Part shown: in pieces, positions 1-64,000 of the stretch | How positions within the stretch are numbered: position 1 is the first letter of the stretch | How the letters are laid out: the number at the start of each line of letters is the position of its first letter | Assembly (NCBI RefSeq): GCF_014201655.1 | Contig: NZ_JACHEX010000005.1 | Coordinates: forward strand, 124,001-188,000 | Reading direction: 5' to 3' | DNA: 64,000 nucleotides | DNA from: Thermosipho japonicus | GTDB lineage: Bacteria; Thermotogota; Thermotogae; Thermotogales; Fervidobacteriaceae | Made by a program: the position numbers and the translations under genes | The notes under the pieces: model-generated | What the model was told of the DNA's origin: nothing | The model's input: only the letters and a program-made list of their open reading frames with translations | Databases searched by the model: none

Positions 1-54
1 AAACTAATTATCAATGAAATAAAAACCTTTCTAAAAATTGACTTTTTGCTTCTA

Positions 55-744
55 TTAGCCTCCGACAATTTTATCAACTCCCATTAGATGCAAATCTTCT
101 ACTGTAGTTATTTTTATATTCTTTTTATTACCTTCTGTTATAGAAACTTTATAACCTGAAGCAAGTACAACTGAACCATCATCAGTAAAATTATCCAATC
201 TATTTGAAAATTTTGAAAATGAATCTTTTAAAACTCCATATTTAAATGTTTGCGGTGTTTGGATTATAAATATACTCTCTCTCTTTGGAACAGATAAAAT
301 AAAATCACTTTCAACTACCGCTATAGTATTTTCGGAAGGAATTGCTGTAACTGTTGCTCCAAACTTTTTTGCATTTTCAATGTTTTTTTCAATTATATCT
401 TTATTTACAAATGGCCTTGCCCCATCATGAATCAAAACAATATCATTTAAATCAATCTTATTTTCTAAAAATTTTATAGCATTAAAAGTAGAATATTCTC
501 TAGTTTTTCCACCTTCAATAATGTATATTTTTTTTTCAAAGTTTTTTAAAACTTCTACGCTTTTATTGATATAATCCCTATTTGACACTACTACTAAAAA
601 ATCAAAGCAATCTAATAAAAACTTTTCAACTGTATGTTCCATCAATGTCCTACCATTGAACTTCAAAAATTGTTTTGGAAAAGCTTTAGAAAATCTTGTT
701 CCTTTTCCACCAAATAGAATTACACCAACTATCACATTTATCAC
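55..744 (-). CDS. ispD: 2-C-methyl-D-erythritol 4-phosphate cytidylyltransferase
   Basis: Transfers CMP from CTP to methylerythritol phosphate, the third step of the non-mevalonate isoprenoid pathway, in the cytosol. The 229-residue length is normal. The N-terminal nucleotide-binding motif is visible as FGGKGTRFSKAFPKQF (about residues 11-26), followed by LIHDGARPFV near 105, a TDDGSVV segment near 187 and the KITTVEDL signature near the C-terminus, all characteristic of IspD. The start ATG overlaps the stop of the upstream NtrC-like gene by 4 bases, so the two are translationally coupled. dxr, the preceding enzyme of IspD's substrate pathway, is in this window at 33325-34386 but not linked to it. 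Family assignment is firm. Confidence 0.95.
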   Translation of the reverse strand: MINVIVGVILFGGKGTRFSKAFPKQFLKFNGRTLMEHTVEKFLLDCFDFLVVVSNRDYINKSVEVLKNFEKKIYIIEGGKTREYSTFNAIKFLENKIDLNDIVLIHDGARPFVNKDIIEKNIENAKKFGATVTAIPSENTIAVVESDFILSVPKRESIFIIQTPQTFKYGVLKDSFSKFSNRLDNFTDDGSVVLASGYKVSITEGNKKNIKITTVEDLHLMGVDKIVGG

Positions 745-1607
745 CTTTTTTTAGAGTTTTCAATACCATAAAGTTTTATCTTGTGAGAAAGGGTTTTATA
801 ATTTATTTTAAGCATTTTAGCCGCTTTAAATCTAGAATCAGATTTTTTTAATGCAAGCATTATATATCTCTTTTCAACGTGCTTTACAAGCTTACTAGTA
901 AAATTTACAAGATCTATACCTTCAAAATTACTGGTTTTAAATTTAGGTATATCAATTCTTCCAGTTGCTGCATAATTACTAGCAACCTTAACCAATTCTT
1001 TTGTATTACCAGGCCAGTTATACTCTTTTAACAGTTCATATTCATTGTTATCTGGTATCTTTTTATCCAAGTTCTTATGTTTTAGGTACAAAGACGAAAG
1101 AACAATATCAAAGATATATGGAATATCTTCTTTTCTATCCCTTAAGGGGGGAATTTTAACACCTTTTTTCTTAGAAAATTTTACTTTTGTATGAGGTAAT
1201 CTACTTCCAAAAAATGTTCTGTATTCATTTACATACATTCCATCTTCATATAATAACACTAATTCATTCTTTTCTTTAAAATCTAATATAACTTTTTGCA
1301 AAAATTCTCTTATTATAGGCCCTTGGAGTTCTGGGAAAGAGTACAACATATCATACTCTTCTTTTAGCCTTCTATATTCTTCCTTTATTTCAAAAAACTT
1401 AACAGCTAGCTCCAATTCCCTTAAGGAATATACCAAAATTTTTCCCGGAACAGTTTTTTCTTCCGTTAAATAAACTATATCCCAGTAATCTTCTCTAATT
1501 TTTTCTTCTAAATTTGAATTATAAATGTCAAAAACAACTTCTCTATGTTCATATAAAAATTCCCTCAGGTTCTCCAAAAGAACCTGAGGGATTAAAAGCT
1601 TAATCAA
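741..1607 (-). CDS. Degenerate NtrC-family protein with Fis-type helix-turn-helix
   Basis: A 288-residue protein that keeps only the tail of a sigma-54 activator. Residues about 150-165 read IPPLRDRKEDIP, residues about 197-207 NWPGNTKEL (the WPGN sensor-II motif), and the C-terminus (about 245-285) is a Fis-like DNA-binding helix-turn-helix. The Walker A, Walker B and GAFTGA elements expected before these are absent, and the first 100 residues resemble a decayed receiver or linker. It probably binds DNA but cannot be a normal ATP-driven sigma-54 activator; to my knowledge Thermotogales lack RpoN. The start is TTG at 1605-1607, chosen for the SD AAGGGGTGAG. A strong hairpin lies in codons 6-16 (see 1553-1591). 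Function unknown. Confidence 0.7.
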   Translation of the reverse strand: MIKLLIPQVLLENLREFLYEHREVVFDIYNSNLEEKIREDYWDIVYLTEEKTVPGKILVYSLRELELAVKFFEIKEEYRRLKEEYDMLYSFPELQGPIIREFLQKVILDFKEKNELVLLYEDGMYVNEYRTFFGSRLPHTKVKFSKKKGVKIPPLRDRKEDIPYIFDIVLSSLYLKHKNLDKKIPDNNEYELLKEYNWPGNTKELVKVASNYAATGRIDIPKFKTSNFEGIDLVNFTSKLVKHVEKRYIMLALKKSDSRFKAAKMLKINYKTLSHKIKLYGIENSKKR

Positions 1608-1649
1608 AGACTCACCCCTTATTGTATATTATTATGATTCCCTCAGGTT
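1553..1649 (-). promoter_or_regulatory. Attenuator-like leader: terminator hairpin in codons 6-16 plus upstream antiterminator repeat
   Basis: On the minus strand a perfect 13-bp stem (1579-1591 with 1561-1573, 5-base loop) is followed by ATTTTTAT at 1553-1560, which is the form of an intrinsic terminator. A second copy of the 3' arm (AACCTGAGGGA) lies upstream in the 5' untranslated region at 1639-1649. It could pair with the 5' arm for 11 bp, giving a mutually exclusive structure that loops out the SD and start codon. The repeats are seen; the switching role is inferred. It might instead be an ordinary terminator for ptb transcripts that happens to be inside this gene. Confidence 0.55.
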
Positions 1650-1668
1650 TCCCCCACCTTTCTATTGT

Positions 1669-1677
1669 ATTTTAACA
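1669..1677 (-). promoter_or_regulatory. Extended -10 promoter for the NtrC-like gene
   Basis: Minus-strand TGTTAAAAT gives a TGn-extended -10 (TAAAAT at 1669-1674). No good -35 is visible. It would start transcription near 1661, just before the repeat-containing leader. Confidence 0.4.
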
Positions 1678-1707
1678 TATTCCAAATAAATATTAAATAC
1701 CATAAAA

Positions 1708-2592
1708 TTACTTGCTAATTGCTGCAGCAATAGCTATTGAATTTCTTTTTGATTCGCTTGTATCGGCTCTTGAAACGATAATTATAGGAACTTTTGCTCC
1801 CATAATTATTCCAGCAATCTTACCATTTGCAAGGTACACTGCAGACTTTCCAAGGAAGTTTCCGCTATGAATATCTGGAACAACTAAGATATCTGCTTTT
1901 CCAGCAACCGGACCTGTAACCTTCTTTACTTTCGCAGCAAACTCACTCAATGCGTTATCTAAACCAAGCGGTCCATCAATTTTACATCCTTTTATCTGTC
2001 CCCTATCAGCCATCTTTGTTAATATTGCAGCTTCCATTGTCTCAGGCATATCTGGATTCACTACTTCAACTGCTGCTATTAAACCTACTTTTGGTTCCTC
2101 ATATCCTAAACTATGTGCAAGAGAAACTGCATTTTTTATAATTTGTACTTTTTGCTCCAATGTTGGTTTAATAACCATTCCACCATCTGTTACAAAAATT
2201 ATCCTATCCATTCCAGGGGTTTCTAAAAGTGCAACGTGAGAAAGTAATCCTTCACCACGAAGTCCCCATTCCTTATTCAAGGCAGCTTTCAATAGTGTAG
2301 CAGTTTTTACCAATCCTTTCATTAATACATTTGCTTGACCTGAAGATACCAACTTAACAGCCTTTTCTGAAGCTTCTGCTTCACTTTCAGCATTCACAAT
2401 TGGAAGTTCCATTTCTAATTCCTCAAGATTTTTTCTAACAATTTCCTCTTTTCCAACCAATATAGCTTTTATGCCTAGATCCAAAACATCTTTAATCGCT
2501 TTCAATGACTCAACATCTTCAGCTCCAGCTAATGCAATAACAGCCTCTTTGGTCTTTGCTTTTTCTATTACCTCATCAAAACTTCTTAACAT
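1708..2592 (-). CDS. ptb: Phosphate butyryltransferase / phosphotransacetylase family enzyme
   Basis: Reversibly converts an acyl-CoA and phosphate into acyl phosphate and CoA, in the cytosol. The 294-residue length matches Ptb rather than classical Pta (about 330). Family features seen include the glycine-rich GLVKTATLLKAAL segment near 97, VTDGGMVIKPTLEQK near 137, DGPLGLDNALS near 210 and IHSGNFLGKS near 245. The start is set at ATG 2590-2592 because the SD GGGAGGTGAG (2595-2604) sits immediately upstream; a start 5 codons earlier would lie inside the SD. It begins 4 bases after the dppA-like stop, so the two form one operon. Acyl-chain preference cannot be read from sequence; butyrate or branched acids are typical. 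Confidence 0.85.
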   Translation of the reverse strand: MLRSFDEVIEKAKTKEAVIALAGAEDVESLKAIKDVLDLGIKAILVGKEEIVRKNLEELEMELPIVNAESEAEASEKAVKLVSSGQANVLMKGLVKTATLLKAALNKEWGLRGEGLLSHVALLETPGMDRIIFVTDGGMVIKPTLEQKVQIIKNAVSLAHSLGYEEPKVGLIAAVEVVNPDMPETMEAAILTKMADRGQIKGCKIDGPLGLDNALSEFAAKVKKVTGPVAGKADILVVPDIHSGNFLGKSAVYLANGKIAGIIMGAKVPIIIVSRADTSESKRNSIAIAAAISK

Positions 2593-2596
2593 CCAC

Positions 2597-3412
2597 TCAC
2601 CTCCCAATGTATTTTATAATCGAACACATAAATGCCATACTTAAAATTGCATCAAATACTACTTGATAGTCTTCATGAACTAACTTCACACTTCTTCCAT
2701 CAATTCTTTCAACAAGCGGTAACATCTCAACCAAATCCGCTCTTGCAGTGTCAGTAAATTCAACAACTAACTCAATTGGTGTGTCAAATTTATAGACCTT
2801 GAATTTTTCTCTTGGAACTCGTAACATCCTCCTAGTTGTTTCTTCTATTTCTTTTAAAACTTTCTTCATAGATTTATGCTTTGCTGAAAATCTTCCTAAA
2901 GATTCTTTAGTTTCGACAAAAAAAACATCATCAAAAACTTGACCTTTTAATTTATCATCACCAACTATCATTGCAACTGGAACATTGTAAAGTCCAGCAT
3001 AAGCTGCGTTAATGAGAGCTTCATTCATTTTTTGACCATTTATCCATATGTTATATACAGATGATGAAGAATAAGAATGATCCATAACCGCATATCTTGT
3101 TCCAACACCAGCATGATATCCAAAAAATACTACTCTATCAAATGATTCATCAAGTTCACTCATCATATAATTTTTCCTTAGTCCGCCTGAAATTAATTCT
3201 ACATTTTCAAATTCTTTTGTAATTTCCCACAATACATTATCTCCCATAGCATGTGAATCAACTAATAAAACATAGTTTCCATCAGTTGCCCTTAAAAAAG
3301 CCTTTAATTGTTCCATCAAATAATTTTGTTTGAATTTAACGCCGTATTCAACATCGGACCATTGAGTAACACCACCCAATCCCTCAAAATCAATAGAAAC
3401 ATATATTTTCAT
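2597..3412 (-). CDS. M55-family D-aminopeptidase (DppA-like)
   Basis: Zinc peptidase of the DppA family, which releases N-terminal D-amino acids from short peptides such as cell-wall fragments. At 271 residues it has normal length. The metal-binding pattern is visible: Asp8 and Glu10 in SIDFEG, the DSHA motif near 53, GYHAG near 98, DHSYSS near 110 and NGQKMNEALIN near 125-135, in the order of the family. No signal peptide, so cytoplasmic. It leads an operon with ptb. In an organism whose racemase (55911-56987) probably makes a D-amino acid for peptidoglycan, a recycling role is plausible but inferred. Confidence 0.85.
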   Translation of the reverse strand: MKIYVSIDFEGLGGVTQWSDVEYGVKFKQNYLMEQLKAFLRATDGNYVLLVDSHAMGDNVLWEITKEFENVELISGGLRKNYMMSELDESFDRVVFFGYHAGVGTRYAVMDHSYSSSSVYNIWINGQKMNEALINAAYAGLYNVPVAMIVGDDKLKGQVFDDVFFVETKESLGRFSAKHKSMKKVLKEIEETTRRMLRVPREKFKVYKFDTPIELVVEFTDTARADLVEMLPLVERIDGRSVKLVHEDYQVVFDAILSMAFMCSIIKYIGR

Positions 3413-3687
3413 ACTCCCCCTCCTTTATGTTACAAAAATATTTTAACTCAAATTCTTATAAAACCTAAGCTTTGCATTTCTTTGCAAAATCAAGAATTTT
3501 AAAAACTGCCTTAAATACTTTATTCTCATCATATTTAATCTAAAAATATAGAAAACTTGAATACCTGTTTCAAATTATTGGGAAATTATTTAGAACATTG
3601 ACACATTTATTCCTTGAAATTTTACATACACCTGTGAGATAATATTTGATGCCCCACCAGAAAAAATATTTTCCTGAGGTGTGTCCT
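3413..3687. other. Divergent intergenic region between dppA-like gene and dnaA
   Basis: Holds the dnaA promoter (3614-3643) and presumably a leftward promoter, of which only weak -10-like AT motifs are seen. I looked for a cluster of repeated DnaA-box-like 9- to 12-mers, as would mark an origin, and see none. The only small repeat is GCAAAG spaced by AAAT near 3473-3489. Confidence 0.4.
3614..3643 (+). promoter_or_regulatory. Promoter for dnaA
   Basis: TTGAAA (3614-3619), 18-base spacer, GATAAT (3638-3643) preceded by TGA, giving an extended -10. The expected start near 3650 leaves a leader of about 38 bases before the dnaA ATG. Confidence 0.55.
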
Positions 3688-5004
3688 ATGAAAGATAATA
3701 TACTTTCAGCACTAAAAGAAAAAATCAGCCGCCAAAACTGGGAAAGTTGGTTTTTAGATTTTAACGTTAAAAAAATTGAAGATAAACATGTTGTTTTTGA
3801 AGTCGGCAATATATTTATAAAAGACCGACTTGAGCAAAAATTCAGCAAAATTATTTCAAAAGTAGTTAAAGAAGTTCTTGGAAAAGATGCTACTTTCGAA
3901 ATAGTTTATAAAGAAATTGATATTACCCAAAAAAATGAAGAAAAAGGTCCTTTAGTTAGAAAAAGACCTTTACTTATAACCCCACTAAATCCGAAATATA
4001 CATTCGAAAATTTTGTAGTGGGAAACTTTAATAGATTTGCATATAACGTTTTTCTTGAAGCTAGTAAAAAACCTGGTTACTACAATCCTATATTTTTGTA
4101 CAGTGGTGTGGGGCTTGGAAAAACACATCTTGCTCAAGCACTTGGAAATTATCTTTTGGAAAACGACCCAGATCTTAAAGTTGCATACCTTACCAGTGAA
4201 GATTTTATGAATGAAATGTTCTACGCAATTAAAAATGGAACAACAGAAGAATTTAGAGAAAAATACAGAAAAAAAGCTGACATATTGATAATTGACGACA
4301 TTCAATTCTTGATCGGTATAAAATCAGCACAAGTTGAACTTTTCCATACATTTAATGCAATACATGAGGCCGGAAAACAAATTATTATATGTTCAGATAG
4401 AACTCCTCAAGAATTAAAAGATTTTCATTCAAGAATGATTTCAAGATTTCAAATGGGATTGTTAGTTAAAATTGAAAATCCTACTAAAGAAGACTTATTT
4501 AAAATTGGGAAAAAAATTAGTAAGCTTAAAGGTGTGGAAATAAACGATGAAATTATAGATTACATTAGCTCCATTTATGACAATCCAAGATTAATTCATG
4601 GTGCAATTTTAAAATTAATTGCTTACAAAAATCTATATGGTTCTTTAAATCTATCTATAGCACAAAGTATTTTAACAAACCCATCCAAACCGCCAAAAGC
4701 TTTAGAAGAAAAACTTATTGAAATTTTAAGTGATATTTTTGAATGTTCACCTGAAGAAATTCTTTCAAGCAAAAGAACAAAAAATATTTCGTATGCTAGA
4801 AAAGTTGGGATGTACTATGCAGCAAAAAAATTAAACCTTTCGACACGTGACGTTGGAAAAGTTTTTAACAAGTCACACTCGTCAGTCGTACAAAATATAA
4901 ATCAAGTAGAAAAGCTAATAAAAGAAGGAAATATCATAATAAAAAATTATCTAAAACAGATAGATAAAGCAACAAAAAACTTTGCACAAGGTGAAAGTAT
5001 ATGA
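3688..5004 (+). CDS. dnaA: Chromosomal replication initiator DnaA
   Basis: Binds DnaA boxes and melts the origin to start replication. The 438 residues carry domain I (about 1-80, with the NWESWF stretch), a short linker, the AAA+ domain with Walker A GVGLGKTH at about 139-146 and Walker B ILIIDDIQFL near 200, and the C-terminal DNA-binding domain with the signature STRDVGKVFNKSHSSVV near 384. I start at ATG 3688 because GAGGTGTG (3676-3683) is well placed; an in-frame ATG 14 codons upstream overlaps the promoter and adds residues unlike DnaA. The gene stands alone with its own promoter; dnaN and an oriC are not adjacent here. Confidence 0.97.
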   Translation: MKDNILSALKEKISRQNWESWFLDFNVKKIEDKHVVFEVGNIFIKDRLEQKFSKIISKVVKEVLGKDATFEIVYKEIDITQKNEEKGPLVRKRPLLITPLNPKYTFENFVVGNFNRFAYNVFLEASKKPGYYNPIFLYSGVGLGKTHLAQALGNYLLENDPDLKVAYLTSEDFMNEMFYAIKNGTTEEFREKYRKKADILIIDDIQFLIGIKSAQVELFHTFNAIHEAGKQIIICSDRTPQELKDFHSRMISRFQMGLLVKIENPTKEDLFKIGKKISKLKGVEINDEIIDYISSIYDNPRLIHGAILKLIAYKNLYGSLNLSIAQSILTNPSKPPKALEEKLIEILSDIFECSPEEILSSKRTKNISYARKVGMYYAAKKLNLSTRDVGKVFNKSHSSVVQNINQVEKLIKEGNIIIKNYLKQIDKATKNFAQGESI

Positions 5005-5010
5005 TATAAT
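4982..5010 (+). promoter_or_regulatory. Ferredoxin promoter inside the dnaA 3' end
   Basis: TTGCAC (4982-4987), 17-base spacer, TATAAT (5005-5010) with TGA before it. The promoter overlaps the last dnaA codons; the -10 begins one base after the dnaA stop. Confidence 0.75.
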
Positions 5011-5030
5011 CAAATTAGCCTATCAAATAG

Positions 5031-5228
<198 letters not shown>

Positions 5229-5237
5229 TAAATTTTA

Positions 5238-5268
5238 AAGGCCGGGATTTCCCCGGCCTTTGATTTTA
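5238..5268 (+). terminator. Intrinsic terminator after ferredoxin
   Basis: Stem AAAGGCCGGG (5238-5247) with CCCGGCCTTT (5253-5262), loop about 5 bases, then TTGATTTT. GC-rich, unlike its surroundings. Confidence 0.85.
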
Positions 5269-5339
5269 TCCGGCAGTTAGTCCTCTATAAATTCCTTCCC
5301 TTTCATTTATAGTAAATAACCGCTAAATTTTTAATTTTA

Positions 5340-5370
5340 TTGTAATTTTCTACATTTTTCATGATATAAT
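5340..5370 (+). promoter_or_regulatory. Candidate promoter for the membrane-protein/nucleoside ABC operon
   Basis: TTGTAA (5340-5345) and TATAAT (5365-5370, preceded by TGA) with a long 19-base spacer. The -10 is good, the -35 weak. About 85 bases of leader precede the start at 5457; I see no recognisable riboswitch there. Confidence 0.45.
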
Positions 5371-5456
5371 TAAAATTGTAGATAGTTTTTTTTTATGTTA
5401 GAATAAAATGCCTGGTAGATAATGCTAAAAGATTAACCAACGGAGGTGCTGATTTA

Positions 5457-7277
5457 ATGAAGCGGTTAACCATTTTTGTTTTTTTAGTACTAATCTTATC
5501 ATTAACTTTTCCAATTAATCTTGAAAAATCTAAGGAATTATTCTTATACTATATCAACAATTTTGAAACATCGAAAGATGATGAATTTCTATCCAATACC
5601 AGAAATTCTATCAACACTTTTTTGCCAATTTATAGATATTACAAAATTGAACTTGTAGGAAGTGTTGAAAAAACAGATGTATCAAAAAAAATTGGTGACT
5701 ATCTTAATGTAATATACAAACAAAACATATCGAATGATTATACTACACAACTTGCCAGAGCCGCATTTTTTTCTTACCTTGAAGCATCACTTGAAAGAAA
5801 AAAATTCGAAGCAAGCTTTATAAAATCTTCCCCCAATTTCAACAGTTTTTTTAACTCCTACCAATCAAAGGTTATTTTTGCTGCAAGAAATTATCTTTCT
5901 GATCTTTTAGCAAAACATCTTGGTGCTAAAATTAATTTGGCTGGTAATGCTGATATAGAAGATGCTCCTCAATATTCATTTGAATTTGAATACACTCCAA
6001 AATTTAAAGAACATGAGTTTACTGATGAAATAAAAATTATCCTTAAAGATGAAGAAATTAAAAAGAATTTTGTAAAATATTTGGAAATTATCTCTAAAAA
6101 TCCACAAAGAATGGTACCTAACATTAATAGATATAGCGGACTATTACAAAGAAACGTTATTAAAAGTGTCTCAAACTTGAAAAATATCTTTTCAGACGAG
6201 TTTGAAAAGACTGCTCCAAAATCATACAATTTCTGGTGGCTAAGATGGGTTGTCTATATCGCTTTAATTCTGATTGCAATTAAGTCGAAAAAGTGGAATC
6301 TTGTAATATTTTTAATATCAATTGTTGAGATTTTGTATCTATTTATTGGCTTTGATATCTTATCTAACTCTGATGCTACAATATATGGATTAATTTCATT
6401 CTCTGCCTTATTTGCTTCATTAATAATATTTATTAAAAGCAAAAAATTTCTTGAGGTTTCATTGATTGCTTTATTATTAATATCATTCGTAATTCCAACA
6501 TATTATACTAAAGATTTTCACATGAAAAACCTTAAAGAATTTGAAAATTCCCCATACTTTACTGAACTTATTAACGATGTTTTAAAAGATAAATATTCCA
6601 AATTTTCAAATATAGTAAGAGAATTAACTACAATTGCAAATTCAAGTATTATAGAAACTGAAGATATAATTAAAAGACTCTCAATAAACTTAAATAATTT
6701 TACCGAAAAAATCAAAGATCCTGAATATAAAAGTGTTAAAAATTTCGATGGTAGAGTCAATGATTTTAAAGCATTAACTACTGAGTTTTCTAATTATCAA
6801 ATCGAAGAAAAAATTAGAGAAAAGCAATTCAAAAAAGCTGAAAATAATTTAGAAAAATTCACGAAAAAAGTTGCTGAAATTTCATCTGATGCATTTGAAA
6901 ATGAATTCCTAAAAGAAATTCAAAACGATTTAAATTTTGAAGAAATAAGTCCAACAGTTAAAACAATAAATGAAATCATTAAAAATACTAGTGATCTTGA
7001 AAAAATACCAATTCAATTTTACAGAACCAAGTTTGGAATCTTAACATTTGTATTTTTATCACTTGGATTTTTCTTGACATCCCTAAAAAATAAAAGTTCA
7101 ATTATTTGGAACATTGCTGCAACATTGTCATCTGTATTAATGTTAATTAATCCTATAAGTTTCTTTGTCCAATATGGTGTTCCTATGATTACATTTAATT
7201 ATAGTATTGTAATACCAATTTTACTTGTCATATCTATAATAATTTTAATAAAGAGCTTTAAACCCTTAAAGGGTTAA
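5457..7277 (+). CDS. Unknown multi-pass membrane protein with large external domains
   Basis: I do not recognise the family. The 606 residues begin with a hydrophobic signal or anchor (about 3-20), then a Lys/Asn/Phe-rich soluble segment to about 255, four close hydrophobic helices (about 258-348), a second soluble segment to about 525 that is charged and probably partly coiled coil (EKIREKQFKKAENNLEKF near 455), and three C-terminal helices (about 526-600). It starts after the SD GGAGGTG and ends 32 bases before the BMP-type binding protein, with no terminator between, so it is probably cotranscribed with the importer. An envelope function is all that can be inferred. Confidence 0.7.
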   Translation: MKRLTIFVFLVLILSLTFPINLEKSKELFLYYINNFETSKDDEFLSNTRNSINTFLPIYRYYKIELVGSVEKTDVSKKIGDYLNVIYKQNISNDYTTQLARAAFFSYLEASLERKKFEASFIKSSPNFNSFFNSYQSKVIFAARNYLSDLLAKHLGAKINLAGNADIEDAPQYSFEFEYTPKFKEHEFTDEIKIILKDEEIKKNFVKYLEIISKNPQRMVPNINRYSGLLQRNVIKSVSNLKNIFSDEFEKTAPKSYNFWWLRWVVYIALILIAIKSKKWNLVIFLISIVEILYLFIGFDILSNSDATIYGLISFSALFASLIIFIKSKKFLEVSLIALLLISFVIPTYYTKDFHMKNLKEFENSPYFTELINDVLKDKYSKFSNIVRELTTIANSSIIETEDIIKRLSINLNNFTEKIKDPEYKSVKNFDGRVNDFKALTTEFSNYQIEEKIREKQFKKAENNLEKFTKKVAEISSDAFENEFLKEIQNDLNFEEISPTVKTINEIIKNTSDLEKIPIQFYRTKFGILTFVFLSLGFFLTSLKNKSSIIWNIAATLSSVLMLINPISFFVQYGVPMITFNYSIVIPILLVISIIILIKSFKPLKG

Positions 7278-7309
7278 AACATACACTTTTTAAAAGGGAG
7301 GGAAGTTCT

Positions 7310-8407
7310 ATGAAAAAGTTACTTATTGTCTTTTTGTCGATATTATTTGTAGTAAGTGCATTTTCTTTCAAAGCTATCATGGTTACCGATACTGGTGGTC
7401 TTGGTGACAAATCTTTTAATGATGGAACTTGGGCCGGGGTTAAAAGAGCTGCAGCTGAACTTGGAATTGATGCTCAAGTAATTCAATCTTATGAACAAGC
7501 AGACTATGTTTCAAACCTTACAAAAGCTGCACAAGAAATTCAAAAAGAACCAGATGGTGGAATCGTATACGCAGTTGGATTTATGATGACAGACGCTTTA
7601 TTTGAAGTTGCACAACAATTTCCTGATGTCTATTTTGCAGGTATAGATATTGCTCCATCCTCTGATAATGTTCCACCTAACGTAATTTGCTTCCTATTTA
7701 AAGAACAAGAATCTGCATTTCTTGTAGGTTACATTGCAGCTGCAACCACAAGAGCTAATAAAGTTGGATTTATTGGTGGAATCCCGATTCCTCCAGTTGA
7801 AAGATTTAGATACGGTTTTGAAACTGGTGTAAAAGTATTTAACGATCTTCATGGTACAAATGTCCAAATAATTAAAGGATATACTAACCAATTTAGTGAT
7901 CCAAAAAAAGGTAAAGATCTTGCTCTTTCTCAATTTGCAGAAGGTGTAGATATAATATTCCACGCAAGTGGTGCTTGCGGAAATGGTGTTATTGAAGCAG
8001 CAAAGGAAAAAATGGTTTCATTAGTTGGAAAAGACGATTTGAAATCCATTTTAGAATACGCATTTGAAAAAGGTGGATACTTTGCAATGGGTGTAGATGT
8101 TGATCAAGATTATATGGCTCCTGGTGTTGTTCTTGCAAGTGCAATGAAGGGTGTAGACACCGCATCTTATCTTGGTGTAAAATGGGCATACGAAGGAAAC
8201 TGGACACCTGGAATTCACAAACTTGGTCTTGCTGAAAATGGTGTAAGAATGAGCCCAATGAAGTATACAAAAGGACTTGTTGAAAATAGAACATTAGCAG
8301 AACTTGCATACCTTGTTACTTTGATTAAAAAAGGTATTCTTACCGTTCCAGAAACAGAGGAAGCTTTAAAATCCTTTAGAACACCAAATATTGTATTCCC
8401 ATTCTAA
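7310..8407 (+). CDS. BMP-family (PnrA-like) substrate-binding protein, probably for nucleosides
   Basis: Extracytoplasmic binding component of the importer encoded by the next three genes. The 365 residues start with a signal peptide (about 1-18) whose cleavage region SAFSF has no lipobox cysteine, so it is secreted rather than lipidated. Family features include VTDTGGLGDKSFNDGTW near 25-41, GGIPIPPVERFRYGFETG near 155 and the VDVDQDY segment near 262; members bind purine nucleosides. The gene is followed by two hairpins before the ATPase gene, which probably raise its expression over the membrane components. Substrate is inferred from family and context. Confidence 0.85.
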   Translation: MKKLLIVFLSILFVVSAFSFKAIMVTDTGGLGDKSFNDGTWAGVKRAAAELGIDAQVIQSYEQADYVSNLTKAAQEIQKEPDGGIVYAVGFMMTDALFEVAQQFPDVYFAGIDIAPSSDNVPPNVICFLFKEQESAFLVGYIAAATTRANKVGFIGGIPIPPVERFRYGFETGVKVFNDLHGTNVQIIKGYTNQFSDPKKGKDLALSQFAEGVDIIFHASGACGNGVIEAAKEKMVSLVGKDDLKSILEYAFEKGGYFAMGVDVDQDYMAPGVVLASAMKGVDTASYLGVKWAYEGNWTPGIHKLGLAENGVRMSPMKYTKGLVENRTLAELAYLVTLIKKGILTVPETEEALKSFRTPNIVFPF

Positions 8408-8420
8408 TCTATAAAAATTT

Positions 8421-8486
8421 TGGGGGCATCTGCCCCCATTGCTTTGTCATTTTACTAAGGTTAAAACCTTAGTTAAGTGACAAAGC
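8421..8486 (+). promoter_or_regulatory. Two stacked hairpins between binding-protein and ATPase genes
   Basis: First hairpin TGGGGGCA/TGCCCCCA at 8421-8438, second a 22-position stem at 8441-8486 (GCTTTGTCA... with ...TGACAAAGC, one mismatch and one G-U) around a 2- to 3-base loop. Neither is followed by a T-run, so a processing or mRNA-stabilising site fits better than a terminator. The ATPase SD follows at 8491-8500. Confidence 0.6.
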
Positions 8487-8507
8487 GTTGAAAGGAGGAG
8501 TTAAATT

Positions 8508-10031
8508 GTGTATGCCGTAGAAATGGTAAATATTGTTAAAAAATTTCCAGGAGTTTTAGCAAATGATCATGTTACTATAAGAATTAAAAAAGGTGAAATT
8601 CACGCAATAGTTGGAGAAAACGGTGCTGGTAAATCAACCTTGATGAATCAATTATATGGATTGTACCATCCTGATGAGGGAGATATTTTGATCAATGGCC
8701 AAAAAGTAACAATTAAAGGGCCAAAAGACGCTATTAAAAATGGAATAGGAATGGTTCATCAACATTTTATGTTAGTTGATACATTAACTGTTGCTGAAAA
8801 TATTGTACTTGGTAGTGAGCCTGTAAAAGGTTTAAATTTTGATATTAAAGAAGCCAGAAAACAAGTTAAAGAATTATCTGAAAAATATGGATTATTTGTA
8901 GATGTTGATGCAAAAATTGAAGATATTCCAGTTGGTATGCAACAAAGAGTCGAAATCCTTAAGACTCTCTATAGAGGTGCAAATATAATTATTTTGGATG
9001 AACCTACTGCTGTATTAACTCCTCAAGAAGTTGAAGAATTGTTTGAGATAATGAGAAAACTTAAATCAGATGAAAAAACTATTCTCTTCATTTCACATAA
9101 ATTGCATGAAGTTATGGAAATAAGCGATAGAATAACTGTTATGAGACTTGGAAAAGTTACCGGTGAGCTTGAAACATCAAAAACTAATCCTAAGGAAATA
9201 GCAAGACATATGGTTGGAAGAGATGTTGTTTTAAGAGTTGAAAAAGCTCCACATAAGTCTAAAGAAAAAGTTTTTGAGATTAAAGATCTTGTTGTTAAAG
9301 ATAACAGAGGTCTAGTAGCGGTCAATAAAGTTTCTTTTGATATAAGAAAAGGTGAAATTGTTGGTATTGCAGGTGTTGCTGGCAATGGTCAAACTGAACT
9401 TGTAGAAGCAATAACTGGATTAAGAAAAATTGAAGATGGAAAAATATACTTTGAGGGTAAAGATGTAACACACTTTACACCAAAGCAACTTAGAGAACTA
9501 GGACTTGCTCATATTCCTGAAGATCGCTTAAAACATGGTCTCATAGAAGAATTTGAAGCTTACTATAATGTTATTCTTGGACAACACTATAAACCTCCAT
9601 TTTCCAATGGAACTTTTTTAAATCATAAAGAAATATTTGAATATACAAAAAATATAATGGAAGAATTTGATGTAAGGCCTAGAAGAATTCAACATCTTGG
9701 AGGAAATTTCTCAGGTGGTAATCAACAAAAACTAGTAGTTGGAAGAGAAATTAGAATGAACCCAAAATTTCTAGTAGTTGCCCAACCTACTCGTGGTTTG
9801 GATGTTGGGGCAATTGAATTTATACATAAACAAATATTAAAAATGAGAGAAATGGATGTTGGAATTCTTTTAATTTCTATGGAACTTGAAGAAATATTCT
9901 CATTAAGTGACAGAATTATTGTAATGTATGAAGGAGAAATTATGGGTGAAGTAAAACCAGAAGAAACTACCGTTGAAGAAGTAGGATTGATGATGACTGG
10001 TCAAAGACTTGTAGAGGCACGGAGGGGATAA
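8508..10031 (+). CDS. Nucleoside-type ABC importer ATPase, two fused domains
   Basis: Energises the importer of this operon (NupO/RbsA-like architecture, 507 residues, cytoplasmic). Domain 1 has Walker A GENGAGKST near 37-45, Walker B IIILDEPTAVLTP near 162 and a degenerate signature VGMQQRVEI. Domain 2 has GVAGNGQTE in place of a canonical Walker A, a proper signature FSGGNQQKL near 403 and FLVVAQPTRGLD near 421. One degenerate site per half is usual for this subfamily, so it is not decay. Start GTG at 8508 is supported by AAAGGAGGAG. It precedes the first permease gene by one base. Confidence 0.92.
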   Translation: MYAVEMVNIVKKFPGVLANDHVTIRIKKGEIHAIVGENGAGKSTLMNQLYGLYHPDEGDILINGQKVTIKGPKDAIKNGIGMVHQHFMLVDTLTVAENIVLGSEPVKGLNFDIKEARKQVKELSEKYGLFVDVDAKIEDIPVGMQQRVEILKTLYRGANIIILDEPTAVLTPQEVEELFEIMRKLKSDEKTILFISHKLHEVMEISDRITVMRLGKVTGELETSKTNPKEIARHMVGRDVVLRVEKAPHKSKEKVFEIKDLVVKDNRGLVAVNKVSFDIRKGEIVGIAGVAGNGQTELVEAITGLRKIEDGKIYFEGKDVTHFTPKQLRELGLAHIPEDRLKHGLIEEFEAYYNVILGQHYKPPFSNGTFLNHKEIFEYTKNIMEEFDVRPRRIQHLGGNFSGGNQQKLVVGREIRMNPKFLVVAQPTRGLDVGAIEFIHKQILKMREMDVGILLISMELEEIFSLSDRIIVMYEGEIMGEVKPEETTVEEVGLMMTGQRLVEARRG

Positions 10032-10032
10032 G

Positions 10033-11067
10033 ATGAATAAAAGATTCTCTGCAATACTCATACCTATTATTTCTGTACTAATAGCACTTGCTATTTCAAC
10101 AGTTATTATATTATTGATTGGTAAAAATCCACTCACTGCTTATTCAGCATTAATTAGAGGCTCTTTCGGTTCAAAACAAGCAATCGCTGATACAATAATA
10201 AAAACAACTCCATTAATATTAACTGGTCTCGCTGTTGGCTTTGGATTTAGAGCTGGGGTCTTTAATATCGGTGCAGAAGGTCAAATGGTAATGGGAGCAT
10301 TGATTGCTGCAGCTTTTGCTGGAAACTTTGGATTTTTACCACCGATTATCGCTATTCCATTAACTATTTTAATAGCCATGGCAGTTGGTGCTGGCTATGC
10401 GGCAATTGCTGGATTTTTAAAGGCAAAGACCGGTGCTCATGAAGTTGTTACGACAATAATGCTCAATTGGATTGCAACTTACTTTGCATCTTACATGGTA
10501 ACAGGTCCACTAAAGGTAGGGTCAGGTACACCAAAAAGTCCTGAAATTGCTAATTCTGCACAACTTCCAATATTGATGAAGGTAGGAGCCATTGAAGTTA
10601 GTGCAGGTATTATAATTGCAGTTGTTGCAGCAATTTTTATGTATATTTTACTAAATAAATCAACAACTGGATATGAAATCAAAGCAGTTGGTTTTAATCC
10701 TTATGCTGCTGAATATGGTGGAATCTCAGTATCTAAAAATATTATCCTTGCCATGGCAATTAGTGGTGCACTTGCTGGTCTTGCAGGCGCAACCGAATTA
10801 ATGGGAGTTCATCACAGATTCTTAGGTGAGCTTTCTGGAGGAAAGGGTTTCGATGGTATAAGTATTGCATTAATTGGACAAAATAATCCAATTGGAATTA
10901 TATTTGCTGCATTACTTATTGGAGCTCTTAGGACTGGAAGTAATGAAATGCAATTTGTTGGTGTTCCAAAACATATGGTTATGATAATTCAAGGTATTGT
11001 TATCTTTCTTGTCGCAGCCGATAGAATTGTTCGTACTATTATGATAAGAAAGAAGGTGACAAAATGA
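10033..11067 (+). CDS. ABC importer permease (NupP-like)
   Basis: A 344-residue integral membrane subunit with about 8-10 hydrophobic helices. The family signature is seen around AGVFNIGAEGQMVMGAL (about 74-90) and the EAA-like loop EIKAVGFNPYAAEYGGIS (about 215-232). It pairs with the next permease to form the pore. The ATG lies one base after the ATPase stop, and its end overlaps the next gene by 4 bases (ATGA), so stoichiometric expression is likely. Nucleoside specificity is inferred from the BMP-type binding protein. Confidence 0.9.
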   Translation: MNKRFSAILIPIISVLIALAISTVIILLIGKNPLTAYSALIRGSFGSKQAIADTIIKTTPLILTGLAVGFGFRAGVFNIGAEGQMVMGALIAAAFAGNFGFLPPIIAIPLTILIAMAVGAGYAAIAGFLKAKTGAHEVVTTIMLNWIATYFASYMVTGPLKVGSGTPKSPEIANSAQLPILMKVGAIEVSAGIIIAVVAAIFMYILLNKSTTGYEIKAVGFNPYAAEYGGISVSKNIILAMAISGALAGLAGATELMGVHHRFLGELSGGKGFDGISIALIGQNNPIGIIFAALLIGALRTGSNEMQFVGVPKHMVMIIQGIVIFLVAADRIVRTIMIRKKVTK

Positions 11068-12023
11068 GAGTCTTAGAAGCAATTTTCCTTGTTTTTATAA
11101 ACCCTCTTTTTTATAAAATTACATTAACAGCTGCTACTCCTTTAATCTTTGCATCCCTTGGCGGAGTATATAGTGAAATTACCGGTGTTGTAAATATTGC
11201 CCTAGAAGGTATTATGCTTATGAGTGCATTTACTTCTGTCGTGTTTACATATCTATCTGGGAATGTTTGGGTCGGAGTACTAATGGCTGTAATCTCTGGT
11301 CTTGCATTTTCGTGGATTCATGCATGGGGAAGTATTAAGTGGGCAGGTAACCAAGTTGTTTTAGGTACTGCTTTAATATTAATAGCTCAAGGTGTTACTG
11401 GTTTTTTGATGGAACCAATTTTCGGAAAACCTGGTCAAACCGACTTTGTTGGAAAAGTAGAAGAATTAAAAATTCCCGGATTATCTAATGTACCATTTTT
11501 TGGAAAAATATTTGGTGAATTAAGTCCCTTTGTTTATATGGCATTTGCAGCTGTTGCATTTTCCTGGTGGCTAATCTATAAGACTAAACTTGGACTTAGA
11601 ATGAGGGCAGTTGGTGAAAATCCGGAAGCTGCTGATACGTTGGGAATAAATGTTTTTGGAATAAGATATTTTGGTGTACTAATGAGTGGAGTTTGGGCTG
11701 GCCTTGCAGGAGCTTACTTAAGTATTGGTGAAGTTGGTCATTTTAGAGAATTAATGACTGGTGGTAGAGGATTTATAGCACTTGCAGCAATGATTTTAGG
11801 TAAATACAATCCTGTAGGAGCAATGCTTGCTAGTATATTATTTGGCGCATCAAGTGCATTTGCAAACCAAATGCAAAGCAGCTCCCTAATTCACGTTTCT
11901 GCAACTGTTAAACCATTATTTGACATGATCCCATTCATCCTTACCATTATAGTTGTTGCAGGATTTGTTGGTAAATCTCGTGCACCAAAAGCTGATGGTA
12001 TTCCATATGAAAAAGCTTCCTAA
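11064..12023 (+). CDS. ABC importer permease (NupQ-like)
   Basis: Second pore subunit, 319 residues, hydrophobic throughout. Paralogous to the preceding gene: it repeats the pattern GVVNIALEGIMLM (about 40-52) and RMRAVGENPEAADTLGI (about 179-195). It overlaps the preceding gene by 4 bases and is followed by a strong terminator at 12049-12098, marking the operon end. Confidence 0.9.
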   Translation: MRVLEAIFLVFINPLFYKITLTAATPLIFASLGGVYSEITGVVNIALEGIMLMSAFTSVVFTYLSGNVWVGVLMAVISGLAFSWIHAWGSIKWAGNQVVLGTALILIAQGVTGFLMEPIFGKPGQTDFVGKVEELKIPGLSNVPFFGKIFGELSPFVYMAFAAVAFSWWLIYKTKLGLRMRAVGENPEAADTLGINVFGIRYFGVLMSGVWAGLAGAYLSIGEVGHFRELMTGGRGFIALAAMILGKYNPVGAMLASILFGASSAFANQMQSSSLIHVSATVKPLFDMIPFILTIIVVAGFVGKSRAPKADGIPYEKAS

Positions 12024-12048
12024 TAAATAATGATAAAATTATCTATAC

Positions 12049-12100
12049 AAAAATCCCTCTTCTTGATTTTAGTTATTTTTTCAAGAAGAGGGATTTTTTT
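12049..12100 (+). terminator. Terminator of the ABC importer operon
   Basis: Perfect 18-base arms (12049-12066 with 12081-12098, core ATCCCTCTTCTTGA) and a T7 tail, with A-tract symmetry that could also work in reverse. Confidence 0.9.
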
Positions 12101-12260
12101 AATTAATTACGTTATAAGCTTTGAAAAAAGCAATATTTTAATATATTTAAAAAGAGCTCATTTCTTATTAAATTGCATTTCAAAAAAGATATATCATTTA
12201 TTGCCATTCTTTACTAAATATCTGTTATAATAATTCTACCAAAAAGGAGTACAAATAAAA

Positions 12261-13211
12261 ATGAATAACATAAGTAAAATTTTTATATTTGCTTTTTTAA
12301 TAGCTTTAATTCTAAATTACTTTAAAACTGAATATAACTATTTTTATAAAATTTCATCCAAATTTGCTTCAATTCCAAAGTTAAATGAAAATTATGTTCC
12401 TCAGGGACTAAGTTATTTCAATAATTGGATAGTTATTTCATATTATTCTGCTAGTAAAAAACCTAGTATATTAGTTTTATTAGATAAAAAGACTGGAAAA
12501 TATATAAAATATCTAAACATTTATTTTTCAAACGGAAAACCCTATACAGGTCATGCAGGCGGTGTAGCCGTAAGTAAAAAATTTATATGGATATCTTCAG
12601 ACTATCATTTATATAAAATAAAAATAGACAACTTAATAAATACAAAATCTGGAAATAAGATTAATATTATTGAAACTTACAAAATACCTGTTAGAGCTTC
12701 TTTTGTCCAATACTATAACAATCATATATGGGTGGGTGAGTTTTATCATGTTTTTGGCTATTTAACTGATCCCTCTCATAGAACTACTAATAAAAAAAAC
12801 GAATCATTTAACTCTTGGATAACTGGTTTTCTACTAGATAAAAATGAAAATATTTCTTCTCTTAAATATATTTTGGCCTCACCAAATATTGTACAAGATG
12901 TAGAATTTACTGAAGATTATATAATTTTAAGTAGATCATACGGTATAAATAATGATTCAAAATTGGAATTTTATCCTAATATGCTAAATAAACAACCACA
13001 GAAAAAAATAAATAATATTCCCGTTTGGTTTTTAGATAATCCAGTAAAAATAATAAATATTTTACCTATGTCAGAAGGAATATCAAAAATTGATAATTCA
13101 CTATATATATTATTCGAATCAGGTGCTTTAAAATATAAAAACTTTTGTAAATCACCAACAGAATATATTTGGAAATTAAATTTAGAAACACTTTTAAAAA
13201 AAGAACATTAG
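12261..13211 (+). CDS. Membrane-anchored probable beta-propeller protein of unknown function
   Basis: A 316-residue protein with an N-terminal hydrophobic anchor (about 6-20) and an extracytoplasmic body with blade-like repeats: VPQGLSYFNNWIVISYY near 46, a short TGHAGGVAVS near 95, WVGEFYHVFG near 156, and WFLDNP ... MSEGISKIDNSLYILFESGA near 255-290. I recall similar secreted proteins in Firmicutes without an assigned function. Codon use is more AT-biased than its neighbours (many AAT, TAT, ATA) and it is flanked by terminators, so it may have been acquired separately. SD AAAAAGGAG supports the start. No catalytic motif recognised. Confidence 0.65.
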   Translation: MNNISKIFIFAFLIALILNYFKTEYNYFYKISSKFASIPKLNENYVPQGLSYFNNWIVISYYSASKKPSILVLLDKKTGKYIKYLNIYFSNGKPYTGHAGGVAVSKKFIWISSDYHLYKIKIDNLINTKSGNKINIIETYKIPVRASFVQYYNNHIWVGEFYHVFGYLTDPSHRTTNKKNESFNSWITGFLLDKNENISSLKYILASPNIVQDVEFTEDYIILSRSYGINNDSKLEFYPNMLNKQPQKKINNIPVWFLDNPVKIINILPMSEGISKIDNSLYILFESGALKYKNFCKSPTEYIWKLNLETLLKKEH

Positions 13212-13244
13212 ATATAATTTTGTTATGTTTTATATAAGAAACAA

Positions 13245-13270
13245 AGGGGATAGCTTTTTGCTATCCCCTT
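13245..13270. terminator. Hairpin terminator, probably shared by convergent units
   Basis: AAGGGGATAG (13245-13254) pairs with CTATCCCCTT (13261-13270), 6-base loop. On the minus strand it follows tRNA-Asp directly with a TTTGTTT tail; on the plus strand it follows the propeller gene. Confidence 0.7.
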
Positions 13271-13274
13271 ATCT

Positions 13275-13352
13275 TGGCGGGGACGACGGGATTTGAACCC
13301 GCGGCCACCGGTGTGACAGACCGGCGTGATAACCAGGCTTCACCACGTCCCC
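13275..13352 (-). tRNA. tRNA-Asp (GTC), copy 1
   Basis: 78 bases including an encoded CCA. The acceptor GGGGACG pairs with CGTCCCC, the anticodon loop is CTGTCAC with anticodon GTC, and the T-arm carries GGTTCAAAT. Identical to the copy at 13430-13507. Its G34 is the kind of position modified to queuosine, and a queuosine-precursor transporter gene lies just upstream in this strand's direction. Confidence 0.97.
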
Positions 13353-13372
13353 AACACTAGCCATCAATTAAT

Positions 13373-13401
13373 ATTTTACCATATTCATATAATCTTGTCA
13401 A
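13373..13401 (-). promoter_or_regulatory. Promoter for tRNA-Asp copy 1
   Basis: Minus-strand TTGACA (13396-13401), 17-base spacer, TAAAAT (13373-13378) with TGG before it. It shows that each tRNA-Asp copy has its own promoter. Confidence 0.8.
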
Positions 13402-13429
13402 TCGCCTTGTCGGCTACATTTTATTTAAC

Positions 13430-13507
13430 TGGCGGGGACGACGGGATTTGAACCCGCGGCCACCGGTGTGACAGACCGGCGTGATAACCAGGCTTCACCA
13501 CGTCCCC
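13430..13507 (-). tRNA. tRNA-Asp (GTC), copy 2
   Basis: Identical 78-base duplicate of the gene at 13275-13352, with encoded CCA. The 77-base spacer between copies carries a separate promoter and no terminator, so the upstream transcript may also read through into copy 1. Confidence 0.97.
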
Positions 13508-13535
13508 AGCTCTTGGATGACAAAGACCGTTATTT

Positions 13536-13564
13536 ATTTTGCCACAAACACTTGTATTTGTCAA
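13536..13564 (-). promoter_or_regulatory. Promoter for tRNA-Asp copy 2
   Basis: Minus-strand TTGACA (13559-13564), 17-base spacer, CAAAAT (13536-13541) preceded by TGG. Confidence 0.7.
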
Positions 13565-13601
13565 CACTAAAACGAGTTAATTTTCTGTAAAAACAGGTCA
13601 A

Positions 13602-14300
13602 TTACTTTACTAATTCATTAATCTTGTTTTTATCATGCAAATATTTTGCAAAATATAAAAACGGTGTATCAGCTGCTGCAACAATCCATTTAAAAAAGTA
13701 AGTAGTCCATAATATACTCCAAAAAACGTTTAATTCATATACACCCCAGAATGCTATAAAACAAAATACAAAGCTATCTATAAATTGTGAAATCATAGTT
13801 GATAAGTTGTTTCTAACCCACAAAAATTTGAGTTGTGGTAATTTATTTTTCCATAGATGATATGCCCAAATATCATGAAGCTGCGATAACCAATATGCTG
13901 TTAATGAAGCTATTACAATTCTCGGCATTATTGAAAAAATAGTTTCAAGAGCTCCCTGTGCAAAATCTGATTGATCTGGTTTAAAATAAAGAGCTAATTG
14001 CATCATAACAGTCATAACTATAAGGCTCAAAAATCCAACATATACAGATTTTCTTGCATCTTTTTTTCCATAATTTTCCGATAGAATATCAGTTACTAAA
14101 AAGGTTGTTCCATAAACTATGTTTCCTAATGTAGCAACAAATCCAAATAACTCTACCGTCTTTAATACTTGAATATTTGCAATAATAGTTGCAATAGCGG
14201 TCCAAATATACAAACCAGTTTTACCCATTAGCCTGTAAAACAGCAAAATCCCTCCAAAGTTTACAAGCATTAGCAAAAGCCAGAGTGCTTCGTTTGTCAC
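13602..14300 (-). CDS. Queuosine precursor transporter (YhhQ family)
   Basis: Integral membrane protein of 232 residues with about six hydrophobic helices, belonging to the vitamin-uptake-like YhhQ/DUF165 family that imports queuosine precursors. Typical motifs are seen: GTTFLVTDILSENYGKKDARKSV (split here as positions about 64-86), RIVIASLTAYWLSQLHDI near 127, and ISQFIDSFVFCFIAFWG near 169. Start GTG at 14300 is supported by AGGAGG. It is the last gene of the clpC-radA-degV run, 24 bases behind degV. queA at 58236-59243 supplies a later queuosine step in this genome, consistent with the assignment. Confidence 0.85.
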   Translation of the reverse strand: MTNEALWLLLMLVNFGGILLFYRLMGKTGLYIWTAIATIIANIQVLKTVELFGFVATLGNIVYGTTFLVTDILSENYGKKDARKSVYVGFLSLIVMTVMMQLALYFKPDQSDFAQGALETIFSIMPRIVIASLTAYWLSQLHDIWAYHLWKNKLPQLKFLWVRNNLSTMISQFIDSFVFCFIAFWGVYELNVFWSILWTTYFFKWIVAAADTPFLYFAKYLHDKNKINELVK

Positions 14301-14324
14301 AGCAGATTCCTCCTTTTTAATTTT

Positions 14325-15191
14325 TTATCTAATAATTTCTATACCAAAACCTGCCATTCCAATACCAACATGTGTAGATATTACTTTTCCAGTGCTAGAG
14401 TAATCGAAATATACAACTTCATACCTTTCTTTAATTAATTTTAGCATTTCATCAATATGTTCTTTTCCATTGCAATGAATACCTATCAAACCTATTTTTT
14501 GACCAATTTTTATTCCTTCTTCTTCCATTTTTGATAAAATCATACTATATGCCTTTTTATAACCTCTTGCTTTATCAAAAGGAATCATTTCTCCTTCCTC
14601 ATTTATGTAAATTCCAACTTTTATCTTCAACAAATTACCAACAAAACCTGTAAATTTACTTACTCTTCCACCTTTTGCCAGAAAATCAAAATCGGAAACA
14701 AAAAATATAGCATGAAATCTTTTATTTTCCCTCTCTTCTCTCACTTTTTGCGCAACTTCTTCAAGACTCATCCCAGAATCAAGTAATTCTCTTGCATACC
14801 TTGCCATATTGGAAATTATTGAAGATGCCATTCTCGTATCAATAACCTCAATTGGAATATCAAAAGATTGTGCCGCAAGTCTTGCAGAATTAAAAGTTCC
14901 AGACATTTTAGTAGAAATTGTCAAAACCAAAATACTATCATACCCATCTTCTATAGCTCTTTTATATGCATTCTGAAAATCCAAAATGGAAGGTTGTGAT
15001 GTTTTTGGTAATTCTTCTGCTTTTGAAAGTCTTTCATAAAATTCTTTTAAGCTTTCCTCATCTCTAACATTATCAGGTTCACTACTACCATCTGTCCAAT
15101 TTACATAGAGTGGGACAATATCAATATCGTATTTTTCAATCCACGATGCTGGAATATCTGATGTACTATCAACAATAACTTTTGTTTTCAT
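14325..15191 (-). CDS. DegV-family fatty-acid-binding protein
   Basis: A 288-residue two-domain protein that in this family binds a fatty acid, in Gram-positives presenting it to a fatty-acid kinase. The start VIVDSTSDIPASWIEKYDI (residues 4-22) and STKMSGTFNSARLAA near 112-127 with the conserved ligand-contacting serines are diagnostic, as is SDFDFLAKGGRVSKF near 165 and STHVGIGMAGFGI at the end. It overlaps the radA stop by 4 bases. No kinase partner is in the window. The physiological ligand is not readable from sequence. Confidence 0.88.
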   Translation of the reverse strand: MKTKVIVDSTSDIPASWIEKYDIDIVPLYVNWTDGSSEPDNVRDEESLKEFYERLSKAEELPKTSQPSILDFQNAYKRAIEDGYDSILVLTISTKMSGTFNSARLAAQSFDIPIEVIDTRMASSIISNMARYARELLDSGMSLEEVAQKVREERENKRFHAIFFVSDFDFLAKGGRVSKFTGFVGNLLKIKVGIYINEEGEMIPFDKARGYKKAYSMILSKMEEEGIKIGQKIGLIGIHCNGKEHIDEMLKLIKERYEVVYFDYSSTGKVISTHVGIGMAGFGIEIIR

Positions 15192-16528
15192 ATTAACTCC
15201 TCCTTTGATCCTAGAATTATTCTATTTAATTGTTTTAATGAAGAAACTTTTATAATATTTTCCTCGTTTATATCTTCAACATTTGGTATTATAAACCTAT
15301 CATACCCCGACTTTTTTGCATTTTCAATTCTCTTTTTAATATTTCTTACCCTTCTAACACTTCCATCTAATCCCACTTCCCCTATTATCACGACCTTTCC
15401 CAAGAAAGTGTTATACAATGAAGATAAAATAGATGATGCAATAGCGAGATCACTTGCAGGATCTGTGATTTTTAATCCACCAGATACGTTTAAATATAAA
15501 TCATGAGAATCAATTGGTAAATTAAGGTGTTTTGCAATTACAGCACCTAAAATAATCAATTTTCTAACATCAATACCATGGGCTATTCTCCTGGCAGTAG
15601 CAATTTTATCTCTTGAGACAAGACTTTGGATTTGAACAAGAATAGGCCTTGTACCTTCAAACACACAAGAAATAACATTTCCTGGCATATTACTTTCCTC
15701 AATAAACACTCTATCCTTCAATGGTTTAAGCCCTTCTTCTAACATTTGAAAAATTGCTAACTCTCCACTTGGTCCAAATCTATTTTTTAAAACCCTTAAA
15801 ATTCTAAAATCTGTATTTTTTTCCCCTTCAAAATAAATAACTGTATCAACAACGTGTTCAACTAACTTTGGACCAGCAATATTTCCCTCTTTATTAACAT
15901 GCGCAACTAAAAGTGAAGGTATACCTTTTTCTTTTGATAACTTTCTTATCTTTTCTACTACTGTTTTAATCTGCAAAATTCCCCCAGGTACTCCATCTAC
16001 ACTATTTGAAAATATAGTCTGTATAGAATCAAAAACTATAAAAGAAGGTTTTATTTGATTAATAGCAACAAAGATTGATTCTATTTCATTTTCTGTTGTA
16101 ACATAAAGATTTGAATCACTAACATTCAATCTTTTTGATCTTAAACCAATCTGCTCTATACTTTCTTCACCACTTACATAAAGTACCTTTCCATGTTTTG
16201 AAAGCATCTTACATAACTGCAATGAAAGTGTACTTTTTCCAACTCCTGGTTCACCACCAAGCAATATAACCTGGCCAGAGACAATTCCTCCACCAAACAA
16301 CTTATCAATCTCTGGATCATTTGACTTCAACCTTTTATTTTCATCAATTTTCAAACTATCATCAAGCAAAAAAATGCGGGAACTTAAACCCGCATTTTTC
16401 TTTTCATCTTCACTAACTTTAATCTCTTTCGCACTGTCCCATGCACCACATGAAGGACATTTCCCAAACCACTTTAAAGATTCATAACCACAATTATCAC
16501 AAACATAAACTGTCCTTTTTTTAGTCAT
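15188..16528 (-). CDS. radA: DNA repair protein RadA/Sms
   Basis: RecA-like ATPase that promotes branch migration in recombination. Order in 446 residues: N-terminal C4 zinc finger (CDNCGYES ... CPSCGAW, about 10-32), RecA core with Walker A GGEPGVGKST near 90-99, the RadA motif KNRFGPSGE near 248, and a C-terminal Lon-protease-like domain (about 280-446, GEVGLDGSVRRV). It overlaps the clpC stop by 8 bases. Oddly, a strong terminator-like hairpin lies in codons 44-53 (16370-16399). Expression probably starts at the clpC promoter. Confidence 0.96.
   Translation of the reverse strand: MTKKRTVYVCDNCGYESLKWFGKCPSCGAWDSAKEIKVSEDEKKNAGLSSRIFLLDDSLKIDENKRLKSNDPEIDKLFGGGIVSGQVILLGGEPGVGKSTLSLQLCKMLSKHGKVLYVSGEESIEQIGLRSKRLNVSDSNLYVTTENEIESIFVAINQIKPSFIVFDSIQTIFSNSVDGVPGGILQIKTVVEKIRKLSKEKGIPSLLVAHVNKEGNIAGPKLVEHVVDTVIYFEGEKNTDFRILRVLKNRFGPSGELAIFQMLEEGLKPLKDRVFIEESNMPGNVISCVFEGTRPILVQIQSLVSRDKIATARRIAHGIDVRKLIILGAVIAKHLNLPIDSHDLYLNVSGGLKITDPASDLAIASSILSSLYNTFLGKVVIIGEVGLDGSVRRVRNIKKRIENAKKSGYDRFIIPNVEDINEENIIKVSSLKQLNRIILGSKEELI
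16363..16399 (-). promoter_or_regulatory. Terminator-like hairpin inside radA
   Basis: AAAAATGCGGG (minus strand from 16399) pairs perfectly with CCCGCATTTTT (to 16370) around an 8-base loop, and the sense strand continues with T residues (CATTTTTTTG). This is the form of an intrinsic terminator, at codons 44-53 of radA. Seen in sequence; any effect on radA-degV expression is inferred. Confidence 0.6.
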
Positions 16529-18980
16529 TTTTCACCTTTACTTTTCTCTGTCTTTTCTTTTTAAATACTATCTTTCCATTTTCATAACTACAAACAATTG
16601 TGTCATTCTCTTTAAACTTACCTTTCAACAATTCTTCCGATAAAGGATCTTCTATATACCTTTGAATGGCACGTTTTAAAGGCCTTGCTCCATATGCCGG
16701 ATCGTAACCTTCTTGTACTAAAAAATCTTTTGCACTTTTACTTAACTCAAGCGAAATACCTTTTTCAGAAAGTCTTTTTCTGATATCCTTTAAAAGTATC
16801 TCTATTATTTCCCTAATATGGTTTTCTGTAAGTTTATGGAATACAACTACTTCATCTATTCTGTTCAAAAATTCCGGTCTAAAAGTTTTCTTTACTTCTT
16901 CAATAACCTTTTCTTTCATTTCCTTAAATTCAATATTATTATCTTTGCTATCCACAAATCCTAAGGATCTTTTTCCAGAAACAATTTGAGATCCACCAAT
17001 ATTACTTGTCATTATTATGATTGTATTTCTAAAGTCAACAACATGACCTTGAGAATCGGTTAACCTTCCATCATCCATAATTTGTAATAAAAGATTGAAG
17101 ACATCTGGATGTGCCTTTTCAATTTCATCAAATAAAATTACCGAGAAAGGTCTCCTTCTTACTCTTTCGGTAAGAGCACCTCCCTCTTCGTATCCAACAT
17201 ATCCTGGAGGAGCTCCAATTAATCTAGAAACCGAGAATTTTTCCATATATTCGCTCATGTCAAATCTAATAAGCGCTTTTTCATCACCAAAAAGGTACTC
17301 AGCAAGTGTCTTTGCAAGCTCAGTTTTTCCAACTCCAGTTGGACCAAGGAATAAAAACACACCTACAGGTCTTCTAGGATCTTTTAAACCACTCCTTGCT
17401 CTTCTAATGGATCTAGCAATAGCTCTTACTGCTTCTTCCTGACCAACTACCCTATTATGAAGAGCATCTTCAAGCTTCAACAATTTTTCGCTTTCTCCTT
17501 CTTCAAGTTTCTTAAGCGGAATACCAGTCCAATTTGAAACTACTTCTTCAATTTCTTCAACACCTACAACCACAACACTAGTTTCAACATTCTTTTTCCA
17601 CTCATTGTATCTAATATTAAATTCCTCTTTTAACTCATTCTCTTCTTCTTTTAATTTAGCTGCTTTTTCATATTCTTGATTTGCCGCAGCAATTTCCTTT
17701 TTCAACTTTATATCCTCAATCTTTTCTTTAAAACTCAACAATTCCTTTGGCATAACGAATGCTTTCAATCTTGCTCTTGCACCAGCCTCATCTATCACAT
17801 CTATCGCTTTATCCGGCAAAAAGTGATCACTTATATATCTTTGTGACAAATATACTGCTGCTTCTAAAGCTTCATCAGTATATTTTACTTTATGATGTTT
17901 TTCATATTTTGGTTTTAAACCCTGTAAAATTCTAATAGTCATCTCAGGTGTCGGTTCTTGAACATATATCTTTTGAAATCTTCTTTCCAATGCTGCATCT
18001 TTTTCAATAAACTTTCTATATTCATCAGGTGTTGTAGCACCTATACATTTTATCTCTCCACGTGCAAGCGCTGGTTTTAAAATATTTGCAGCATCAACTG
18101 CCCCTTCAGCTGAACCTGCACCAACAATCATATGTATCTCATCAATGAAAAGTATAATATCTTTTTGATTTTTTAATACCTGAAGTAGCTTTTTCATCCT
18201 TTTTTCAAACTCGCCACGGTACTTTGTCCCAGCAACAAGAGAAGCTACGTCCAATGAAAAAATAGTCTTTCCCTTTAAAGGTTCTGGAACTTCACCGTTT
18301 ACAATTTTTTGAGCAAGTCCCTCAACAATCGCAGACTTACCAACACCAGGATCACCTATTAATACTGGATTATTTTTCTTTCTCCTAACTAAAACTTGCA
18401 TTACACGTTCTATTTCACTTTCTCTTCCAATAACTGGGTCAAGTTCACCTTTTATCGCTTGTGCAGTTAAATTAATTCCAAAACCTTCCAATTGTCTTGC
18501 ACGTGTCACTATTTCCTCATCAAAATCTGTAAAATCAGCTAAATCCTCTTCAGGCATATCTCCTGACAACTCCCTTCTTAACATCTGAACATCAATTCCC
18601 ATTTTTCTTAAAATATGAACTGCTATTCCTTCACCTTCTCTTAAAATTCCTAAAAATAAATGAATAGGTTTTATTTTATTTTCACCAAGACTCTTTGCTT
18701 CTTCATATGCTAACTCCGTCACCCTTTTGGCTCTAGGTGTCATCTGAGGTGACATTATAAATCCACGCATTCCCATACCTACAATGGAAATTACCTCGTT
18801 TCTAATTTTTGTATAAGTAATTCCATAATTTTCCAATATTGACTTTATCTTATTATCATTAATTTTCAAAATAGCCAAAAGTAAATGCTCTGTACCAACA
18901 TATGAATGTCCTAGCTCTTTTGCCTCTTCTTGGGCCATTACAAAAACTTCTGCGGACTCTTCAGAAAACTTGTCAAACAT
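16521..18980 (-). CDS. clpC: ATP-dependent Clp protease ATP-binding subunit ClpC
   Basis: Hsp100 unfoldase that feeds substrates to ClpP. The 819 residues show the double Clp N-terminal repeat (about 1-145), first AAA+ domain with Walker [10 protein letters not shown] near 208, a middle segment with a UVR-like stretch near 430-460, and second AAA+ domain with Walker [10 protein letters not shown] near 545, then the C-terminal D2 small domain. A very basic tail ([13 protein letters not shown]) ends the protein. It heads the clpC-radA-degV-transporter run from a strong promoter. No CtsR box or mcsA/mcsB genes are visible nearby, unlike Firmicute clpC operons. Confidence 0.96.
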
Positions 18981-19026
18981 ATATTTCCACCACCCTTTCT
19001 GTCCGCGACAAATTACTTCTGTTTCT

Positions 19027-19055
19027 ATTATACCTTATAAACACTAAAATATCAA
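19027..19055 (-). promoter_or_regulatory. Promoter for the clpC operon
   Basis: Minus-strand TTGATA (19050-19055), 17-base spacer, TATAAT (19027-19032). Strong match; I see no repeated heat-shock operator overlapping it. Confidence 0.8.
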
Positions 19056-19061
19056 TTTTTA

Positions 19062-21302
19062 TTAATTTAATATTATATTTGAAATAAATTCCTTGTTATA
19101 GTCAAAATCATAATCTGAGAATATTGACTTTCCCAAAATTATTACTTTACCTAATCCTGATTGCTCTTCAACAGCCAAAACTACTTTATCAACCTTTACA
19201 GCATCACCATTTCCATCACTATCTTCATTCTTTGCAGTTTCAGATTCTAACAATATTTTTGCATCTTCTCCAACTATTAATGAGCATGGGCTATATAATC
19301 TTACACCATTTACAAGAATCTTGTACCTTGCACCATAATTGTTTACTTCATCAACAACTTGATCATCATTAAATCTCGTACCCAGTCCTAGTTTTTCAAG
19401 TATGTAATTAAGTTCTTTAGTATTTCCACCGTTTCTATAATCACTCTCACTTGTAATTATAAGTTTTCCGCCTTTTTTTACAAAGTCTACAATATTTTCT
19501 AATTCTCTTTCAGTATATCCCTTACCATTTTGAATAATTAATACATCTCCATCTATTTCTTCCAATTTACTGGCATAACTAATTTCTAGCCCCAAAGATT
19601 TTATAAAATCTTCAAGCTTTGTAAGTTTTGCTGTACCATAATCATTCATATGTCCTATGTCAATTATTATTTTATTTACTGATCTCTTCTTAGTATATCC
19701 AAACATTTCATATAAAGCTTCAAGTTCAATAACTTTACCATTAATTTTTTGTTTGTAAAGATCAAAGTATGTTTCATCACTACCTGGTATTAGTATAATT
19801 TCTCCATTAAATTCGCTTAAAGCTTTAATTTCAGGAGCTAATAAATCCTTTGAAAAGTCAAATCCATCAACTTTTGGAGTGGAAATAATTAAAATGTCCA
19901 CATCTTTTAGATTGGTCAACATTCTCTTTGAATACAAAATCCTATACCCATTTTCAGATAAAAATTGTCCAAATTCCTTTAATTCATCCATATGATCATT
20001 TTCGTGAAGTATGTCAATCATTACAGTCTTTTTATATGACTTTACAAATATTTCTTGTGATTGAATAAACACATCATTCACTAAAAATTTGATAAGATGA
20101 TCTCCTGGTGATAATTTTCCTAAATTTACAGATAAAAACTTTATCCCATATGGTTTAAAACTTACCTGCTTAGTTGTAACTACGTGCTCATTATCAACAA
20201 CTTTTAGCTCGGCTTCTACATTTTCACTAGTAACATTATAAATATCAAATAAAATAACATTGTTGTTATACTTTACATTATTTACATATATAGAACTTTC
20301 TTTTTGAAACCAGATTGGAGAAGTAACTATTTCATCAGAATCATTTTGTTTAATGTAACAGTAATACCATTCATATCCATCAGGAATTTCAACTGTAATA
20401 TCAGTTGAATATGATTCACTTCTTGGATATGCTTCAACTACTGTTCCACTTTGAGAAATTAACGCAAAATAATCTATATTATCGTAGTCTTTATACTCAA
20501 AATGCAAAGTTGCTTTTTCAACAGGCTCTTTAACAATATCTCCCATTATATAATTTCCATAACTAAAACTAACTTTAACATCTTTATCCTCGGTTCCAAA
20601 TGTATGCCTTGACCATAATGCACTCATTATATCATCGTAGCTTAAATATTGAGCAATTATTCCTGTCCTTCCTTCATTTGCACTACCCCAGTTGGGCTTA
20701 TGATTATCCTGACCAACTGTTGCGCCAAGATGCCAACCTTTGTTAAGTGCTATCCTGTAATTTTTAAGCATTTCATCATTTATTACATCACCTGCACTCC
20801 AATTACCATTTCCAACCTCAATTAAATTCATATATAAATCAGCTTGAGGGTAATATTCAAAATCATTAAAAGTTCCAAATACAGAAATTGGATGGTTAAA
20901 TTGTCCAAGCTTTTTATGCTCAACAATCCACTTATAGAAACCTTCCATTGAACTTACTTTGTTTCTATCTACCCACTGCAACGATTCATACACATTTATA
21001 TGACCTATTCCAGAAGTCCATTCAAAGCCTTGAAGAGCTATAAATTCTCCTTCAACAGTTGCCTTTTCAGCAGCAAGCTTTGTTAAATAGGGTTTAGTTT
21101 TGCCATTTATAAGTTGCTCAAAATAATATGCATGATCTGTTACTGCCAGCACATCTACATAATTTTTTGCGTAATTATACGCATCTTCCGGATAAAGTTT
21201 TCCATCAGAATAAGAAGTATGTGAATGTAAATTTCCATAATAAATATTTGCAAATGTTAAAAATGTCACTAAAATAGCTAAAATAGAAATCCACTTTTTC
21301 AT
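19062..21302 (-). CDS. Secreted CehA/McbA-like PHP-domain metallohydrolase
   Basis: A 746-residue exported protein: signal peptide (about 1-18), then a PHP-type metal-dependent hydrolase domain with NLHSHTSYSDG near 24-34, VLAVTDHAYY near 56, LQGFEWT near 95, a FNHP motif near 135 and the VGQDNH motif near 215. After about residue 260 come beta-sandwich-like segments and, from about 400, tandem Rossmann-like modules (e.g. DVDILIISTPKVDG and DGDVLIIQNGKG) resembling domains that bind or sense ligands. Start ATG 21302 follows the SD GGAGGTG; a TTG 5 codons earlier overlaps the SD. Substrate unknown; relatives hydrolyse phosphoesters or carbamates. Confidence 0.75.
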   Translation of the reverse strand: MKKWISILAILVTFLTFANIYYGNLHSHTSYSDGKLYPEDAYNYAKNYVDVLAVTDHAYYFEQLINGKTKPYLTKLAAEKATVEGEFIALQGFEWTSGIGHINVYESLQWVDRNKVSSMEGFYKWIVEHKKLGQFNHPISVFGTFNDFEYYPQADLYMNLIEVGNGNWSAGDVINDEMLKNYRIALNKGWHLGATVGQDNHKPNWGSANEGRTGIIAQYLSYDDIMSALWSRHTFGTEDKDVKVSFSYGNYIMGDIVKEPVEKATLHFEYKDYDNIDYFALISQSGTVVEAYPRSESYSTDITVEIPDGYEWYYCYIKQNDSDEIVTSPIWFQKESSIYVNNVKYNNNVILFDIYNVTSENVEAELKVVDNEHVVTTKQVSFKPYGIKFLSVNLGKLSPGDHLIKFLVNDVFIQSQEIFVKSYKKTVMIDILHENDHMDELKEFGQFLSENGYRILYSKRMLTNLKDVDILIISTPKVDGFDFSKDLLAPEIKALSEFNGEIILIPGSDETYFDLYKQKINGKVIELEALYEMFGYTKKRSVNKIIIDIGHMNDYGTAKLTKLEDFIKSLGLEISYASKLEEIDGDVLIIQNGKGYTERELENIVDFVKKGGKLIITSESDYRNGGNTKELNYILEKLGLGTRFNDDQVVDEVNNYGARYKILVNGVRLYSPCSLIVGEDAKILLESETAKNEDSDGNGDAVKVDKVVLAVEEQSGLGKVIILGKSIFSDYDFDYNKEFISNIILN

Positions 21303-21401
21303 AAAAAACACCTCCAAGATTTTCCCTACAGATTATTATAACCTAACTTCTGTTTTTTTAAAAGAATATATGTTAAAATTATTTAGTTAGGGGGTGATGA
21401 A

Positions 21402-21878
21402 ATGTGGCTAATTTTAAGTGATTCTCACGATAATTTACGCAAAGCTAAAGAAATAGAAAGAATAATAATTGAAAATAACATAAAAAAGATATTTCACTGT
21501 GGTGATTTTGTAGCTCCGTTTATTTTACCATACTTTGTAAAAGAAGAAATAGAATTTTATGGAGTATTTGGTAACAATGACGGTGAAAAACTTCTTTTAA
21601 CACAGAAATCAAATGGAAAAATAAAAGTCGGACCACGTGATTTTACAATAGATAATTACAGAATTTTAATGATGCATGAACCTTTTGCATTAGAAGCAGC
21701 AAAATCAAGTAACTTGTATGATTTTATATTTTTTGGACACACACATGAAATATATACTGAACAAACAGAAAAAACATTAGTAATTAACCCAGGAGAATCT
21801 TCTGGATGGTTAACTGGAAAAGCCAGTGTAATACTTTTAGAGCCAAAAAGTAAAAAATGGGAAATTCTATATATTTAG
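21402..21878 (+). CDS. YfcE/MJ0936-type metallophosphoesterase
   Basis: Small calcineurin-like phosphodiesterase of 158 residues, cytoplasmic. The dimetal site motifs are complete: LSDSHDN (about 4-10), CGDF near 33, GNND near 56, a histidine in MMHEP near 89 and GHTHE near 109-113. Family members cleave model phosphodiesters; the natural substrate is unknown. SD GGGGGTGATG precedes the start. It faces the secreted PHP hydrolase gene divergently and is followed after 11 bases by the amidotransferase gene, suggesting a two-gene operon. Confidence 0.9.
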   Translation: MWLILSDSHDNLRKAKEIERIIIENNIKKIFHCGDFVAPFILPYFVKEEIEFYGVFGNNDGEKLLLTQKSNGKIKVGPRDFTIDNYRILMMHEPFALEAAKSSNLYDFIFFGHTHEIYTEQTEKTLVINPGESSGWLTGKASVILLEPKSKKWEILYI

Positions 21879-21889
21879 GGCATTTTTAT

Positions 21890-22537
21890 ATGTGTAGAAT
21901 GATTGGATTTTCATTTGAGAATGACAAACAAATTAATTATTTGTTTAAGGCACTACAAAACATGGCGAAAAATGGCTTAAAAAGTCCTCATTCACATGGC
22001 TTTGGAATTTATGCACTTACTGAAAGTAATGAGGTATTGTACCACAAATTTGAAGAACCAATTTATGAAAAAGATATCTCTTTTCCTAACTTAAAAATTG
22101 GTATAATTCACGCGAGAAAAGCTTCTCCAAACTATCCAATTGGTTTTCTTCAGATTCATCCATTTGTTGATGAAAACGGCACAGCTTTTTGTCATAACGG
22201 GACGGTACACTCATTAAAAAGAAATAACATCTTTGAAAGTGATAGCTATGAATATTTCTTAATAGTAAAAGATTTCAAAGATTTACATGATTTTTCTCAA
22301 AGATTGAAAAAATTTATTAAAGAAAACGAATTTACTGGCGTAAACTTTTTAATGATCAAAAACAACAAACTATATGCGTTTTGTTATTTTAATAGTGATC
22401 CTGATTACTATACCATGTGGTATTCTAAAAATATAATTTCATCTGAAAAATTAGGCTTAGATTTTAAAATGATTAAAAAAGGTGAACTTTTAATTTTTGA
22501 AAATGGAAAATTAATTTTCAAAGACGTTATTATTTAA
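21890..22537 (+). CDS. Class II glutamine amidotransferase-like protein (YafJ/EgtC type)
   Basis: A 215-residue Ntn-hydrolase-fold protein. The start is fixed at 21890 because class II amidotransferases need cysteine at position 2: the protein begins MCRMIGFS, and Cys2 becomes the N-terminal nucleophile. IIHARKASP near 74 and HPFVDENGTAFCHNGTV near 88-104 supply the glutamine-binding Arg and oxyanion Asn-Gly. A longer in-frame start would bury Cys2. It stands 11 bases after the phosphodiesterase gene. No synthetase domain is fused, so either it is a simple glutaminase/amidohydrolase or works with an unlinked partner. Confidence 0.8.
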   Translation: MCRMIGFSFENDKQINYLFKALQNMAKNGLKSPHSHGFGIYALTESNEVLYHKFEEPIYEKDISFPNLKIGIIHARKASPNYPIGFLQIHPFVDENGTAFCHNGTVHSLKRNNIFESDSYEYFLIVKDFKDLHDFSQRLKKFIKENEFTGVNFLMIKNNKLYAFCYFNSDPDYYTMWYSKNIISSEKLGLDFKMIKKGELLIFENGKLIFKDVII

Positions 22538-22552
22538 AATAGATTTAAGTGG

Positions 22553-22558
22553 TATAAT
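22553..22558 (+). promoter_or_regulatory. Extended -10 promoter for the corA leader
   Basis: TGGTATAAT, a TGn-extended -10 with TATAAT at 22553-22558; the -35 region (TTATTT at 22530) is weak. The predicted start near 22565 puts the leader-ORF SD (22575-22583) within about 10 bases of the mRNA 5' end. Confidence 0.6.
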
Positions 22559-22590
22559 TAAGAAAATAAAATCTAGGAGGTGAAAAAGAA

Positions 22591-22647
22591 ATGAGTAGTG
22601 ACAGTTTTAGTAGATACTCAGATGAACCTTTATCTAGACCACCGTAG
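22591..22647 (+). CDS. 18-residue leader peptide upstream of corA
   Basis: A short ORF, MSSDSFSRYSDEPLSRPP, behind an excellent SD (AGGAGGTGA at 22575-22583, 7-base spacing) and ending 23 bases before corA. It is rich in Asp/Glu and Pro near its end (DEP, then PP before the stop). Its last codons (22633-22643) can pair with the corA SD region (22658-22666): TCTA with TAGA, and CC-A-CC with GG-A-GG with one A-A mismatch. This layout resembles Pro-containing leaders of Mg2+-transporter genes such as mgtL, but no homology is claimed. Coding is inferred from the SD. Confidence 0.55.
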   Translation: MSSDSFSRYSDEPLSRPP

Positions 22648-22670
22648 TTTAATATAAGGAGGTAGAAAAA

Positions 22671-23597
22671 ATGGTAAAATTTTACACAATGCAAGAAAAT
22701 AAAATTGTGGAAGTAGAAAAATTCGTTCCAAATTCCCTTATTAAGGTAATTGACCCTTCCGCCGATGAAATTCACATGCTTTCAAGTCTTCTTCAATTTG
22801 ATCCGGATTTTATATATGACTCCCTCGATGATGACGAAAGGGCTCGTATAGAATTAGATGACGATACTGTACTTATAATCTTAAAAATCCCTAAAAAGTT
22901 TAATGGTAATTCAAAAATACCATATAGAACTGTTTCCATGGGGGTAATTATTGGAAAAAATTACACTATCTTTTCCAGCAAAGAACCTGTTGACTTTATT
23001 GACTATATGATTGAAAATAATAAATTTGACATTAATAAAAAGAGTAGAATGATATTCCAAATATTTCTTTTAAATGCGAAAGTTTTTCTTTCATATTTAA
23101 AGGAAGTAAATAAAACTATAAGCATAATAGAAGAAGAGCTTCATAGATCAATGAAAAACAAAGAACTTGAAGAAATGATGTATCTTGAAAAAAGCCTTGT
23201 TTACTTTACAACTTCACTCCGTTCAAACGAAATAATGATGGAAAAACTTCTACGGGGTAACATAATAAAAATATATGAAGAAGATAAAGATGTATTAGAG
23301 GATGCAATAATTGAAAATAGGCAAGCAATAGAAGTTTCAAATATATATAGTGATATTCTTGCTGGTATGATGGATTCATACGCTTCGGTTATTTCAAATA
23401 ACTTAAATATAGTGATGAAAATTCTAACGGTAGTTACCATACTAATGCAAGTTCCAACAATAATAACAAGCTTCTACGGTATGAACGTAAAATTACCCCT
23501 TCAAAACAATCCATTAGCTTATGTACACATAATTTTTTGGTCTATTGGAACGATACTCTTAACACTTGCTTGGTTTAAAAGAAAAAAATGGTTATAA
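22671..23597 (+). CDS. corA: CorA-family divalent cation (Mg2+) channel
   Basis: Pentameric inner-membrane channel for Mg2+ or Co2+. The 308 residues comprise a cytoplasmic alpha/beta N-terminal domain, a long stalk helix rich in Glu/Lys, and two C-terminal membrane helices. The signature GMN is at about 270-272 (FYGMNV), a periplasmic loop follows, and the basic tail KRKKWL ends the protein. SD AAGGAGGTAG is at 22657-22665. Expression is likely influenced by the leader ORF immediately upstream. galM follows after 33 bases without a terminator. Confidence 0.93.
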   Translation: MVKFYTMQENKIVEVEKFVPNSLIKVIDPSADEIHMLSSLLQFDPDFIYDSLDDDERARIELDDDTVLIILKIPKKFNGNSKIPYRTVSMGVIIGKNYTIFSSKEPVDFIDYMIENNKFDINKKSRMIFQIFLLNAKVFLSYLKEVNKTISIIEEELHRSMKNKELEEMMYLEKSLVYFTTSLRSNEIMMEKLLRGNIIKIYEEDKDVLEDAIIENRQAIEVSNIYSDILAGMMDSYASVISNNLNIVMKILTVVTILMQVPTIITSFYGMNVKLPLQNNPLAYVHIIFWSIGTILLTLAWFKRKKWL

Positions 23598-23630
23598 CTA
23601 TTAATAAATCAACAAAAAGGAGAAATATTT

Positions 23631-24659
23631 ATGTTTGGCAAAATTACTAAAGAATTATTTGGAAAAACACAAATAAAAGCTCCTGTATTTCAATACACAT
23701 TGGAAAATCAAAATGGAATAATTGTAAAAGCCTTAAACTATGGAGGAATAATTACTAACATATGGGTTAAAGATAAGTATGGAAAATATGTTGATGTTGT
23801 TTTAGGATTTGATAATTTAGAAGAATACGAAAAGCTAAATCATAAATATTATTTTGGTGCAGTTATTGGAAGATATGCAAATAGAATAAAAAATGGACAA
23901 TTTAAAATTGATGATACAATATACCAGCTTGAACTAAACGATGGTAAAAATTCTTTACATGGTGGGATAGGGGGGTTTCATACCAAAATCTTCAAATCAT
24001 CTACTGAAAACTCTCCATATGGTCCAAAATTAAAACTAAAATATCTAAGTCATGATGGCGAAGAAGGCTTTCCGGGAAATCTACTTGTAAATGTAATATA
24101 CACACTAACAAATAGCAATGAACTTATCGTCGAATACACAGCACAAACCGATAAACCTACAGTTGTTAATTTAACACAACATAGTTATTTTAATTTATCA
24201 GGAAAAAGCAACATTTATGACCATAAAATTAAAATAAATGCAGATTTCTACACCCCAGTAGATGAAAATTCGATCCCAACAGGCGAAATCGTACCTGTAG
24301 AAAATACACCATATGATTTTAAACAACCAAAAAATCTAGGAAAAATGCTAGAAAAAATTGATTATGACGTAAACTTTGTATTAAACAAGTCAAAAATTGC
24401 CGCAGTAGTTTCATCTTTAGAATCTGGAATAAAATTAGAAGTAGAAACAACAAAGCCTGGAATCCAATTATACACGGGAAATTTCCTTGATAATATTATT
24501 GGAAAGTCCGGAAATGTATACAGAAAACATTCCGGACTTTGTCTTGAAACACAATATTTTCCTGACTCACCAAACAAAAAAAACTTTCCAAATGTAATAC
24601 TAAAAAAAGGGGATATTTATTACCATAAAACAACATTTAAATTTACTGTTGAACAGTAA
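23631..24659 (+). CDS. galM: Aldose 1-epimerase (galactose mutarotase)
   Basis: Interconverts alpha and beta anomers of aldoses in the cytosol. The 342 residues carry [12 protein letters not shown] near 83, LHGGIGGFH near 106-114, the catalytic-histidine region [12 protein letters not shown] near 180-191, and the C-terminal [13 protein letters not shown] near 303-315 with the catalytic Glu. SD AAAAAGGAG supports the start. The last 17 bases overlap the convergent threonine aldolase gene. A 14-bp near-perfect inverted repeat lies in codons about 291-303 (24503-24540). Confidence 0.92.
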
Positions 24660-25674
24660 AATATTTCTCCATTTTTTCTATAACATAGTCAATATCTTTC
24701 TTTTTTACCCAATAATGTGTAACAAACCTAAATATTCCATCATCAGATGGATTTATTTTTATACCATTTTCAAACAGGCACTTTACAAAGTCTTCTTCCT
24801 CAAATTGCTTATTTATCTTAAAAAATACCATATTAATTTCTACATCCTCTACAATCTCAATAAAATCAAAATTTAAAAGCTTTTGTGCAAGATACTTCGC
24901 ATTTTCATGGTCTTCTTCTAGTCTAAATCTCATCTTTTCAAGAGCAATAATCCCTGCCGCCGCTAAAATCCCAGCTTGTCTTAATCCTCCCCCCATTATT
25001 TTTCTCTTCTTTCTTGCCTTCTCAATAAATTCTTTTTTCCCCACAAGTAGTGATCCAACAGGTGCACACAAACCTTTTGAAAGACAAAAACTTACAGAAT
25101 CAGCATATTTTGCAATTTCACTTGCTTGAATTTTTAAAAACGTTGCAGCATTAAATATCCTTGCTCCATCAAGATGAATTGGAACTTTGTATTTGTCTGC
25201 AATATTTCTCATTTTTTCATGATTTTCAAGTCTAATCACTCTTCCATTAGAATGTGCATTCTCAAGGCAAATAAGACCTGTTTTAGGATAATGAATATCT
25301 TCTACTTTTCTTATCTTTTTTTCAACAACTTCTGGAATTAATGCTCCTCTATCCGTTTCTATTGTTCTAAGCTGTACTCCTGATATTATTCCTGCAGCTC
25401 CTGCTTCATGCTGAACAATATGGTAATCATCGCCAATTATTACTTCATCGCCTCTATTACAATGTGTAAAAAGCGCTAGCTGATTTGCGAATGTTCCACT
25501 TGGAACAAATAATGCTGCTTCTTTTCCTAATATTTCAGCTGCGAGTTCTTCAAGTTTATTTACTGTAGGATCGTCACCATATACATCATCACCAACTTCT
25601 GCATAAGCCATTGCTCTTCTCATTTCATCAGTTGGTTTTGTCACAGTATCACTTCTCAAATCAATAAACTCCAT
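24643..25674 (-). CDS. ltaE: Low-specificity L-threonine aldolase
   Basis: PLP enzyme cleaving L-threonine or L-allo-threonine to glycine and acetaldehyde. 343 residues with [12 protein letters not shown] at 3-14, [11 protein letters not shown] near 26, [11 protein letters not shown] near 58, the HLDGARIFN segment near 167 and the PLP-lysine motif [14 protein letters not shown] near 190-203. Start ATG 25674 is preferred because the SD GGAGGTG ends just upstream; a GTG three codons earlier is inside the SD. Separate unit: the upstream gene ends at a terminator and a leftward promoter must lie in the short gap. Confidence 0.93.
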
Positions 25675-25703
25675 ATATTTCACCTCCAGCTACAATTATA
25701 ACA

Positions 25704-25736
25704 AAAAAGGGGCTGATATTATCTCAGCCCCTTTTT
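25704..25736 (-). terminator. Terminator after the LPP20-like gene
   Basis: GGGGCTGA/TCAGCCCC stem flanked by A5 and T6, in the gap between the LPP20-like gene and ltaE. Its symmetry could allow action in both directions. Confidence 0.85.
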
Positions 25737-25753
25737 AATCATCTATTCATTAA

Positions 25754-26440
25754 TTATTCACCAGCAAGAGGAGTTCCTTTTGATGCCTCATCTAATACTG
25801 AATTTAATGCTTTAAAGAAGTCAACACCCTGCTTACCCAATTTTTTCACAGAATCACTTACAAGTGCTTGAGATTCAAGTATAGAAAGTAAGTTTGTAGG
25901 ATCATAAAAATAAAGAACATGAAGCTCTACAACGTTCCCTTTTCTTACTTCCCAACTTGCATATTTTAAAGCACCACTTACTATAGCCTCCGCCATAACT
26001 TTGGTAATTCCTTTATATGCTGACACAGCAGCTTCTACCAATTGTTGATTGTTTTCTTCATTTCCGGAATTTGTTTGAACACTCTGAAGTTGTCCTTCAA
26101 CAACTTTTCTGAAGGTTTCTACCTTTGCATTTAAAAACTCTGCAATTTTTCCTAATGCTTGTGTTCTTGCTGCATTTTCAGCAATTGTCATATTTACTCC
26201 GCCACCGACATTCACTCCTTCAAATAAGAAAAGCCTTCCTTCTCTTGCAAGCTGAGCTACTTTTGCCTCTTGAGAATAATTAATCTGAACATTTTCTGCT
26301 TCTTTTGGAAGTTTCCAAATCTTAATTCCTTGAGCTGTAATATACTGATCTTTAGGCATGATAAGGAAAACTACACCAACAACTAAAGCAACTGCTAATA
26401 CACCTACTCCTACCCACATTAAAATGTTATTTTCTCCCAT
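25754..26440 (-). CDS. LPP20-like domain protein with N-terminal membrane anchor
   Basis: A 228-residue protein with one hydrophobic segment (about 8-28) followed by an exported domain. The central part (NMTIAENAARTQALGKIAEFLNA, in pieces near 83-105) and the VVELHVLYFYDPTNLLS region near 168-185 resemble the LPP20/FlgP-type fold found in envelope proteins. There is no lipobox cysteine, so it is a bitopic protein. Function unknown; envelope-associated. It stands between its own SD GGGAGGTGAT and a strong terminator, 40 bases downstream of the radical SAM run. Confidence 0.6.
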   Translation of the reverse strand: MGENNILMWVGVGVLAVALVVGVVFLIMPKDQYITAQGIKIWKLPKEAENVQINYSQEAKVAQLAREGRLFLFEGVNVGGGVNMTIAENAARTQALGKIAEFLNAKVETFRKVVEGQLQSVQTNSGNEENNQQLVEAAVSAYKGITKVMAEAIVSGALKYASWEVRKGNVVELHVLYFYDPTNLLSILESQALVSDSVKKLGKQGVDFFKALNSVLDEASKGTPLAGE

Positions 26441-26480
26441 ATAATCACCTCCCTGGATATATTATACCATAAATATTTTT

Positions 26481-27416
26481 TTATTTTACAAAATTATATG
26501 CATTCTCAATCTTTTGTTTTTCCAATAAATGCTTTTGAACATATTGCCCACAATTACTCCCTATATTATTCTCCTCCAATTCTCCTATGCTAATTAATAC
26601 ATCATAACCATATTCTTTTAATTCCTCTACAAAATTTTTGTGATTAACTGGCATAAAATTATTTAAATCAATATCAGAGTGTAATCCATTTTTAATAGCT
26701 GAATATGTCGGGTTAACGGGGGTAATCTTAATTAAAAACTTTTCCGGTGAAAAGTAGCTTTTTATAACTTTAGAATCAACTATATTTTCTTTGGCAAGTG
26801 CAAAATTAAGTGTTACTTTTCTATCTCCTTCTTTAACAAATTTTTCTCCATACAATGCTATCTTTTCAAAATTCCATTTTTTAATAGGAATTATTTTATC
26901 TCTTTGCTTTTCATCTGTACTATGTATTGAAAATTGTAATTGAAATCTATTTCTATAAAACTTTTCCTTTATTTCATACAATTTTTCAAAAAAATCATCG
27001 GTTCCAGTTGGAGCAACTGTTGAAATTGATGGTAAGAGGCCAGGTGCGTCCAAAATTTCTGGTAACTCTTTTAAAACTTCTAAAACTTCATCATTTAAAG
27101 ATGGTTCACCCATACGCGCAAATTGAATTTTAAATTTTTTAACCGGAACTTTTTTACTATACCTTGTGCTTACAAGGTACAGAATTTGCTCTAAAATCTC
27201 TTCTTTTGTAAGCTTTCCTTTATAAAACCCACCCGCATCGCACATCATACATTGTACTGGACAACCATTCAACGTTGATACAATTAAAACCCACTTTTCA
27301 TCTCTTGGAATAGGTGGTTGAATAGATTCAACAAATTCAACCAAATTTCCTCTTGAAGTTTCTCCTAAATAAACATATGCTATTTCTTCTTTTCCAAATT
27401 TTTCTAAAATTTTCAC
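26481..27416 (-). CDS. RlmN/Cfr-like radical SAM protein without the N-terminal domain
   Basis: A 311-residue radical SAM protein. The cluster motif is CPVQCMMC (about 53-60), the CxxxCxxC spacing of the superfamily. MGEPSLN near 101 matches the GGE-type SAM-binding motif, FSIHST near 165 matches RlmN, and GSNCGQY near 291 matches the C-terminal motif holding the methyl-carrying cysteine of RlmN/Cfr. It lacks the N-terminal RNA-recognition domain of RlmN, so a methyl transfer by the same two-cysteine chemistry to a different substrate is plausible. GTG start overlaps the flavoprotein stop (GTGA). Confidence 0.75.
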   Translation of the reverse strand: MKILEKFGKEEIAYVYLGETSRGNLVEFVESIQPPIPRDEKWVLIVSTLNGCPVQCMMCDAGGFYKGKLTKEEILEQILYLVSTRYSKKVPVKKFKIQFARMGEPSLNDEVLEVLKELPEILDAPGLLPSISTVAPTGTDDFFEKLYEIKEKFYRNRFQLQFSIHSTDEKQRDKIIPIKKWNFEKIALYGEKFVKEGDRKVTLNFALAKENIVDSKVIKSYFSPEKFLIKITPVNPTYSAIKNGLHSDIDLNNFMPVNHKNFVEELKEYGYDVLISIGELEENNIGSNCGQYVQKHLLEKQKIENAYNFVK

Positions 27417-28201
27417 ACCTTTCCCTCCCCGATGATTTTCATTGCAATTTTTATACCATCTCCCATGGCAATTGAAGCCTGTCTAAAATTTGGATGAGCA
27501 ACATCGCCTATCAAAACTACTTTATCAGTTTTTAAAAATGACAAATCTACCTTTCTGCCTGTTGCAAGTAGTAAAGCATCAAATTTATAAACAGACTTTT
27601 TTGTATGTACTAATACATAATTTTCTTTGTTTTCTACAATTTGTATTGGCTCACTTTCATGATATATTACACCCAAACTATTTGCAATATTAACAAGTCG
27701 TGAAAGAGCTTTTATTTTGTTTGATCTATTAAAAACATGAACATTTTTCCTTAAAATTTTTGCTTGTATTGCTCCATCAAAAGCTACATCGCCCGCACCA
27801 TATATTGCAAGTGATTCAATATTTTCCGGTAAATCTAAAAATTCATAGTATACTCTTTTACCTTCATATTCCACTATTCTGTTTGGAACCGTTCCCGATG
27901 CAATAATTATATAATCAAAATAATATGTATCTTTTTCAGTTATAATCCTTTTATCATAAACCTCTTTAACTTCTTCAAATATTATATTAACGTTATATAG
28001 GTCCAAATATGATTTCATATTCTCAACAATTTTTTTACCAGGCAACGGCTTAAAAAGTGGAATATTTTCAACTCGCCAAGCATTATTTATAAGTCCACCA
28101 ACTCTTTTCTTTTCAAACAATGCTACATCTATTCCATATCTTTTCAAAAAAACTGCAGCTGAAATTCCAGCTGGACCTGCTCCAACTATTCCAACTTGCA
28201 C
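27413..28201 (-). CDS. FAD-dependent NAD(P)-type oxidoreductase, thioredoxin-reductase-like fold
   Basis: A 262-residue flavoprotein. The FAD dinucleotide motif GAGPAG is at 7-12, GGLINNAW near 35 matches the thioredoxin reductase family, a second Rossmann motif YGAGDVAFD lies near 150, and LIGDVAHPNFRQASIAMGDG near 230 is the C-terminal FAD motif. It is shorter than thioredoxin reductase (about 310) and has no redox CxxC. It overlaps the hydrolase gene by 16 bases and the RlmN-like gene by 4. It may pass electrons to the flanking radical SAM enzymes, but the substrate is unknown. Confidence 0.75.
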   Translation of the reverse strand: MQVGIVGAGPAGISAAVFLKRYGIDVALFEKKRVGGLINNAWRVENIPLFKPLPGKKIVENMKSYLDLYNVNIIFEEVKEVYDKRIITEKDTYYFDYIIIASGTVPNRIVEYEGKRVYYEFLDLPENIESLAIYGAGDVAFDGAIQAKILRKNVHVFNRSNKIKALSRLVNIANSLGVIYHESEPIQIVENKENYVLVHTKKSVYKFDALLLATGRKVDLSFLKTDKVVLIGDVAHPNFRQASIAMGDGIKIAMKIIGEGKV

Positions 28202-28752
28202 AATACTTCCTCCGTTTTACAAATATGTGCAAAACCGTGTGCCAAAGTTTTTAAAGACAAAAAGTGATAAAATTCATCTTTATCCCAAAGCGCATCTTCA
28301 ACCATAACCACATTAAAATTTCTTACAAAACCACTTCTTGTAGTTGTCTCACAACACAAGTGTGTCATAACTCCGGTAATTATAATATCAGTTACATTTT
28401 TTAACCTTAGTACTTTTTCAAGATACGTATTATAAAAAGCATCATAGGTATCTTTTATTATATACACATATTCGTTCGACTTAAAATAAGGTTTTGCCCA
28501 CTTTTCATCGATTATATTGCCCCACCATCTCTGCATTTGTAAAGCTCCGCCTTTGTGTATTGTTGATATTACAGGGTAACCTTTCTGCAAAAATTTTTCT
28601 GAAAGTTTTTTTATATTTTCATATATATTTTCAATCCCGTCTAAATAAGCAGGACTTTCTTTATCGGTAAAATAGCTTTGAACATCAATAATTAACAATG
28701 CAGGTACGTTTAAAACAAGTGGATGTTTTTTTCTTTCTTTATAAAAATTCAT
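28186..28752 (-). CDS. Isochorismatase-family cysteine hydrolase
   Basis: A 188-residue alpha/beta hydrolase of the nicotinamidase/isochorismatase superfamily. The catalytic Asp is in LIIDVQSYF near 22-25, and the nucleophile in GVMTHLCCETT near 127-137, preceded by the expected cis-peptide valine-methionine. The usual catalytic lysine lies in an ISTIHKGG segment near 63. Members hydrolyse amides or ethers such as nicotinamide, ureidoacrylate and isochorismate; the metal-binding histidines of nicotinamidase are not evident. It overlaps genes on both sides, so it belongs to the run recG to RlmN-like. Confidence 0.8.
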   Translation of the reverse strand: MNFYKERKKHPLVLNVPALLIIDVQSYFTDKESPAYLDGIENIYENIKKLSEKFLQKGYPVISTIHKGGALQMQRWWGNIIDEKWAKPYFKSNEYVYIIKDTYDAFYNTYLEKVLRLKNVTDIIITGVMTHLCCETTTRSGFVRNFNVVMVEDALWDKDEFYHFLSLKTLAHGFAHICKTEEVLCKLE

Positions 28753-29642
28753 TCAAGCACCTTCCTTGCAATTTCCTCAAGATTGTTAGCATATTCAAAA
28801 TAATTGTAAGGCTCCTTTGAAGGTTTTTCATTATAATACGGTCTTGTACAGTGACTACAACCAGATGTTAAAAACGCCTTACCAAAACCTTGTCTATATG
28901 GATAATTAATTTTTTCTAACCGTTCTTTATTAAAAATAAATACTTCTTTTGGAACTTCTTCTTCAAATATTAAATACCTTGCCATCTGAATTTTTCTGTA
29001 TCTTTCCATACTTGGTGAAGGTAATTTTTCAAAAGCTGTTCCTTTAATTGGAGTAAAAGAAAATAGAGCAACTATTACATTAAGTTCTTTCATCATATAA
29101 AAAAATTCTATAAGTTCTTTATCAGTCTCACCTAGTCCTACTATAACATGAGTAGTAATATGCCCTGGATATTTTTTTGCTGCATTTTTAATTAATTCAA
29201 GTGTATTTTCAAACTTTCCACCACGTATTTTTTCAAATAATTCTTTGTTTACAACATCAACTGACAAACCTATCGCATCTGCTCCAAGTTCAAAATACCT
29301 ATCTATTTCTTTCATCGAAAGAGCTCTTACTGAAACTGAAACTTTTTTTCCATTTAGCTTTAAAAGTAAATATTCAAGATCTTCGTTATAACCTTTATAG
29401 CTTACAACCTGAAGGCATATTCTCTTTACATCAAGTTTTTCAATCATATCAACACTAATTTCTTTCCAAACTATTCTTGAAAGAAATTTATTATCCGTTC
29501 TTGCATCTCTTGCATGCGCACAAAATGCACAATTAAACACACAGCGACCATCAAGCATAAAATAAGCTGTATCCATTTTAATCTTGCTATTTTTCACAAG
29601 CCCAAGCAATGATAGAGTTCCATATGAAGCTCTTAATATCAA
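28749..29642 (-). CDS. BioB-like radical SAM enzyme with C-terminal cysteine motif (LipS-type candidate)
   Basis: About 297 residues. The cluster motif CVFNCAFC near 34-41 is followed by an HARDAR stretch as in BioB-like radical SAM proteins; THVIVGLGETDKEL near 166 is the usual C-terminal barrel motif. At the end, GCSHCTRPYYNEKP resembles a cysteine motif I associate with the two-protein lipoyl synthase LipS1/LipS2 of Thermococcus and relatives, but I cannot test this. The start is ambiguous: I prefer TTG 29642 because GAGGTGAT precedes it; an ATG at 29666 lacks an SD and overlaps recG. Confidence 0.65.
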   Translation of the reverse strand: MILRASYGTLSLLGLVKNSKIKMDTAYFMLDGRCVFNCAFCAHARDARTDNKFLSRIVWKEISVDMIEKLDVKRICLQVVSYKGYNEDLEYLLLKLNGKKVSVSVRALSMKEIDRYFELGADAIGLSVDVVNKELFEKIRGGKFENTLELIKNAAKKYPGHITTHVIVGLGETDKELIEFFYMMKELNVIVALFSFTPIKGTAFEKLPSPSMERYRKIQMARYLIFEEEVPKEVFIFNKERLEKINYPYRQGFGKAFLTSGCSHCTRPYYNEKPSKEPYNYFEYANNLEEIARKVLE

Positions 29643-29655
29643 ATTATCACCTCGT

Positions 29656-31977
29656 TTAACCAACATCTAACAATTTCAATCGCTCTTTATATAATTCCTT
29701 GACATAACTAATTAAATCTCTATATTTTTCTTCACTTTCAATGATGTATTTTGCATCTTCCCGTGCCACCATTATTATGTCAATATCGTTTATGATATCT
29801 GCAACTTTAAATTCTGGAAGTCCATGCTGTCTTACTCCCAAAAATTCTCCAGGACCTCTTAGTTTTAAATCAAATTCTGAAATTTTAAATCCATCATTTG
29901 TTGATGCAAAGAAATTTAACCTTTCAAAGGCTTCTCTTGAAACATTTCCAACTGTTAAATAACAGTACGACTGTTTGTTTCCCCTGCCTACTCTTCCTCT
30001 TAATTGATGAAGCTGAGCAAGCCCAAAACGTTCTGCATTTTCAATTACTATTACTGTAGCTTGTGGAACATCTATCCCAACTTCTATAACGCTTGTAGAA
30101 ACAAGAATTTTAATCTCTCCAGATGCAAATTTGTACATTATATCATCTTTCTCTGAGTCACTCATTTTACCATGGATAAGTCCCACAGGAATATCAGGAA
30201 AATACTCTTTTGTAAGAACCTCATACATAGAAGTTGCAGATTTAACCGCTAATTTTTCTGATTCATCTATCAATGGATAGACAATATATGCCTGCCCGCC
30301 ATTCTCCACTTCACTTATTACAAATTTGTACACTTCTTCAATTTTTGATTGGTGAACAACAAATGTCTTTATTGGTTTTCTCCCTTTTGGCATCTCATCA
30401 ATAATCGACACATCAAGGTCACCATACAATGAAAGAGAAAGTGTTCTTGGAATAGGTGTTGCTGTCATAACCAACGTATCTACCAATTTTCCTTTACTGA
30501 TAAGTTCCTTCCTTTGCTCAACACCAAATCTATGTTGCTCATCTATTACAACCAAACCTAAATTCTTAAAATGAACATCCTCTTGAATTAAGGCATGTGT
30601 TCCAACTACAACGTCGATGTCACCATCTTTTAATCTTTGTTTTATACGTTCTTTTTCAGAATTTGAAGTTGCTCCAATTAAAAGTGCAACCTTTATTCCA
30701 AACTTTGAAAAATGATCATAAATCTTTTTAAAGTTTTGAATAGCAAGAATTGAAGTAGGTACCATAACCGCTGATTGAAAACCTGCTTCATAGTTATCGA
30801 GCATTGCAAGTTCTGAAACAATAGTTTTTCCAGAACCAACATCTCCCTGGAGTAATCTATTCATTGGTTTATCAGACTTTAAATCATTTTTAATCTCTTC
30901 GTATGCTTTCTTTTGAGCATTTGTTAACTCAAAAGAAAGAGAATTTATAAGCTCTGTTGAATATTTCCCATCAAATTTTTTAGATATTCCGCCTATTTTT
31001 TCATTTTCTTTTTTAGATAATAAAAATGCGATTTGAAGGTATAAAATTTCTTCATATGCAAGTCTATATCTTGCCGCTTTTTTATGAAAAACACTCCTTG
31101 GAAAGTGCATTCCAGTATATGCCTGATAAACATCTATCAAGTTTCTCTTTGAAATTAAATCATCAGGTAAATGCTCCTTGAAATTGTAAATATTATAAAT
31201 ATTTTCACTTATAATTCTTCTTACAGTATTTTGATTTAATCCTTCAGTTAACGGATAAACCGGAAAAATTTCTCTTTTACTCTCATTAAAAAGCTCAATC
31301 TCTGGATTGTGAATCTCCAAACTTCCATAAAATCCTTTTTTTACTGTACCAAATACATATAGTTTCTTTCTCAAAAGACCTTTTAATATTCCCTCCATAA
31401 AGTCCTGATTAAACCATTTTAAAAGAATTTGATACATCCCATCGGATAAAACAGCACTAACAATAGTTAAATTACCTTTTTTTATTTTTTCAACCCCAGT
31501 TAATTTTCCTGTTGTAACAACTTTATCATCTTCACGAAGCAAAGGAATAGGAATAATTCTTCTTCTATCTTCATAATCTCTTGGGAAAAAGTTTAAAAGT
31601 TGCTCAACATTATTCACATTAAGTTTTAAAAATTTTTGAGCTCTTTTTGGACCTATTCCTTTAACATACTTTATAGGTGTATCAAGTGTTTTTAAATCAG
31701 AAGACTTTTCAACTTTATAAACCAAATGCATCAACTTAAATCTTTTAACCATTCCTGGAATGTAACTCAATCTCTTTTGAATTCTTTTTTCTGGAAGATT
31801 TTTCATTTCAACAATGTATGTATAAAATTCCTGAAGCCTTTTGAAAACTTCAGGATCTTCTTTTAAAGGATCATCTATTTTTTCAAAATTATCCTCCACA
31901 TATTCAATTAAAGCTTTGTGATCTTTTATATTTAATATTTCATCTAAAAAGTCTTCTATTAACAATGGAATATACAT
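29656..31977 (-). CDS. recG: ATP-dependent DNA helicase RecG
   Basis: Remodels stalled replication forks. The 773 residues are longer than E. coli RecG and include an N-terminal extension (about 1-105) like that of Thermotoga RecG, then an HhH-like YVKGIGPKRAQKF stretch near 104, the OB-fold wedge domain, helicase motif I GDVGSGKT near 400, motif II variant DEQH near 490, TATPIPRTL near 520 and QLRGRVGRG near 670. It begins 5 bases after the ABC ATPase stop and ends just before the radical SAM gene, so it is embedded in a mixed-function operon. Confidence 0.96.
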   Translation of the reverse strand: MYIPLLIEDFLDEILNIKDHKALIEYVEDNFEKIDDPLKEDPEVFKRLQEFYTYIVEMKNLPEKRIQKRLSYIPGMVKRFKLMHLVYKVEKSSDLKTLDTPIKYVKGIGPKRAQKFLKLNVNNVEQLLNFFPRDYEDRRRIIPIPLLREDDKVVTTGKLTGVEKIKKGNLTIVSAVLSDGMYQILLKWFNQDFMEGILKGLLRKKLYVFGTVKKGFYGSLEIHNPEIELFNESKREIFPVYPLTEGLNQNTVRRIISENIYNIYNFKEHLPDDLISKRNLIDVYQAYTGMHFPRSVFHKKAARYRLAYEEILYLQIAFLLSKKENEKIGGISKKFDGKYSTELINSLSFELTNAQKKAYEEIKNDLKSDKPMNRLLQGDVGSGKTIVSELAMLDNYEAGFQSAVMVPTSILAIQNFKKIYDHFSKFGIKVALLIGATSNSEKERIKQRLKDGDIDVVVGTHALIQEDVHFKNLGLVVIDEQHRFGVEQRKELISKGKLVDTLVMTATPIPRTLSLSLYGDLDVSIIDEMPKGRKPIKTFVVHQSKIEEVYKFVISEVENGGQAYIVYPLIDESEKLAVKSATSMYEVLTKEYFPDIPVGLIHGKMSDSEKDDIMYKFASGEIKILVSTSVIEVGIDVPQATVIVIENAERFGLAQLHQLRGRVGRGNKQSYCYLTVGNVSREAFERLNFFASTNDGFKISEFDLKLRGPGEFLGVRQHGLPEFKVADIINDIDIIMVAREDAKYIIESEEKYRDLISYVKELYKERLKLLDVG

Positions 31978-31981
31978 TCCT

Positions 31982-32671
31982 TCATCCTCTCACAAGTATT
32001 TCTTCAGAAACTATTTGTCCACTATCCATTTTAATAATTCTATGTGCCCGTTTTGCAACATTTATATCGTGAGTTACAATAACAAATGTTGTTCCAAGCT
32101 CTTTATTCATATTAATGATTAAATCAATTATCTCTTGACTATTCTTTGTATCCAGAGCCCCTGTTGGTTCATCTGCCCAAACAATCTTTGGATTATTTAT
32201 TAATGCCCTTGCAATAGCCACTCTTTGTTGCTCACCACCAGACATTTCTGATGGATATGCATTCTTCCTATGAAATATATGTAATCTTTCAAGCCACTCA
32301 AGAGCTTTTTTTCTAATCTCGGTTGGAGTTCCGTTTTTTGAAATCAGCAATGGAATCTCAACATTTTCAACAGCTGTCAGAACTGGTATAAGATTAAAAA
32401 ATTGGAAAATAAACCCCATGTTTTCAGATCTAAAAATTGTTTTTTCCTCTTCATTCATTCTGTCAAGTCTTTTTCCAAGAACTTCAACTTCGCCTGATGT
32501 TGGCTCATCAAGTCCTGAAAGACAATTTAAGAGAGTAGTTTTACCACAACCAGATGGTCCTAAAATAGCAAGAATTTCTCCTTCATTTATTTCAAGATTA
32601 ACACCTTTTAAAGCTTCAAATTTTTCCTTTTTACCATACATTTTTGTTAAATTTTTTGCCCTTACTATCAT
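31982..32671 (-). CDS. ABC transporter ATPase (MacB/LolD type) without a linked permease
   Basis: A 229-residue cytoplasmic ATPase: Walker A GPSGCGKTT near 38-46, Q-loop FQFFNL near 91, signature MSGGEQQRVAIARAL near 140 and Walker B IVWADEPTGALD near 161. The sequence belongs to the MacB/LolD/FtsE-like group that serves exporters or lipoprotein release. No permease is adjacent, so its partner is elsewhere. It is the first gene of the leftward run with recG and the radical SAM genes, and is divergent from thiN with a 57-base gap. Confidence 0.9.
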   Translation of the reverse strand: MIVRAKNLTKMYGKKEKFEALKGVNLEINEGEILAILGPSGCGKTTLLNCLSGLDEPTSGEVEVLGKRLDRMNEEEKTIFRSENMGFIFQFFNLIPVLTAVENVEIPLLISKNGTPTEIRKKALEWLERLHIFHRKNAYPSEMSGGEQQRVAIARALINNPKIVWADEPTGALDTKNSQEIIDLIINMNKELGTTFVIVTHDINVAKRAHRIIKMDSGQIVSEEILVRG

Positions 32672-32728
32672 TCTTTCATCTCCATGATATAATTTTCTTG
32701 TATATATTATAACATTAGGAGGGATATA

Positions 32729-33346
32729 GTGAAGGCAACAATTGTTTTAAATGGTAATATTGATGAAACATTAGTTTTAAACACAAACCATATAATAGCT
32801 GTTGATGGTGGAGCAAAGTTACTCAAAAAAAGAAATATATTGCCAGACATCGTAATAGGTGATCTTGACTCTATTGACAAAGAAACGATAGATTTTTTTA
32901 AAAAACAATCTGTGAAAATTATTGAATATCCCAGAGAAAAGGATGAAACAGATTGCGAACTTGCTATAAAATATGCTCTTGAAAACGGATTTAAAGAAAT
33001 AGAAATAATAAATTTTCAAGGCGAAAGGATAGATATGATATTTGCACTCTATGGACTTTTAAAAAAATTTGATGCAAATATTTACTTAAATTCTGAAAAG
33101 TTAGAATCTGCAATTTTAAAAGAAAATAACAAGCTTGAAAAAGAAGTTAAAATAGGTGAAATATGGTCTTTTATTCCTTTGTGTAATGCAACTTTTATGA
33201 TAGAAGGCTTTAAATACCCCTTCAATGGTAACATGAGTATAGAAAATCCAATAGGTGTAAGTAACGAAACAACGGATGAAAAAATAAAAATACATGTAGA
33301 AAAAGGAGAGGTGATTTATTTTAGATGGAAGAAAAAACCATTGTAA
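32729..33346 (+). CDS. thiN: Thiamine pyrophosphokinase
   Basis: Transfers pyrophosphate from ATP to thiamine to give TPP. The 205-residue length is normal. Diagnostic features are AVDGGAKLL near 24-32, LPDIVIGDLDSID near 39-50, EKDETDCELAI near 70-80 and an N-terminal-half GxRIDM segment near 97. Start GTG at 32729 follows GGAGGG. No TPP riboswitch precedes it. Its end overlaps dxr by 22 bases, linking cofactor and isoprenoid synthesis; DXP is also a thiamine precursor, which is thematically suggestive. Confidence 0.9.
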   Translation: MKATIVLNGNIDETLVLNTNHIIAVDGGAKLLKKRNILPDIVIGDLDSIDKETIDFFKKQSVKIIEYPREKDETDCELAIKYALENGFKEIEIINFQGERIDMIFALYGLLKKFDANIYLNSEKLESAILKENNKLEKEVKIGEIWSFIPLCNATFMIEGFKYPFNGNMSIENPIGVSNETTDEKIKIHVEKGEVIYFRWKKKPL

Positions 33347-34386
33347 TATTAGGAGTAACTGGCTCTATAGGAATGCAAACTCTTGAAGTAATTAAAAAAC
33401 TCGATAACTTTAGAGTAAAAGGTATAGCTTTTGGAAAAAACATTACTGTTGCTGAAAAAATTATAAAAGACTTCAAAGTGGAATACTTTTACTCCCCTGT
33501 AAAATTTAATGTAAGCTCTATAAAAGATATGGTGGCAAAAATCCGCCCTGATGTTGTAGTTGCTGCAATACCTGGTTTTGATGGTGTTCTTGCAACAATT
33601 GATTCTATACCTTACACAAAAAGGCTTGCACTTGCTACAAAGGAAGCTTTAGTCTGTGCAGGTCCATTTGTAAAAAAAGCTTGCAAAGAAAATAACGTTG
33701 AATTAATACCAGTTGATAGCGAACATTCTGCAATTTTTCAGATTTTCGACGAAAATGTGGTAAAGATATTAATAACTGCATCTGGCGGTGCGGTAAGAGA
33801 TAAAGAAAATATAGATGATTTATCAGTCGAAGATATATTAAATCACCCTGTTTGGAGTATGGGTAAAAAAATAACCGTAGATTCTTCAACAATGGTAAAT
33901 AAAGCATTTGAAGTAATTGAAGCTTTCGAACTCTTTGAATTGGAAAATATTGAAGTAAAAATACATCCTACCGGAACAGTTCATGGAGCTGTATTTTTAA
34001 AAGATGGAACTGTAAAGATTCATTTTGGATTCCCAGATATGAAAATACCAATTTCTTATTCACTAAGTTATCCGAAGAGATTATACGAAAATAAAAATTG
34101 GCCAAATTTTGAAAATAAGAACTTTATATTTGAAGATGTAAATCCATCAAAATACCCGGCATTTTTCTACGGAAAAAGTATAATTAAGGATCTTGCAAAA
34201 AGAATAGCCTTCAATGCAGCTGATGAAATTGCTGTAGAAAAATTCCTAAATGGACAAATAAAATTTTCAAAAATAGCTGATATAGTTATAAACACATGCG
34301 AAAAAATAGATGGAAATATAAATGATTTTAAAGAAATCTTTGAAATAGACAAAATTGCAAGACAAATTGCAAAAGAACAATATTAG
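33325..34386 (+). CDS. dxr: 1-deoxy-D-xylulose 5-phosphate reductoisomerase
   Basis: Converts DXP to methylerythritol phosphate with NADPH. 353 residues. GVTGSIGMQTLEVI near 10-23 is the NADPH-binding motif, ATKEALVCAG near 101-110 and PVDSEHSAIFQ near 128-138 include metal- and substrate-binding residues, ASGGAVRD near 150, and NHPVWSMGKKITVDSSTMVNKAFEVIEA (split over about 173-200) is the family hallmark. Start ATG 33325 is supported by AGGAGAGGTGAT although it lies within thiN. The promoter for the cobalamin riboswitch lies in its 3' end. Confidence 0.96.
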   Translation: MEEKTIVILGVTGSIGMQTLEVIKKLDNFRVKGIAFGKNITVAEKIIKDFKVEYFYSPVKFNVSSIKDMVAKIRPDVVVAAIPGFDGVLATIDSIPYTKRLALATKEALVCAGPFVKKACKENNVELIPVDSEHSAIFQIFDENVVKILITASGGAVRDKENIDDLSVEDILNHPVWSMGKKITVDSSTMVNKAFEVIEAFELFELENIEVKIHPTGTVHGAVFLKDGTVKIHFGFPDMKIPISYSLSYPKRLYENKNWPNFENKNFIFEDVNPSKYPAFFYGKSIIKDLAKRIAFNAADEIAVEKFLNGQIKFSKIADIVINTCEKIDGNINDFKEIFEIDKIARQIAKEQY

Positions 34387-34395
34387 TGTTATAAT
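34367..34395 (+). promoter_or_regulatory. Promoter for the cobalamin riboswitch/btuFC unit, within the dxr end
   Basis: TTGCAA (34367-34372), 17-base spacer, TATAAT (34390-34395) preceded by TGT. It overlaps the last dxr codons. Confidence 0.75.
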
Positions 34396-34421
34396 CTATT
34401 TGCAGGCAACTTAATATTTTA

Positions 34422-34608
34422 CCTTTCAAATAAGGGAAGCCGGTGAAAGTCCGGCACGGGGACGCCACCGTAACCGGGGACGAAATCCACAAAATGCCAC
34501 TGGGATATTTCCTGGGAAGGCGTGGAGAGTAGGATGATCCGGAAGTCGGGATACCTTATTTGAAAGGAAAGCAATCCACCTTTGCGGTCCCTAAGGGTGG
34601 GCGTTTTT
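34422..34608 (+). ncRNA. Cobalamin riboswitch with intrinsic terminator
   Basis: The adenosylcobalamin aptamer core is clear: GGGAAGCCGGTGAAAGTCC-type segment near 34434, CCACCGTAACC near 34465, AATGCCACTGGGA near 34493, GGGAAGGCG near 34514, and a B12-box variant AAGTCGGGATACC near 34543. A perfect 14-bp outer stem closes it (34422-34435 with 34554-34567). Downstream, CCACCTTT (34576-34583) pairs with AAGGGTGG (34593-34600) and is followed by a T5 run, the terminator expected when ligand is bound. It should repress btuFC when cobalamin is ample. Confidence 0.95.
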
Positions 34609-34638
34609 CTTTAAAATATTATATAGGAGGGATAAAGG

Positions 34639-35517
34639 ATGAAAAGATGGGTTATTTTCTTAAGTGTCTTGTTAACTACATTTATATTTGCACTCTCTAT
34701 TGTTGATGATGCTGGAAGATTGGTAAGCTTTGATAAAATACCTGAAAGAATAGTTTCTGCTGCTCCAAGCTCCACCAAATTTCTTGTAAAACTTGGTCTT
34801 GGAGAGAATATAGTTGGTGTTACAGATTGGGATTCTTTTAATGCTGAAAAAATTGGAAATATGGTGCCACTAAATATAGAAAAAATTATTTCATTAAATC
34901 CTGACATTGTAATTACTTTCGGTGGTTTTCAACTTCCAGAAGTGCAAAAGTTAGAAAAATTCGGTATTAAGGCACTTGTTTTAAATCCCACAACATTAAA
35001 TGATGTTGCAAGAGATGTAATGCTTCTTGGAAATGTATTTGGTAAAGAACAAATAGCATCTGAATTGGCAAATAAAATAAAACAAACAATTTCAGAATAT
35101 GGCGCAAAAAGCTCAAAAGTACCTCTTGAAAAAAGGCCAAGAGTCTTTTTCACTATAACAGTTCCAAATAATGAAACAAAAGACCTTTGGACTGCAGGAA
35201 CTGGCTCTTATGTAAATGAATTAATTACATACGCAGGTGGAGTAAATATTTGTGCTCCTTATTCTGGTAATAATGGATGGTTCTCTGTAAATTGGGAATT
35301 TTTAACATACAATGATCCCGACATAATAATTGTTGCATCATACATTAGTCCAGATGAAACCATAAAACAAATAAAATCACATGAAATATTTAAAAATCTT
35401 AAAGCAGTTAAAAACGACAAAGTATTTGTTATTGATGGTAACGACATAAGCTCAATATCTCCAGATATAGTCAAATACCTTGAAATTTTTTATAATTTCT
35501 TTTACGGAGGAAAATAA
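34639..35517 (+). CDS. btuF: Cobalamin-type ABC transporter substrate-binding protein
   Basis: A 292-residue periplasmic binding protein of the iron/cobalamin class: signal peptide (about 1-17, no lipobox cysteine), then VDDAGRLVSFDKIPERIVSAAPS near 20-43 and SLNPDIVITFGG near 83-94, typical of BtuF/FecB. The riboswitch upstream argues for corrinoid rather than siderophore binding. SD GGAGGGATAAAGG precedes the start. The stop overlaps the btuC start (TAATGA), so the two are coupled. Confidence 0.88.
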   Translation: MKRWVIFLSVLLTTFIFALSIVDDAGRLVSFDKIPERIVSAAPSSTKFLVKLGLGENIVGVTDWDSFNAEKIGNMVPLNIEKIISLNPDIVITFGGFQLPEVQKLEKFGIKALVLNPTTLNDVARDVMLLGNVFGKEQIASELANKIKQTISEYGAKSSKVPLEKRPRVFFTITVPNNETKDLWTAGTGSYVNELITYAGGVNICAPYSGNNGWFSVNWEFLTYNDPDIIIVASYISPDETIKQIKSHEIFKNLKAVKNDKVFVIDGNDISSISPDIVKYLEIFYNFFYGGK

Positions 35518-36494
35518 TGACTAAAATAAACATTTATAAGGCTGGAAGGATCATCCTTCCAGTCTTGTTCTTCTTAGTAATTCTTATAAACCTTTCTATA
35601 GGAACTGTGAAAATCCCAATTTCTCAAATTTTTAATCCTGAAAATGAGCAAATAAAATTCCTCATATGGAATGTCAGATTTCCAAGAATATTAATGAGCC
35701 TTATAGCTGGTTCAGGTCTTGCACTTGTTGGGAATATCTACCAAACTATTATGAAAAATCCACTTGTTGACCCATATCTAATTGGTACATCTTCAGGAGC
35801 TGGTTTTGGTGCTGTTTTAGCACTCTATGTTGCTGTGTCACTAAACAGAACTGTCAGTGTTAACGTATTTTCTTTTGCATTTTCATTACTTGCTTCACTA
35901 TTAACAATTATTCTTGCAAAAAGAAAGAGAATAATTCCTATCACACACCTTATTCTTTCAGGTGTATTAATTAGTACTATATTTTCATCCGCAACAATCT
36001 TGCTAATAAATCTCTCACGTAAAACTTTAACTAGCGCATATGTTTGGCTTTTTGGAAGCCTTTCGGGTACGACAATGAATGATTTAATAATTCCAGCAAT
36101 ATCGGTAATTGTATTGTTTTCTATTGCATTAATAAAAAACAGAGAACTCGATGCAATTGCTTTAGGCGAAGAGGAAGCTAAAATTCTTGGTGTTGAAGTT
36201 GAAAAAATAAAGTGGTTTTTTTATTTAGCTGGTTCTTTTGTAATCTCTGTGATTGTCTCAAAAACTGGAATAATTGGCTTTGTGGGATTAATAATTCCTC
36301 ATGCAGCAAGAATTCTCACGGGGTCAAAACATAAATATAGTCTCATTGGCAGTGTCCTACTTGGCGGAATTTTTCTCTCCTTCTCTGATACCATATCTAG
36401 AACTATAGCTTCTCCCATTGAAGTTCCAATAGGTGTTGTTACTTCGTTTATTGGTGCACCATTAATGTTCATCCTTCTTAAAAAACAAAAATAA
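35517..36494 (+). CDS. btuC: Cobalamin-type ABC transporter permease
   Basis: A 325-residue FecCD/BtuC permease with about nine or ten hydrophobic helices. Family motifs include WNVRFPRILMSLIAGSGLALVG (split over about 48-70), NPLVDPYLIGTSSGAGFGA (about 79-97) and GFVGLIIPHAARILTGSKH (about 253-271) that contacts the ATPase. No btuD ATPase follows; the next gene is an unrelated phosphatase, so an unlinked ATPase must serve it. A terminator-like hairpin lies in codons 9-16. Confidence 0.9.
   Translation: MTKINIYKAGRIILPVLFFLVILINLSIGTVKIPISQIFNPENEQIKFLIWNVRFPRILMSLIAGSGLALVGNIYQTIMKNPLVDPYLIGTSSGAGFGAVLALYVAVSLNRTVSVNVFSFAFSLLASLLTIILAKRKRIIPITHLILSGVLISTIFSSATILLINLSRKTLTSAYVWLFGSLSGTTMNDLIIPAISVIVLFSIALIKNRELDAIALGEEEAKILGVEVEKIKWFFYLAGSFVISVIVSKTGIIGFVGLIIPHAARILTGSKHKYSLIGSVLLGGIFLSFSDTISRTIASPIEVPIGVVTSFIGAPLMFILLKKQK
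35541..35575 (+). promoter_or_regulatory. Terminator-like hairpin at btuC codons 9-16
   Basis: CTGGAAGGA (35542-35550) and TCCTTCCAG (35554-35562) form a perfect 9-bp stem, extended by one G-U pair, with a 3-base loop and a T-rich tail TCTTGTTCTTCTT. It may reduce permease output relative to btuF; the effect is inferred. Confidence 0.5.
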
Positions 36495-36523
36495 TAGTAT
36501 AATATCTTTGAAGAGGTGAAAAA

Positions 36524-37327
36524 ATGAAAATTCTTACAAAGGATTCTCTTGAAAAATTAGAGAAGATTAAGTTATTTGTTCTTGACATTGATGGTACTTT
36601 TTCCTTAAGTGGAAAACTGTTTCCTGGTTCAATTGAATTTGCAAATACCGTTTTCAAAGCAAACAAAAAATTTGTTTTCTTGACAAATAACTCAAACAAA
36701 TCAATTGATGATTATCTATTAGAATTTAAAAATGCGGGACTTTCAATAAATGCCGAACAAATTTTTACTGCTGGAATTGAAACTGCAGAATATTTGCTAG
36801 AAAAATTTGGTCCTAAAAAGATATATCTTGTTGGAAACAAAGCAATAAAACAGGTATTTGAAAATATTGGTCATAAAGTAGTAGATAGTGAAGAACCTGA
36901 TATTGTTGTTGTTACATTTGATACTACTTTAAACTATGAAAAACTTGCAAAGGCTTGTAGTTATGTTTCAAAAGGAAAATTATTTGTTTTAACAAACCCT
37001 GACCTAAATTGTCCCTCAAAAGATGGACCTATTCCTGATACAGGGGCAATTGCAAGTATAATCACTAAGGCCTCCGGGAAAGAACCCGATATAATATTTG
37101 GAAAACCAGATCCGTTAATCCTTGAAATGATAATGCAAAAAAATAATGTAAAAAAAGAAGAAACATGTGTAATTGGTGATAGGCTCTATACAGATATTCT
37201 TCTTGGCAAAAGAGCTGGTGTATTGACCATTTTAGTCTTAACAGGTGAAGCAAAAGAAAGTGATATAAAAAACATAAAACCTGATATAATTGCTCAAGAA
37301 ATAGGTGAGATTTCAAAATATATTTAG
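36524..37327 (+). CDS. HAD-superfamily phosphatase, NagD/p-nitrophenylphosphatase type
   Basis: A 267-residue cytoplasmic phosphatase. HAD motif I LDIDGTF near 20-26, motif II FLTNNSNKS near 49-57, motif III lysine in IIFGKPDPLILEM near 188-200 and motif IV GDRLYTDILLGKRAG near 216-230 are all present, with a type-IIA cap between II and III. Substrates of relatives include small sugar and nucleoside phosphates. It starts from a TATAAT-containing gap of 29 bases after btuC and ends 10 bases before the sigma factor gene. Confidence 0.9.
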   Translation: MKILTKDSLEKLEKIKLFVLDIDGTFSLSGKLFPGSIEFANTVFKANKKFVFLTNNSNKSIDDYLLEFKNAGLSINAEQIFTAGIETAEYLLEKFGPKKIYLVGNKAIKQVFENIGHKVVDSEEPDIVVVTFDTTLNYEKLAKACSYVSKGKLFVLTNPDLNCPSKDGPIPDTGAIASIITKASGKEPDIIFGKPDPLILEMIMQKNNVKKEETCVIGDRLYTDILLGKRAGVLTILVLTGEAKESDIKNIKPDIIAQEIGEISKYI

Positions 37328-37337
37328 GTGATAAATA

Positions 37338-37958
37338 ATGATAAAGTACAATCTTAGAGGAAAAAGAATAGAAAAACTAGTTGAGCTTGCACAAAGTGGA
37401 TTAAAAGAAGCACTAGAACTCATAATTGAAAAGTATTATCCAATGGTCATTAAAATTTCATCAAAATATTATGCGCCATGGGCTGAATTTGAAGATATAG
37501 TCCAAAATGGACTTATTGGGTTAATTAAGGCTGTATTTTATTTTGATAGCGAAAGAAGCTCTTTTAACTCATTTGCATGGAAAAGTATAGAAGGGGAGGT
37601 TCAAACATTTATTACTTATTTAAATAGAAAGAAAAATAAGATACTCTCAGATTCATCGAGTATAGATGTTTTTGATGAAGAAGAAGGCGGGGAACAAGCC
37701 GATTACTCACTCCAAGACAAATCAACAAATATCCCCAAAAAAATATTCATTGATATAATTAAGGAAATAATTGTCAAGCATTTAAAGGACGTGGAAATAG
37801 ATATTTTTGAAATGTGGCTAGATGGTTATTCATATGCTGAAATTCAGGAGGAATTAAATGTAAACTTTAAAAAGGTGGACAATACAATACAAAAGGCAAA
37901 AAGGATTGGGAGAACAAAAATTGATAGGTTTATAATAGAACAAGTATTTAATAATTAA
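37338..37958 (+). CDS. Alternative sigma-70-family factor, SigH-like
   Basis: A 206-residue sigma factor with region 2 (EKYYPMVIKISSKYY..EFEDIVQNGLIGLIKAV, about 31-70) and FNSFAWKSIEGEVQTF near 81-96 for -10 recognition, a variable acidic linker (about 110-130), and a region-4-like helix-turn-helix near 160-195 (DGYSYAEIQEELNVNFKKVDN). Similarity is to the sigma-30/SigH group. No anti-sigma gene is adjacent. Its stop is 2 bases from the 3' end of tmRNA on the opposite strand and I see no terminator for it, so its transcript must run antisense into ssrA. Confidence 0.85.
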   Translation: MIKYNLRGKRIEKLVELAQSGLKEALELIIEKYYPMVIKISSKYYAPWAEFEDIVQNGLIGLIKAVFYFDSERSSFNSFAWKSIEGEVQTFITYLNRKKNKILSDSSSIDVFDEEEGGEQADYSLQDKSTNIPKKIFIDIIKEIIVKHLKDVEIDIFEMWLDGYSYAEIQEELNVNFKKVDNTIQKAKRIGRTKIDRFIIEQVFNN

Positions 37959-37960
37959 TC

Positions 37961-38321
37961 TGGTGGAGGCGGCGGGAATCGAACCCGCGTCCGAAGACAA
38001 AATCCCCCAAGCTTCTCCGAGCGCAGTCCGTGTTTTAAACTTCGGATTTGGAACGCCCACGGACAGGCTTTCCAAACCCTAGCCTTTCTAAGATTTCGCG
38101 ACTTTGGACGAAAGGCAAATCCAAAGTCGCTAGACCGGTTATGTCACGCCCTAGCCAGAGCCCCGGTCAAACCCTGGTAGGACGGCAGCTTTTTAAATTA
38201 AGCTGCTAATGCTAATTCTTCGTTGGCACTTATCTTTTTCCCGAGTTTTTTTTACGAGGAACCCGGAAACCTCGGCTCGCTTCTTGGGGGATTTCATCTC
38301 CGTCGAAACCAGTTCGCCCCC
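37961..38321 (-). ncRNA. ssrA: tmRNA
   Basis: 361 bases, with tRNA-like ends: 5' GGGGGCG pairs with 3' CGCCTCC, the T-arm GGTTCGATTCC is near the 3' end, and CCA is encoded. The mRNA-like part encodes the tag ANEELALAA followed by TAA, read on the minus strand near 38214-38185. Several pseudoknot arms follow, including the paired GCGACTTTGGATTT/AAAGTCGC arms near 38098-38131. The tag ends in the ALAA degron typical for Clp-type proteases, matching clpC in this window. No terminator follows the CCA, so the 3' end is presumably made by processing. Confidence 0.97.
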
Positions 38322-38356
38322 GTATATATTTGACTTGTTTTAAAAGACCAAAGTTC

Positions 38357-38382
38357 AAAAAAAGGTCCCGCATTCGGGACCT
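38357..38382 (-). terminator. Terminator after tRNA-Leu
   Basis: Minus-strand AGGTCCCG/CGGGACCT 8-bp stem (38363-38382) with a 4-base loop and T7 tail, overlapping the final base of the encoded CCA end. Confidence 0.9.
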
Positions 38383-38470
38383 GGTGCCGAGGGCGGGACT
38401 TGAACCCGCACGAGCGTTGATGCCCACATGGCCCTCAACCATGCGTGTCTGCCAATTCCACCACCTCGGC
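38382..38470 (-). tRNA. tRNA-Leu (GAG)
   Basis: 89 bases with encoded CCA and a long variable arm, as expected for leucine. Acceptor GCCGAGG pairs with CCTCGGC, D-arm contains TGGTGGAATTGGCAGACAC-like sequence, anticodon loop TTGAGGG has GAG, T-arm GGTTCAAGTCC. Own promoter overlaps the ribH stop. Confidence 0.96.
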
Positions 38471-38481
38471 TCGCGTAATTT

Positions 38482-38509
38482 ATTATACCACAATTATAAA
38501 TTTGGTCAA
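38482..38509 (-). promoter_or_regulatory. Promoter for tRNA-Leu
   Basis: Minus-strand TTGACC (38504-38509), 16-base spacer, TATAAT (38482-38487) with TGG before it. The -35 overlaps the ribH stop codon. Confidence 0.8.
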
Positions 38510-38976
38510 GTACTTTTTATTGAATTTATCTTTCTATTTATATTTGCCATCTCAAGTGCAACCATAGCAGCTTCAAAACCTTTATTGCCCATCTTTGCAC
38601 CTGCACGATTAATAGCTTGTTCTAAAGTGTCTGCAGTAACAACACCAAATGAAATCGGAACTTTCCCTTCTAAATTTAATTGCATAACAGCTTTTGATAT
38701 CTCATTTGAAATAACTTCAAAATGATATGTCTCACCTCTTATAATCGCGCCAAGTGCAATAAGAGCATCATAGTCTAAATCTACAAGTTTTTTTAATACA
38801 AATCCAATTTCCATACTTCCTGGTACCTTTATTATTTCAGTATTTTTAACCCCATGTCTTTTAAGACAATCAATTGCTCCATCTAGCAACATTTCAGTAA
38901 TTTGACTATTAAATCTTGAAACAATTATACCTATTTTTAAATCCTCACAATTTCGGTATTGGCCTTCTAAAATCAC
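38506..38976 (-). CDS. ribH: 6,7-dimethyl-8-ribityllumazine synthase
   Basis: Condenses the ribityl-pyrimidine with dihydroxybutanone phosphate, the penultimate riboflavin step; forms icosahedral capsids. 156 residues, normal. Visible motifs are VSRFNSQITEMLLDGA near 20-35, KVPGSMEIGFVLKK near 50-63 with the substrate-contacting residues, and ALGAIIRGETYHFEVISNE near 77-95 with the catalytic His. GTG start overlaps the ribBA stop. Last gene of the riboflavin operon. Confidence 0.95.
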   Translation of the reverse strand: MILEGQYRNCEDLKIGIIVSRFNSQITEMLLDGAIDCLKRHGVKNTEIIKVPGSMEIGFVLKKLVDLDYDALIALGAIIRGETYHFEVISNEISKAVMQLNLEGKVPISFGVVTADTLEQAINRAGAKMGNKGFEAAMVALEMANINRKINSIKST

Positions 38977-40100
38977 TATTCCACTCCTTCCAATTTTAAA
39001 TTATGTTTCATCTTTTTTGCCTTTGTAAAAAGATATTTTTTGTTATACTTATTAACCCTTCCATAAATATTAACTACTTCTTTAATCTTTATCCCATATT
39101 TTTTCAATTCTTCATATTTTTTCGGATTGTTAGTTAAAATCTTTACTTTATCAATTTTCAAAGCTTTAAGTATTAAGTATGCTGCAAAATAATCCCTTTC
39201 ATCATCTTTAAACCCCAGCTTTAAATTTGCTTCTACTGTATCATATCCTTCATCCTGTAATTTATAAGCTCTTACCTTGTTATTTAAACCTATGCCTCTT
39301 CCTTCTTGGCGAAGATAAACTAACACACCACCTTTTCTAGAAATGATTTTCAATGAATTTTCTAGCTGATCCCCACAATCACAACGAAGTGAATGAAAAA
39401 TATCACCAGTTACACATTCAGAATGAATTCTTAAATAAGGAATAGATTCTTTAAATGGCTTTTTTACAATTGCAATATGTTCTCGAAAATCGTACGGATT
39501 CTTAAAAGTATAAATTTTAAAATCTTCATCAATTGCCGTTGGAAGTTTAACTGATGTATCAATAGAAAATCTCTTTTTTACATACTCCTTGTACAAATCT
39601 TCTATGTCAATTATTTCCAATTTGTGCTTTTTTGAAAGCTCCAAAATATAATCAAAATCATGGGAATCACCACTACTATTTAAGATCTCAATAATTACAC
39701 CATAAGGTTTATAACCAAGATGCTCAGAAAAAAACACTGAAGCTTCCGTGTGCCCCCATCGCCCTTCCTTTGCCCCTAACACATTTACGTGTCCTGGATA
39801 AACAAAATCCTTAATACTTAGCCCTTCTGAAATTTTTTGTATAGTGCTGCACCTTTCACTAATAGATATTCCTGTACCTTCCCCATAGTCTACCGTAATA
39901 AAAAAATTTGTTTTGGAACCATTAGAAGGTAATTTAAAAAAACCTCTATCTAATAGATCATATTCATGAGCACTAACACATAAAAGTCCTTTGCCTTTTT
40001 CAATAATAAAGTTTAAAATCTTTTCATCACAAATTTGAGCAGGAATAAAAAAATCACCTTCTAATTCATTCTTTTTATCAATTAAAATAAATGGTTTCAA
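38976..40100 (-). CDS. ribBA: RibBA: DHBP synthase / GTP cyclohydrolase II
   Basis: Makes both riboflavin precursors in one chain of 374 residues. The C-terminal cyclohydrolase II half is canonical: zinc ligands in HSECVTGDIFHSLRCDCG near 230-247 and RQEGRGIGLNNK near 263-274. The N-terminal DHBP synthase half keeps TGISISERC near 77, PGHVNVL near 101 and GHTEASV near 114, but the usual DRENEGD-type active-site stretch reads KKNELEGD near 9-16, so the conserved Arg is replaced. TTG start overlaps the ribE stop by a few bases. Confidence 0.88.
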   Translation of the reverse strand: MKPFILIDKKNELEGDFFIPAQICDEKILNFIIEKGKGLLCVSAHEYDLLDRGFFKLPSNGSKTNFFITVDYGEGTGISISERCSTIQKISEGLSIKDFVYPGHVNVLGAKEGRWGHTEASVFFSEHLGYKPYGVIIEILNSSGDSHDFDYILELSKKHKLEIIDIEDLYKEYVKKRFSIDTSVKLPTAIDEDFKIYTFKNPYDFREHIAIVKKPFKESIPYLRIHSECVTGDIFHSLRCDCGDQLENSLKIISRKGGVLVYLRQEGRGIGLNNKVRAYKLQDEGYDTVEANLKLGFKDDERDYFAAYLILKALKIDKVKILTNNPKKYEELKKYGIKIKEVVNIYGRVNKYNKKYLFTKAKKMKHNLKLEGVE

Positions 40101-40645
40101 AACATTCCCCCCCTATATCTTGCAAATACATCAATTTCATAGTTTACAATATCTCCGGTTTTTAAATATTTTAAATTTGTATTTTCATTTGTAAACGTAA
40201 TAACTTGAACCTCAAACGAATCAAGAGAGACATTTGCAATAGTTAAACTAATACCATTTAATGAAATAGAGCCTTTTCTCTTTATCGCATAATTTTCTTT
40301 AGGCATTGAAAATTTATATAAAATTCCAGAATTCATTGCTTTTCTTCCAAGAAAAGTCACTACACCATCAACATGTCCAAGAACAAAATGCCCATTTAAT
40401 CTATCTCCAATCTTTAAAGCTCGCTCAATATTTAAGTATTTAGCCTTTTTTATATTCGTTTTTCCAATGGTTTCATATCCCAAATCAAAATAGCAGACAT
40501 CCTCTTTTACTTCTTTTACCGTCAGGCATATACCATTTACAGACACACTATCACCAACATTACATGAAATAGGTAGCTTAATCTCCAGTGTATTTCCAAC
40601 AATTTTAAAATCCTTAGCTACATATTCAATAATTCCCGTAAACAT
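40097..40645 (-). CDS. ribE: Riboflavin synthase alpha subunit
   Basis: Dismutates two lumazines to riboflavin. 182 residues in two homologous barrels: MFTGIIE at the start with VNGICLTV near 36, and the second repeat GSISLNGISLTI near 128, followed by a short C-terminal helix. Shorter than the 200+ residues of many homologues but with both repeats present. SD GGAGGTAAT lies in the ribD tail, which it overlaps by 20 bases. Confidence 0.94.
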   Translation of the reverse strand: MFTGIIEYVAKDFKIVGNTLEIKLPISCNVGDSVSVNGICLTVKEVKEDVCYFDLGYETIGKTNIKKAKYLNIERALKIGDRLNGHFVLGHVDGVVTFLGRKAMNSGILYKFSMPKENYAIKRKGSISLNGISLTIANVSLDSFEVQVITFTNENTNLKYLKTGDIVNYEIDVFARYRGGMF

Positions 40646-41657
40646 TTTTTATTACCTCCAAATAAAACTCATTTTTTAATCGTCTTATTTTCCTAATCTT
40701 CAAATCAAACTCTTCATCAATGTATTTTTCAAATTCTGAAAATGCAGAAAGTCCTCTTCCAAAAACTTTTGGAGCATAAAAAAGATGGAGTTCATCAGAA
40801 AAATCATAAAATTGGGATAATACACTAGCACCTCCTTCGATCAAAACTGAATCAATATTTAAGCTATATAACCTTTCTAAAATATCCTCAGGGCGGGTTT
40901 CAGGGTAGCATTCAACTCCATTGTATTTCTCACATCTACTTGAAAAAACAATTGTCCTAGAATGATTATCAAAAACATTAAAATTTTTCCCTGCAAGTTT
41001 TCCTTCATAATCTAAAATTATTCTGATTGGATTTCTACCACCATTTCTACAAGTAAGTTGTGGATTATCTTTTAACACTGTTTTTGCCCCAACCATAATT
41101 GCAGTAAAAAAATTACGTAAATTATGTGAAATATTAAAATTATTTTTCGTTATCCACTTAGATTTACCCAAGTTATCGCAGATAAATCCATCGAGAGTCA
41201 TTGCAGCTTTTAAAGCTACATAAGGAGTCTTTTTAGTAATGTACTTTATAAAAACCCTGTTAAGATAACTTGCTTCTCTTTCAAGAAGTCCAACATGAAC
41301 TTTTATTCCATTTTTTCTTAGAATATCAACACCTTTACCATTTACTAAAGGATTTGGATCTAAGATGGAGACATAAACTTGAGAAATTTTGGACTCTATA
41401 ATTAGATCAGTACAAGGTGGGGTTTTACCATGGTGGCAACAAGGTTCAAGGTTTACAAACAAAGTACTTCCTTCAAGAGAAGTTTTTGCATTCAAAATAG
41501 CGCTTCTTTCCGCATGAAAATCACCATATCTTTTGTGATATCCTGTGCTAATTATCTTACCATCTTTTACGATAACAGCACCAACTAATGGATTTGGAGA
41601 TACTCTTCCTGCACCTTTCTTTGCAAGTTTTAGAGCAAGCTTCATGAATTTTTCCAA
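40626..41657 (-). CDS. ribD: Bifunctional riboflavin deaminase-reductase
   Basis: Deaminates, then reduces the pyrimidine intermediate of riboflavin synthesis. Of 343 residues, the N-terminal deaminase (about 1-140) has SPNPLVGAVIV near 20, the zinc motif FHAERSAIL near 48 and LEPCCHHGKTPPC near 71-83; the C-terminal reductase has ALKAAMTLDGFI near 146 and LIEGGASVLSQF near 276. TTG start at 41657 is chosen because the riboswitch-controlled SD AGGAGGG (41665-41671) is 7 bases away; an in-frame ATG 4 codons later would be too far. Confidence 0.95.
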   Translation of the reverse strand: MEKFMKLALKLAKKGAGRVSPNPLVGAVIVKDGKIISTGYHKRYGDFHAERSAILNAKTSLEGSTLFVNLEPCCHHGKTPPCTDLIIESKISQVYVSILDPNPLVNGKGVDILRKNGIKVHVGLLEREASYLNRVFIKYITKKTPYVALKAAMTLDGFICDNLGKSKWITKNNFNISHNLRNFFTAIMVGAKTVLKDNPQLTCRNGGRNPIRIILDYEGKLAGKNFNVFDNHSRTIVFSSRCEKYNGVECYPETRPEDILERLYSLNIDSVLIEGGASVLSQFYDFSDELHLFYAPKVFGRGLSAFSEFEKYIDEEFDLKIRKIRRLKNEFYLEVIKNVYGNY

Positions 41658-41664
41658 AATAAAT

Positions 41665-41829
41665 CCCTCCTTTTCAGGAGGGAGAGGAATAAAGCATAAA
41701 TGTATTCATTTATGCTTGTCCTCTCCCATCCGGACTTTTACCGTCGGCTCCGGAATTCCACCGGATCAACCCTTTTAAGGGCTCGCGGGCTTTCACCGCC
41801 GGTCGGGAATTTCACCCTGCCCCGAGGAC
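41665..41829 (-). ncRNA. FMN riboswitch acting on the ribD Shine-Dalgarno sequence
   Basis: The RFN aptamer spans 41718-41829: outer stem GTCCTC/GAGGAC, then conserved segments GGGGCAGGGTGAAATTCCC, CCGGCGGTGAAAGCCCGCGAG, GAATTCCGGAGCCGACGGT and AGTCCGGATGGGAGAGGA (minus strand). Downstream, the arm GGGAGAGG (41720-41727) can pair with CCTCTCCC (41680-41687) around an 11-bp inner stem. Alternatively CCCTCCT (41676-41682) pairs with the SD AGGAGGG (41665-41671). The choices share bases, so ligand-bound outer stem favours SD sequestration. Confidence 0.95.
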
Positions 41830-41841
41830 ATTCTCAACAAT

Positions 41842-41869
41842 ATTATATCATCCTATTAATTTTTATCAA
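41842..41869 (-). promoter_or_regulatory. Promoter for the riboflavin operon
   Basis: Minus-strand TTGATA (41864-41869), 16-base spacer, TATAAT (41842-41847) preceded by TGA. It sits one base past the chemoreceptor stop codon. Confidence 0.8.
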
Positions 41870-43570
41870 CTATTCAAATTTAAATTTCTTGATTTCTTGA
41901 TTTAAATTAAAGATCATTTCAGTCAAGTTTGAAATATTATTGTACAACATATTTGCAACTTCTTTATCTTCTTCTGAAAATTTTTGGACACCTTCTGATA
42001 ACTTATACACATTATTGACCTGGTTTAAAACCTCATTTGCTGCACTAGACATCTCTTCCACAGATGCATTTTGCTCTTGAGAGTGAGCTGCAAGAACATC
42101 AACAATAGAAGAGAGCTTTTTAAATGACTCTAAAATTTCATCCAATACACTTGTCAAACTTTCTATCTCTTCTTGAGAATTTTCTATTTCTTCTTTCACT
42201 TGGCTTGTTTCATTTTTAATCACATCAGAACTTTTTGTTATCTCTTGAATAGTGTTTGTTATTATATCTGTTGCACCCTTTGTTTCTTCAGCAAGTTTTC
42301 TAATTTCGTCAGCAACTACTGCAAAGCCTTTTCCTGCTTCACCAGCACGAGCTGCCTCAATTGCTGCATTTAAAGCTAGAAGATTTGTTTGTTCTGCTAT
42401 ATTACGTATAGTATTAACTATTTCTCCAATATTTTGTGTAAAATTAAGAAGCTTAGATATTTTTTCATCAAGTCCAAGATACTTTGAAACTACCCTGCTA
42501 TTTGCGGTCTTCACTTTTTCAAGATTTTCTTTTCCAAGATTTGTAGTATTTAATAGTTTCTCGTTAATTTCTAAGGTGTCAGATGCTGTATTGTTTAAAG
42601 TTGCTGCTTGGCTTGATAATTCTTCAAGGCTTGCAGTAATCTCTTCAACTGCAGCACTTATTTTTTCAACAGATTTTGTTTGCTCAATTGTACTGTTTCT
42701 AGTCTCCTCAATTGAAGAAAGCAATTTTTCAAAATTCTTATTCGTAATCTCAGTTACATCTTTAGATTTATATATAGTGCCTTCAAATCCCCTTATAACT
42801 TTTGAAATCTCATTAACCATATTTTCTAGATTTAAAGAAATTTCCCTAAATTCATCAAAAGATGAAATGTTAATTTTTCTTGTAAAATCACCTTTTCCAT
42901 AACTTTGCATACTATTATTAAGTTCTTCTACTGGCTTTAAAATAAATCTAATCACAAAATATACCGTAAATGCCAAAATAACATTCAACGACAAACTAAT
43001 ATATGTTGCATTCCAACTACTTTGTTTATCTAAAATTCCTTTTGTATAAAGATATTTTATAATTATAGGACCAATCCAGAGAGTAATTGATAAAACAGAA
43101 ATAATAATTTTCAAATTAGCACTGATTTTAAACTTATTAAACAAATGCTTTACTTCATTAAAATTAACGATCTTTGAGTAGGTAAAAATAAATAATGCTA
43201 TTATGTTCATGTTTATTGCAAACGCTCCATTTAATCTCAATGCCAAAGTTTCACTAGGAAGCTCTGTCATTTTCGAAGCAATTAAACCCACTATTGTTGC
43301 AGCAATAAAGTTCCCAAAAAACAATACTATAGCTGAATAATAAGGAACGTTAAATCCTTTCCTTTGCTTTGCATTTTTCACATTCTTATATATAAGAACA
43401 ACCACCAATGCACCAAATGTAGCAACAGCAAGAATATATCCAAGTAAAAGATTAATTACAGGATAATTTTTTAATCCAGAAAATACATAGTATGAAAAAA
43501 GGAGTGCAGGAAAATCTAAAACTAATAGAAAAAATAAAACAAGATTCAATAACTTTTTCTCGATAGACAT
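41870..43570 (-). CDS. Methyl-accepting chemotaxis protein with multi-helix membrane sensor
   Basis: A 566-residue chemoreceptor. Instead of a periplasmic ligand domain flanked by two helices, the N-terminal 215 residues contain about six hydrophobic helices, so sensing would be in or at the membrane. A HAMP-like segment follows (about 213-265, [21 protein letters not shown]), then the signalling domain with methylation helices and the conserved tip [20 protein letters not shown] near 393-412. No chemotaxis kinase genes are near. Its promoter lies at 43625-43652. Confidence 0.9.
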
Positions 43571-43584
43571 CTTTTCACCTCACT

Positions 43585-43618
43585 AAAAAAACAAAGTGAT
43601 AAATTTTATTATCACTTT
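43585..43618 (-). terminator. Terminator of the suf operon
   Basis: Minus-strand AAAGTGATAA (43609-43618) with TTATCACTTT (43593-43602), 6-base loop, T-rich tail GTTTTTTT. It lies within the leader of the chemoreceptor gene. Confidence 0.8.
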
Positions 43619-43624
43619 TACTAA

Positions 43625-43652
43625 TTTATAACATAAAACTTATAAATTTCAA
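43625..43652 (-). promoter_or_regulatory. Promoter for the chemoreceptor gene
   Basis: Minus-strand TTGAAA (43647-43652), 16-base spacer, TATAAA (43625-43630). The suf terminator lies in the transcript leader just downstream, so read-out must pass through it or initiation must occur past it, which weakens the assignment. Confidence 0.45.
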
Positions 43653-43704
43653 GAAAATATTCTTTTTCAATTAAAGTGGATAAAAATTATACATCCGTTA
43701 CAAC

Positions 43705-44103
43705 TTATTTAAATGAAAGTTCTAAAGTTTTCCACGCAAGTAAAAAACATTTAATTCTCATTGGATAATCTTTAATGCTTTTGAGCTCCACGATCAATCC
43801 TAAAACCGATTTGTCGTATTCTTCTCCACGCGTCATTTTATATACGTTATCTATTAATGTTTTTACCTCATCAATTGATTTATTAATAATATTTTCTATC
43901 ATCAAGTTAGCCGAAGCTTGACTTATTGCACAGCCAATTCCTTCAAATTTTGCATCAACTATTCTTTCATTTTCAATTTTTAAATATAAAGTAATTTCAT
44001 CACCGCACGAAAGATTTTTGCCTTCTTCTACTTTAGTAGCATCTTCAATCTTTCCCTTATACTTTTTAAGTTTAGAATAGTCCATGATTAATTCATTATA
44101 CAT
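43705..44103 (-). CDS. sufU: Fe-S cluster scaffold/sulfur-transfer protein SufU
   Basis: About 132 residues of the IscU/SufU family. The three conserved cysteines are in LSCGDE near 33, [11 protein letters not shown] near 57-67 and RIKCFLLAW near 118-126; the spacing with an insertion between the second and third matches SufU, which accepts sulfur from SufS with zinc bound. The start ATG 44103 is 7 bases from GGAG and overlaps the sufS end. Last gene of sufCBDSU. Confidence 0.9.
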
Positions 44104-45337
44104 CAAACCACTCCTTTATCTTTTTTATTCCTTCTATTAATATATCTATATCTTCATATGAGTTATATATATAAAAACTTGCTCTACATGTACTGTTTGG
44201 AAATTGAGACAGTCTACTTTGTGACTTCAAAACATTCATCAAAGGCTGTGCACAATGATGACCGCTCCTTACTGCCACTCCAAATTTTTCATCCAAAAGA
44301 TGTGCAACATCATGTGGATGAATTCCGTCAATATTAAAGCTTAAAATACCGCAGTGAGATTCATCAAGTGGGCCATAAACTTCAACATTTTCAATATTTC
44401 TAAATTTTTCAATAGCATATTTTGTAAGATCTAGAATATGTTTTTTTGCCTCATCAAATCCAATATTTTTTAAATATTCAAGCGCATAATTTGCACCGAC
44501 AATTCCACCAATATTTGGAGTTCCTGCCTCAAATTTGTATGGAAGCACATTAAAGGTAACATCTTCAACACCAACCTTATCAATCATTTCACCGCCATAC
44601 AAAAAAGGCTCAAGTGTTTCTAAATATTGACTCTTTCCATATAAAACTCCAATTCCACTTGGTCCAAGCATTTTATGGACTGAAAAACAAAGAAAATCAA
44701 TATCTAAGCTCTTAACATCAATCCTCTGATGCGGAATAAGTTGTGCTCCATCAACTATTAATATTGAATTAGGAAAAATATTGCGAATTTTTTCTATATC
44801 AATTAACTGCCCCGTTACATTTGAATGTCCTGTAATAGCGACCACCTTAGGATTTATATCTTTTTTTAAAAAATCCTCGATAGCTAAAGTTCCAAAACGC
44901 AAGCTAGGTTCAACAAATTCTACTCTAAATCCATGTAATTTGGAAAGTCTTACCCATGGAACAAAATTTGCATGATGCTCAACTAAAGTTGTTAAAACTA
45001 TATCATCCTTGTTCAAGATTTTACTTCTTACTAAACTTTCAACTATAAGATTTATTGACATTGTTGTTCCTGATGTGAAAATTATCTCATGTTCACTAGC
45101 ATTCAAAAAATTTGCATAATTTTTTCTAGAAAACTCTAGCATCTGAGTTGACTCAGATGCTAGAGTATGAACTGCTCTATGAACATTGGCATAATTTTCT
45201 AAATAAAATTTAGACAATTTATCAATTACTGGCTTTGGTTTTAATGTACTTGCAGCACTGTCAAGGTAAACAATACGATTTCCTTTTATTGTTCTTGAAA
45301 GTACAGGAAAATCATTCAATATATTTTTTGAGAGCAT
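44096..45337 (-). CDS. sufS: Cysteine desulfurase SufS
   Basis: PLP enzyme releasing sulfur from cysteine for cluster assembly. 413 residues: [16 protein letters not shown] near 24-39, [10 protein letters not shown] near 93, the PLP-lysine motif [17 protein letters not shown] near 224-240 and the catalytic cysteine in [10 protein letters not shown] near 362-371. It overlaps sufD by 26 bases, with SD GGAGGTCG inside sufD. A perfect 16-bp inverted repeat lies in codons 58-69 (45133-45166). Confidence 0.95.
45133..45166 (-). promoter_or_regulatory. Perfect 16-bp inverted repeat inside sufS
   Basis: ACTCTAGCATCTGAGT (45133-45148) is followed after 2 bases by its exact reverse complement (45151-45166). 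In the sense mRNA this is a long hairpin, followed by TTTTCTAG. Location is about nucleotides 172-205 of sufS. An internal attenuator, processing site or protein-binding site are all possible; the structure is seen, the role is not. Confidence 0.6.
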
Positions 45338-46436
45338 TTTTTACGACCTCCTCAAGGCCAAATACCGAAAGCTCATTAATTAAATTTTCAAAAATACCAT
45401 TTAATATAAAGCTTTTTGCTTCCTTTCTATTAAATCCTCTACTCATTAAATAGAAAATTGCATCTTCATCAAGTGGAGCAGAACTTGCCGCATGTGATGC
45501 AGTAACCTCATTTTCATCTACTAACAAACTTGGGATAGCTTCCATTTTTGAATCTTTTGATAATAATATACATCTTTCCATCTCTTCTGCTTCACTATTT
45601 TTTGCACCTCTTTTTAAGTCAAGTATACCACGAAATACTACTTTTGCTTCATCAGAAAGTGCACCTTCCGCTTTTATTGATCCTTTATTTTCAAACCCTA
45701 CAAACCTTAAAAGATATTGAAGATCAAAAATTGCACTCTTACTTCCCAAAAAGTATGGTTTAACATCTACATTACTTTCATTACCATTCATTTTTGCTCC
45801 TAAATATCCTGCTACCTTCCCTTCTCCAATATATATATCTCTAACTTTTACTTGTGCCTTATCTTCAACTATAATAAAAATATTATCTACTGAAAAAGAA
45901 TTTTCTTCACTTACATGAATGTTGTAAATTTCAACTTCTGCATTATCATCTGCCATAACTCTCAATGTATTATTTGAAAAATTTTTCGTTTTCAAAATTC
46001 TTACAAGAACTAACTTACCATTAACCTTATACACATCATTTGTTATTCTATCAATGTATTCAACTTTTACTTTTTTCTCCTTATCAACCTTTATATATTC
46101 ACCCATAGATGAAAATATATCTGATAACAAAACATATTTTCTATGAGTTCCCTCAAAATCTATCAAGCCTAAATCTTCTTCAATACCTTTAAAATATCCC
46201 TCATATTTATACTCTGGCAAACTTATACTATTAATTTTCAATCTTTTCCATATAGGAAAACCTATTTTTGTATATTCACTATACTTTTCCAATATATACT
46301 TTCTAACAAATTTATTTTCAATACTTGAAAGTTCTTTTTCTAAATCTTTTTCAGTATAGTCACCTTCGAAAAATTGCTTTGGGGCACTCACCACTGCTTT
46401 TTCATTATCTAAAAATAATTCTAAATTTTTCTCCAT
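45312..46436 (-). CDS. sufD: Fe-S assembly scaffold subunit SufD
   Basis: Partner of SufB in the SufBC2D scaffold. About 374 residues with a divergent N-terminal helical part and a right-handed beta-helix core; the conserved C-terminal stretch [27 protein letters not shown] (split over about 318-345) is diagnostic of SufB/SufD. The start is set at ATG 46436, 6 bases after GAGGTG; a GTG three codons earlier is within the SD. It is paralogous to sufB upstream. Confidence 0.92.
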
Positions 46437-46446
46437 AACTAACACC

Positions 46447-47838
46447 TCACCCTATTGATGATTCAATTTCCATTTCAATTAATCTATTGAGCTCAAGGGC
46501 ATACTCAAATGGTAAACTACTAACAATCGGCTCAATAAAACCTTTAACAATCATACTTTTAGCTTCTGTTTCACTTAAGCCTCTTGTCATTAAGTAAAAG
46601 ATTTGTTCATCTTTAATTCTTCCAATTCTTGCTTCATGACCTACATCCGAATCACTATTATATACTTCAATTAATGGAACTGTATCACTTTTTGATTTAT
46701 TATCAAGCATTAATGCGGTACATTGAACATGAGATTTACTTTTTTTAGCATCTTGTGCTATTCTTAATAGCCCTCTATAAAAGGCCCAGCCGCCACCAAC
46801 ACTGATACTCCTTGCATCAATTGTGGAACTTGTATAAGGTGCAAGATGTACTACTTTTGAGCCTGTATCCATATGTTGGCCTGGTCCTGCATATGTTATA
46901 CCTAAACTTTCTGCTTTTGCACCCTTTCCTTTAAGGATCGTCATAGGATACAACATTGTCTTCATACTACCAAGTGATCCTGAAACCCAAGACATCACTC
47001 CATTTTCTTCTACTATAGAGCGTTTTGTATTCAAGTTATACGTATTTTTACTCCAATTTTGAATTGTCATGTATTTTACCTTTGCATCTTTTTTTACGTA
47101 AATCTCAACCATTCCTGTATGTAAATTAATAACATTGTATCTTGGCGCTGAACAACCCTCAATGAAAGTTACTTCAGAGCCTTCATCAGCTACAATAACT
47201 GTATGTTCGAGCTGACTCATTCCAGGATTACTCATTAAAAAATAAGCTTGAAGCGGCATTGGAACTTTAACACCCTTTGGAACATACAAAAATGTTCCAC
47301 CACTCCAAATTGCACCATGTAGTGCAGCAAATTTATGATCATGAGCTGGGACAAGTTTCATAAAGTACTCTTTTACTAAGTCTGGATATTCTCTTACCGC
47401 ACTTTCCATATCCATGAAAATTACACCAAGACCTTCAAGTTCTTTCTTTATATTTTGATACACTATTTCCGAATCAAATTGTGCTCCAACACCGGCAAAA
47501 TATTTTCTTTCAGCCTCAGGAATTCCAAGTTTATCAAAAGCCTTTTTAATTTCTTCAGGAACTTCTTCCCAACTTGTCTGCTTGTTAGCCTTCGGCTTTA
47601 TATATGGAATTATCTTGTTTAAATCCAATTCAGAAATATCAACTCCAAATCTTGGATCATGCCATTTTTGAAAAATCTCCAAAGATTTAAGTCTAAGTTC
47701 TCTCATCCATTTAGGTTCACCTTTAATTTCAGAAATTTCTTCAATTATTTTTGGTGTCAATCCAGGTAAACTTTTATACTCTGGCTCAATATTAGCAATA
47801 TAATTAAACCTATCTTCATTTTGTTTTATATCAAACAT
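46447..47838 (-). CDS. sufB: Fe-S assembly scaffold subunit SufB
   Basis: Core scaffold on which the cluster forms. About 463 residues: IFMDMESAVREYPDLVKEYF-type stretch near 140-158, HDHKFAALHGAIWSGGTFLYVP near 168-190, EGCSAPRYNVINLHTGMVEIYV near 228-250 and HEARIGRIKDEQIFYLMTRGLSE near 400-423. Start ATG 47838 follows the SD GGGGTGAT; a TTG five codons earlier would overlap the SD. It starts 4 bases after the sufC stop. Confidence 0.96.
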   Translation of the reverse strand: MFDIKQNEDRFNYIANIEPEYKSLPGLTPKIIEEISEIKGEPKWMRELRLKSLEIFQKWHDPRFGVDISELDLNKIIPYIKPKANKQTSWEEVPEEIKKAFDKLGIPEAERKYFAGVGAQFDSEIVYQNIKKELEGLGVIFMDMESAVREYPDLVKEYFMKLVPAHDHKFAALHGAIWSGGTFLYVPKGVKVPMPLQAYFLMSNPGMSQLEHTVIVADEGSEVTFIEGCSAPRYNVINLHTGMVEIYVKKDAKVKYMTIQNWSKNTYNLNTKRSIVEENGVMSWVSGSLGSMKTMLYPMTILKGKGAKAESLGITYAGPGQHMDTGSKVVHLAPYTSSTIDARSISVGGGWAFYRGLLRIAQDAKKSKSHVQCTALMLDNKSKSDTVPLIEVYNSDSDVGHEARIGRIKDEQIFYLMTRGLSETEAKSMIVKGFIEPIVSSLPFEYALELNRLIEMEIESSIG

Positions 47839-47842
47839 GTCA

Positions 47843-48586
47843 TCACCCCGCAATTACAGAATAGCCATTTTTCTCTATATCATCAGCCAATGAAAAGTCA
47901 CCGCTCTTTACAATCTTTCCATCTGTATAAACATGAACTTTATCAACATCTAAATAATTAAGTATTCTTTTGTAATGAGTTATAATAAGTATACTCGTTC
48001 CAGATTCTCTTATCTTATTAATCTGATTCGCAACAATTCTTAAAGCATCAACATCTAAACCAGAATCAATTTCATCTAAAATTAAAAGTTTCGGCCTTAA
48101 AAACCTTGCTTGCAATATTTCGGATTTTTTCTTTTCACCGCCAGAAAACCCAACATTCAAAAATCTATTTAAGAAATTATCAGAAACAACAAGTTCACTT
48201 AATATTTCATCTATTTGCTTATTTAATTGCGCAAAAGATTCATTATCTCCATGAATTTTTCTATATGCACTTAAAAGAAAATTACTGAATTTTACACCGT
48301 CTATTTCAAATGGATTTTGAAAAGTCATAAAGATACCTTTTTTTGCCCTCTCATCAGCGGTTAAGCCAACAATATTTTCACCTTTAAAAATTACTTCGCC
48401 TGAATCAATTCTATACCTTGGATTTCCCATTATAACGTTTGCAAGAGTCGATTTTCCTGAACCATTTGGTCCCATAATAGCATGTAATTCTCCATAACCT
48501 ATATCCAAATTAACACCTTTTAATATTTTTAAGTTTTCTTCTTTCACAGATGCATGCAAATTTCTAACTTCAAGCAATTTTTCCAT
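47843..48586 (-). CDS. sufC: Fe-S assembly ATPase SufC
   Basis: ABC-type ATPase that drives conformational change in SufBCD. 247 residues: Walker A GPNGSGKST near 38-46, Q-loop FQNPFEIDGV near 89, signature VGFSGGEKKKSEILQ near 145-159 and Walker B LLILDEIDSGLD near 167-178. First gene of sufCBDSU; SD AAGGAGGTAAT precedes the start, and the promoter with a palindrome at the start site lies just upstream. Confidence 0.96.
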   Translation of the reverse strand: MEKLLEVRNLHASVKEENLKILKGVNLDIGYGELHAIMGPNGSGKSTLANVIMGNPRYRIDSGEVIFKGENIVGLTADERAKKGIFMTFQNPFEIDGVKFSNFLLSAYRKIHGDNESFAQLNKQIDEILSELVVSDNFLNRFLNVGFSGGEKKKSEILQARFLRPKLLILDEIDSGLDVDALRIVANQINKIRESGTSILIITHYKRILNYLDVDKVHVYTDGKIVKSGDFSLADDIEKNGYSVIAG

Positions 48587-48598
48587 GATATTACCTCC

Positions 48599-48648
48599 TT
48601 AATTAGTTTTTCCTAATTAAAGTATAACATATTAATTTCAAAAGTCAA
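48599..48648 (-). promoter_or_regulatory. suf promoter with palindromic operator candidate
   Basis: Minus-strand TTGACT (48643-48648), 16-base spacer, TATACT (48621-48626). Directly downstream, TTAATTAG (48613-48620) and CTAATTAA (48599-48606) form an 8-bp inverted repeat with a 6-base gap, covering the likely transcription start (near 48614) and ending at the SD. Such placement suits a repressor site or an mRNA hairpin; it is not an IscR consensus I recognise. Confidence 0.7.
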
Positions 48649-48662
48649 TAATAAAAAATAAA

Positions 48663-48723
48663 GGCTTGAAAAATTACAAGCCATAGATAAAAAAAAATTC
48701 CCCGGAAAAGTTTCCGGGGAATT
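48663..48723 (-). terminator. groESL terminator, with a second hairpin downstream
   Basis: Stem AATTCCCCGGAAA (48696-48708) with TTTCCGGGGAATT (48711-48723), then a T9 run on the minus strand. A smaller hairpin GGCTTG/CAAGCC follows at 48663-48682. Confidence 0.9.
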
Positions 48724-48741
48724 TGTCTATTAAAATGATTA

Positions 48742-50650
<1,909 letters not shown>

Positions 50651-50675
50651 AATCGTACCCCCTTTCAAAGTTTTG

Positions 50676-50702
50676 TTGTCACTCTTATTCATCGACTGCT
50701 AA
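50676..50702 (-). promoter_or_regulatory. CIRCE-like operator upstream of groES
   Basis: Minus strand TTAGCAGTC, 9 bases, GAGTGACAA. Compared with the consensus TTAGCACTC-N9-GAGTGCTAA this matches 8 of 9 and 7 of 9, with exact 9-base spacing. HrcA should bind here. It lies just downstream of the promoter -10. Confidence 0.8.
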
Positions 50703-50706
50703 TTTA

Positions 50707-50734
50707 AGTTTACCAAAAATATCAAAATTGTGAA
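50707..50734 (-). promoter_or_regulatory. Promoter for groESL
   Basis: Minus-strand TTCACA (50729-50734), 16-base spacer, TAAACT (50707-50712) preceded by TGG, an extended -10. The CIRCE-like site overlaps the initiation region. No sigma-32-type element is seen. Confidence 0.55.
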
Positions 50735-50825
50735 GCCCAATTATTGGCGATTATTAGTTTTTAGAAGAAATTAAAGTGAAATAACATACATTTTCTTTCT
50801 TTTTCGCACTTTTTATATCACAAAA

Positions 50826-50855
50826 AAAGGAAGGGAGGCATTTTCTGCCTCCCTT
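50826..50855 (-). terminator. Terminator after tRNA-Ala
   Basis: AAGGGAGGCA/TGCCTCCCTT 10-bp stem (50831-50855) with a 5-base loop, then CCTTTTTTT on the minus strand. Confidence 0.9.
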
Positions 50856-50856
50856 C

Positions 50857-50932
50857 TGGTGGAGCCGATGGGATTTGAACCCACTGCCTCTACCGTGCCA
50901 TGGTAGCGCTCTCCCAATTGAGCTACGGCCCC
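50857..50932 (-). tRNA. tRNA-Ala (GGC)
   Basis: 76 bases with encoded CCA. Acceptor GGGGCCG pairs with CGGCTCC including one G-U, D-arm TAGCTCAATTGGGAGAGC, anticodon loop ATGGCAC with GGC, T-arm GGTTCAAATCC. Confidence 0.97.
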
Positions 50933-50943
50933 TTACAATTTAT

Positions 50944-50972
50944 AATTTACCATATTTTCTATTTTCAGTCAA
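50944..50972 (-). promoter_or_regulatory. Promoter for tRNA-Ala
   Basis: Minus-strand TTGACT (50967-50972), 17-base spacer, TAAATT (50944-50949) with TGG before it. It interleaves with the rightward mrnC promoter. Confidence 0.7.
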
Positions 50973-50975
50973 CAT

Positions 50976-51005
50976 TTAACACAAAACATAATTATATGGT
51001 AAAAT
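50976..51005 (+). promoter_or_regulatory. Promoter for the mrnC operon
   Basis: TTAACA (50976-50981), 18-base spacer, TAAAAT (51000-51005) preceded by TGG. Divergent from the tRNA-Ala promoter with a few bases between the two -35 elements. Confidence 0.6.
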
Positions 51006-51029
51006 TGTTAAAAATAGGGGGCGTATAAA

Positions 51030-51410
51030 TTGAACATTTTTGAAAAAATTCATCCTAATCTTAATGTTAATGAACTATCTACAGATAGTCTTGCTTATCT
51101 AGGTGATGCAGTATTCAACCTTTTCGTAAAGGTATTATATTTCAAAAATACAAGTGTAAAAAATTTACACAAAGATTCTCAACTCCTTGTAAACAGAAAT
51201 TTTCAAGCTACCCTCCTAGATAAAGCCCTTCCTCTATTAAATGAAGAAGAAAAAGCATTTGTAAAAAGAGGTATAAACAGCAAAGGAGCCGGAAGGTATG
51301 GAAATGATCCCGCCTACAGAAAAAGTACCGGTTTTGAAGTTTTAGTAGGTTATTTGTATCTAACTAACCAAGAACGTCTTTATAATCTATTAATGGAGGT
51401 GTTAAAATGA
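51030..51410 (+). CDS. mrnC: Mini-ribonuclease III
   Basis: Dimeric double-strand RNase without a dsRNA-binding domain, which matures 23S rRNA ends. 126 residues: DSLAYLGDAVFNLFVK near 19-34 holds the catalytic Asp, VNRNFQA near 54, and RGINSKGAGRYGNDPAYRKSTGFEVLVGYLYL (split, about 84-115) includes the second acidic site. TTG start follows GGGGG. It overlaps the next gene (ATGA). Usually linked to cysS in Firmicutes; here cysS is elsewhere (61342-62751). Confidence 0.92.
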   Translation: MNIFEKIHPNLNVNELSTDSLAYLGDAVFNLFVKVLYFKNTSVKNLHKDSQLLVNRNFQATLLDKALPLLNEEEKAFVKRGINSKGAGRYGNDPAYRKSTGFEVLVGYLYLTNQERLYNLLMEVLK

Positions 51411-53125
51411 GTCGCTCTGTAATTATTGATGGTTCCGTTATTTATACTAATTACAGTCAAATCATGGGGCACAGAAAATTTGAAGATCTTTTAAAAGAAT
51501 TTATAACCATACTTTCTGAAAAAAATAGTCCACTCCTAGAAGCAATTTCACCATTCAAATTTGGAAATGAATATGACATTAGAAGGTTATCTGAATATCT
51601 CCATCTTTTATCTATGAGGAATATTAGAGAATTAATTCACATAATGAATTACGTAAACCCCGAAAAACTCGAAAAATTTATTGAAGGCTTTTACTCATTC
51701 TGGAGATCAAAACACAGATTTATGGTAAGGCATGAAAAATACGTAAGTGATTACAATAGACGTGCAAGCATAGAATATACCATGACAATGATTGGCGATC
51801 AATTTAAAGCTGTTATTAAAAATTTATACAGACAACTAATTTCAAATATATCAAATGAGTTTCCAAAAGTAATGAGACAGCTACCAAGTGGAGCTCAGGC
51901 AATGTTCTTATACGATTATATTGAGTGTGACGATTTTGGTGCAAAATGGATGAAAGATATTCCAACAATATGGGGAGCAATTTTTGATCCACCTGCAATT
52001 TTTTATACAAATTCAAACAAACGAAAAGGAATTATTCCTGTAGAAGAAAAAGATATTTTAGACAAAATAAATCTTTCTAGCAATGAGTGGTTTAGGATTC
52101 CAATATACGTTGGAAAACTATTGTTTTTTAATTTTGTACATAAAGAATATCTTGCACATGGTGCTGGACTTGCGAATTTGTTTGAAATAGCCTCACCAAA
52201 GGATATAAAAAATAAAAAACCCGACGGAATAATAATATTTGGAATTGCTCCAGAAAAAATCCCAGATTATAATGAAAAATGGGAAAATGCAGTAGTTTTT
52301 AAAGACAAAAATTGCTACGTTGGTGTGATACCAGGAACAGATGAAAATGATTATTTTGGATACATGAAAAAAACTACCTTGACGGTTCACAATTTGATAA
52401 TGATAGATAACGAAAGACTTCCAATCCATGGATCAATGGCTCAAATAACATTAAAATCTGGAAAAAAAGCAGTAGCTATGTTTGTAGGTGACAGTGGTGC
52501 CGGAAAAAGTGAAACACTTGATGCACTAAATAGAATGGAAGAAGTAGCAGAAGTAAATATTATTATAGATGATATGGGAAGTTTAGATATACACAACGAT
52601 TCCATTGTAGCATATGGAACTGAGACTGGAGCATTTGTTAGACTTGATGATCTACCACCAGGATATGCATATCATACAATGGATAGAAGTATATTCATGA
52701 ACCCTGATAAAATTAACGCAAGAGTTATAGTTCCATTCAACAACTATAAAGATATTATTACCCCAATCAAAATTGACTTTCTATTCTATGCAAATAACTA
52801 CACAGAAGTCAAAGATGAAAGTGAAAGAATAAAGTTCTTTGAGACATATAAAGATGCCTTAAAAGTATTCTCAGAAGGGAAGAGAATGGCAAAAGGAACA
52901 ACCTCTGAAAAAGGATTAACTACATCATATTTTGCAAACCCATTTGGTGCGATCCAAATGAAAGAAAAACATGAAAAAATTGCGCAAAAATTCTTCAAAA
53001 AAATGTTTGAAACGGGGGTGAAGGTTGGTGAAATAAGAACGATGCTTGGAGTTGAAGGATACGAAAAGGAAGGAACTATGCTTGCAGCAAAAGCATTAAT
53101 GAAAATCATTGAGCAAAAGGGGTGA
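51407..53125 (+). CDS. HPr-kinase/PEPCK-superfamily P-loop protein of unknown function
   Basis: A 572-residue protein whose C-terminal half resembles HPr kinase: HGSMAQITLKSGKKAVAMFVG leads into the P-loop GDSGAGKSET (about 361-370), then IIIDDMGSL near 386-394, matching the HprK order of conserved His-Gly, P-loop GKSET and the DD pair. The N-terminal 330 residues are helical and not recognised, with segments GIIPVEEKD near 205 and GIIIFGIAPE near 277. No HPr or PTS gene is nearby. It is followed by tldD/tldE and overlaps mrnC by 4 bases, so one operon. Likely a kinase or ATP-binding protein; substrate unknown. Confidence 0.7.
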   Translation: MSRSVIIDGSVIYTNYSQIMGHRKFEDLLKEFITILSEKNSPLLEAISPFKFGNEYDIRRLSEYLHLLSMRNIRELIHIMNYVNPEKLEKFIEGFYSFWRSKHRFMVRHEKYVSDYNRRASIEYTMTMIGDQFKAVIKNLYRQLISNISNEFPKVMRQLPSGAQAMFLYDYIECDDFGAKWMKDIPTIWGAIFDPPAIFYTNSNKRKGIIPVEEKDILDKINLSSNEWFRIPIYVGKLLFFNFVHKEYLAHGAGLANLFEIASPKDIKNKKPDGIIIFGIAPEKIPDYNEKWENAVVFKDKNCYVGVIPGTDENDYFGYMKKTTLTVHNLIMIDNERLPIHGSMAQITLKSGKKAVAMFVGDSGAGKSETLDALNRMEEVAEVNIIIDDMGSLDIHNDSIVAYGTETGAFVRLDDLPPGYAYHTMDRSIFMNPDKINARVIVPFNNYKDIITPIKIDFLFYANNYTEVKDESERIKFFETYKDALKVFSEGKRMAKGTTSEKGLTTSYFANPFGAIQMKEKHEKIAQKFFKKMFETGVKVGEIRTMLGVEGYEKEGTMLAAKALMKIIEQKG

Positions 53126-53129
53126 AATA

Positions 53130-54518
53130 GTGTTAAATCAATCTTTAATTAAAGATATTATTGGTACAGTATTAAAATATGGGGGAGACTTTGCAGAAGT
53201 TTTTGTAGAAAACAAATATGAAAACAGGATAGAACTTACAGATGGAAAAATTCAAAAAGCAAATACTAATAACATCTCTGGTGTCGGTATTAGAGGATTT
53301 CTTGGAAAAAAGGCAATATATGCTTATACCAATGTTTTTGAAAAAGAAAATTTATTATCTGTTGCAAAAAGAGTAGGAGAAGCTTTATCTGAAGTGAAAA
53401 TTAATGATTTAACTTTGGATTTTGATAATAAAAAATTAAAAAATAGACATGTTATATATTTATACCCAAGAGATGTTGAAAAAACAGAAAAAGTCAAAAT
53501 AATGAAAAGAGCATACGAATCAGCCAAAAATTATTCAGAATTAATTAAGCAAGTTCAAATATGGTTCTGGGAATACGACCAAGAAGTATTAATTGCAAAT
53601 TCTGAAGGTGTTTGGGCAGAAGATAGACGTGTAAAAACAAGACTTATGATTAATGCTATAGCCGAACATAATGGTAATATGGAAAGAGGTTTTTATGGAC
53701 CAGGAGCAAGCATGGGATTTGAACTATTTGATAGAATAGACGTTGAAGAAGCTGCAAAAAGAGCTGCAAGAATCGCTGCAAGAATGGTAGATGCCGAACC
53801 AGCACCTGCAGGTAAAATGCCAGTAATTATTTCAAATGAATTTGGTGGTGTTATATTCCACGAAGCAGTTGGACATGCACTTGAAGCAACTTCTGTTGCA
53901 AAAGGGGCATCCGTTTTTGCAGGAAAATTAGGTCAAAAAGTTGCCGCTGAATGTGTATCAGCTGTTGATGATGCAACAATACCAAATGCTTGGGGTTCAG
54001 CAAATGTAGATGATGAGGGAACACCAACAAGAAGAAACCTTCTTATAGATAAAGGAGTGTTAGTTGGATACCTAATTGATAAATTAGGTGGAAGAAGAAT
54101 GGGAATGGAAAGCACAGGAAGTGCTCGAAGGCAAGATTATACATTTGCTCCAACTTCTAGAATGAGTAATACATTTATATTACCTGGTGATTACCATCCT
54201 GAAGAAATCATAGCAGCAACCGAATACGGTCTTTATGCAAAAGAAATGGGTGGGGGCTCAGTTAACCCAAGTACCGGTGAATTTAATTTTGCAGTTAATG
54301 AAGCATATTTAATTGAAAAAGGTAAGATTACAAAACCCGTTAAGGGAGCAACACTTATTGGAAAAGGATATGAAATAATTCAAAAAATTGATATGGTTGG
54401 AAACGATGTTGGTAGAGGTCAAGGTGTTTGTGGATCAATTTCAGGAGCTGTTCCTGCAGATGTAGGACAACCTACAATAAGAGTTTCAGAAATAATCGTT
54501 GGGGGGCGAAACAAATGA
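53130..54518 (+). CDS. tldD: Metalloprotease subunit TldD
   Basis: Catalytic half of the TldD/TldE heterodimer, which degrades unfolded or modified peptides in the cytosol. 462 residues; the metal-binding HEAVGHALEA motif near 243-252 follows NEFGGVIFHE, and the conserved GSARRQDYTFAPTSRMSNTFI stretch lies near 330. The start is GTG 53130 because AAGGGGTGA lies just ahead; a TTG seven codons earlier overlaps the preceding gene's end. The stop overlaps the tldE start (ATGA). Confidence 0.94.
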   Translation: MLNQSLIKDIIGTVLKYGGDFAEVFVENKYENRIELTDGKIQKANTNNISGVGIRGFLGKKAIYAYTNVFEKENLLSVAKRVGEALSEVKINDLTLDFDNKKLKNRHVIYLYPRDVEKTEKVKIMKRAYESAKNYSELIKQVQIWFWEYDQEVLIANSEGVWAEDRRVKTRLMINAIAEHNGNMERGFYGPGASMGFELFDRIDVEEAAKRAARIAARMVDAEPAPAGKMPVIISNEFGGVIFHEAVGHALEATSVAKGASVFAGKLGQKVAAECVSAVDDATIPNAWGSANVDDEGTPTRRNLLIDKGVLVGYLIDKLGGRRMGMESTGSARRQDYTFAPTSRMSNTFILPGDYHPEEIIAATEYGLYAKEMGGGSVNPSTGEFNFAVNEAYLIEKGKITKPVKGATLIGKGYEIIQKIDMVGNDVGRGQGVCGSISGAVPADVGQPTIRVSEIIVGGRNK

Positions 54519-55822
54519 CATACAACGAATTTAAAGAAAAATTATTTTCTATTGCAAAAGAAAAAGGATTTGAAGCTCAGATTGATCTATCGGAAAGTTC
54601 AGAATTTTCACTAAGATATGCTAATAATGATATAGATCAATATACTGACGCTTCAAAATTTTCAGTTTCTATAAAGATTTTGAAGGATGGAAAGATAGGA
54701 AGAGTTTATACTGAACAACTAGAAAATCCAGAAAAATTATTTGAAGAAGCCCTAAAAAACTGGGAGTTAACAGATAGTGAAGATGAAGAATTTTTCTATA
54801 ATGGAAGTGGCAAATACATTGAAATGGATCTTTACAATGGAAGTTTTGAAAAAACAAGCGTTTCAGAAAAAATAGAATTTGTCAAAAAGCTATATAACAG
54901 TGCAAAATGTGATGATAGAATAGTCATGGTTCCATATGCAATCTACAATAATTTCAAAGTTTCCAAAAAAATTTCAAATACTTTAGGGCTTGATGTTTCA
55001 ACAACTGCAGATGGTGGATACAGCTATGCAATGGCAGTATCGAAAGACGAATCAACACATTCTGGATTATGGATGGATGTTGGAACTAAATTCTCTGACC
55101 TTGATCCAGAAAAAATTGGAAAAACTGCTTGTCAAAATGCACTAAGTTTACTTGGTTCAAAATCTGTTAAAAGCGGTAAGTACAGAGTAATAATCAAAAA
55201 TACCGCTTTTGAAGATATGCTCAGCCTTCTCATTAGCATGATTTCGGCAGAAAACGTTCAAAAAAATATGTCCCCATTAAAGGGAAAACAAAACCAAAAG
55301 ATCGCAAGTACAATTTTAAATATTAAAGATGTTCCTTACTACAAAAACAGTATTTCGAATAGACCTTTCGACGATGAAGGGGTTCCAACAAAAGAAACAC
55401 CAATAATAGAAAATGGAATATTAAAGAGTTTCCTATACGATTTAAAAACTGCAAAAAAAGATAACACTGAACCAACTGGAAATTCCCTTGGTGGTTCAAT
55501 TAGGCCAATAAATTTACTTATAGAAAGTGGAGAATATGACTTTGAAAACCTCCTAAAAAAATTAGATGATGGAATAGTAATTATAGGTGTAGATGGAATG
55601 CATTCAGGTGCAAATCCAATATCTGGAAATTTCTCACTCGGTGCAAGAGGCTATAGAGTAATTAATGGAGAAATCTCCCATCCTATAGAACAAATAACCA
55701 TCTCTGGAAATTTCTTACAACTATTGGAAAAAGTTGAAGCAGTTGGAAATGACTCAAAAATCTTCTATGGAATAATAACCCCAAGTATTTTAATAAGTGA
55801 ACTCGATATTGCTGGTGAATAA
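54515..55822 (+). CDS. tldE: TldD/TldE partner protein (PmbA)
   Basis: Non-metal-binding partner of TldD, 435 residues. It has no HExxH motif, as expected for TldE, and shows RPFDDEGVPTKETPIIENGIL near 286-306, NSLGGSIRPINLLIESGE near 326 and GVDGMHSGANPISGNFSLGARGY (split, about 360-382). Start ATG 54515 overlaps the tldD stop; a longer upstream frame lacks an SD. A hairpin (AAAAGCGGTA 55169-55178 with TACCGCTTTT 55201-55210) lies within it. Ends the mrnC operon at a terminator. Confidence 0.92.
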   Translation: MTYNEFKEKLFSIAKEKGFEAQIDLSESSEFSLRYANNDIDQYTDASKFSVSIKILKDGKIGRVYTEQLENPEKLFEEALKNWELTDSEDEEFFYNGSGKYIEMDLYNGSFEKTSVSEKIEFVKKLYNSAKCDDRIVMVPYAIYNNFKVSKKISNTLGLDVSTTADGGYSYAMAVSKDESTHSGLWMDVGTKFSDLDPEKIGKTACQNALSLLGSKSVKSGKYRVIIKNTAFEDMLSLLISMISAENVQKNMSPLKGKQNQKIASTILNIKDVPYYKNSISNRPFDDEGVPTKETPIIENGILKSFLYDLKTAKKDNTEPTGNSLGGSIRPINLLIESGEYDFENLLKKLDDGIVIIGVDGMHSGANPISGNFSLGARGYRVINGEISHPIEQITISGNFLQLLEKVEAVGNDSKIFYGIITPSILISELDIAGE

Positions 55823-55850
55823 GGCGGATTTCTCTCCGCCTTTTTTATTT
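55821..55850 (+). terminator. Terminator after tldE
   Basis: AAGGCGGA (55821-55828) with TCCGCCTT (55835-55842), 6-base loop, T6 tail. It includes the last base of the tldE stop region. Confidence 0.9.
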
Positions 55851-55910
55851 ACAAAAAACAAAAATTAGATTAAAATTAAGTTGTACCTTTAGAAATAGGG
55901 AGGGGAAAAA

Positions 55911-56987
55911 GTGGATTTCCCTAGGTTGTTTGTTAATCTTGAAAAAATTAGAGAAAATGCAGAAAAACTACTTGAAACACTCTCAAAACTTAAAATTGAG
56001 CTTGTTGCCGTAACTAAACTAACTTTAGGTGACCCAATTATTGCTAAAACACTTAAAGAAGTTGGAATAGTAAAGATAGGTGAATCAAGATTAAAAAATA
56101 TAAAAAAAATGATGGGAAATAATGTACCTGGACCTTTTCAACTTTTAAGAATCCCTATGCCTTCAGAACTGGAAGAAGCAGTATTTTTAACGGACGAAAT
56201 ACTAATTTCTGAAGAAAAAGTAGCTTATATCATTGATGAAATTGCAAAAAAGTATGATAAAAACATTGAATTGATCTACATGATAGATGTCGGAGACTTA
56301 AGAGAAGGTATTTGGTATGAAAAAGCCGCTTATACAATAGAAAAAGTAGCTAAAAAGTTAAAAATGGCTAAAATTGTTGGAATAGGGACAAATGTTGGAT
56401 GCTTTGGTGGCGTTTTACCAACGAAAGAAAATTTAAATATTCTCGTAGAAATAAAAGATTATCTTGATGACAAACTAAACACAAATCTTAAAATTTCTGG
56501 AGGAAGTACCGTAACTTTATCACTTATAGAAAACAATGAACTACCTACTAAAATAAATCAATTTAGAATAGGCGAAGGGCTATTACTGGGGACTGATGCA
56601 ACTGGAAATAGAGACATTCCATACCTTTCACAAGATACAGTGATCTTAGAAGCTGAAGTAATTGAAGTTGATTATAAACCATCTGTTCCTGTGGGAAAAA
56701 TTGGAAGAGATTCTATGGGAAGAATTCCACATTTTGAGGATTTTGGATGGAGAAATAGAATAATATTAGCAATTGGTGAGCAAGATATTGATCCTTCTGG
56801 ACTTAAGCCATTCGATAAAAAATTAAAAGTACTACACGCATCAAGTGACCATACCATAATAGATTACACAGATTCTAATAAAAAATATTCTATTGGAGAC
56901 ACCTTAAAATTTCATCTTTCTTATGGTGCAGCACTTAGGGCTTTTACTAGTCCTTTTGTCAAAAAAGAGTATATAAAAAATGCCTGA
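55911..56987 (+). CDS. PLP-dependent amino-acid racemase, ornithine/lysine racemase-like
   Basis: A 358-residue protein of the alanine-racemase fold type III group. The PLP lysine is in LVAVTKLTLGDP near 31-42; GESRLKNIKKM near 57, VGDLREGIWYEK near 128 and SGGSTVTLSLIENNELPTK near 200-218 follow, then a C-terminal beta domain with GRDSMGRIPHFEDFGWRNR near 266. I associate it with Orr-type racemases and a lysine racemase described in Thermotoga; D-lysine occurs in Thermotoga peptidoglycan, which gives it a role. GTG start after GGAGGGG. Substrate is inferred. Confidence 0.8.
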   Translation: MDFPRLFVNLEKIRENAEKLLETLSKLKIELVAVTKLTLGDPIIAKTLKEVGIVKIGESRLKNIKKMMGNNVPGPFQLLRIPMPSELEEAVFLTDEILISEEKVAYIIDEIAKKYDKNIELIYMIDVGDLREGIWYEKAAYTIEKVAKKLKMAKIVGIGTNVGCFGGVLPTKENLNILVEIKDYLDDKLNTNLKISGGSTVTLSLIENNELPTKINQFRIGEGLLLGTDATGNRDIPYLSQDTVILEAEVIEVDYKPSVPVGKIGRDSMGRIPHFEDFGWRNRIILAIGEQDIDPSGLKPFDKKLKVLHASSDHTIIDYTDSNKKYSIGDTLKFHLSYGAALRAFTSPFVKKEYIKNA

Positions 56988-57008
56988 CCATATGATCAGG
57001 CATTTTTT
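56975..57008. terminator. Bidirectional terminator between convergent genes
   Basis: AAAAAATGCCTGA (56975-56987) with TCAGGCATTTTTT (56996-57008). It includes the racemase stop codon and ends 3 bases before the convergent recombinase-like stop, so it can serve both strands. Confidence 0.9.
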
Positions 57009-57011
57009 ATT

Positions 57012-58103
57012 TTATATATCATCTAGCTCTAAAAATGCTACTCTCAACTTTCCAGCTAAGAAAATAAAGAAGTTATCGTTTGGTTTTCTTTTCACCTCAT
57101 AACCTAACTTTTCTATATATTCTTGCCATCCATCAAGATTTCTTACTACAAACAATGTATTTAACCTTGAAAATTTATCACCTCTTTTAATATAAGCTGT
57201 TCTTGATACAATATATGCATTTTCTATCTTTCTAACAGGAATTGACAATTTATTAAAAAATTCCAAAACAGGTTCCATATCATCAACAACTTCTATTGAT
57301 AAAATTGTTCTCAAATCTCCACTCTCGGTTATATATCTTGCAATATCCTCAATTGTTTTTGTTGAGCTATATTTAAATAAGTCCATAACATATGGCAATG
57401 AAGGTTGTGCAATAACTTGTCTTGCAACAGCAACATTTCTTAATATCTCAACCGACAATGGCCTTTTCAGACTTATATCAACCTTTTTTTGAAGTCCCCT
57501 TAGCATTAAAGCAAGGTAAGAAGGTTTTACCGCTTCACCATCTCCTGTCGAAATTAAATATTCATCGCTTCCTTCGTATTTTTTCAACCACTTATCAATC
57601 GGTGGTACAATTTCTACTTCATAATTTTCATCTGAGACATACAAATAATTTCCTTTTATATCTGTACCTTTTAGTTTTACAATATCTCCAGATTTCAATC
57701 CCAAAATACCAGCGAGCCCAACTAAAAGCACATACTTTTCGTTGCCATGTTTTGCCATCTTTTCTGCTTCTTCATATAATTTCCAAAAATCTAAATAACT
57801 TATCATTTCATAATCTGCTTTTTTATAAGGAACTTTTAAATCTTCTACAACTTCTGAATAAATTAGTGGATAAAATCTTTGTAAAAAAGCCCTTAATGGA
57901 ACAAAATATTGTCTCCACGCTGTCGATTTGTAATTTTCTTTTATTTTCGAAAGCCATTTCCTAACATTTTCGCTCGTTACATTACCTTCTACAAATTTTA
58001 AAAACGAATCAACCATATTAACATAATTTTTCTTAGTGCTCTCTGATATATTTTGAGTGTTTATATATTCTATAAATCTTTCTAAATCCGAGTTTATATT
58101 CAC
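57012..58103 (-). CDS. Tyrosine-recombinase-fold protein lacking catalytic residues, with extra C-terminal domain
   Basis: A 363-residue protein. Residues 1-90 form a SAM-like core-binding domain (FIEYINTQNISESTKKNYVNM, split, near 10-30). Residues about 98-250 follow the XerC/D catalytic fold, but box I reads AGILGLKSGDIVKL without its Arg, the HxLRH motif reads EILRN, and at the tyrosine position of the GHSS..Y motif the sequence is KYSSTKTIEDI. So the His, one Arg and the nucleophile appear lost. A further domain of about 110 residues (to FLELDDI) is unknown. Start GTG after GGAGGTGG. Probably a DNA-binding protein rather than a recombinase. Confidence 0.65.
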   Translation of the reverse strand: MNINSDLERFIEYINTQNISESTKKNYVNMVDSFLKFVEGNVTSENVRKWLSKIKENYKSTAWRQYFVPLRAFLQRFYPLIYSEVVEDLKVPYKKADYEMISYLDFWKLYEEAEKMAKHGNEKYVLLVGLAGILGLKSGDIVKLKGTDIKGNYLYVSDENYEVEIVPPIDKWLKKYEGSDEYLISTGDGEAVKPSYLALMLRGLQKKVDISLKRPLSVEILRNVAVARQVIAQPSLPYVMDLFKYSSTKTIEDIARYITESGDLRTILSIEVVDDMEPVLEFFNKLSIPVRKIENAYIVSRTAYIKRGDKFSRLNTLFVVRNLDGWQEYIEKLGYEVKRKPNDNFFIFLAGKLRVAFLELDDI

Positions 58104-58235
58104 TCTATATCCACCTCCAAAAAACTAAGAAATTTATTCGTATTTTGATTATAACATAAATTATATTTATTTTTCTTTTAAATAGTCTTACTAAAGTTAC
58201 AATTCGCATTGCGAATTTTTAAATACTTTTACATT

Positions 58236-59243
58236 TTAGTAAATAAAACATGCATCACCTAGTGAGAAAAATCTATACTTCATCCTTACAGCAGTATTAT
58301 AAGCTTCTAGAATAAAATCTTTTCCTGCAAAAGCAGCGACAAGCATTAAAAGTGTAGATTTTGGAAGATGAAAATTCGTTATTATTGCATCTGTCAATTT
58401 AAATTCAAAAGGTGGATAAATAAATATATCAGTTTTTCCATGATAACTTTCTTGATTAGAAAGTCTTGCAATCGTCTCAAGAGTTCTTACACTGGTTGTC
58501 CCAACTGCTATTATTCTTCCTTTATTCTTCCTTATTTCTCTTATCTTTTTAACAGTTTCAGCTGGCACATAGTACCTTTCTGAATGCATTTTATGCTCTC
58601 TTATATCCTCAACCTTTACTGGTCTAAAAGTACCAAGCCCAACGTGTAAAATTAAATCTGCAAATTCCACACCTTTATCCATTAATCTTTCAAGGAGTTC
58701 TTCTGTAAAATGAAGCCCAGCTGTAGGTGCTGCAACCGACCCAGTCTCTTTTGAATACACTGTTTGATATCTTTCAAACGGAACTTGCTGGTTTTTTATA
58801 TATGGTGGTAGTGGTGCATTTCCAAGTTCAAATAATTTATCATCACTGCAATTAAATTCTAAGATTCTTGCTCCTTGCTGTGCGTAATCTTTACATACTA
58901 CTTCTACATCATTAGATAAAATAATTTTTGTTCCTTTTTTAACTTTACTGCCTGGTTTTACCAACGCCTCCCAAACACCTTCACTTATTTTTTCTAGAAG
59001 TAAAATTTCAACTCTGGCTCCCGTTTCTTTTACTCCATATAGCCTTGCAGGAATCACTTTTGTAATATTTCTAACTAGCAAATCTCCAGGCTTTAAATAC
59101 TCAACAATATCTCTAAAAATTTTATGTTCAATTGTTTTTTCTTTTCTATTTAACACCATCAATCTAGAAGAATCTCTCGGATCTGCAGGAGTTTGAGCAA
59201 TCAGCTCCTCTGGTAAGTAATAATCAAAATCGCTAAGCTTCAT
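58236..59243 (-). CDS. queA: S-adenosylmethionine:tRNA ribosyltransferase-isomerase
   Basis: Adds the epoxycyclopentane ring to preQ1 in tRNA, using SAM as ribosyl donor. 335 residues: DYYLPEELIAQTPADPRDSSRLM (split, about 7-29), GDLLVRNITKVIPARLYG near 53-70, AAPTAGLHFTEELLE near 173-187 and GTFRPV near 210 are family motifs. Start ATG after AGAAGGAGG. Its substrate pathway links it to the queuosine precursor transporter and tRNA-Asp genes at 13.3-14.3 kb. It lies downstream of the rpsO terminator and may rely on read-through. Confidence 0.95.
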   Translation of the reverse strand: MKLSDFDYYLPEELIAQTPADPRDSSRLMVLNRKEKTIEHKIFRDIVEYLKPGDLLVRNITKVIPARLYGVKETGARVEILLLEKISEGVWEALVKPGSKVKKGTKIILSNDVEVVCKDYAQQGARILEFNCSDDKLFELGNAPLPPYIKNQQVPFERYQTVYSKETGSVAAPTAGLHFTEELLERLMDKGVEFADLILHVGLGTFRPVKVEDIREHKMHSERYYVPAETVKKIREIRKNKGRIIAVGTTSVRTLETIARLSNQESYHGKTDIFIYPPFEFKLTDAIITNFHLPKSTLLMLVAAFAGKDFILEAYNTAVRMKYRFFSLGDACFIY

Positions 59244-59266
59244 CTATCTTCCTCCTTCTAAAAAAT

Positions 59267-59296
59267 TGGGGAGGTAATTTCACCTCCCCATTTTTT
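59267..59296 (-). terminator. Terminator after rpsO
   Basis: TGGGGAGGT/ACCTCCCCA 9-bp stem at 59267-59290, 6-base loop; the minus-strand tail is AATTTTTTAG. The queA SD follows at once. Confidence 0.85.
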
Positions 59297-59298
59297 AA

Positions 59299-59553
59299 TT
59301 ATTTTCTTAATCCTAATTTTTGAATTACATTCTTGTATGATTCTGGATCTTTGTTTCTTAAATATTTCAAAATTTTTCTTCTTCTTCCAACAAGTTTCAT
59401 AAGTCCTCTTCTTGAGTGATAATCTTTTGGATGTTTTTTCAAGTGCTCTGTTAAGTGTTTAATTCTTGCAGTTAAAAGAGCAATTTGCACTTCTGTACTT
59501 CCAGTGTCACCCTCGTGAATTTGAAATTCCTTAATGATTTCCTCTTTGTTCAT
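59299..59553 (-). CDS. rpsO: Small ribosomal subunit protein S15
   Basis: Binds the 16S rRNA central three-way junction early in 30S assembly. 84 residues: [22 protein letters not shown] near 10-31 and the HxxDxxSRRGL-type stretch [19 protein letters not shown] (about 43-61) are diagnostic. Start ATG 59553 after GGAGGTG; an in-frame GTG 6 codons earlier overlaps the SD. It has its own promoter and a 5' leader with two nearly identical hairpins, and is followed by a terminator. Confidence 0.96.
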
Positions 59554-59577
59554 ATCTTTACACCTCCACACTTTATT

Positions 59578-59619
59578 CCCACTACCAAGTAGGGGACTAA
59601 TCCACCTACCGAGTAGGGG
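59578..59619 (-). promoter_or_regulatory. Tandem-hairpin leader of rpsO
   Basis: Two copies of a CCCCTACTYGGTAG motif in the 5' untranslated region (minus strand; 59602-59619 and 59578-59595). Each folds into a 6-7 bp hairpin with CTAC/GTAG at the top, a UCG or UUG loop and a bulged U on the 3' side. They begin at the predicted transcription start and precede the SD. A ribosomal-protein-binding autoregulatory leader is likely but not proven. Confidence 0.6.
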
Positions 59620-59627
59620 TCACATAT

Positions 59628-59656
59628 ATGATACATTAATTTTTTTTAAAAGTCAA
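59628..59656 (-). promoter_or_regulatory. Promoter for rpsO
   Basis: Minus-strand TTGACT (59651-59656), 17-base spacer, TATCAT (59628-59633). The start would fall near 59621, directly before the paired hairpins. Confidence 0.75.
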
Positions 59657-59659
59657 TAT

Positions 59660-61345
59660 TTATATCTCATTTATAGCATTTAAAATTTGCTCCATATTTG
59701 CATCAATTAATATTGCTTCTCTTCCTCTTTCTTTTATTTCTACTTTTCCTTCTTTTAATTTCCTACCCACAGTAATTCTTAGTGGAAATCCTATTAAATC
59801 CGCATCTTTAAACTTAACACCTGGTGATACATTTCTATCGTCAATAATTACATCTACACCTTTATCTAATAAATAACTGTACAACTTTTCAGAAAATTCT
59901 TTTTCTTTTTCCTTTCCAACTACAACAATGTCCACTTCGTATGGTGCAACTGAACGTGGCCAAATTATCCCATCATCATCATGGAGCTGTTCAACTATTG
60001 CACCTAAAGTTCTTGAAATTCCCCAGCCATAACATCCCATAATAAATGACTTCATTTTACCATCTTTATCCATATATTTTACATTCATTGAATCTGAATA
60101 CTTTGTTCCAAGTTTGAATATATGACCTAATTCAATACCTTTTTCTCCTTTCAAAGGTTTGCCACAAACAGGACATGGATCACCAATTTGAACTACTACC
60201 AAATCAGTCCATTCACTAACCTTAAAGTCCCTATCTAAATTTACATTTATATAGTGATAATCTTTTTCCATTCCACCCACGACAAAGTTTTTCATATATT
60301 TAATTCCATAATCTGCCACTATTCTAACTTTATCTGCTCCTACTGGTCCTAAAAATCCTATTGGAACTCCAAACTCTTCAAGAATCTCATTTGCTTCTGC
60401 CATCTGCAAAGATTGATCACCTAAATATGCCTTTAACTTTTCAAAATTAAGTTCTCTATCTCCCGGCACAAGAGCCATAACAAATCCTTCACGTCCTTTA
60501 AAGACTAACGATTTAACTATTTTTCTAATTGGAACGTTTAAAAATTCTGCTACTTGCTCAACAGTTCTTATATTTGGAGTATATACTTTTTCTAATTTTT
60601 TCTCAGCTTCATCATCTTTTTCGTAATCACCTTTGTATGGTACTCTTTCATCACTTCCTGCATACCCACAATCACAATACAAAACATTACTCTCTCCAGT
60701 ATTTGCAAAAGCAACAAATTCATGAGATTCATTTCCACCAATTGCTCCTGTTGCCGCTTCTATTATAGAATATCTTAATCCAATTCTTTCCATTATTTTT
60801 GAATATGCGTTTTTAAATAATTGATAAGTCTCATCCAGTGATTCCCATGAATCATGAAAGCTGTATGCATCTTTCATAATGAATTCTCTTGCACGTAAAA
60901 CACCAAACCTAGGTCTAATTTCATCCCTAAATTTAGTAGTTATCTGATATAAAGAAACTGGAAGCTGTTTATATGAATTTAACTCATTTCTAATCAATTC
61001 AGTAACAAGCTCTTCATGTGTTGGACCTAACGTAAAATCTCTATTGTGCCTGTCTTTTAACTTCATCATTTCAGGGCCATAATCATCCCAGCGCCCACTT
61101 CTTTGCCAGAGTTCTGCAGGCTGAATTATAGGCATAAGTATTTCTTGAGCACCAATTTTATTCATTTCTTCCCTGACGATATTCTCAATTTTCAAAAGAG
61201 TTCTTCTTGCAAGTGGAAGATATGTGTAAACCCCTGCTGCGATCTTTCTAATAAATCCCGCCCTTTGAAGTAATGCTTGACTTGGAATTTCCGCATCTGA
61301 TGGATCTTCCCTGAGTGTTGGTGCATAAAGCCTTGAAAATCTCAT
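59660..61345 (-). CDS. proS: Prolyl-tRNA synthetase, bacterial type
   Basis: Charges tRNA-Pro. About 561 residues: class II motif 1 near 60-75, motif 2 [26 protein letters not shown] (split, about 137-162), the YbaK-like editing insertion (about 225-380, including [22 protein letters not shown], split), and motif 3 [13 protein letters not shown] near 435-447, then the anticodon-binding domain. Start ATG 61345 overlaps the cysS stop by 4 bases; a longer frame is out of reach of the SD GGAGGTGGAGG. Part of gltX-cysS-proS. Confidence 0.96.
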
Positions 61346-62751
61346 TCCTCCACCTCCAAAATCTCCCACTTTGTGCCATCAGGAGTATCTAATATCTTAA
61401 CATTGGAATTTAATAGTGCATCACGAATCATATCAGCTGCTTCAAAATTCTTAGCTTTTCTAAATTCCTGTCTTACATTTAATATTTCTTCAATTATTTT
61501 ATTTGTATTTTCACTTTCTGAAATTTTCACTCCACCTTCAAATAACCCAAGAACGCTTCCAAAAACTCTTGTAATAAGATGATATCTTTTTAGTGCCTCA
61601 TCATCTTTTCCTTCATCCATTGCTTTATTTAATTCTTTTGAAAGGTCAAATATAAGTGCAATTGCTTTTGGGGTATTAAAATCATCTTCAAGCGCTTCTA
61701 CAAATTTTTGCTCAATATCATTCATATATTCATCACGCTTTGGAACTTTTGGATACGGATACTTTTCTTCAAATCTATTTAGAGTTTTTAATACCTTTAA
61801 AGCAGCTTTTTTATTTTCCATCATAATTTCATCCGAAAATTCTATAGGAGTTCTATAATGCTTTGAAAGTAAAAATAGTTTTACTGCATCTTTTCCATAT
61901 CTTTTAACAGCTTCTCTGACCAAAAATACATTTCCTATAGACTTACTCATTTTATCTCCACGAGTAATTATCATTCCATTATGCATCCAATATCTTGCAA
62001 AAGGCTTCCCAGTCAGCGCTTCACTCTGCGCTTTTTCATCCTCATGATGTGGGAAGATCAAATCTTCTCCACCTGCATGAATATCAAATGTATCTCCCAA
62101 AAGCTTTTGAGACATAACTGAACATTCTATATGCCATCCTGGTCTACCACAACTCCATGGACTATCCCAGCTAGGTTCTCCAGGTTTTACAGCCTTCCAA
62201 AGTGCAAAGTCAAGAGGATCTTTTTTCAATGTATTTACTTCAACTCTTGCACCCGAAATTAAATCTTCAATTTTTTTACCAGAAAGTTCTCCATACCGCT
62301 CAAATTTTTTAACACTAAAATACACATCGCCATTTTCAGCTGTATAGGCATAACCTTTTGAAATTAACTTTTCAACAGCCTCGACAATCTCATTAACATA
62401 ATCGGTTGTTCTTGGATGAAAATTTGCTGCACGTATTCCCAAACTTTGTGCGTCTTTCCAATACTCTGCAATAAATGTATCTGCAACGTCTTTAAAATCA
62501 ACGCCCCATTCATTTGCTTCGTTGATGATTTTATCATCAATATCAGTAAAATTTTGAACCATTATAACCTTATAGCCTCTATATTCTAAAAAACGCCTGA
62601 ATGCATCAAAAACCACCGCAGGTCTTGCATTTCCAATATGTATATAGTTATATACAGTTGGCCCACACACATACATTTTGACAACGCCAGGTTCAATTGT
62701 TTTAAGTTCTTCTTTTTTCCCAGTTTCAGTGTTTGTTATGTAAATAGCCAT
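61342..62751 (-). CDS. cysS: Cysteinyl-tRNA synthetase
   Basis: Charges tRNA-Cys. 469 residues: the HIGH-like motif YIHIGNARP near 36-44, zinc ligands in [10 protein letters not shown] near 26 and [34 protein letters not shown] (split, about 208-240), and the KMSKS loop [10 protein letters not shown] near 267. Upstream gltX ends 6 bases before it and the SD GGGGTGATG lies in the gap. Chains into proS. Confidence 0.97.
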
Positions 62752-62757
62752 ACTACA

Positions 62758-64000
62758 TCACCCCAGTTGTTTTTGAATCCTTTTAACAATGTTTTTCTTT
62801 CCTAGAAGATAAACTATATCAATCAATTCTGGACCTTCTTCTCTTCCAGTTAATACAATCCTAAGATTCATATAAAAGTCTTTCCCTTTTACTTTCCCTT
62901 TTTTCATTGCATTTTTAAATGCTTGATAAATATTATTTTCATCCCAATTTTCAATGTTTTCTATTTCTTTTACTAATTCACTATATACTTGTTTTACCTC
63001 ATCTGACAACTCTACTTTAATTTCTGGTTCTACAAAGAAAAATTCTATTAGCTCTGGTATCTGACTTAATTCTTCAACTCTATCCTTAATCGCTCTAAGA
63101 AGTCTTATAAACCACTCTTTTCTTTCATTTATTTCTTCTTCTCTTGCAAACTTTTCCAAGTAAGGCTTTGAAACCTCAAGCATTTCTTCATCACTTAAAT
63201 GTCTGAAATGCTCCGCATTCATCCATTTTAATTTTTGCGGATCAAAAATTGCAGGATTTTTCCCCAATCTATCCAAAGAAAATGCATTAATTAATTCTTC
63301 TAAAGACATAATTTCCTTTCCTTCTGGGTGTGACCATCCAAGAAGTGCTAAAAAGTTTACTACAGCTTGTGGTAAATAACCTCTTTCCTTAAACTCCTCA
63401 ACTGATGTTGCACCATGCCTTTTGCTTAATTTTTTTGCATCAGGTCCAAGAATCATTGAAACATGTCCAAATTCTGGTGGATTCCATCCTAAAGCTTCAT
63501 AAATAGCAAGTTGCTTAACTGTATTTGAAAGATGATCGTCACCTCTTATAACATGTGTAATTTTCATTAAGTAATCGTCAATAACACATGCAAAGTTGTA
63601 TATTGGAACTCCATTACTTCTAATAATCGCAAAGTCTCCTAATGTACCTTCTTTAAATACAACTTGACCTTTTACAATATCATTCAAAACATATTCTTTT
63701 CTTGGCATTTGAAAATATATAGCTGGTTTTAAACCCTTTTCTTCGTATTCCTTTATCCTTTCAGGAGTTGTAAAACTTTCAAGCATTTCACGTGTATAAT
63801 GAGGTGCTTTTCCTTGTGAAAGAAGCTCTTCTCTTAATTTTTCTATCTCTTCAGGATAAGCATAGACTTTGTATGCTTTTCCTTCTTCTACAAGTTTTTG
63901 GGCATATTTGTTGTAAATATCAAGTCTTTCACTCTGTCTATATGGGCCATATTCACCACCAACATCTGGTCCTTCATCCCAATTTAAACCTAACCACTTC
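62758..64000 (-). CDS. gltX: Glutamyl-tRNA synthetase, partial
   Basis: The gene runs off the right edge: the 5' part is missing and about 414 codons to the stop are present. Visible are [16 protein letters not shown] in the part above 63786, [12 protein letters not shown] near 63505-63540, the class I KMSKS-type loop [10 protein letters not shown] near 63412-63441, and the C-terminal helical anticodon-binding region. Some Thermotogales carry two GltX paralogues with different tRNA specificity; which one this is cannot be decided from the fragment. First gene of the gltX-cysS-proS run visible here. Confidence 0.93.

Follow-up and report, generated by a model that had tools for sequence, protein, structure and literature searches.

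A conserved leader ORF, acidic and ending in Pro-Pro, precedes corA in Thermosipho japonicus and probably controls it in cis

The window, a 64-kb stretch of Thermosipho japonicus DNA, holds a corA gene, the sole CorA-family gene found in a search of the genome, and a short ORF just upstream of it. The features of this locus, with candidate functions marked as such, are listed below (leader peptides are written here and throughout without their terminal stop).

22550..22558, + strand: extended -10 promoter element TGGTATAAT, recognized by sequence; also directly upstream of most related leaders
near 22565, + strand: predicted transcript start, placed from the extended -10, about 25 nt 5' of the leader ATG
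22575..22583, + strand: leader Shine-Dalgarno (SD) sequence AGGAGGTGA; AGGAGG or GGAGGT is kept in most relatives
22591..22647, + strand: leader ORF encoding MSSDSFSRYSDEPLSRPP; conserved, with mostly synonymous variation, and tied to corA only
22621..22629, + strand: Asp-Glu-Pro codons 11-13 (GAT GAA CCT), a candidate ribosome-destabilising stretch; the acidic pair and the Pro are kept in all Thermosipho-type and Marinitoga-type leaders
22639..22647, + strand: terminal Pro-Pro-stop (CCA CCG TAG), a candidate slow-termination site; all 18 compact leaders end in Pro-Pro-stop, as do 24 of the 32 Thermotogota leaders
22657..22662, + strand: corA SD, AGGAGG, 9 nt past the leader stop
22671..23597, + strand: corA, divalent-cation (Mg2+) transporter, 308 aa (Pfam CorA; divergent from the TIGR00383 equivalog)

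The leader runs for 18 codons from the ATG at 22591 to the TAG at 22645-22647, leaving a gap of 23 nt before the corA ATG at 22671. No other ATG-started ORF of 8-40 codons in the window has a 6-nt SD match (here the AGGAGG at 22575-22580, inside TAGGAGGTGA), and the first-pass annotation of an 18-codon ORF with a near-ideal SD at this distance from corA is confirmed. Its description of the peptide as acidic and Pro-containing (DEP, final PP) also holds, and that composition is kept across relatives: the acidic and Pro residues of the T. japonicus peptide (D4, D11, E12, P13, P17 and P18) all fall inside the first 30 codons, Ser accounts for 6 of the 18 residues and Pro for 3, and the end reads S-R-P-P-stop. 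A position near the mRNA 5' end, which had likewise been proposed, is partly borne out. The extended -10 (TATAAT at 22553-22558) is common to most relatives, although here, at 22550..22558, it is paired with a poor -35 and went unreported in a simple promoter scan; because of the poor -35, the promoter was placed from the extended -10. The distance from the predicted transcript start to corA would be about 105 nt. At one related locus (L004) the leader directly abuts the stop of the upstream gene, with no visible promoter, and leader and spacing are still kept. The corA product matches Pfam CorA at 173.8 bits and scores below the TIGR00383 equivalog cut-off, and therefore represents a divergent subfamily; the nearest solved chains are 4cy4 and 4ev6.

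We examined 20 genomes of the family to which Thermosipho belongs. The leader precedes corA in all nine that hold this CorA, while the other 11 are without both. The motif [DE][DE]PL..PP followed by a stop occurs exactly once in each of the nine, always 5' of corA, and is absent from the remaining 11; the family shows no second copy of the leader. The nine peptides are MSSDSFSRYSDEPLSRPP (two genomes), MESYGSYSDEPLPRPP, MNSESYPSSYSDEPLPRPP, MSSESYTSSYSDEPLPRPP (two genomes), MSSDSFSCSYSDEPLPRPP, MSGESYTSSYSEEPLPRPP and MNSESFSSYSDDPLPRPP, and leader length differs among them in frame (16, 18 or 19 codons). The first-pass annotation had proposed a search for a short acidic and Pro-containing ORF in close relatives as a check, and the ORF survived it.

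Substitution patterns point the same way. In alignments grouped by type (the genus and family names Thermosipho, Marinitoga and Kosmotogaceae being assigned to relatives by inference, for example from relatedness), pN/pS in the leader frame was 0.33 for the Thermosipho type, 0.07 for the Marinitoga type and 0.30 for the Kosmotogaceae type. The two other frames gave 0.87 to 5.1, and column-shuffling of the alignments gave P values of about 0.009 (Thermosipho type) and about 0.005 (Marinitoga type). Since pN/pS is low in the leader frame only, the peptide is what is kept. These sequence comparisons show coding selection on the ORF at 22591-22647 and its tie to corA; that it is a translated regulatory leader we regard as very probable, and control of corA in cis by a conserved acidic and Pro-containing leader ORF appears by far the best reading of the locus. 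Conservation between families extends to residues other than the acidic ones and Pro ([YF]S.[SD][ED]..PP); acidic/Pro destabilisation alone would not predict the Ser and Tyr/Phe, which suggest specific contacts of the nascent chain.

Other families of Thermotogota also have related leaders in front of this CorA subfamily. These include MDYFSCSEDPLSRPP and close variants (seven genomes), MDSSSSSKDVVSLPP, MESASNTEIPLRPP, a form MELYSSESEPP.. and the Kosmotogaceae-type leaders MELYSSESEPPL, MELYSSEGDLPP, MELYSSESDLPP and MDIYSSESAMPN. Loose-motif searches of the phylum returned mostly unrelated coding matches away from corA, and only the corA-adjacent ones were retained. Several corA loci are without a leader: L012, where corA directly follows another gene, L013, L015-L019 and L118. 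Locus L020 has a remnant, EVARNAEMPTRPP, whose start aligns by eye as ACG rather than ATG, which would mean an unusual start codon or a leader in decay. One contig titled as a Thermococci archaeon (L036) encodes a CorA 55% identical to the Thermotogota one, and is likely mis-binned or the result of transfer.

Acidic leaders (MPDPDSSSRQDIPPFLRWPP..) precede the same CorA subfamily in Spirochaetota as well, where one group (L158-L160, L170, L229-L235, L239 and L241) keeps MPD[PS]DS.S.QDIPPF[LI]R.PP... or a form related to it, the distance from stop to corA being 62-96 nt. Several loci of this group have CCC-CCG Pro-Pro codons that look complementary, by eye, to the G-rich region of the corA SD, and another leader type on the Spirochaetota side (M[DE]GGSSYPI[RH].., L182, L184 and L187) has a strong SD and lies 54-83 nt 5' of corA. 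Some Bacteroidota likewise have acidic leaders (MDDYY..) before this CorA subfamily: several loci (L205, L206, L211-L214; L198) have short ORFs 48-58 nt 5' of corA, namely MDDYYSEMLN, MDDYYYSLVLN and MDDGPSYKRSETCSNRRD, each ended by a stop; a pattern search for MDDYY leaders in one order was too noisy and was not counted.

The leader RNA of T. japonicus shows no significant fold when compared with shuffled sequence (z = -0.70). It had been suggested that the last leader codons pair with the corA SD in a switch. Prediction does give such a contact, at about -6 kcal/mol and with one mismatch (ACC.CC with GG.GGU), but it is nothing exceptional: in the eight Thermosipho-type leaders the observed Pro-Pro codons rank 14-16 among the 16 synonymous codings for strength of pairing to the corA SD, whereas a CCT CCT coding would pair at about -13 to -15 kcal/mol. 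Being close to the weakest available, these codons show that selection has not strengthened the pairing, and with no significant fold the switch is not supported. Its proposed sign, by which completion of the leader opens the SD and early drop-off leaves it closed, would lower CorA at low Mg2+, opposite to mgtL, corL and mgtQ. No intrinsic terminator was found 3' of the leader. An Rfam scan of the 64-kb window gave no family matching the leader and no M-box (RF00380), and a covariance-model search for the M-box across 103 Thermotogota genomes gave no match; a known riboswitch or other Rfam element was rejected as an identity for the leader for want of any match.

The Kosmotogaceae type is built differently. 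Nine Kosmotogaceae-type (Mesotoga-like) loci have a stem (-22 to -40 kcal/mol) that begins a few nt past the leader stop and takes in the corA SD and start codon. It holds despite sequence change, with one pair varying as A-U/G-U/G-C, another as C-G/U-G and a third as U-A/U-G/C-G. Hairpins that sequester the SD between leader stop and corA start occur at loci L107-L116, L021, L105, L106 and L117, and the GTG start is also covered in the Mesotoga-like loci; an Rfam scan of three of them (L105, L109 and L117) gave no match. A competing pairing between the leader SD and an anti-SD is possible in Kosmotogaceae-type leaders, yet weaker than the corA hairpin, and was set aside. These structures suggest that corA translation is a regulated output in this lineage, by an output step unlike that of T. 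japonicus.

In the compact leaders the spacing from leader stop to corA start is near-constant (20-30 nt), and in 18 of 18 the distance from the last Pro codon to the corA start is 26-36 nt (median 30), the spacer itself varying in sequence. The footprint of a ribosome extends about 12 nt beyond the codon being read (PMC4833913), and one at Pro-Pro-stop would thus reach about to the corA SD. With no significant fold and only weak SD pairing, steric effects are the simplest route, and the mechanism we favour, though we hold it tentatively and at slightly less than an even chance, is that the leader controls corA translation in cis by ribosomes that shut out initiation. Ribosomes would load close to the mRNA 5' end, at the strong SD of the leader. 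Those reaching its end would pause at Pro-Pro-stop, about a ribosome's length from the corA start codon (26-36 nt), and would crowd out a ribosome initiating at corA. At low Mg2+ they would drop off at Asp-Glu-Pro, before the leader end, leaving the corA site free, and more CorA would be made. The Kosmotogaceae type has the leader too, but with the hairpin over the corA SD and start, so that the output step would differ by lineage. We infer the destabilising role of Asp-Glu-Pro from work on mgtL and mgtQ (PMC11282234, PMC8092293), and the Mg2+ response and its sign likewise by analogy. Ribosomes are reported to drop off at the EPDP of mgtL at low Mg2+, the acidic residues lying inside the first 30 (PMC11282234); drop-off at acidic/Pro codons at low Mg2+ is supported for mgtQ (PMC8092293); and in enterobacteria mgtA and corA are repressed when their leaders, mgtL and corL, are translated efficiently (PMC11552253). 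Occlusion therefore gives the physiologically expected sign, that of mgtL and corL, and would need neither Rho nor an RNA switch.

Three observations sit uneasily with occlusion. Its acidic/Pro destabilisation leaves the conserved Ser and Tyr/Phe unaccounted for, which keeps alive an arrest peptide, a Ser/Tyr-acidic-Pro chain that would stall the ribosome near Pro-Pro on a signal (low Mg2+, or a shortage of EF-P or Pro-tRNA), the stalled ribosome opening rather than covering the corA SD. The R-x-P-P of Spirochaetota leaders (RWPP, RMPP), like RAPP-type arrest motifs (PMC12992588), speaks for such a peptide, as does the Kosmotogaceae-type hairpin lying so close behind the leader stop; occlusion at corA is impossible in those hairpin-type relatives because their gap is 71-90 nt. 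A ribosome placed in silico at the leader stop, however, frees little of the corA SD in most of them, and in T. japonicus there is no significant hairpin to open, the corA SD is near enough that a stalled ribosome would crowd it, and the leader ends in SRPP rather than in R-x-P-P with a small x. We judge arrest unlikely, while still a serious contender. The 20-30 nt gap would equally permit coupling by reinitiation, with the opposite sign, in which ribosomes that finish the leader begin again at corA, so that more of it is translated, and no metal is sensed. Such a boost has been proposed for short leaders lying close to a gene (PMC4833913), but the gap favoured in that survey is 10-16 nt, corA already has a strong SD of its own, and the conserved peptide residues, the Pro-Pro-stop and the leaders 71-90 nt away would go unexplained; we consider reinitiation improbable.

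Peptide conservation would also be expected of a functional micropeptide that acts in trans, with CorA as one possible target. The 12-19 residues are hydrophilic with no membrane segment, their N-terminal part is variable, and within the family the ORF occurs nowhere but immediately 5' of corA, so this is very hard to credit. Equally remote, in our estimate, is attenuation by Ser or Pro tRNA in place of Mg2+ sensing: the leader is rich in Ser and has three Pro, and mgtP of Salmonella responds to Pro-tRNA (PMC8092293), but the Ser codons are mixed (AGT, AGC, TCA, TCT, TCG), Ser is unconnected with metal uptake and neither a terminator nor an alternative fold was found.

On a longer view, one ancient leader may predate the divergence of Thermotogota, Spirochaetota and perhaps Bacteroidota and have served as a general, riboswitch-independent Mg2+ sensor, in which the nascent chain would carry a specific motif (acidic, Ser/Tyr, Pro-Pro) and the outputs, occlusion or an SD hairpin, would be interchangeable; we consider this possible, if rather doubtful, and the leaders of the three phyla may be independent inventions. 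Ribosome control of Mg2+ uptake through a leader ORF is already known from enterobacteria, and a conserved corA leader in deep-branching thermophiles that yielded no M-box, as well as in other phyla, suggests that the ribosome is a widespread Mg2+ sensor. The shortness of the T. japonicus system, from transcript start to corA, allows clean testing. No earlier description of this leader was found in the open-licence literature searched, where corA leaders were found only in Gammaproteobacteria; this fits the first-pass annotation's view that such control would be new in Thermotogales.

Among known systems, mgtL of mgtA (Salmonella, E. coli) is likewise a short acidic/Pro leader ORF before a Mg2+ transporter gene, its translation tied to low-Mg2+ drop-off (PMC11282234, PMC11552253). 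It acts on transcription, however, through exposure of a Rho site in a long structured leader, and has EPDP at codons 2-5, whereas the Thermosipho leader is about 105 nt with no significant fold, has DEP at codons 11-13 and ends in PP-stop with corA 23 nt on. The corL ORF also lies 5' of corA (Salmonella, E. coli), and its translation is reported to be inversely related to corA expression (PMC11552253; for the gammaproteobacterial corA motif see PMC6429828). It differs in having few acidic/Pro residues as we read it (a single Pro in the conserved part) and a structured, Rho-controlled leader. We do not class the Thermosipho leader as a homologue of corL or mgtL, as there is no RNA-family match and the mutually exclusive structures of those leaders were not found in that of T. 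japonicus. The RAPP-type arrest peptides (ApdA, ApdP) and TnaC share the principle that a ribosome stopped at a Pro close to the end of a short ORF controls the gene that follows, but the Thermosipho leader ends in SRPP-stop and not R-A/G-P-P, its target is a metal transporter, and arrest here is putative. The mgtQ ORF before mgtB (Salmonella) is a very short ORF with Asp/Glu codons that acts on translation of the next transporter gene (PMC8092293); it works through alternative stem-loops with an anti-RBS, of which there is no significant counterpart over the corA SD in the Thermosipho leader, although Kosmotogaceae-type relatives have their corA-SD hairpin. By working likeness, the leader would appear to belong with mgtL, corL and mgtQ among the Mg2+-responsive leader ORFs.
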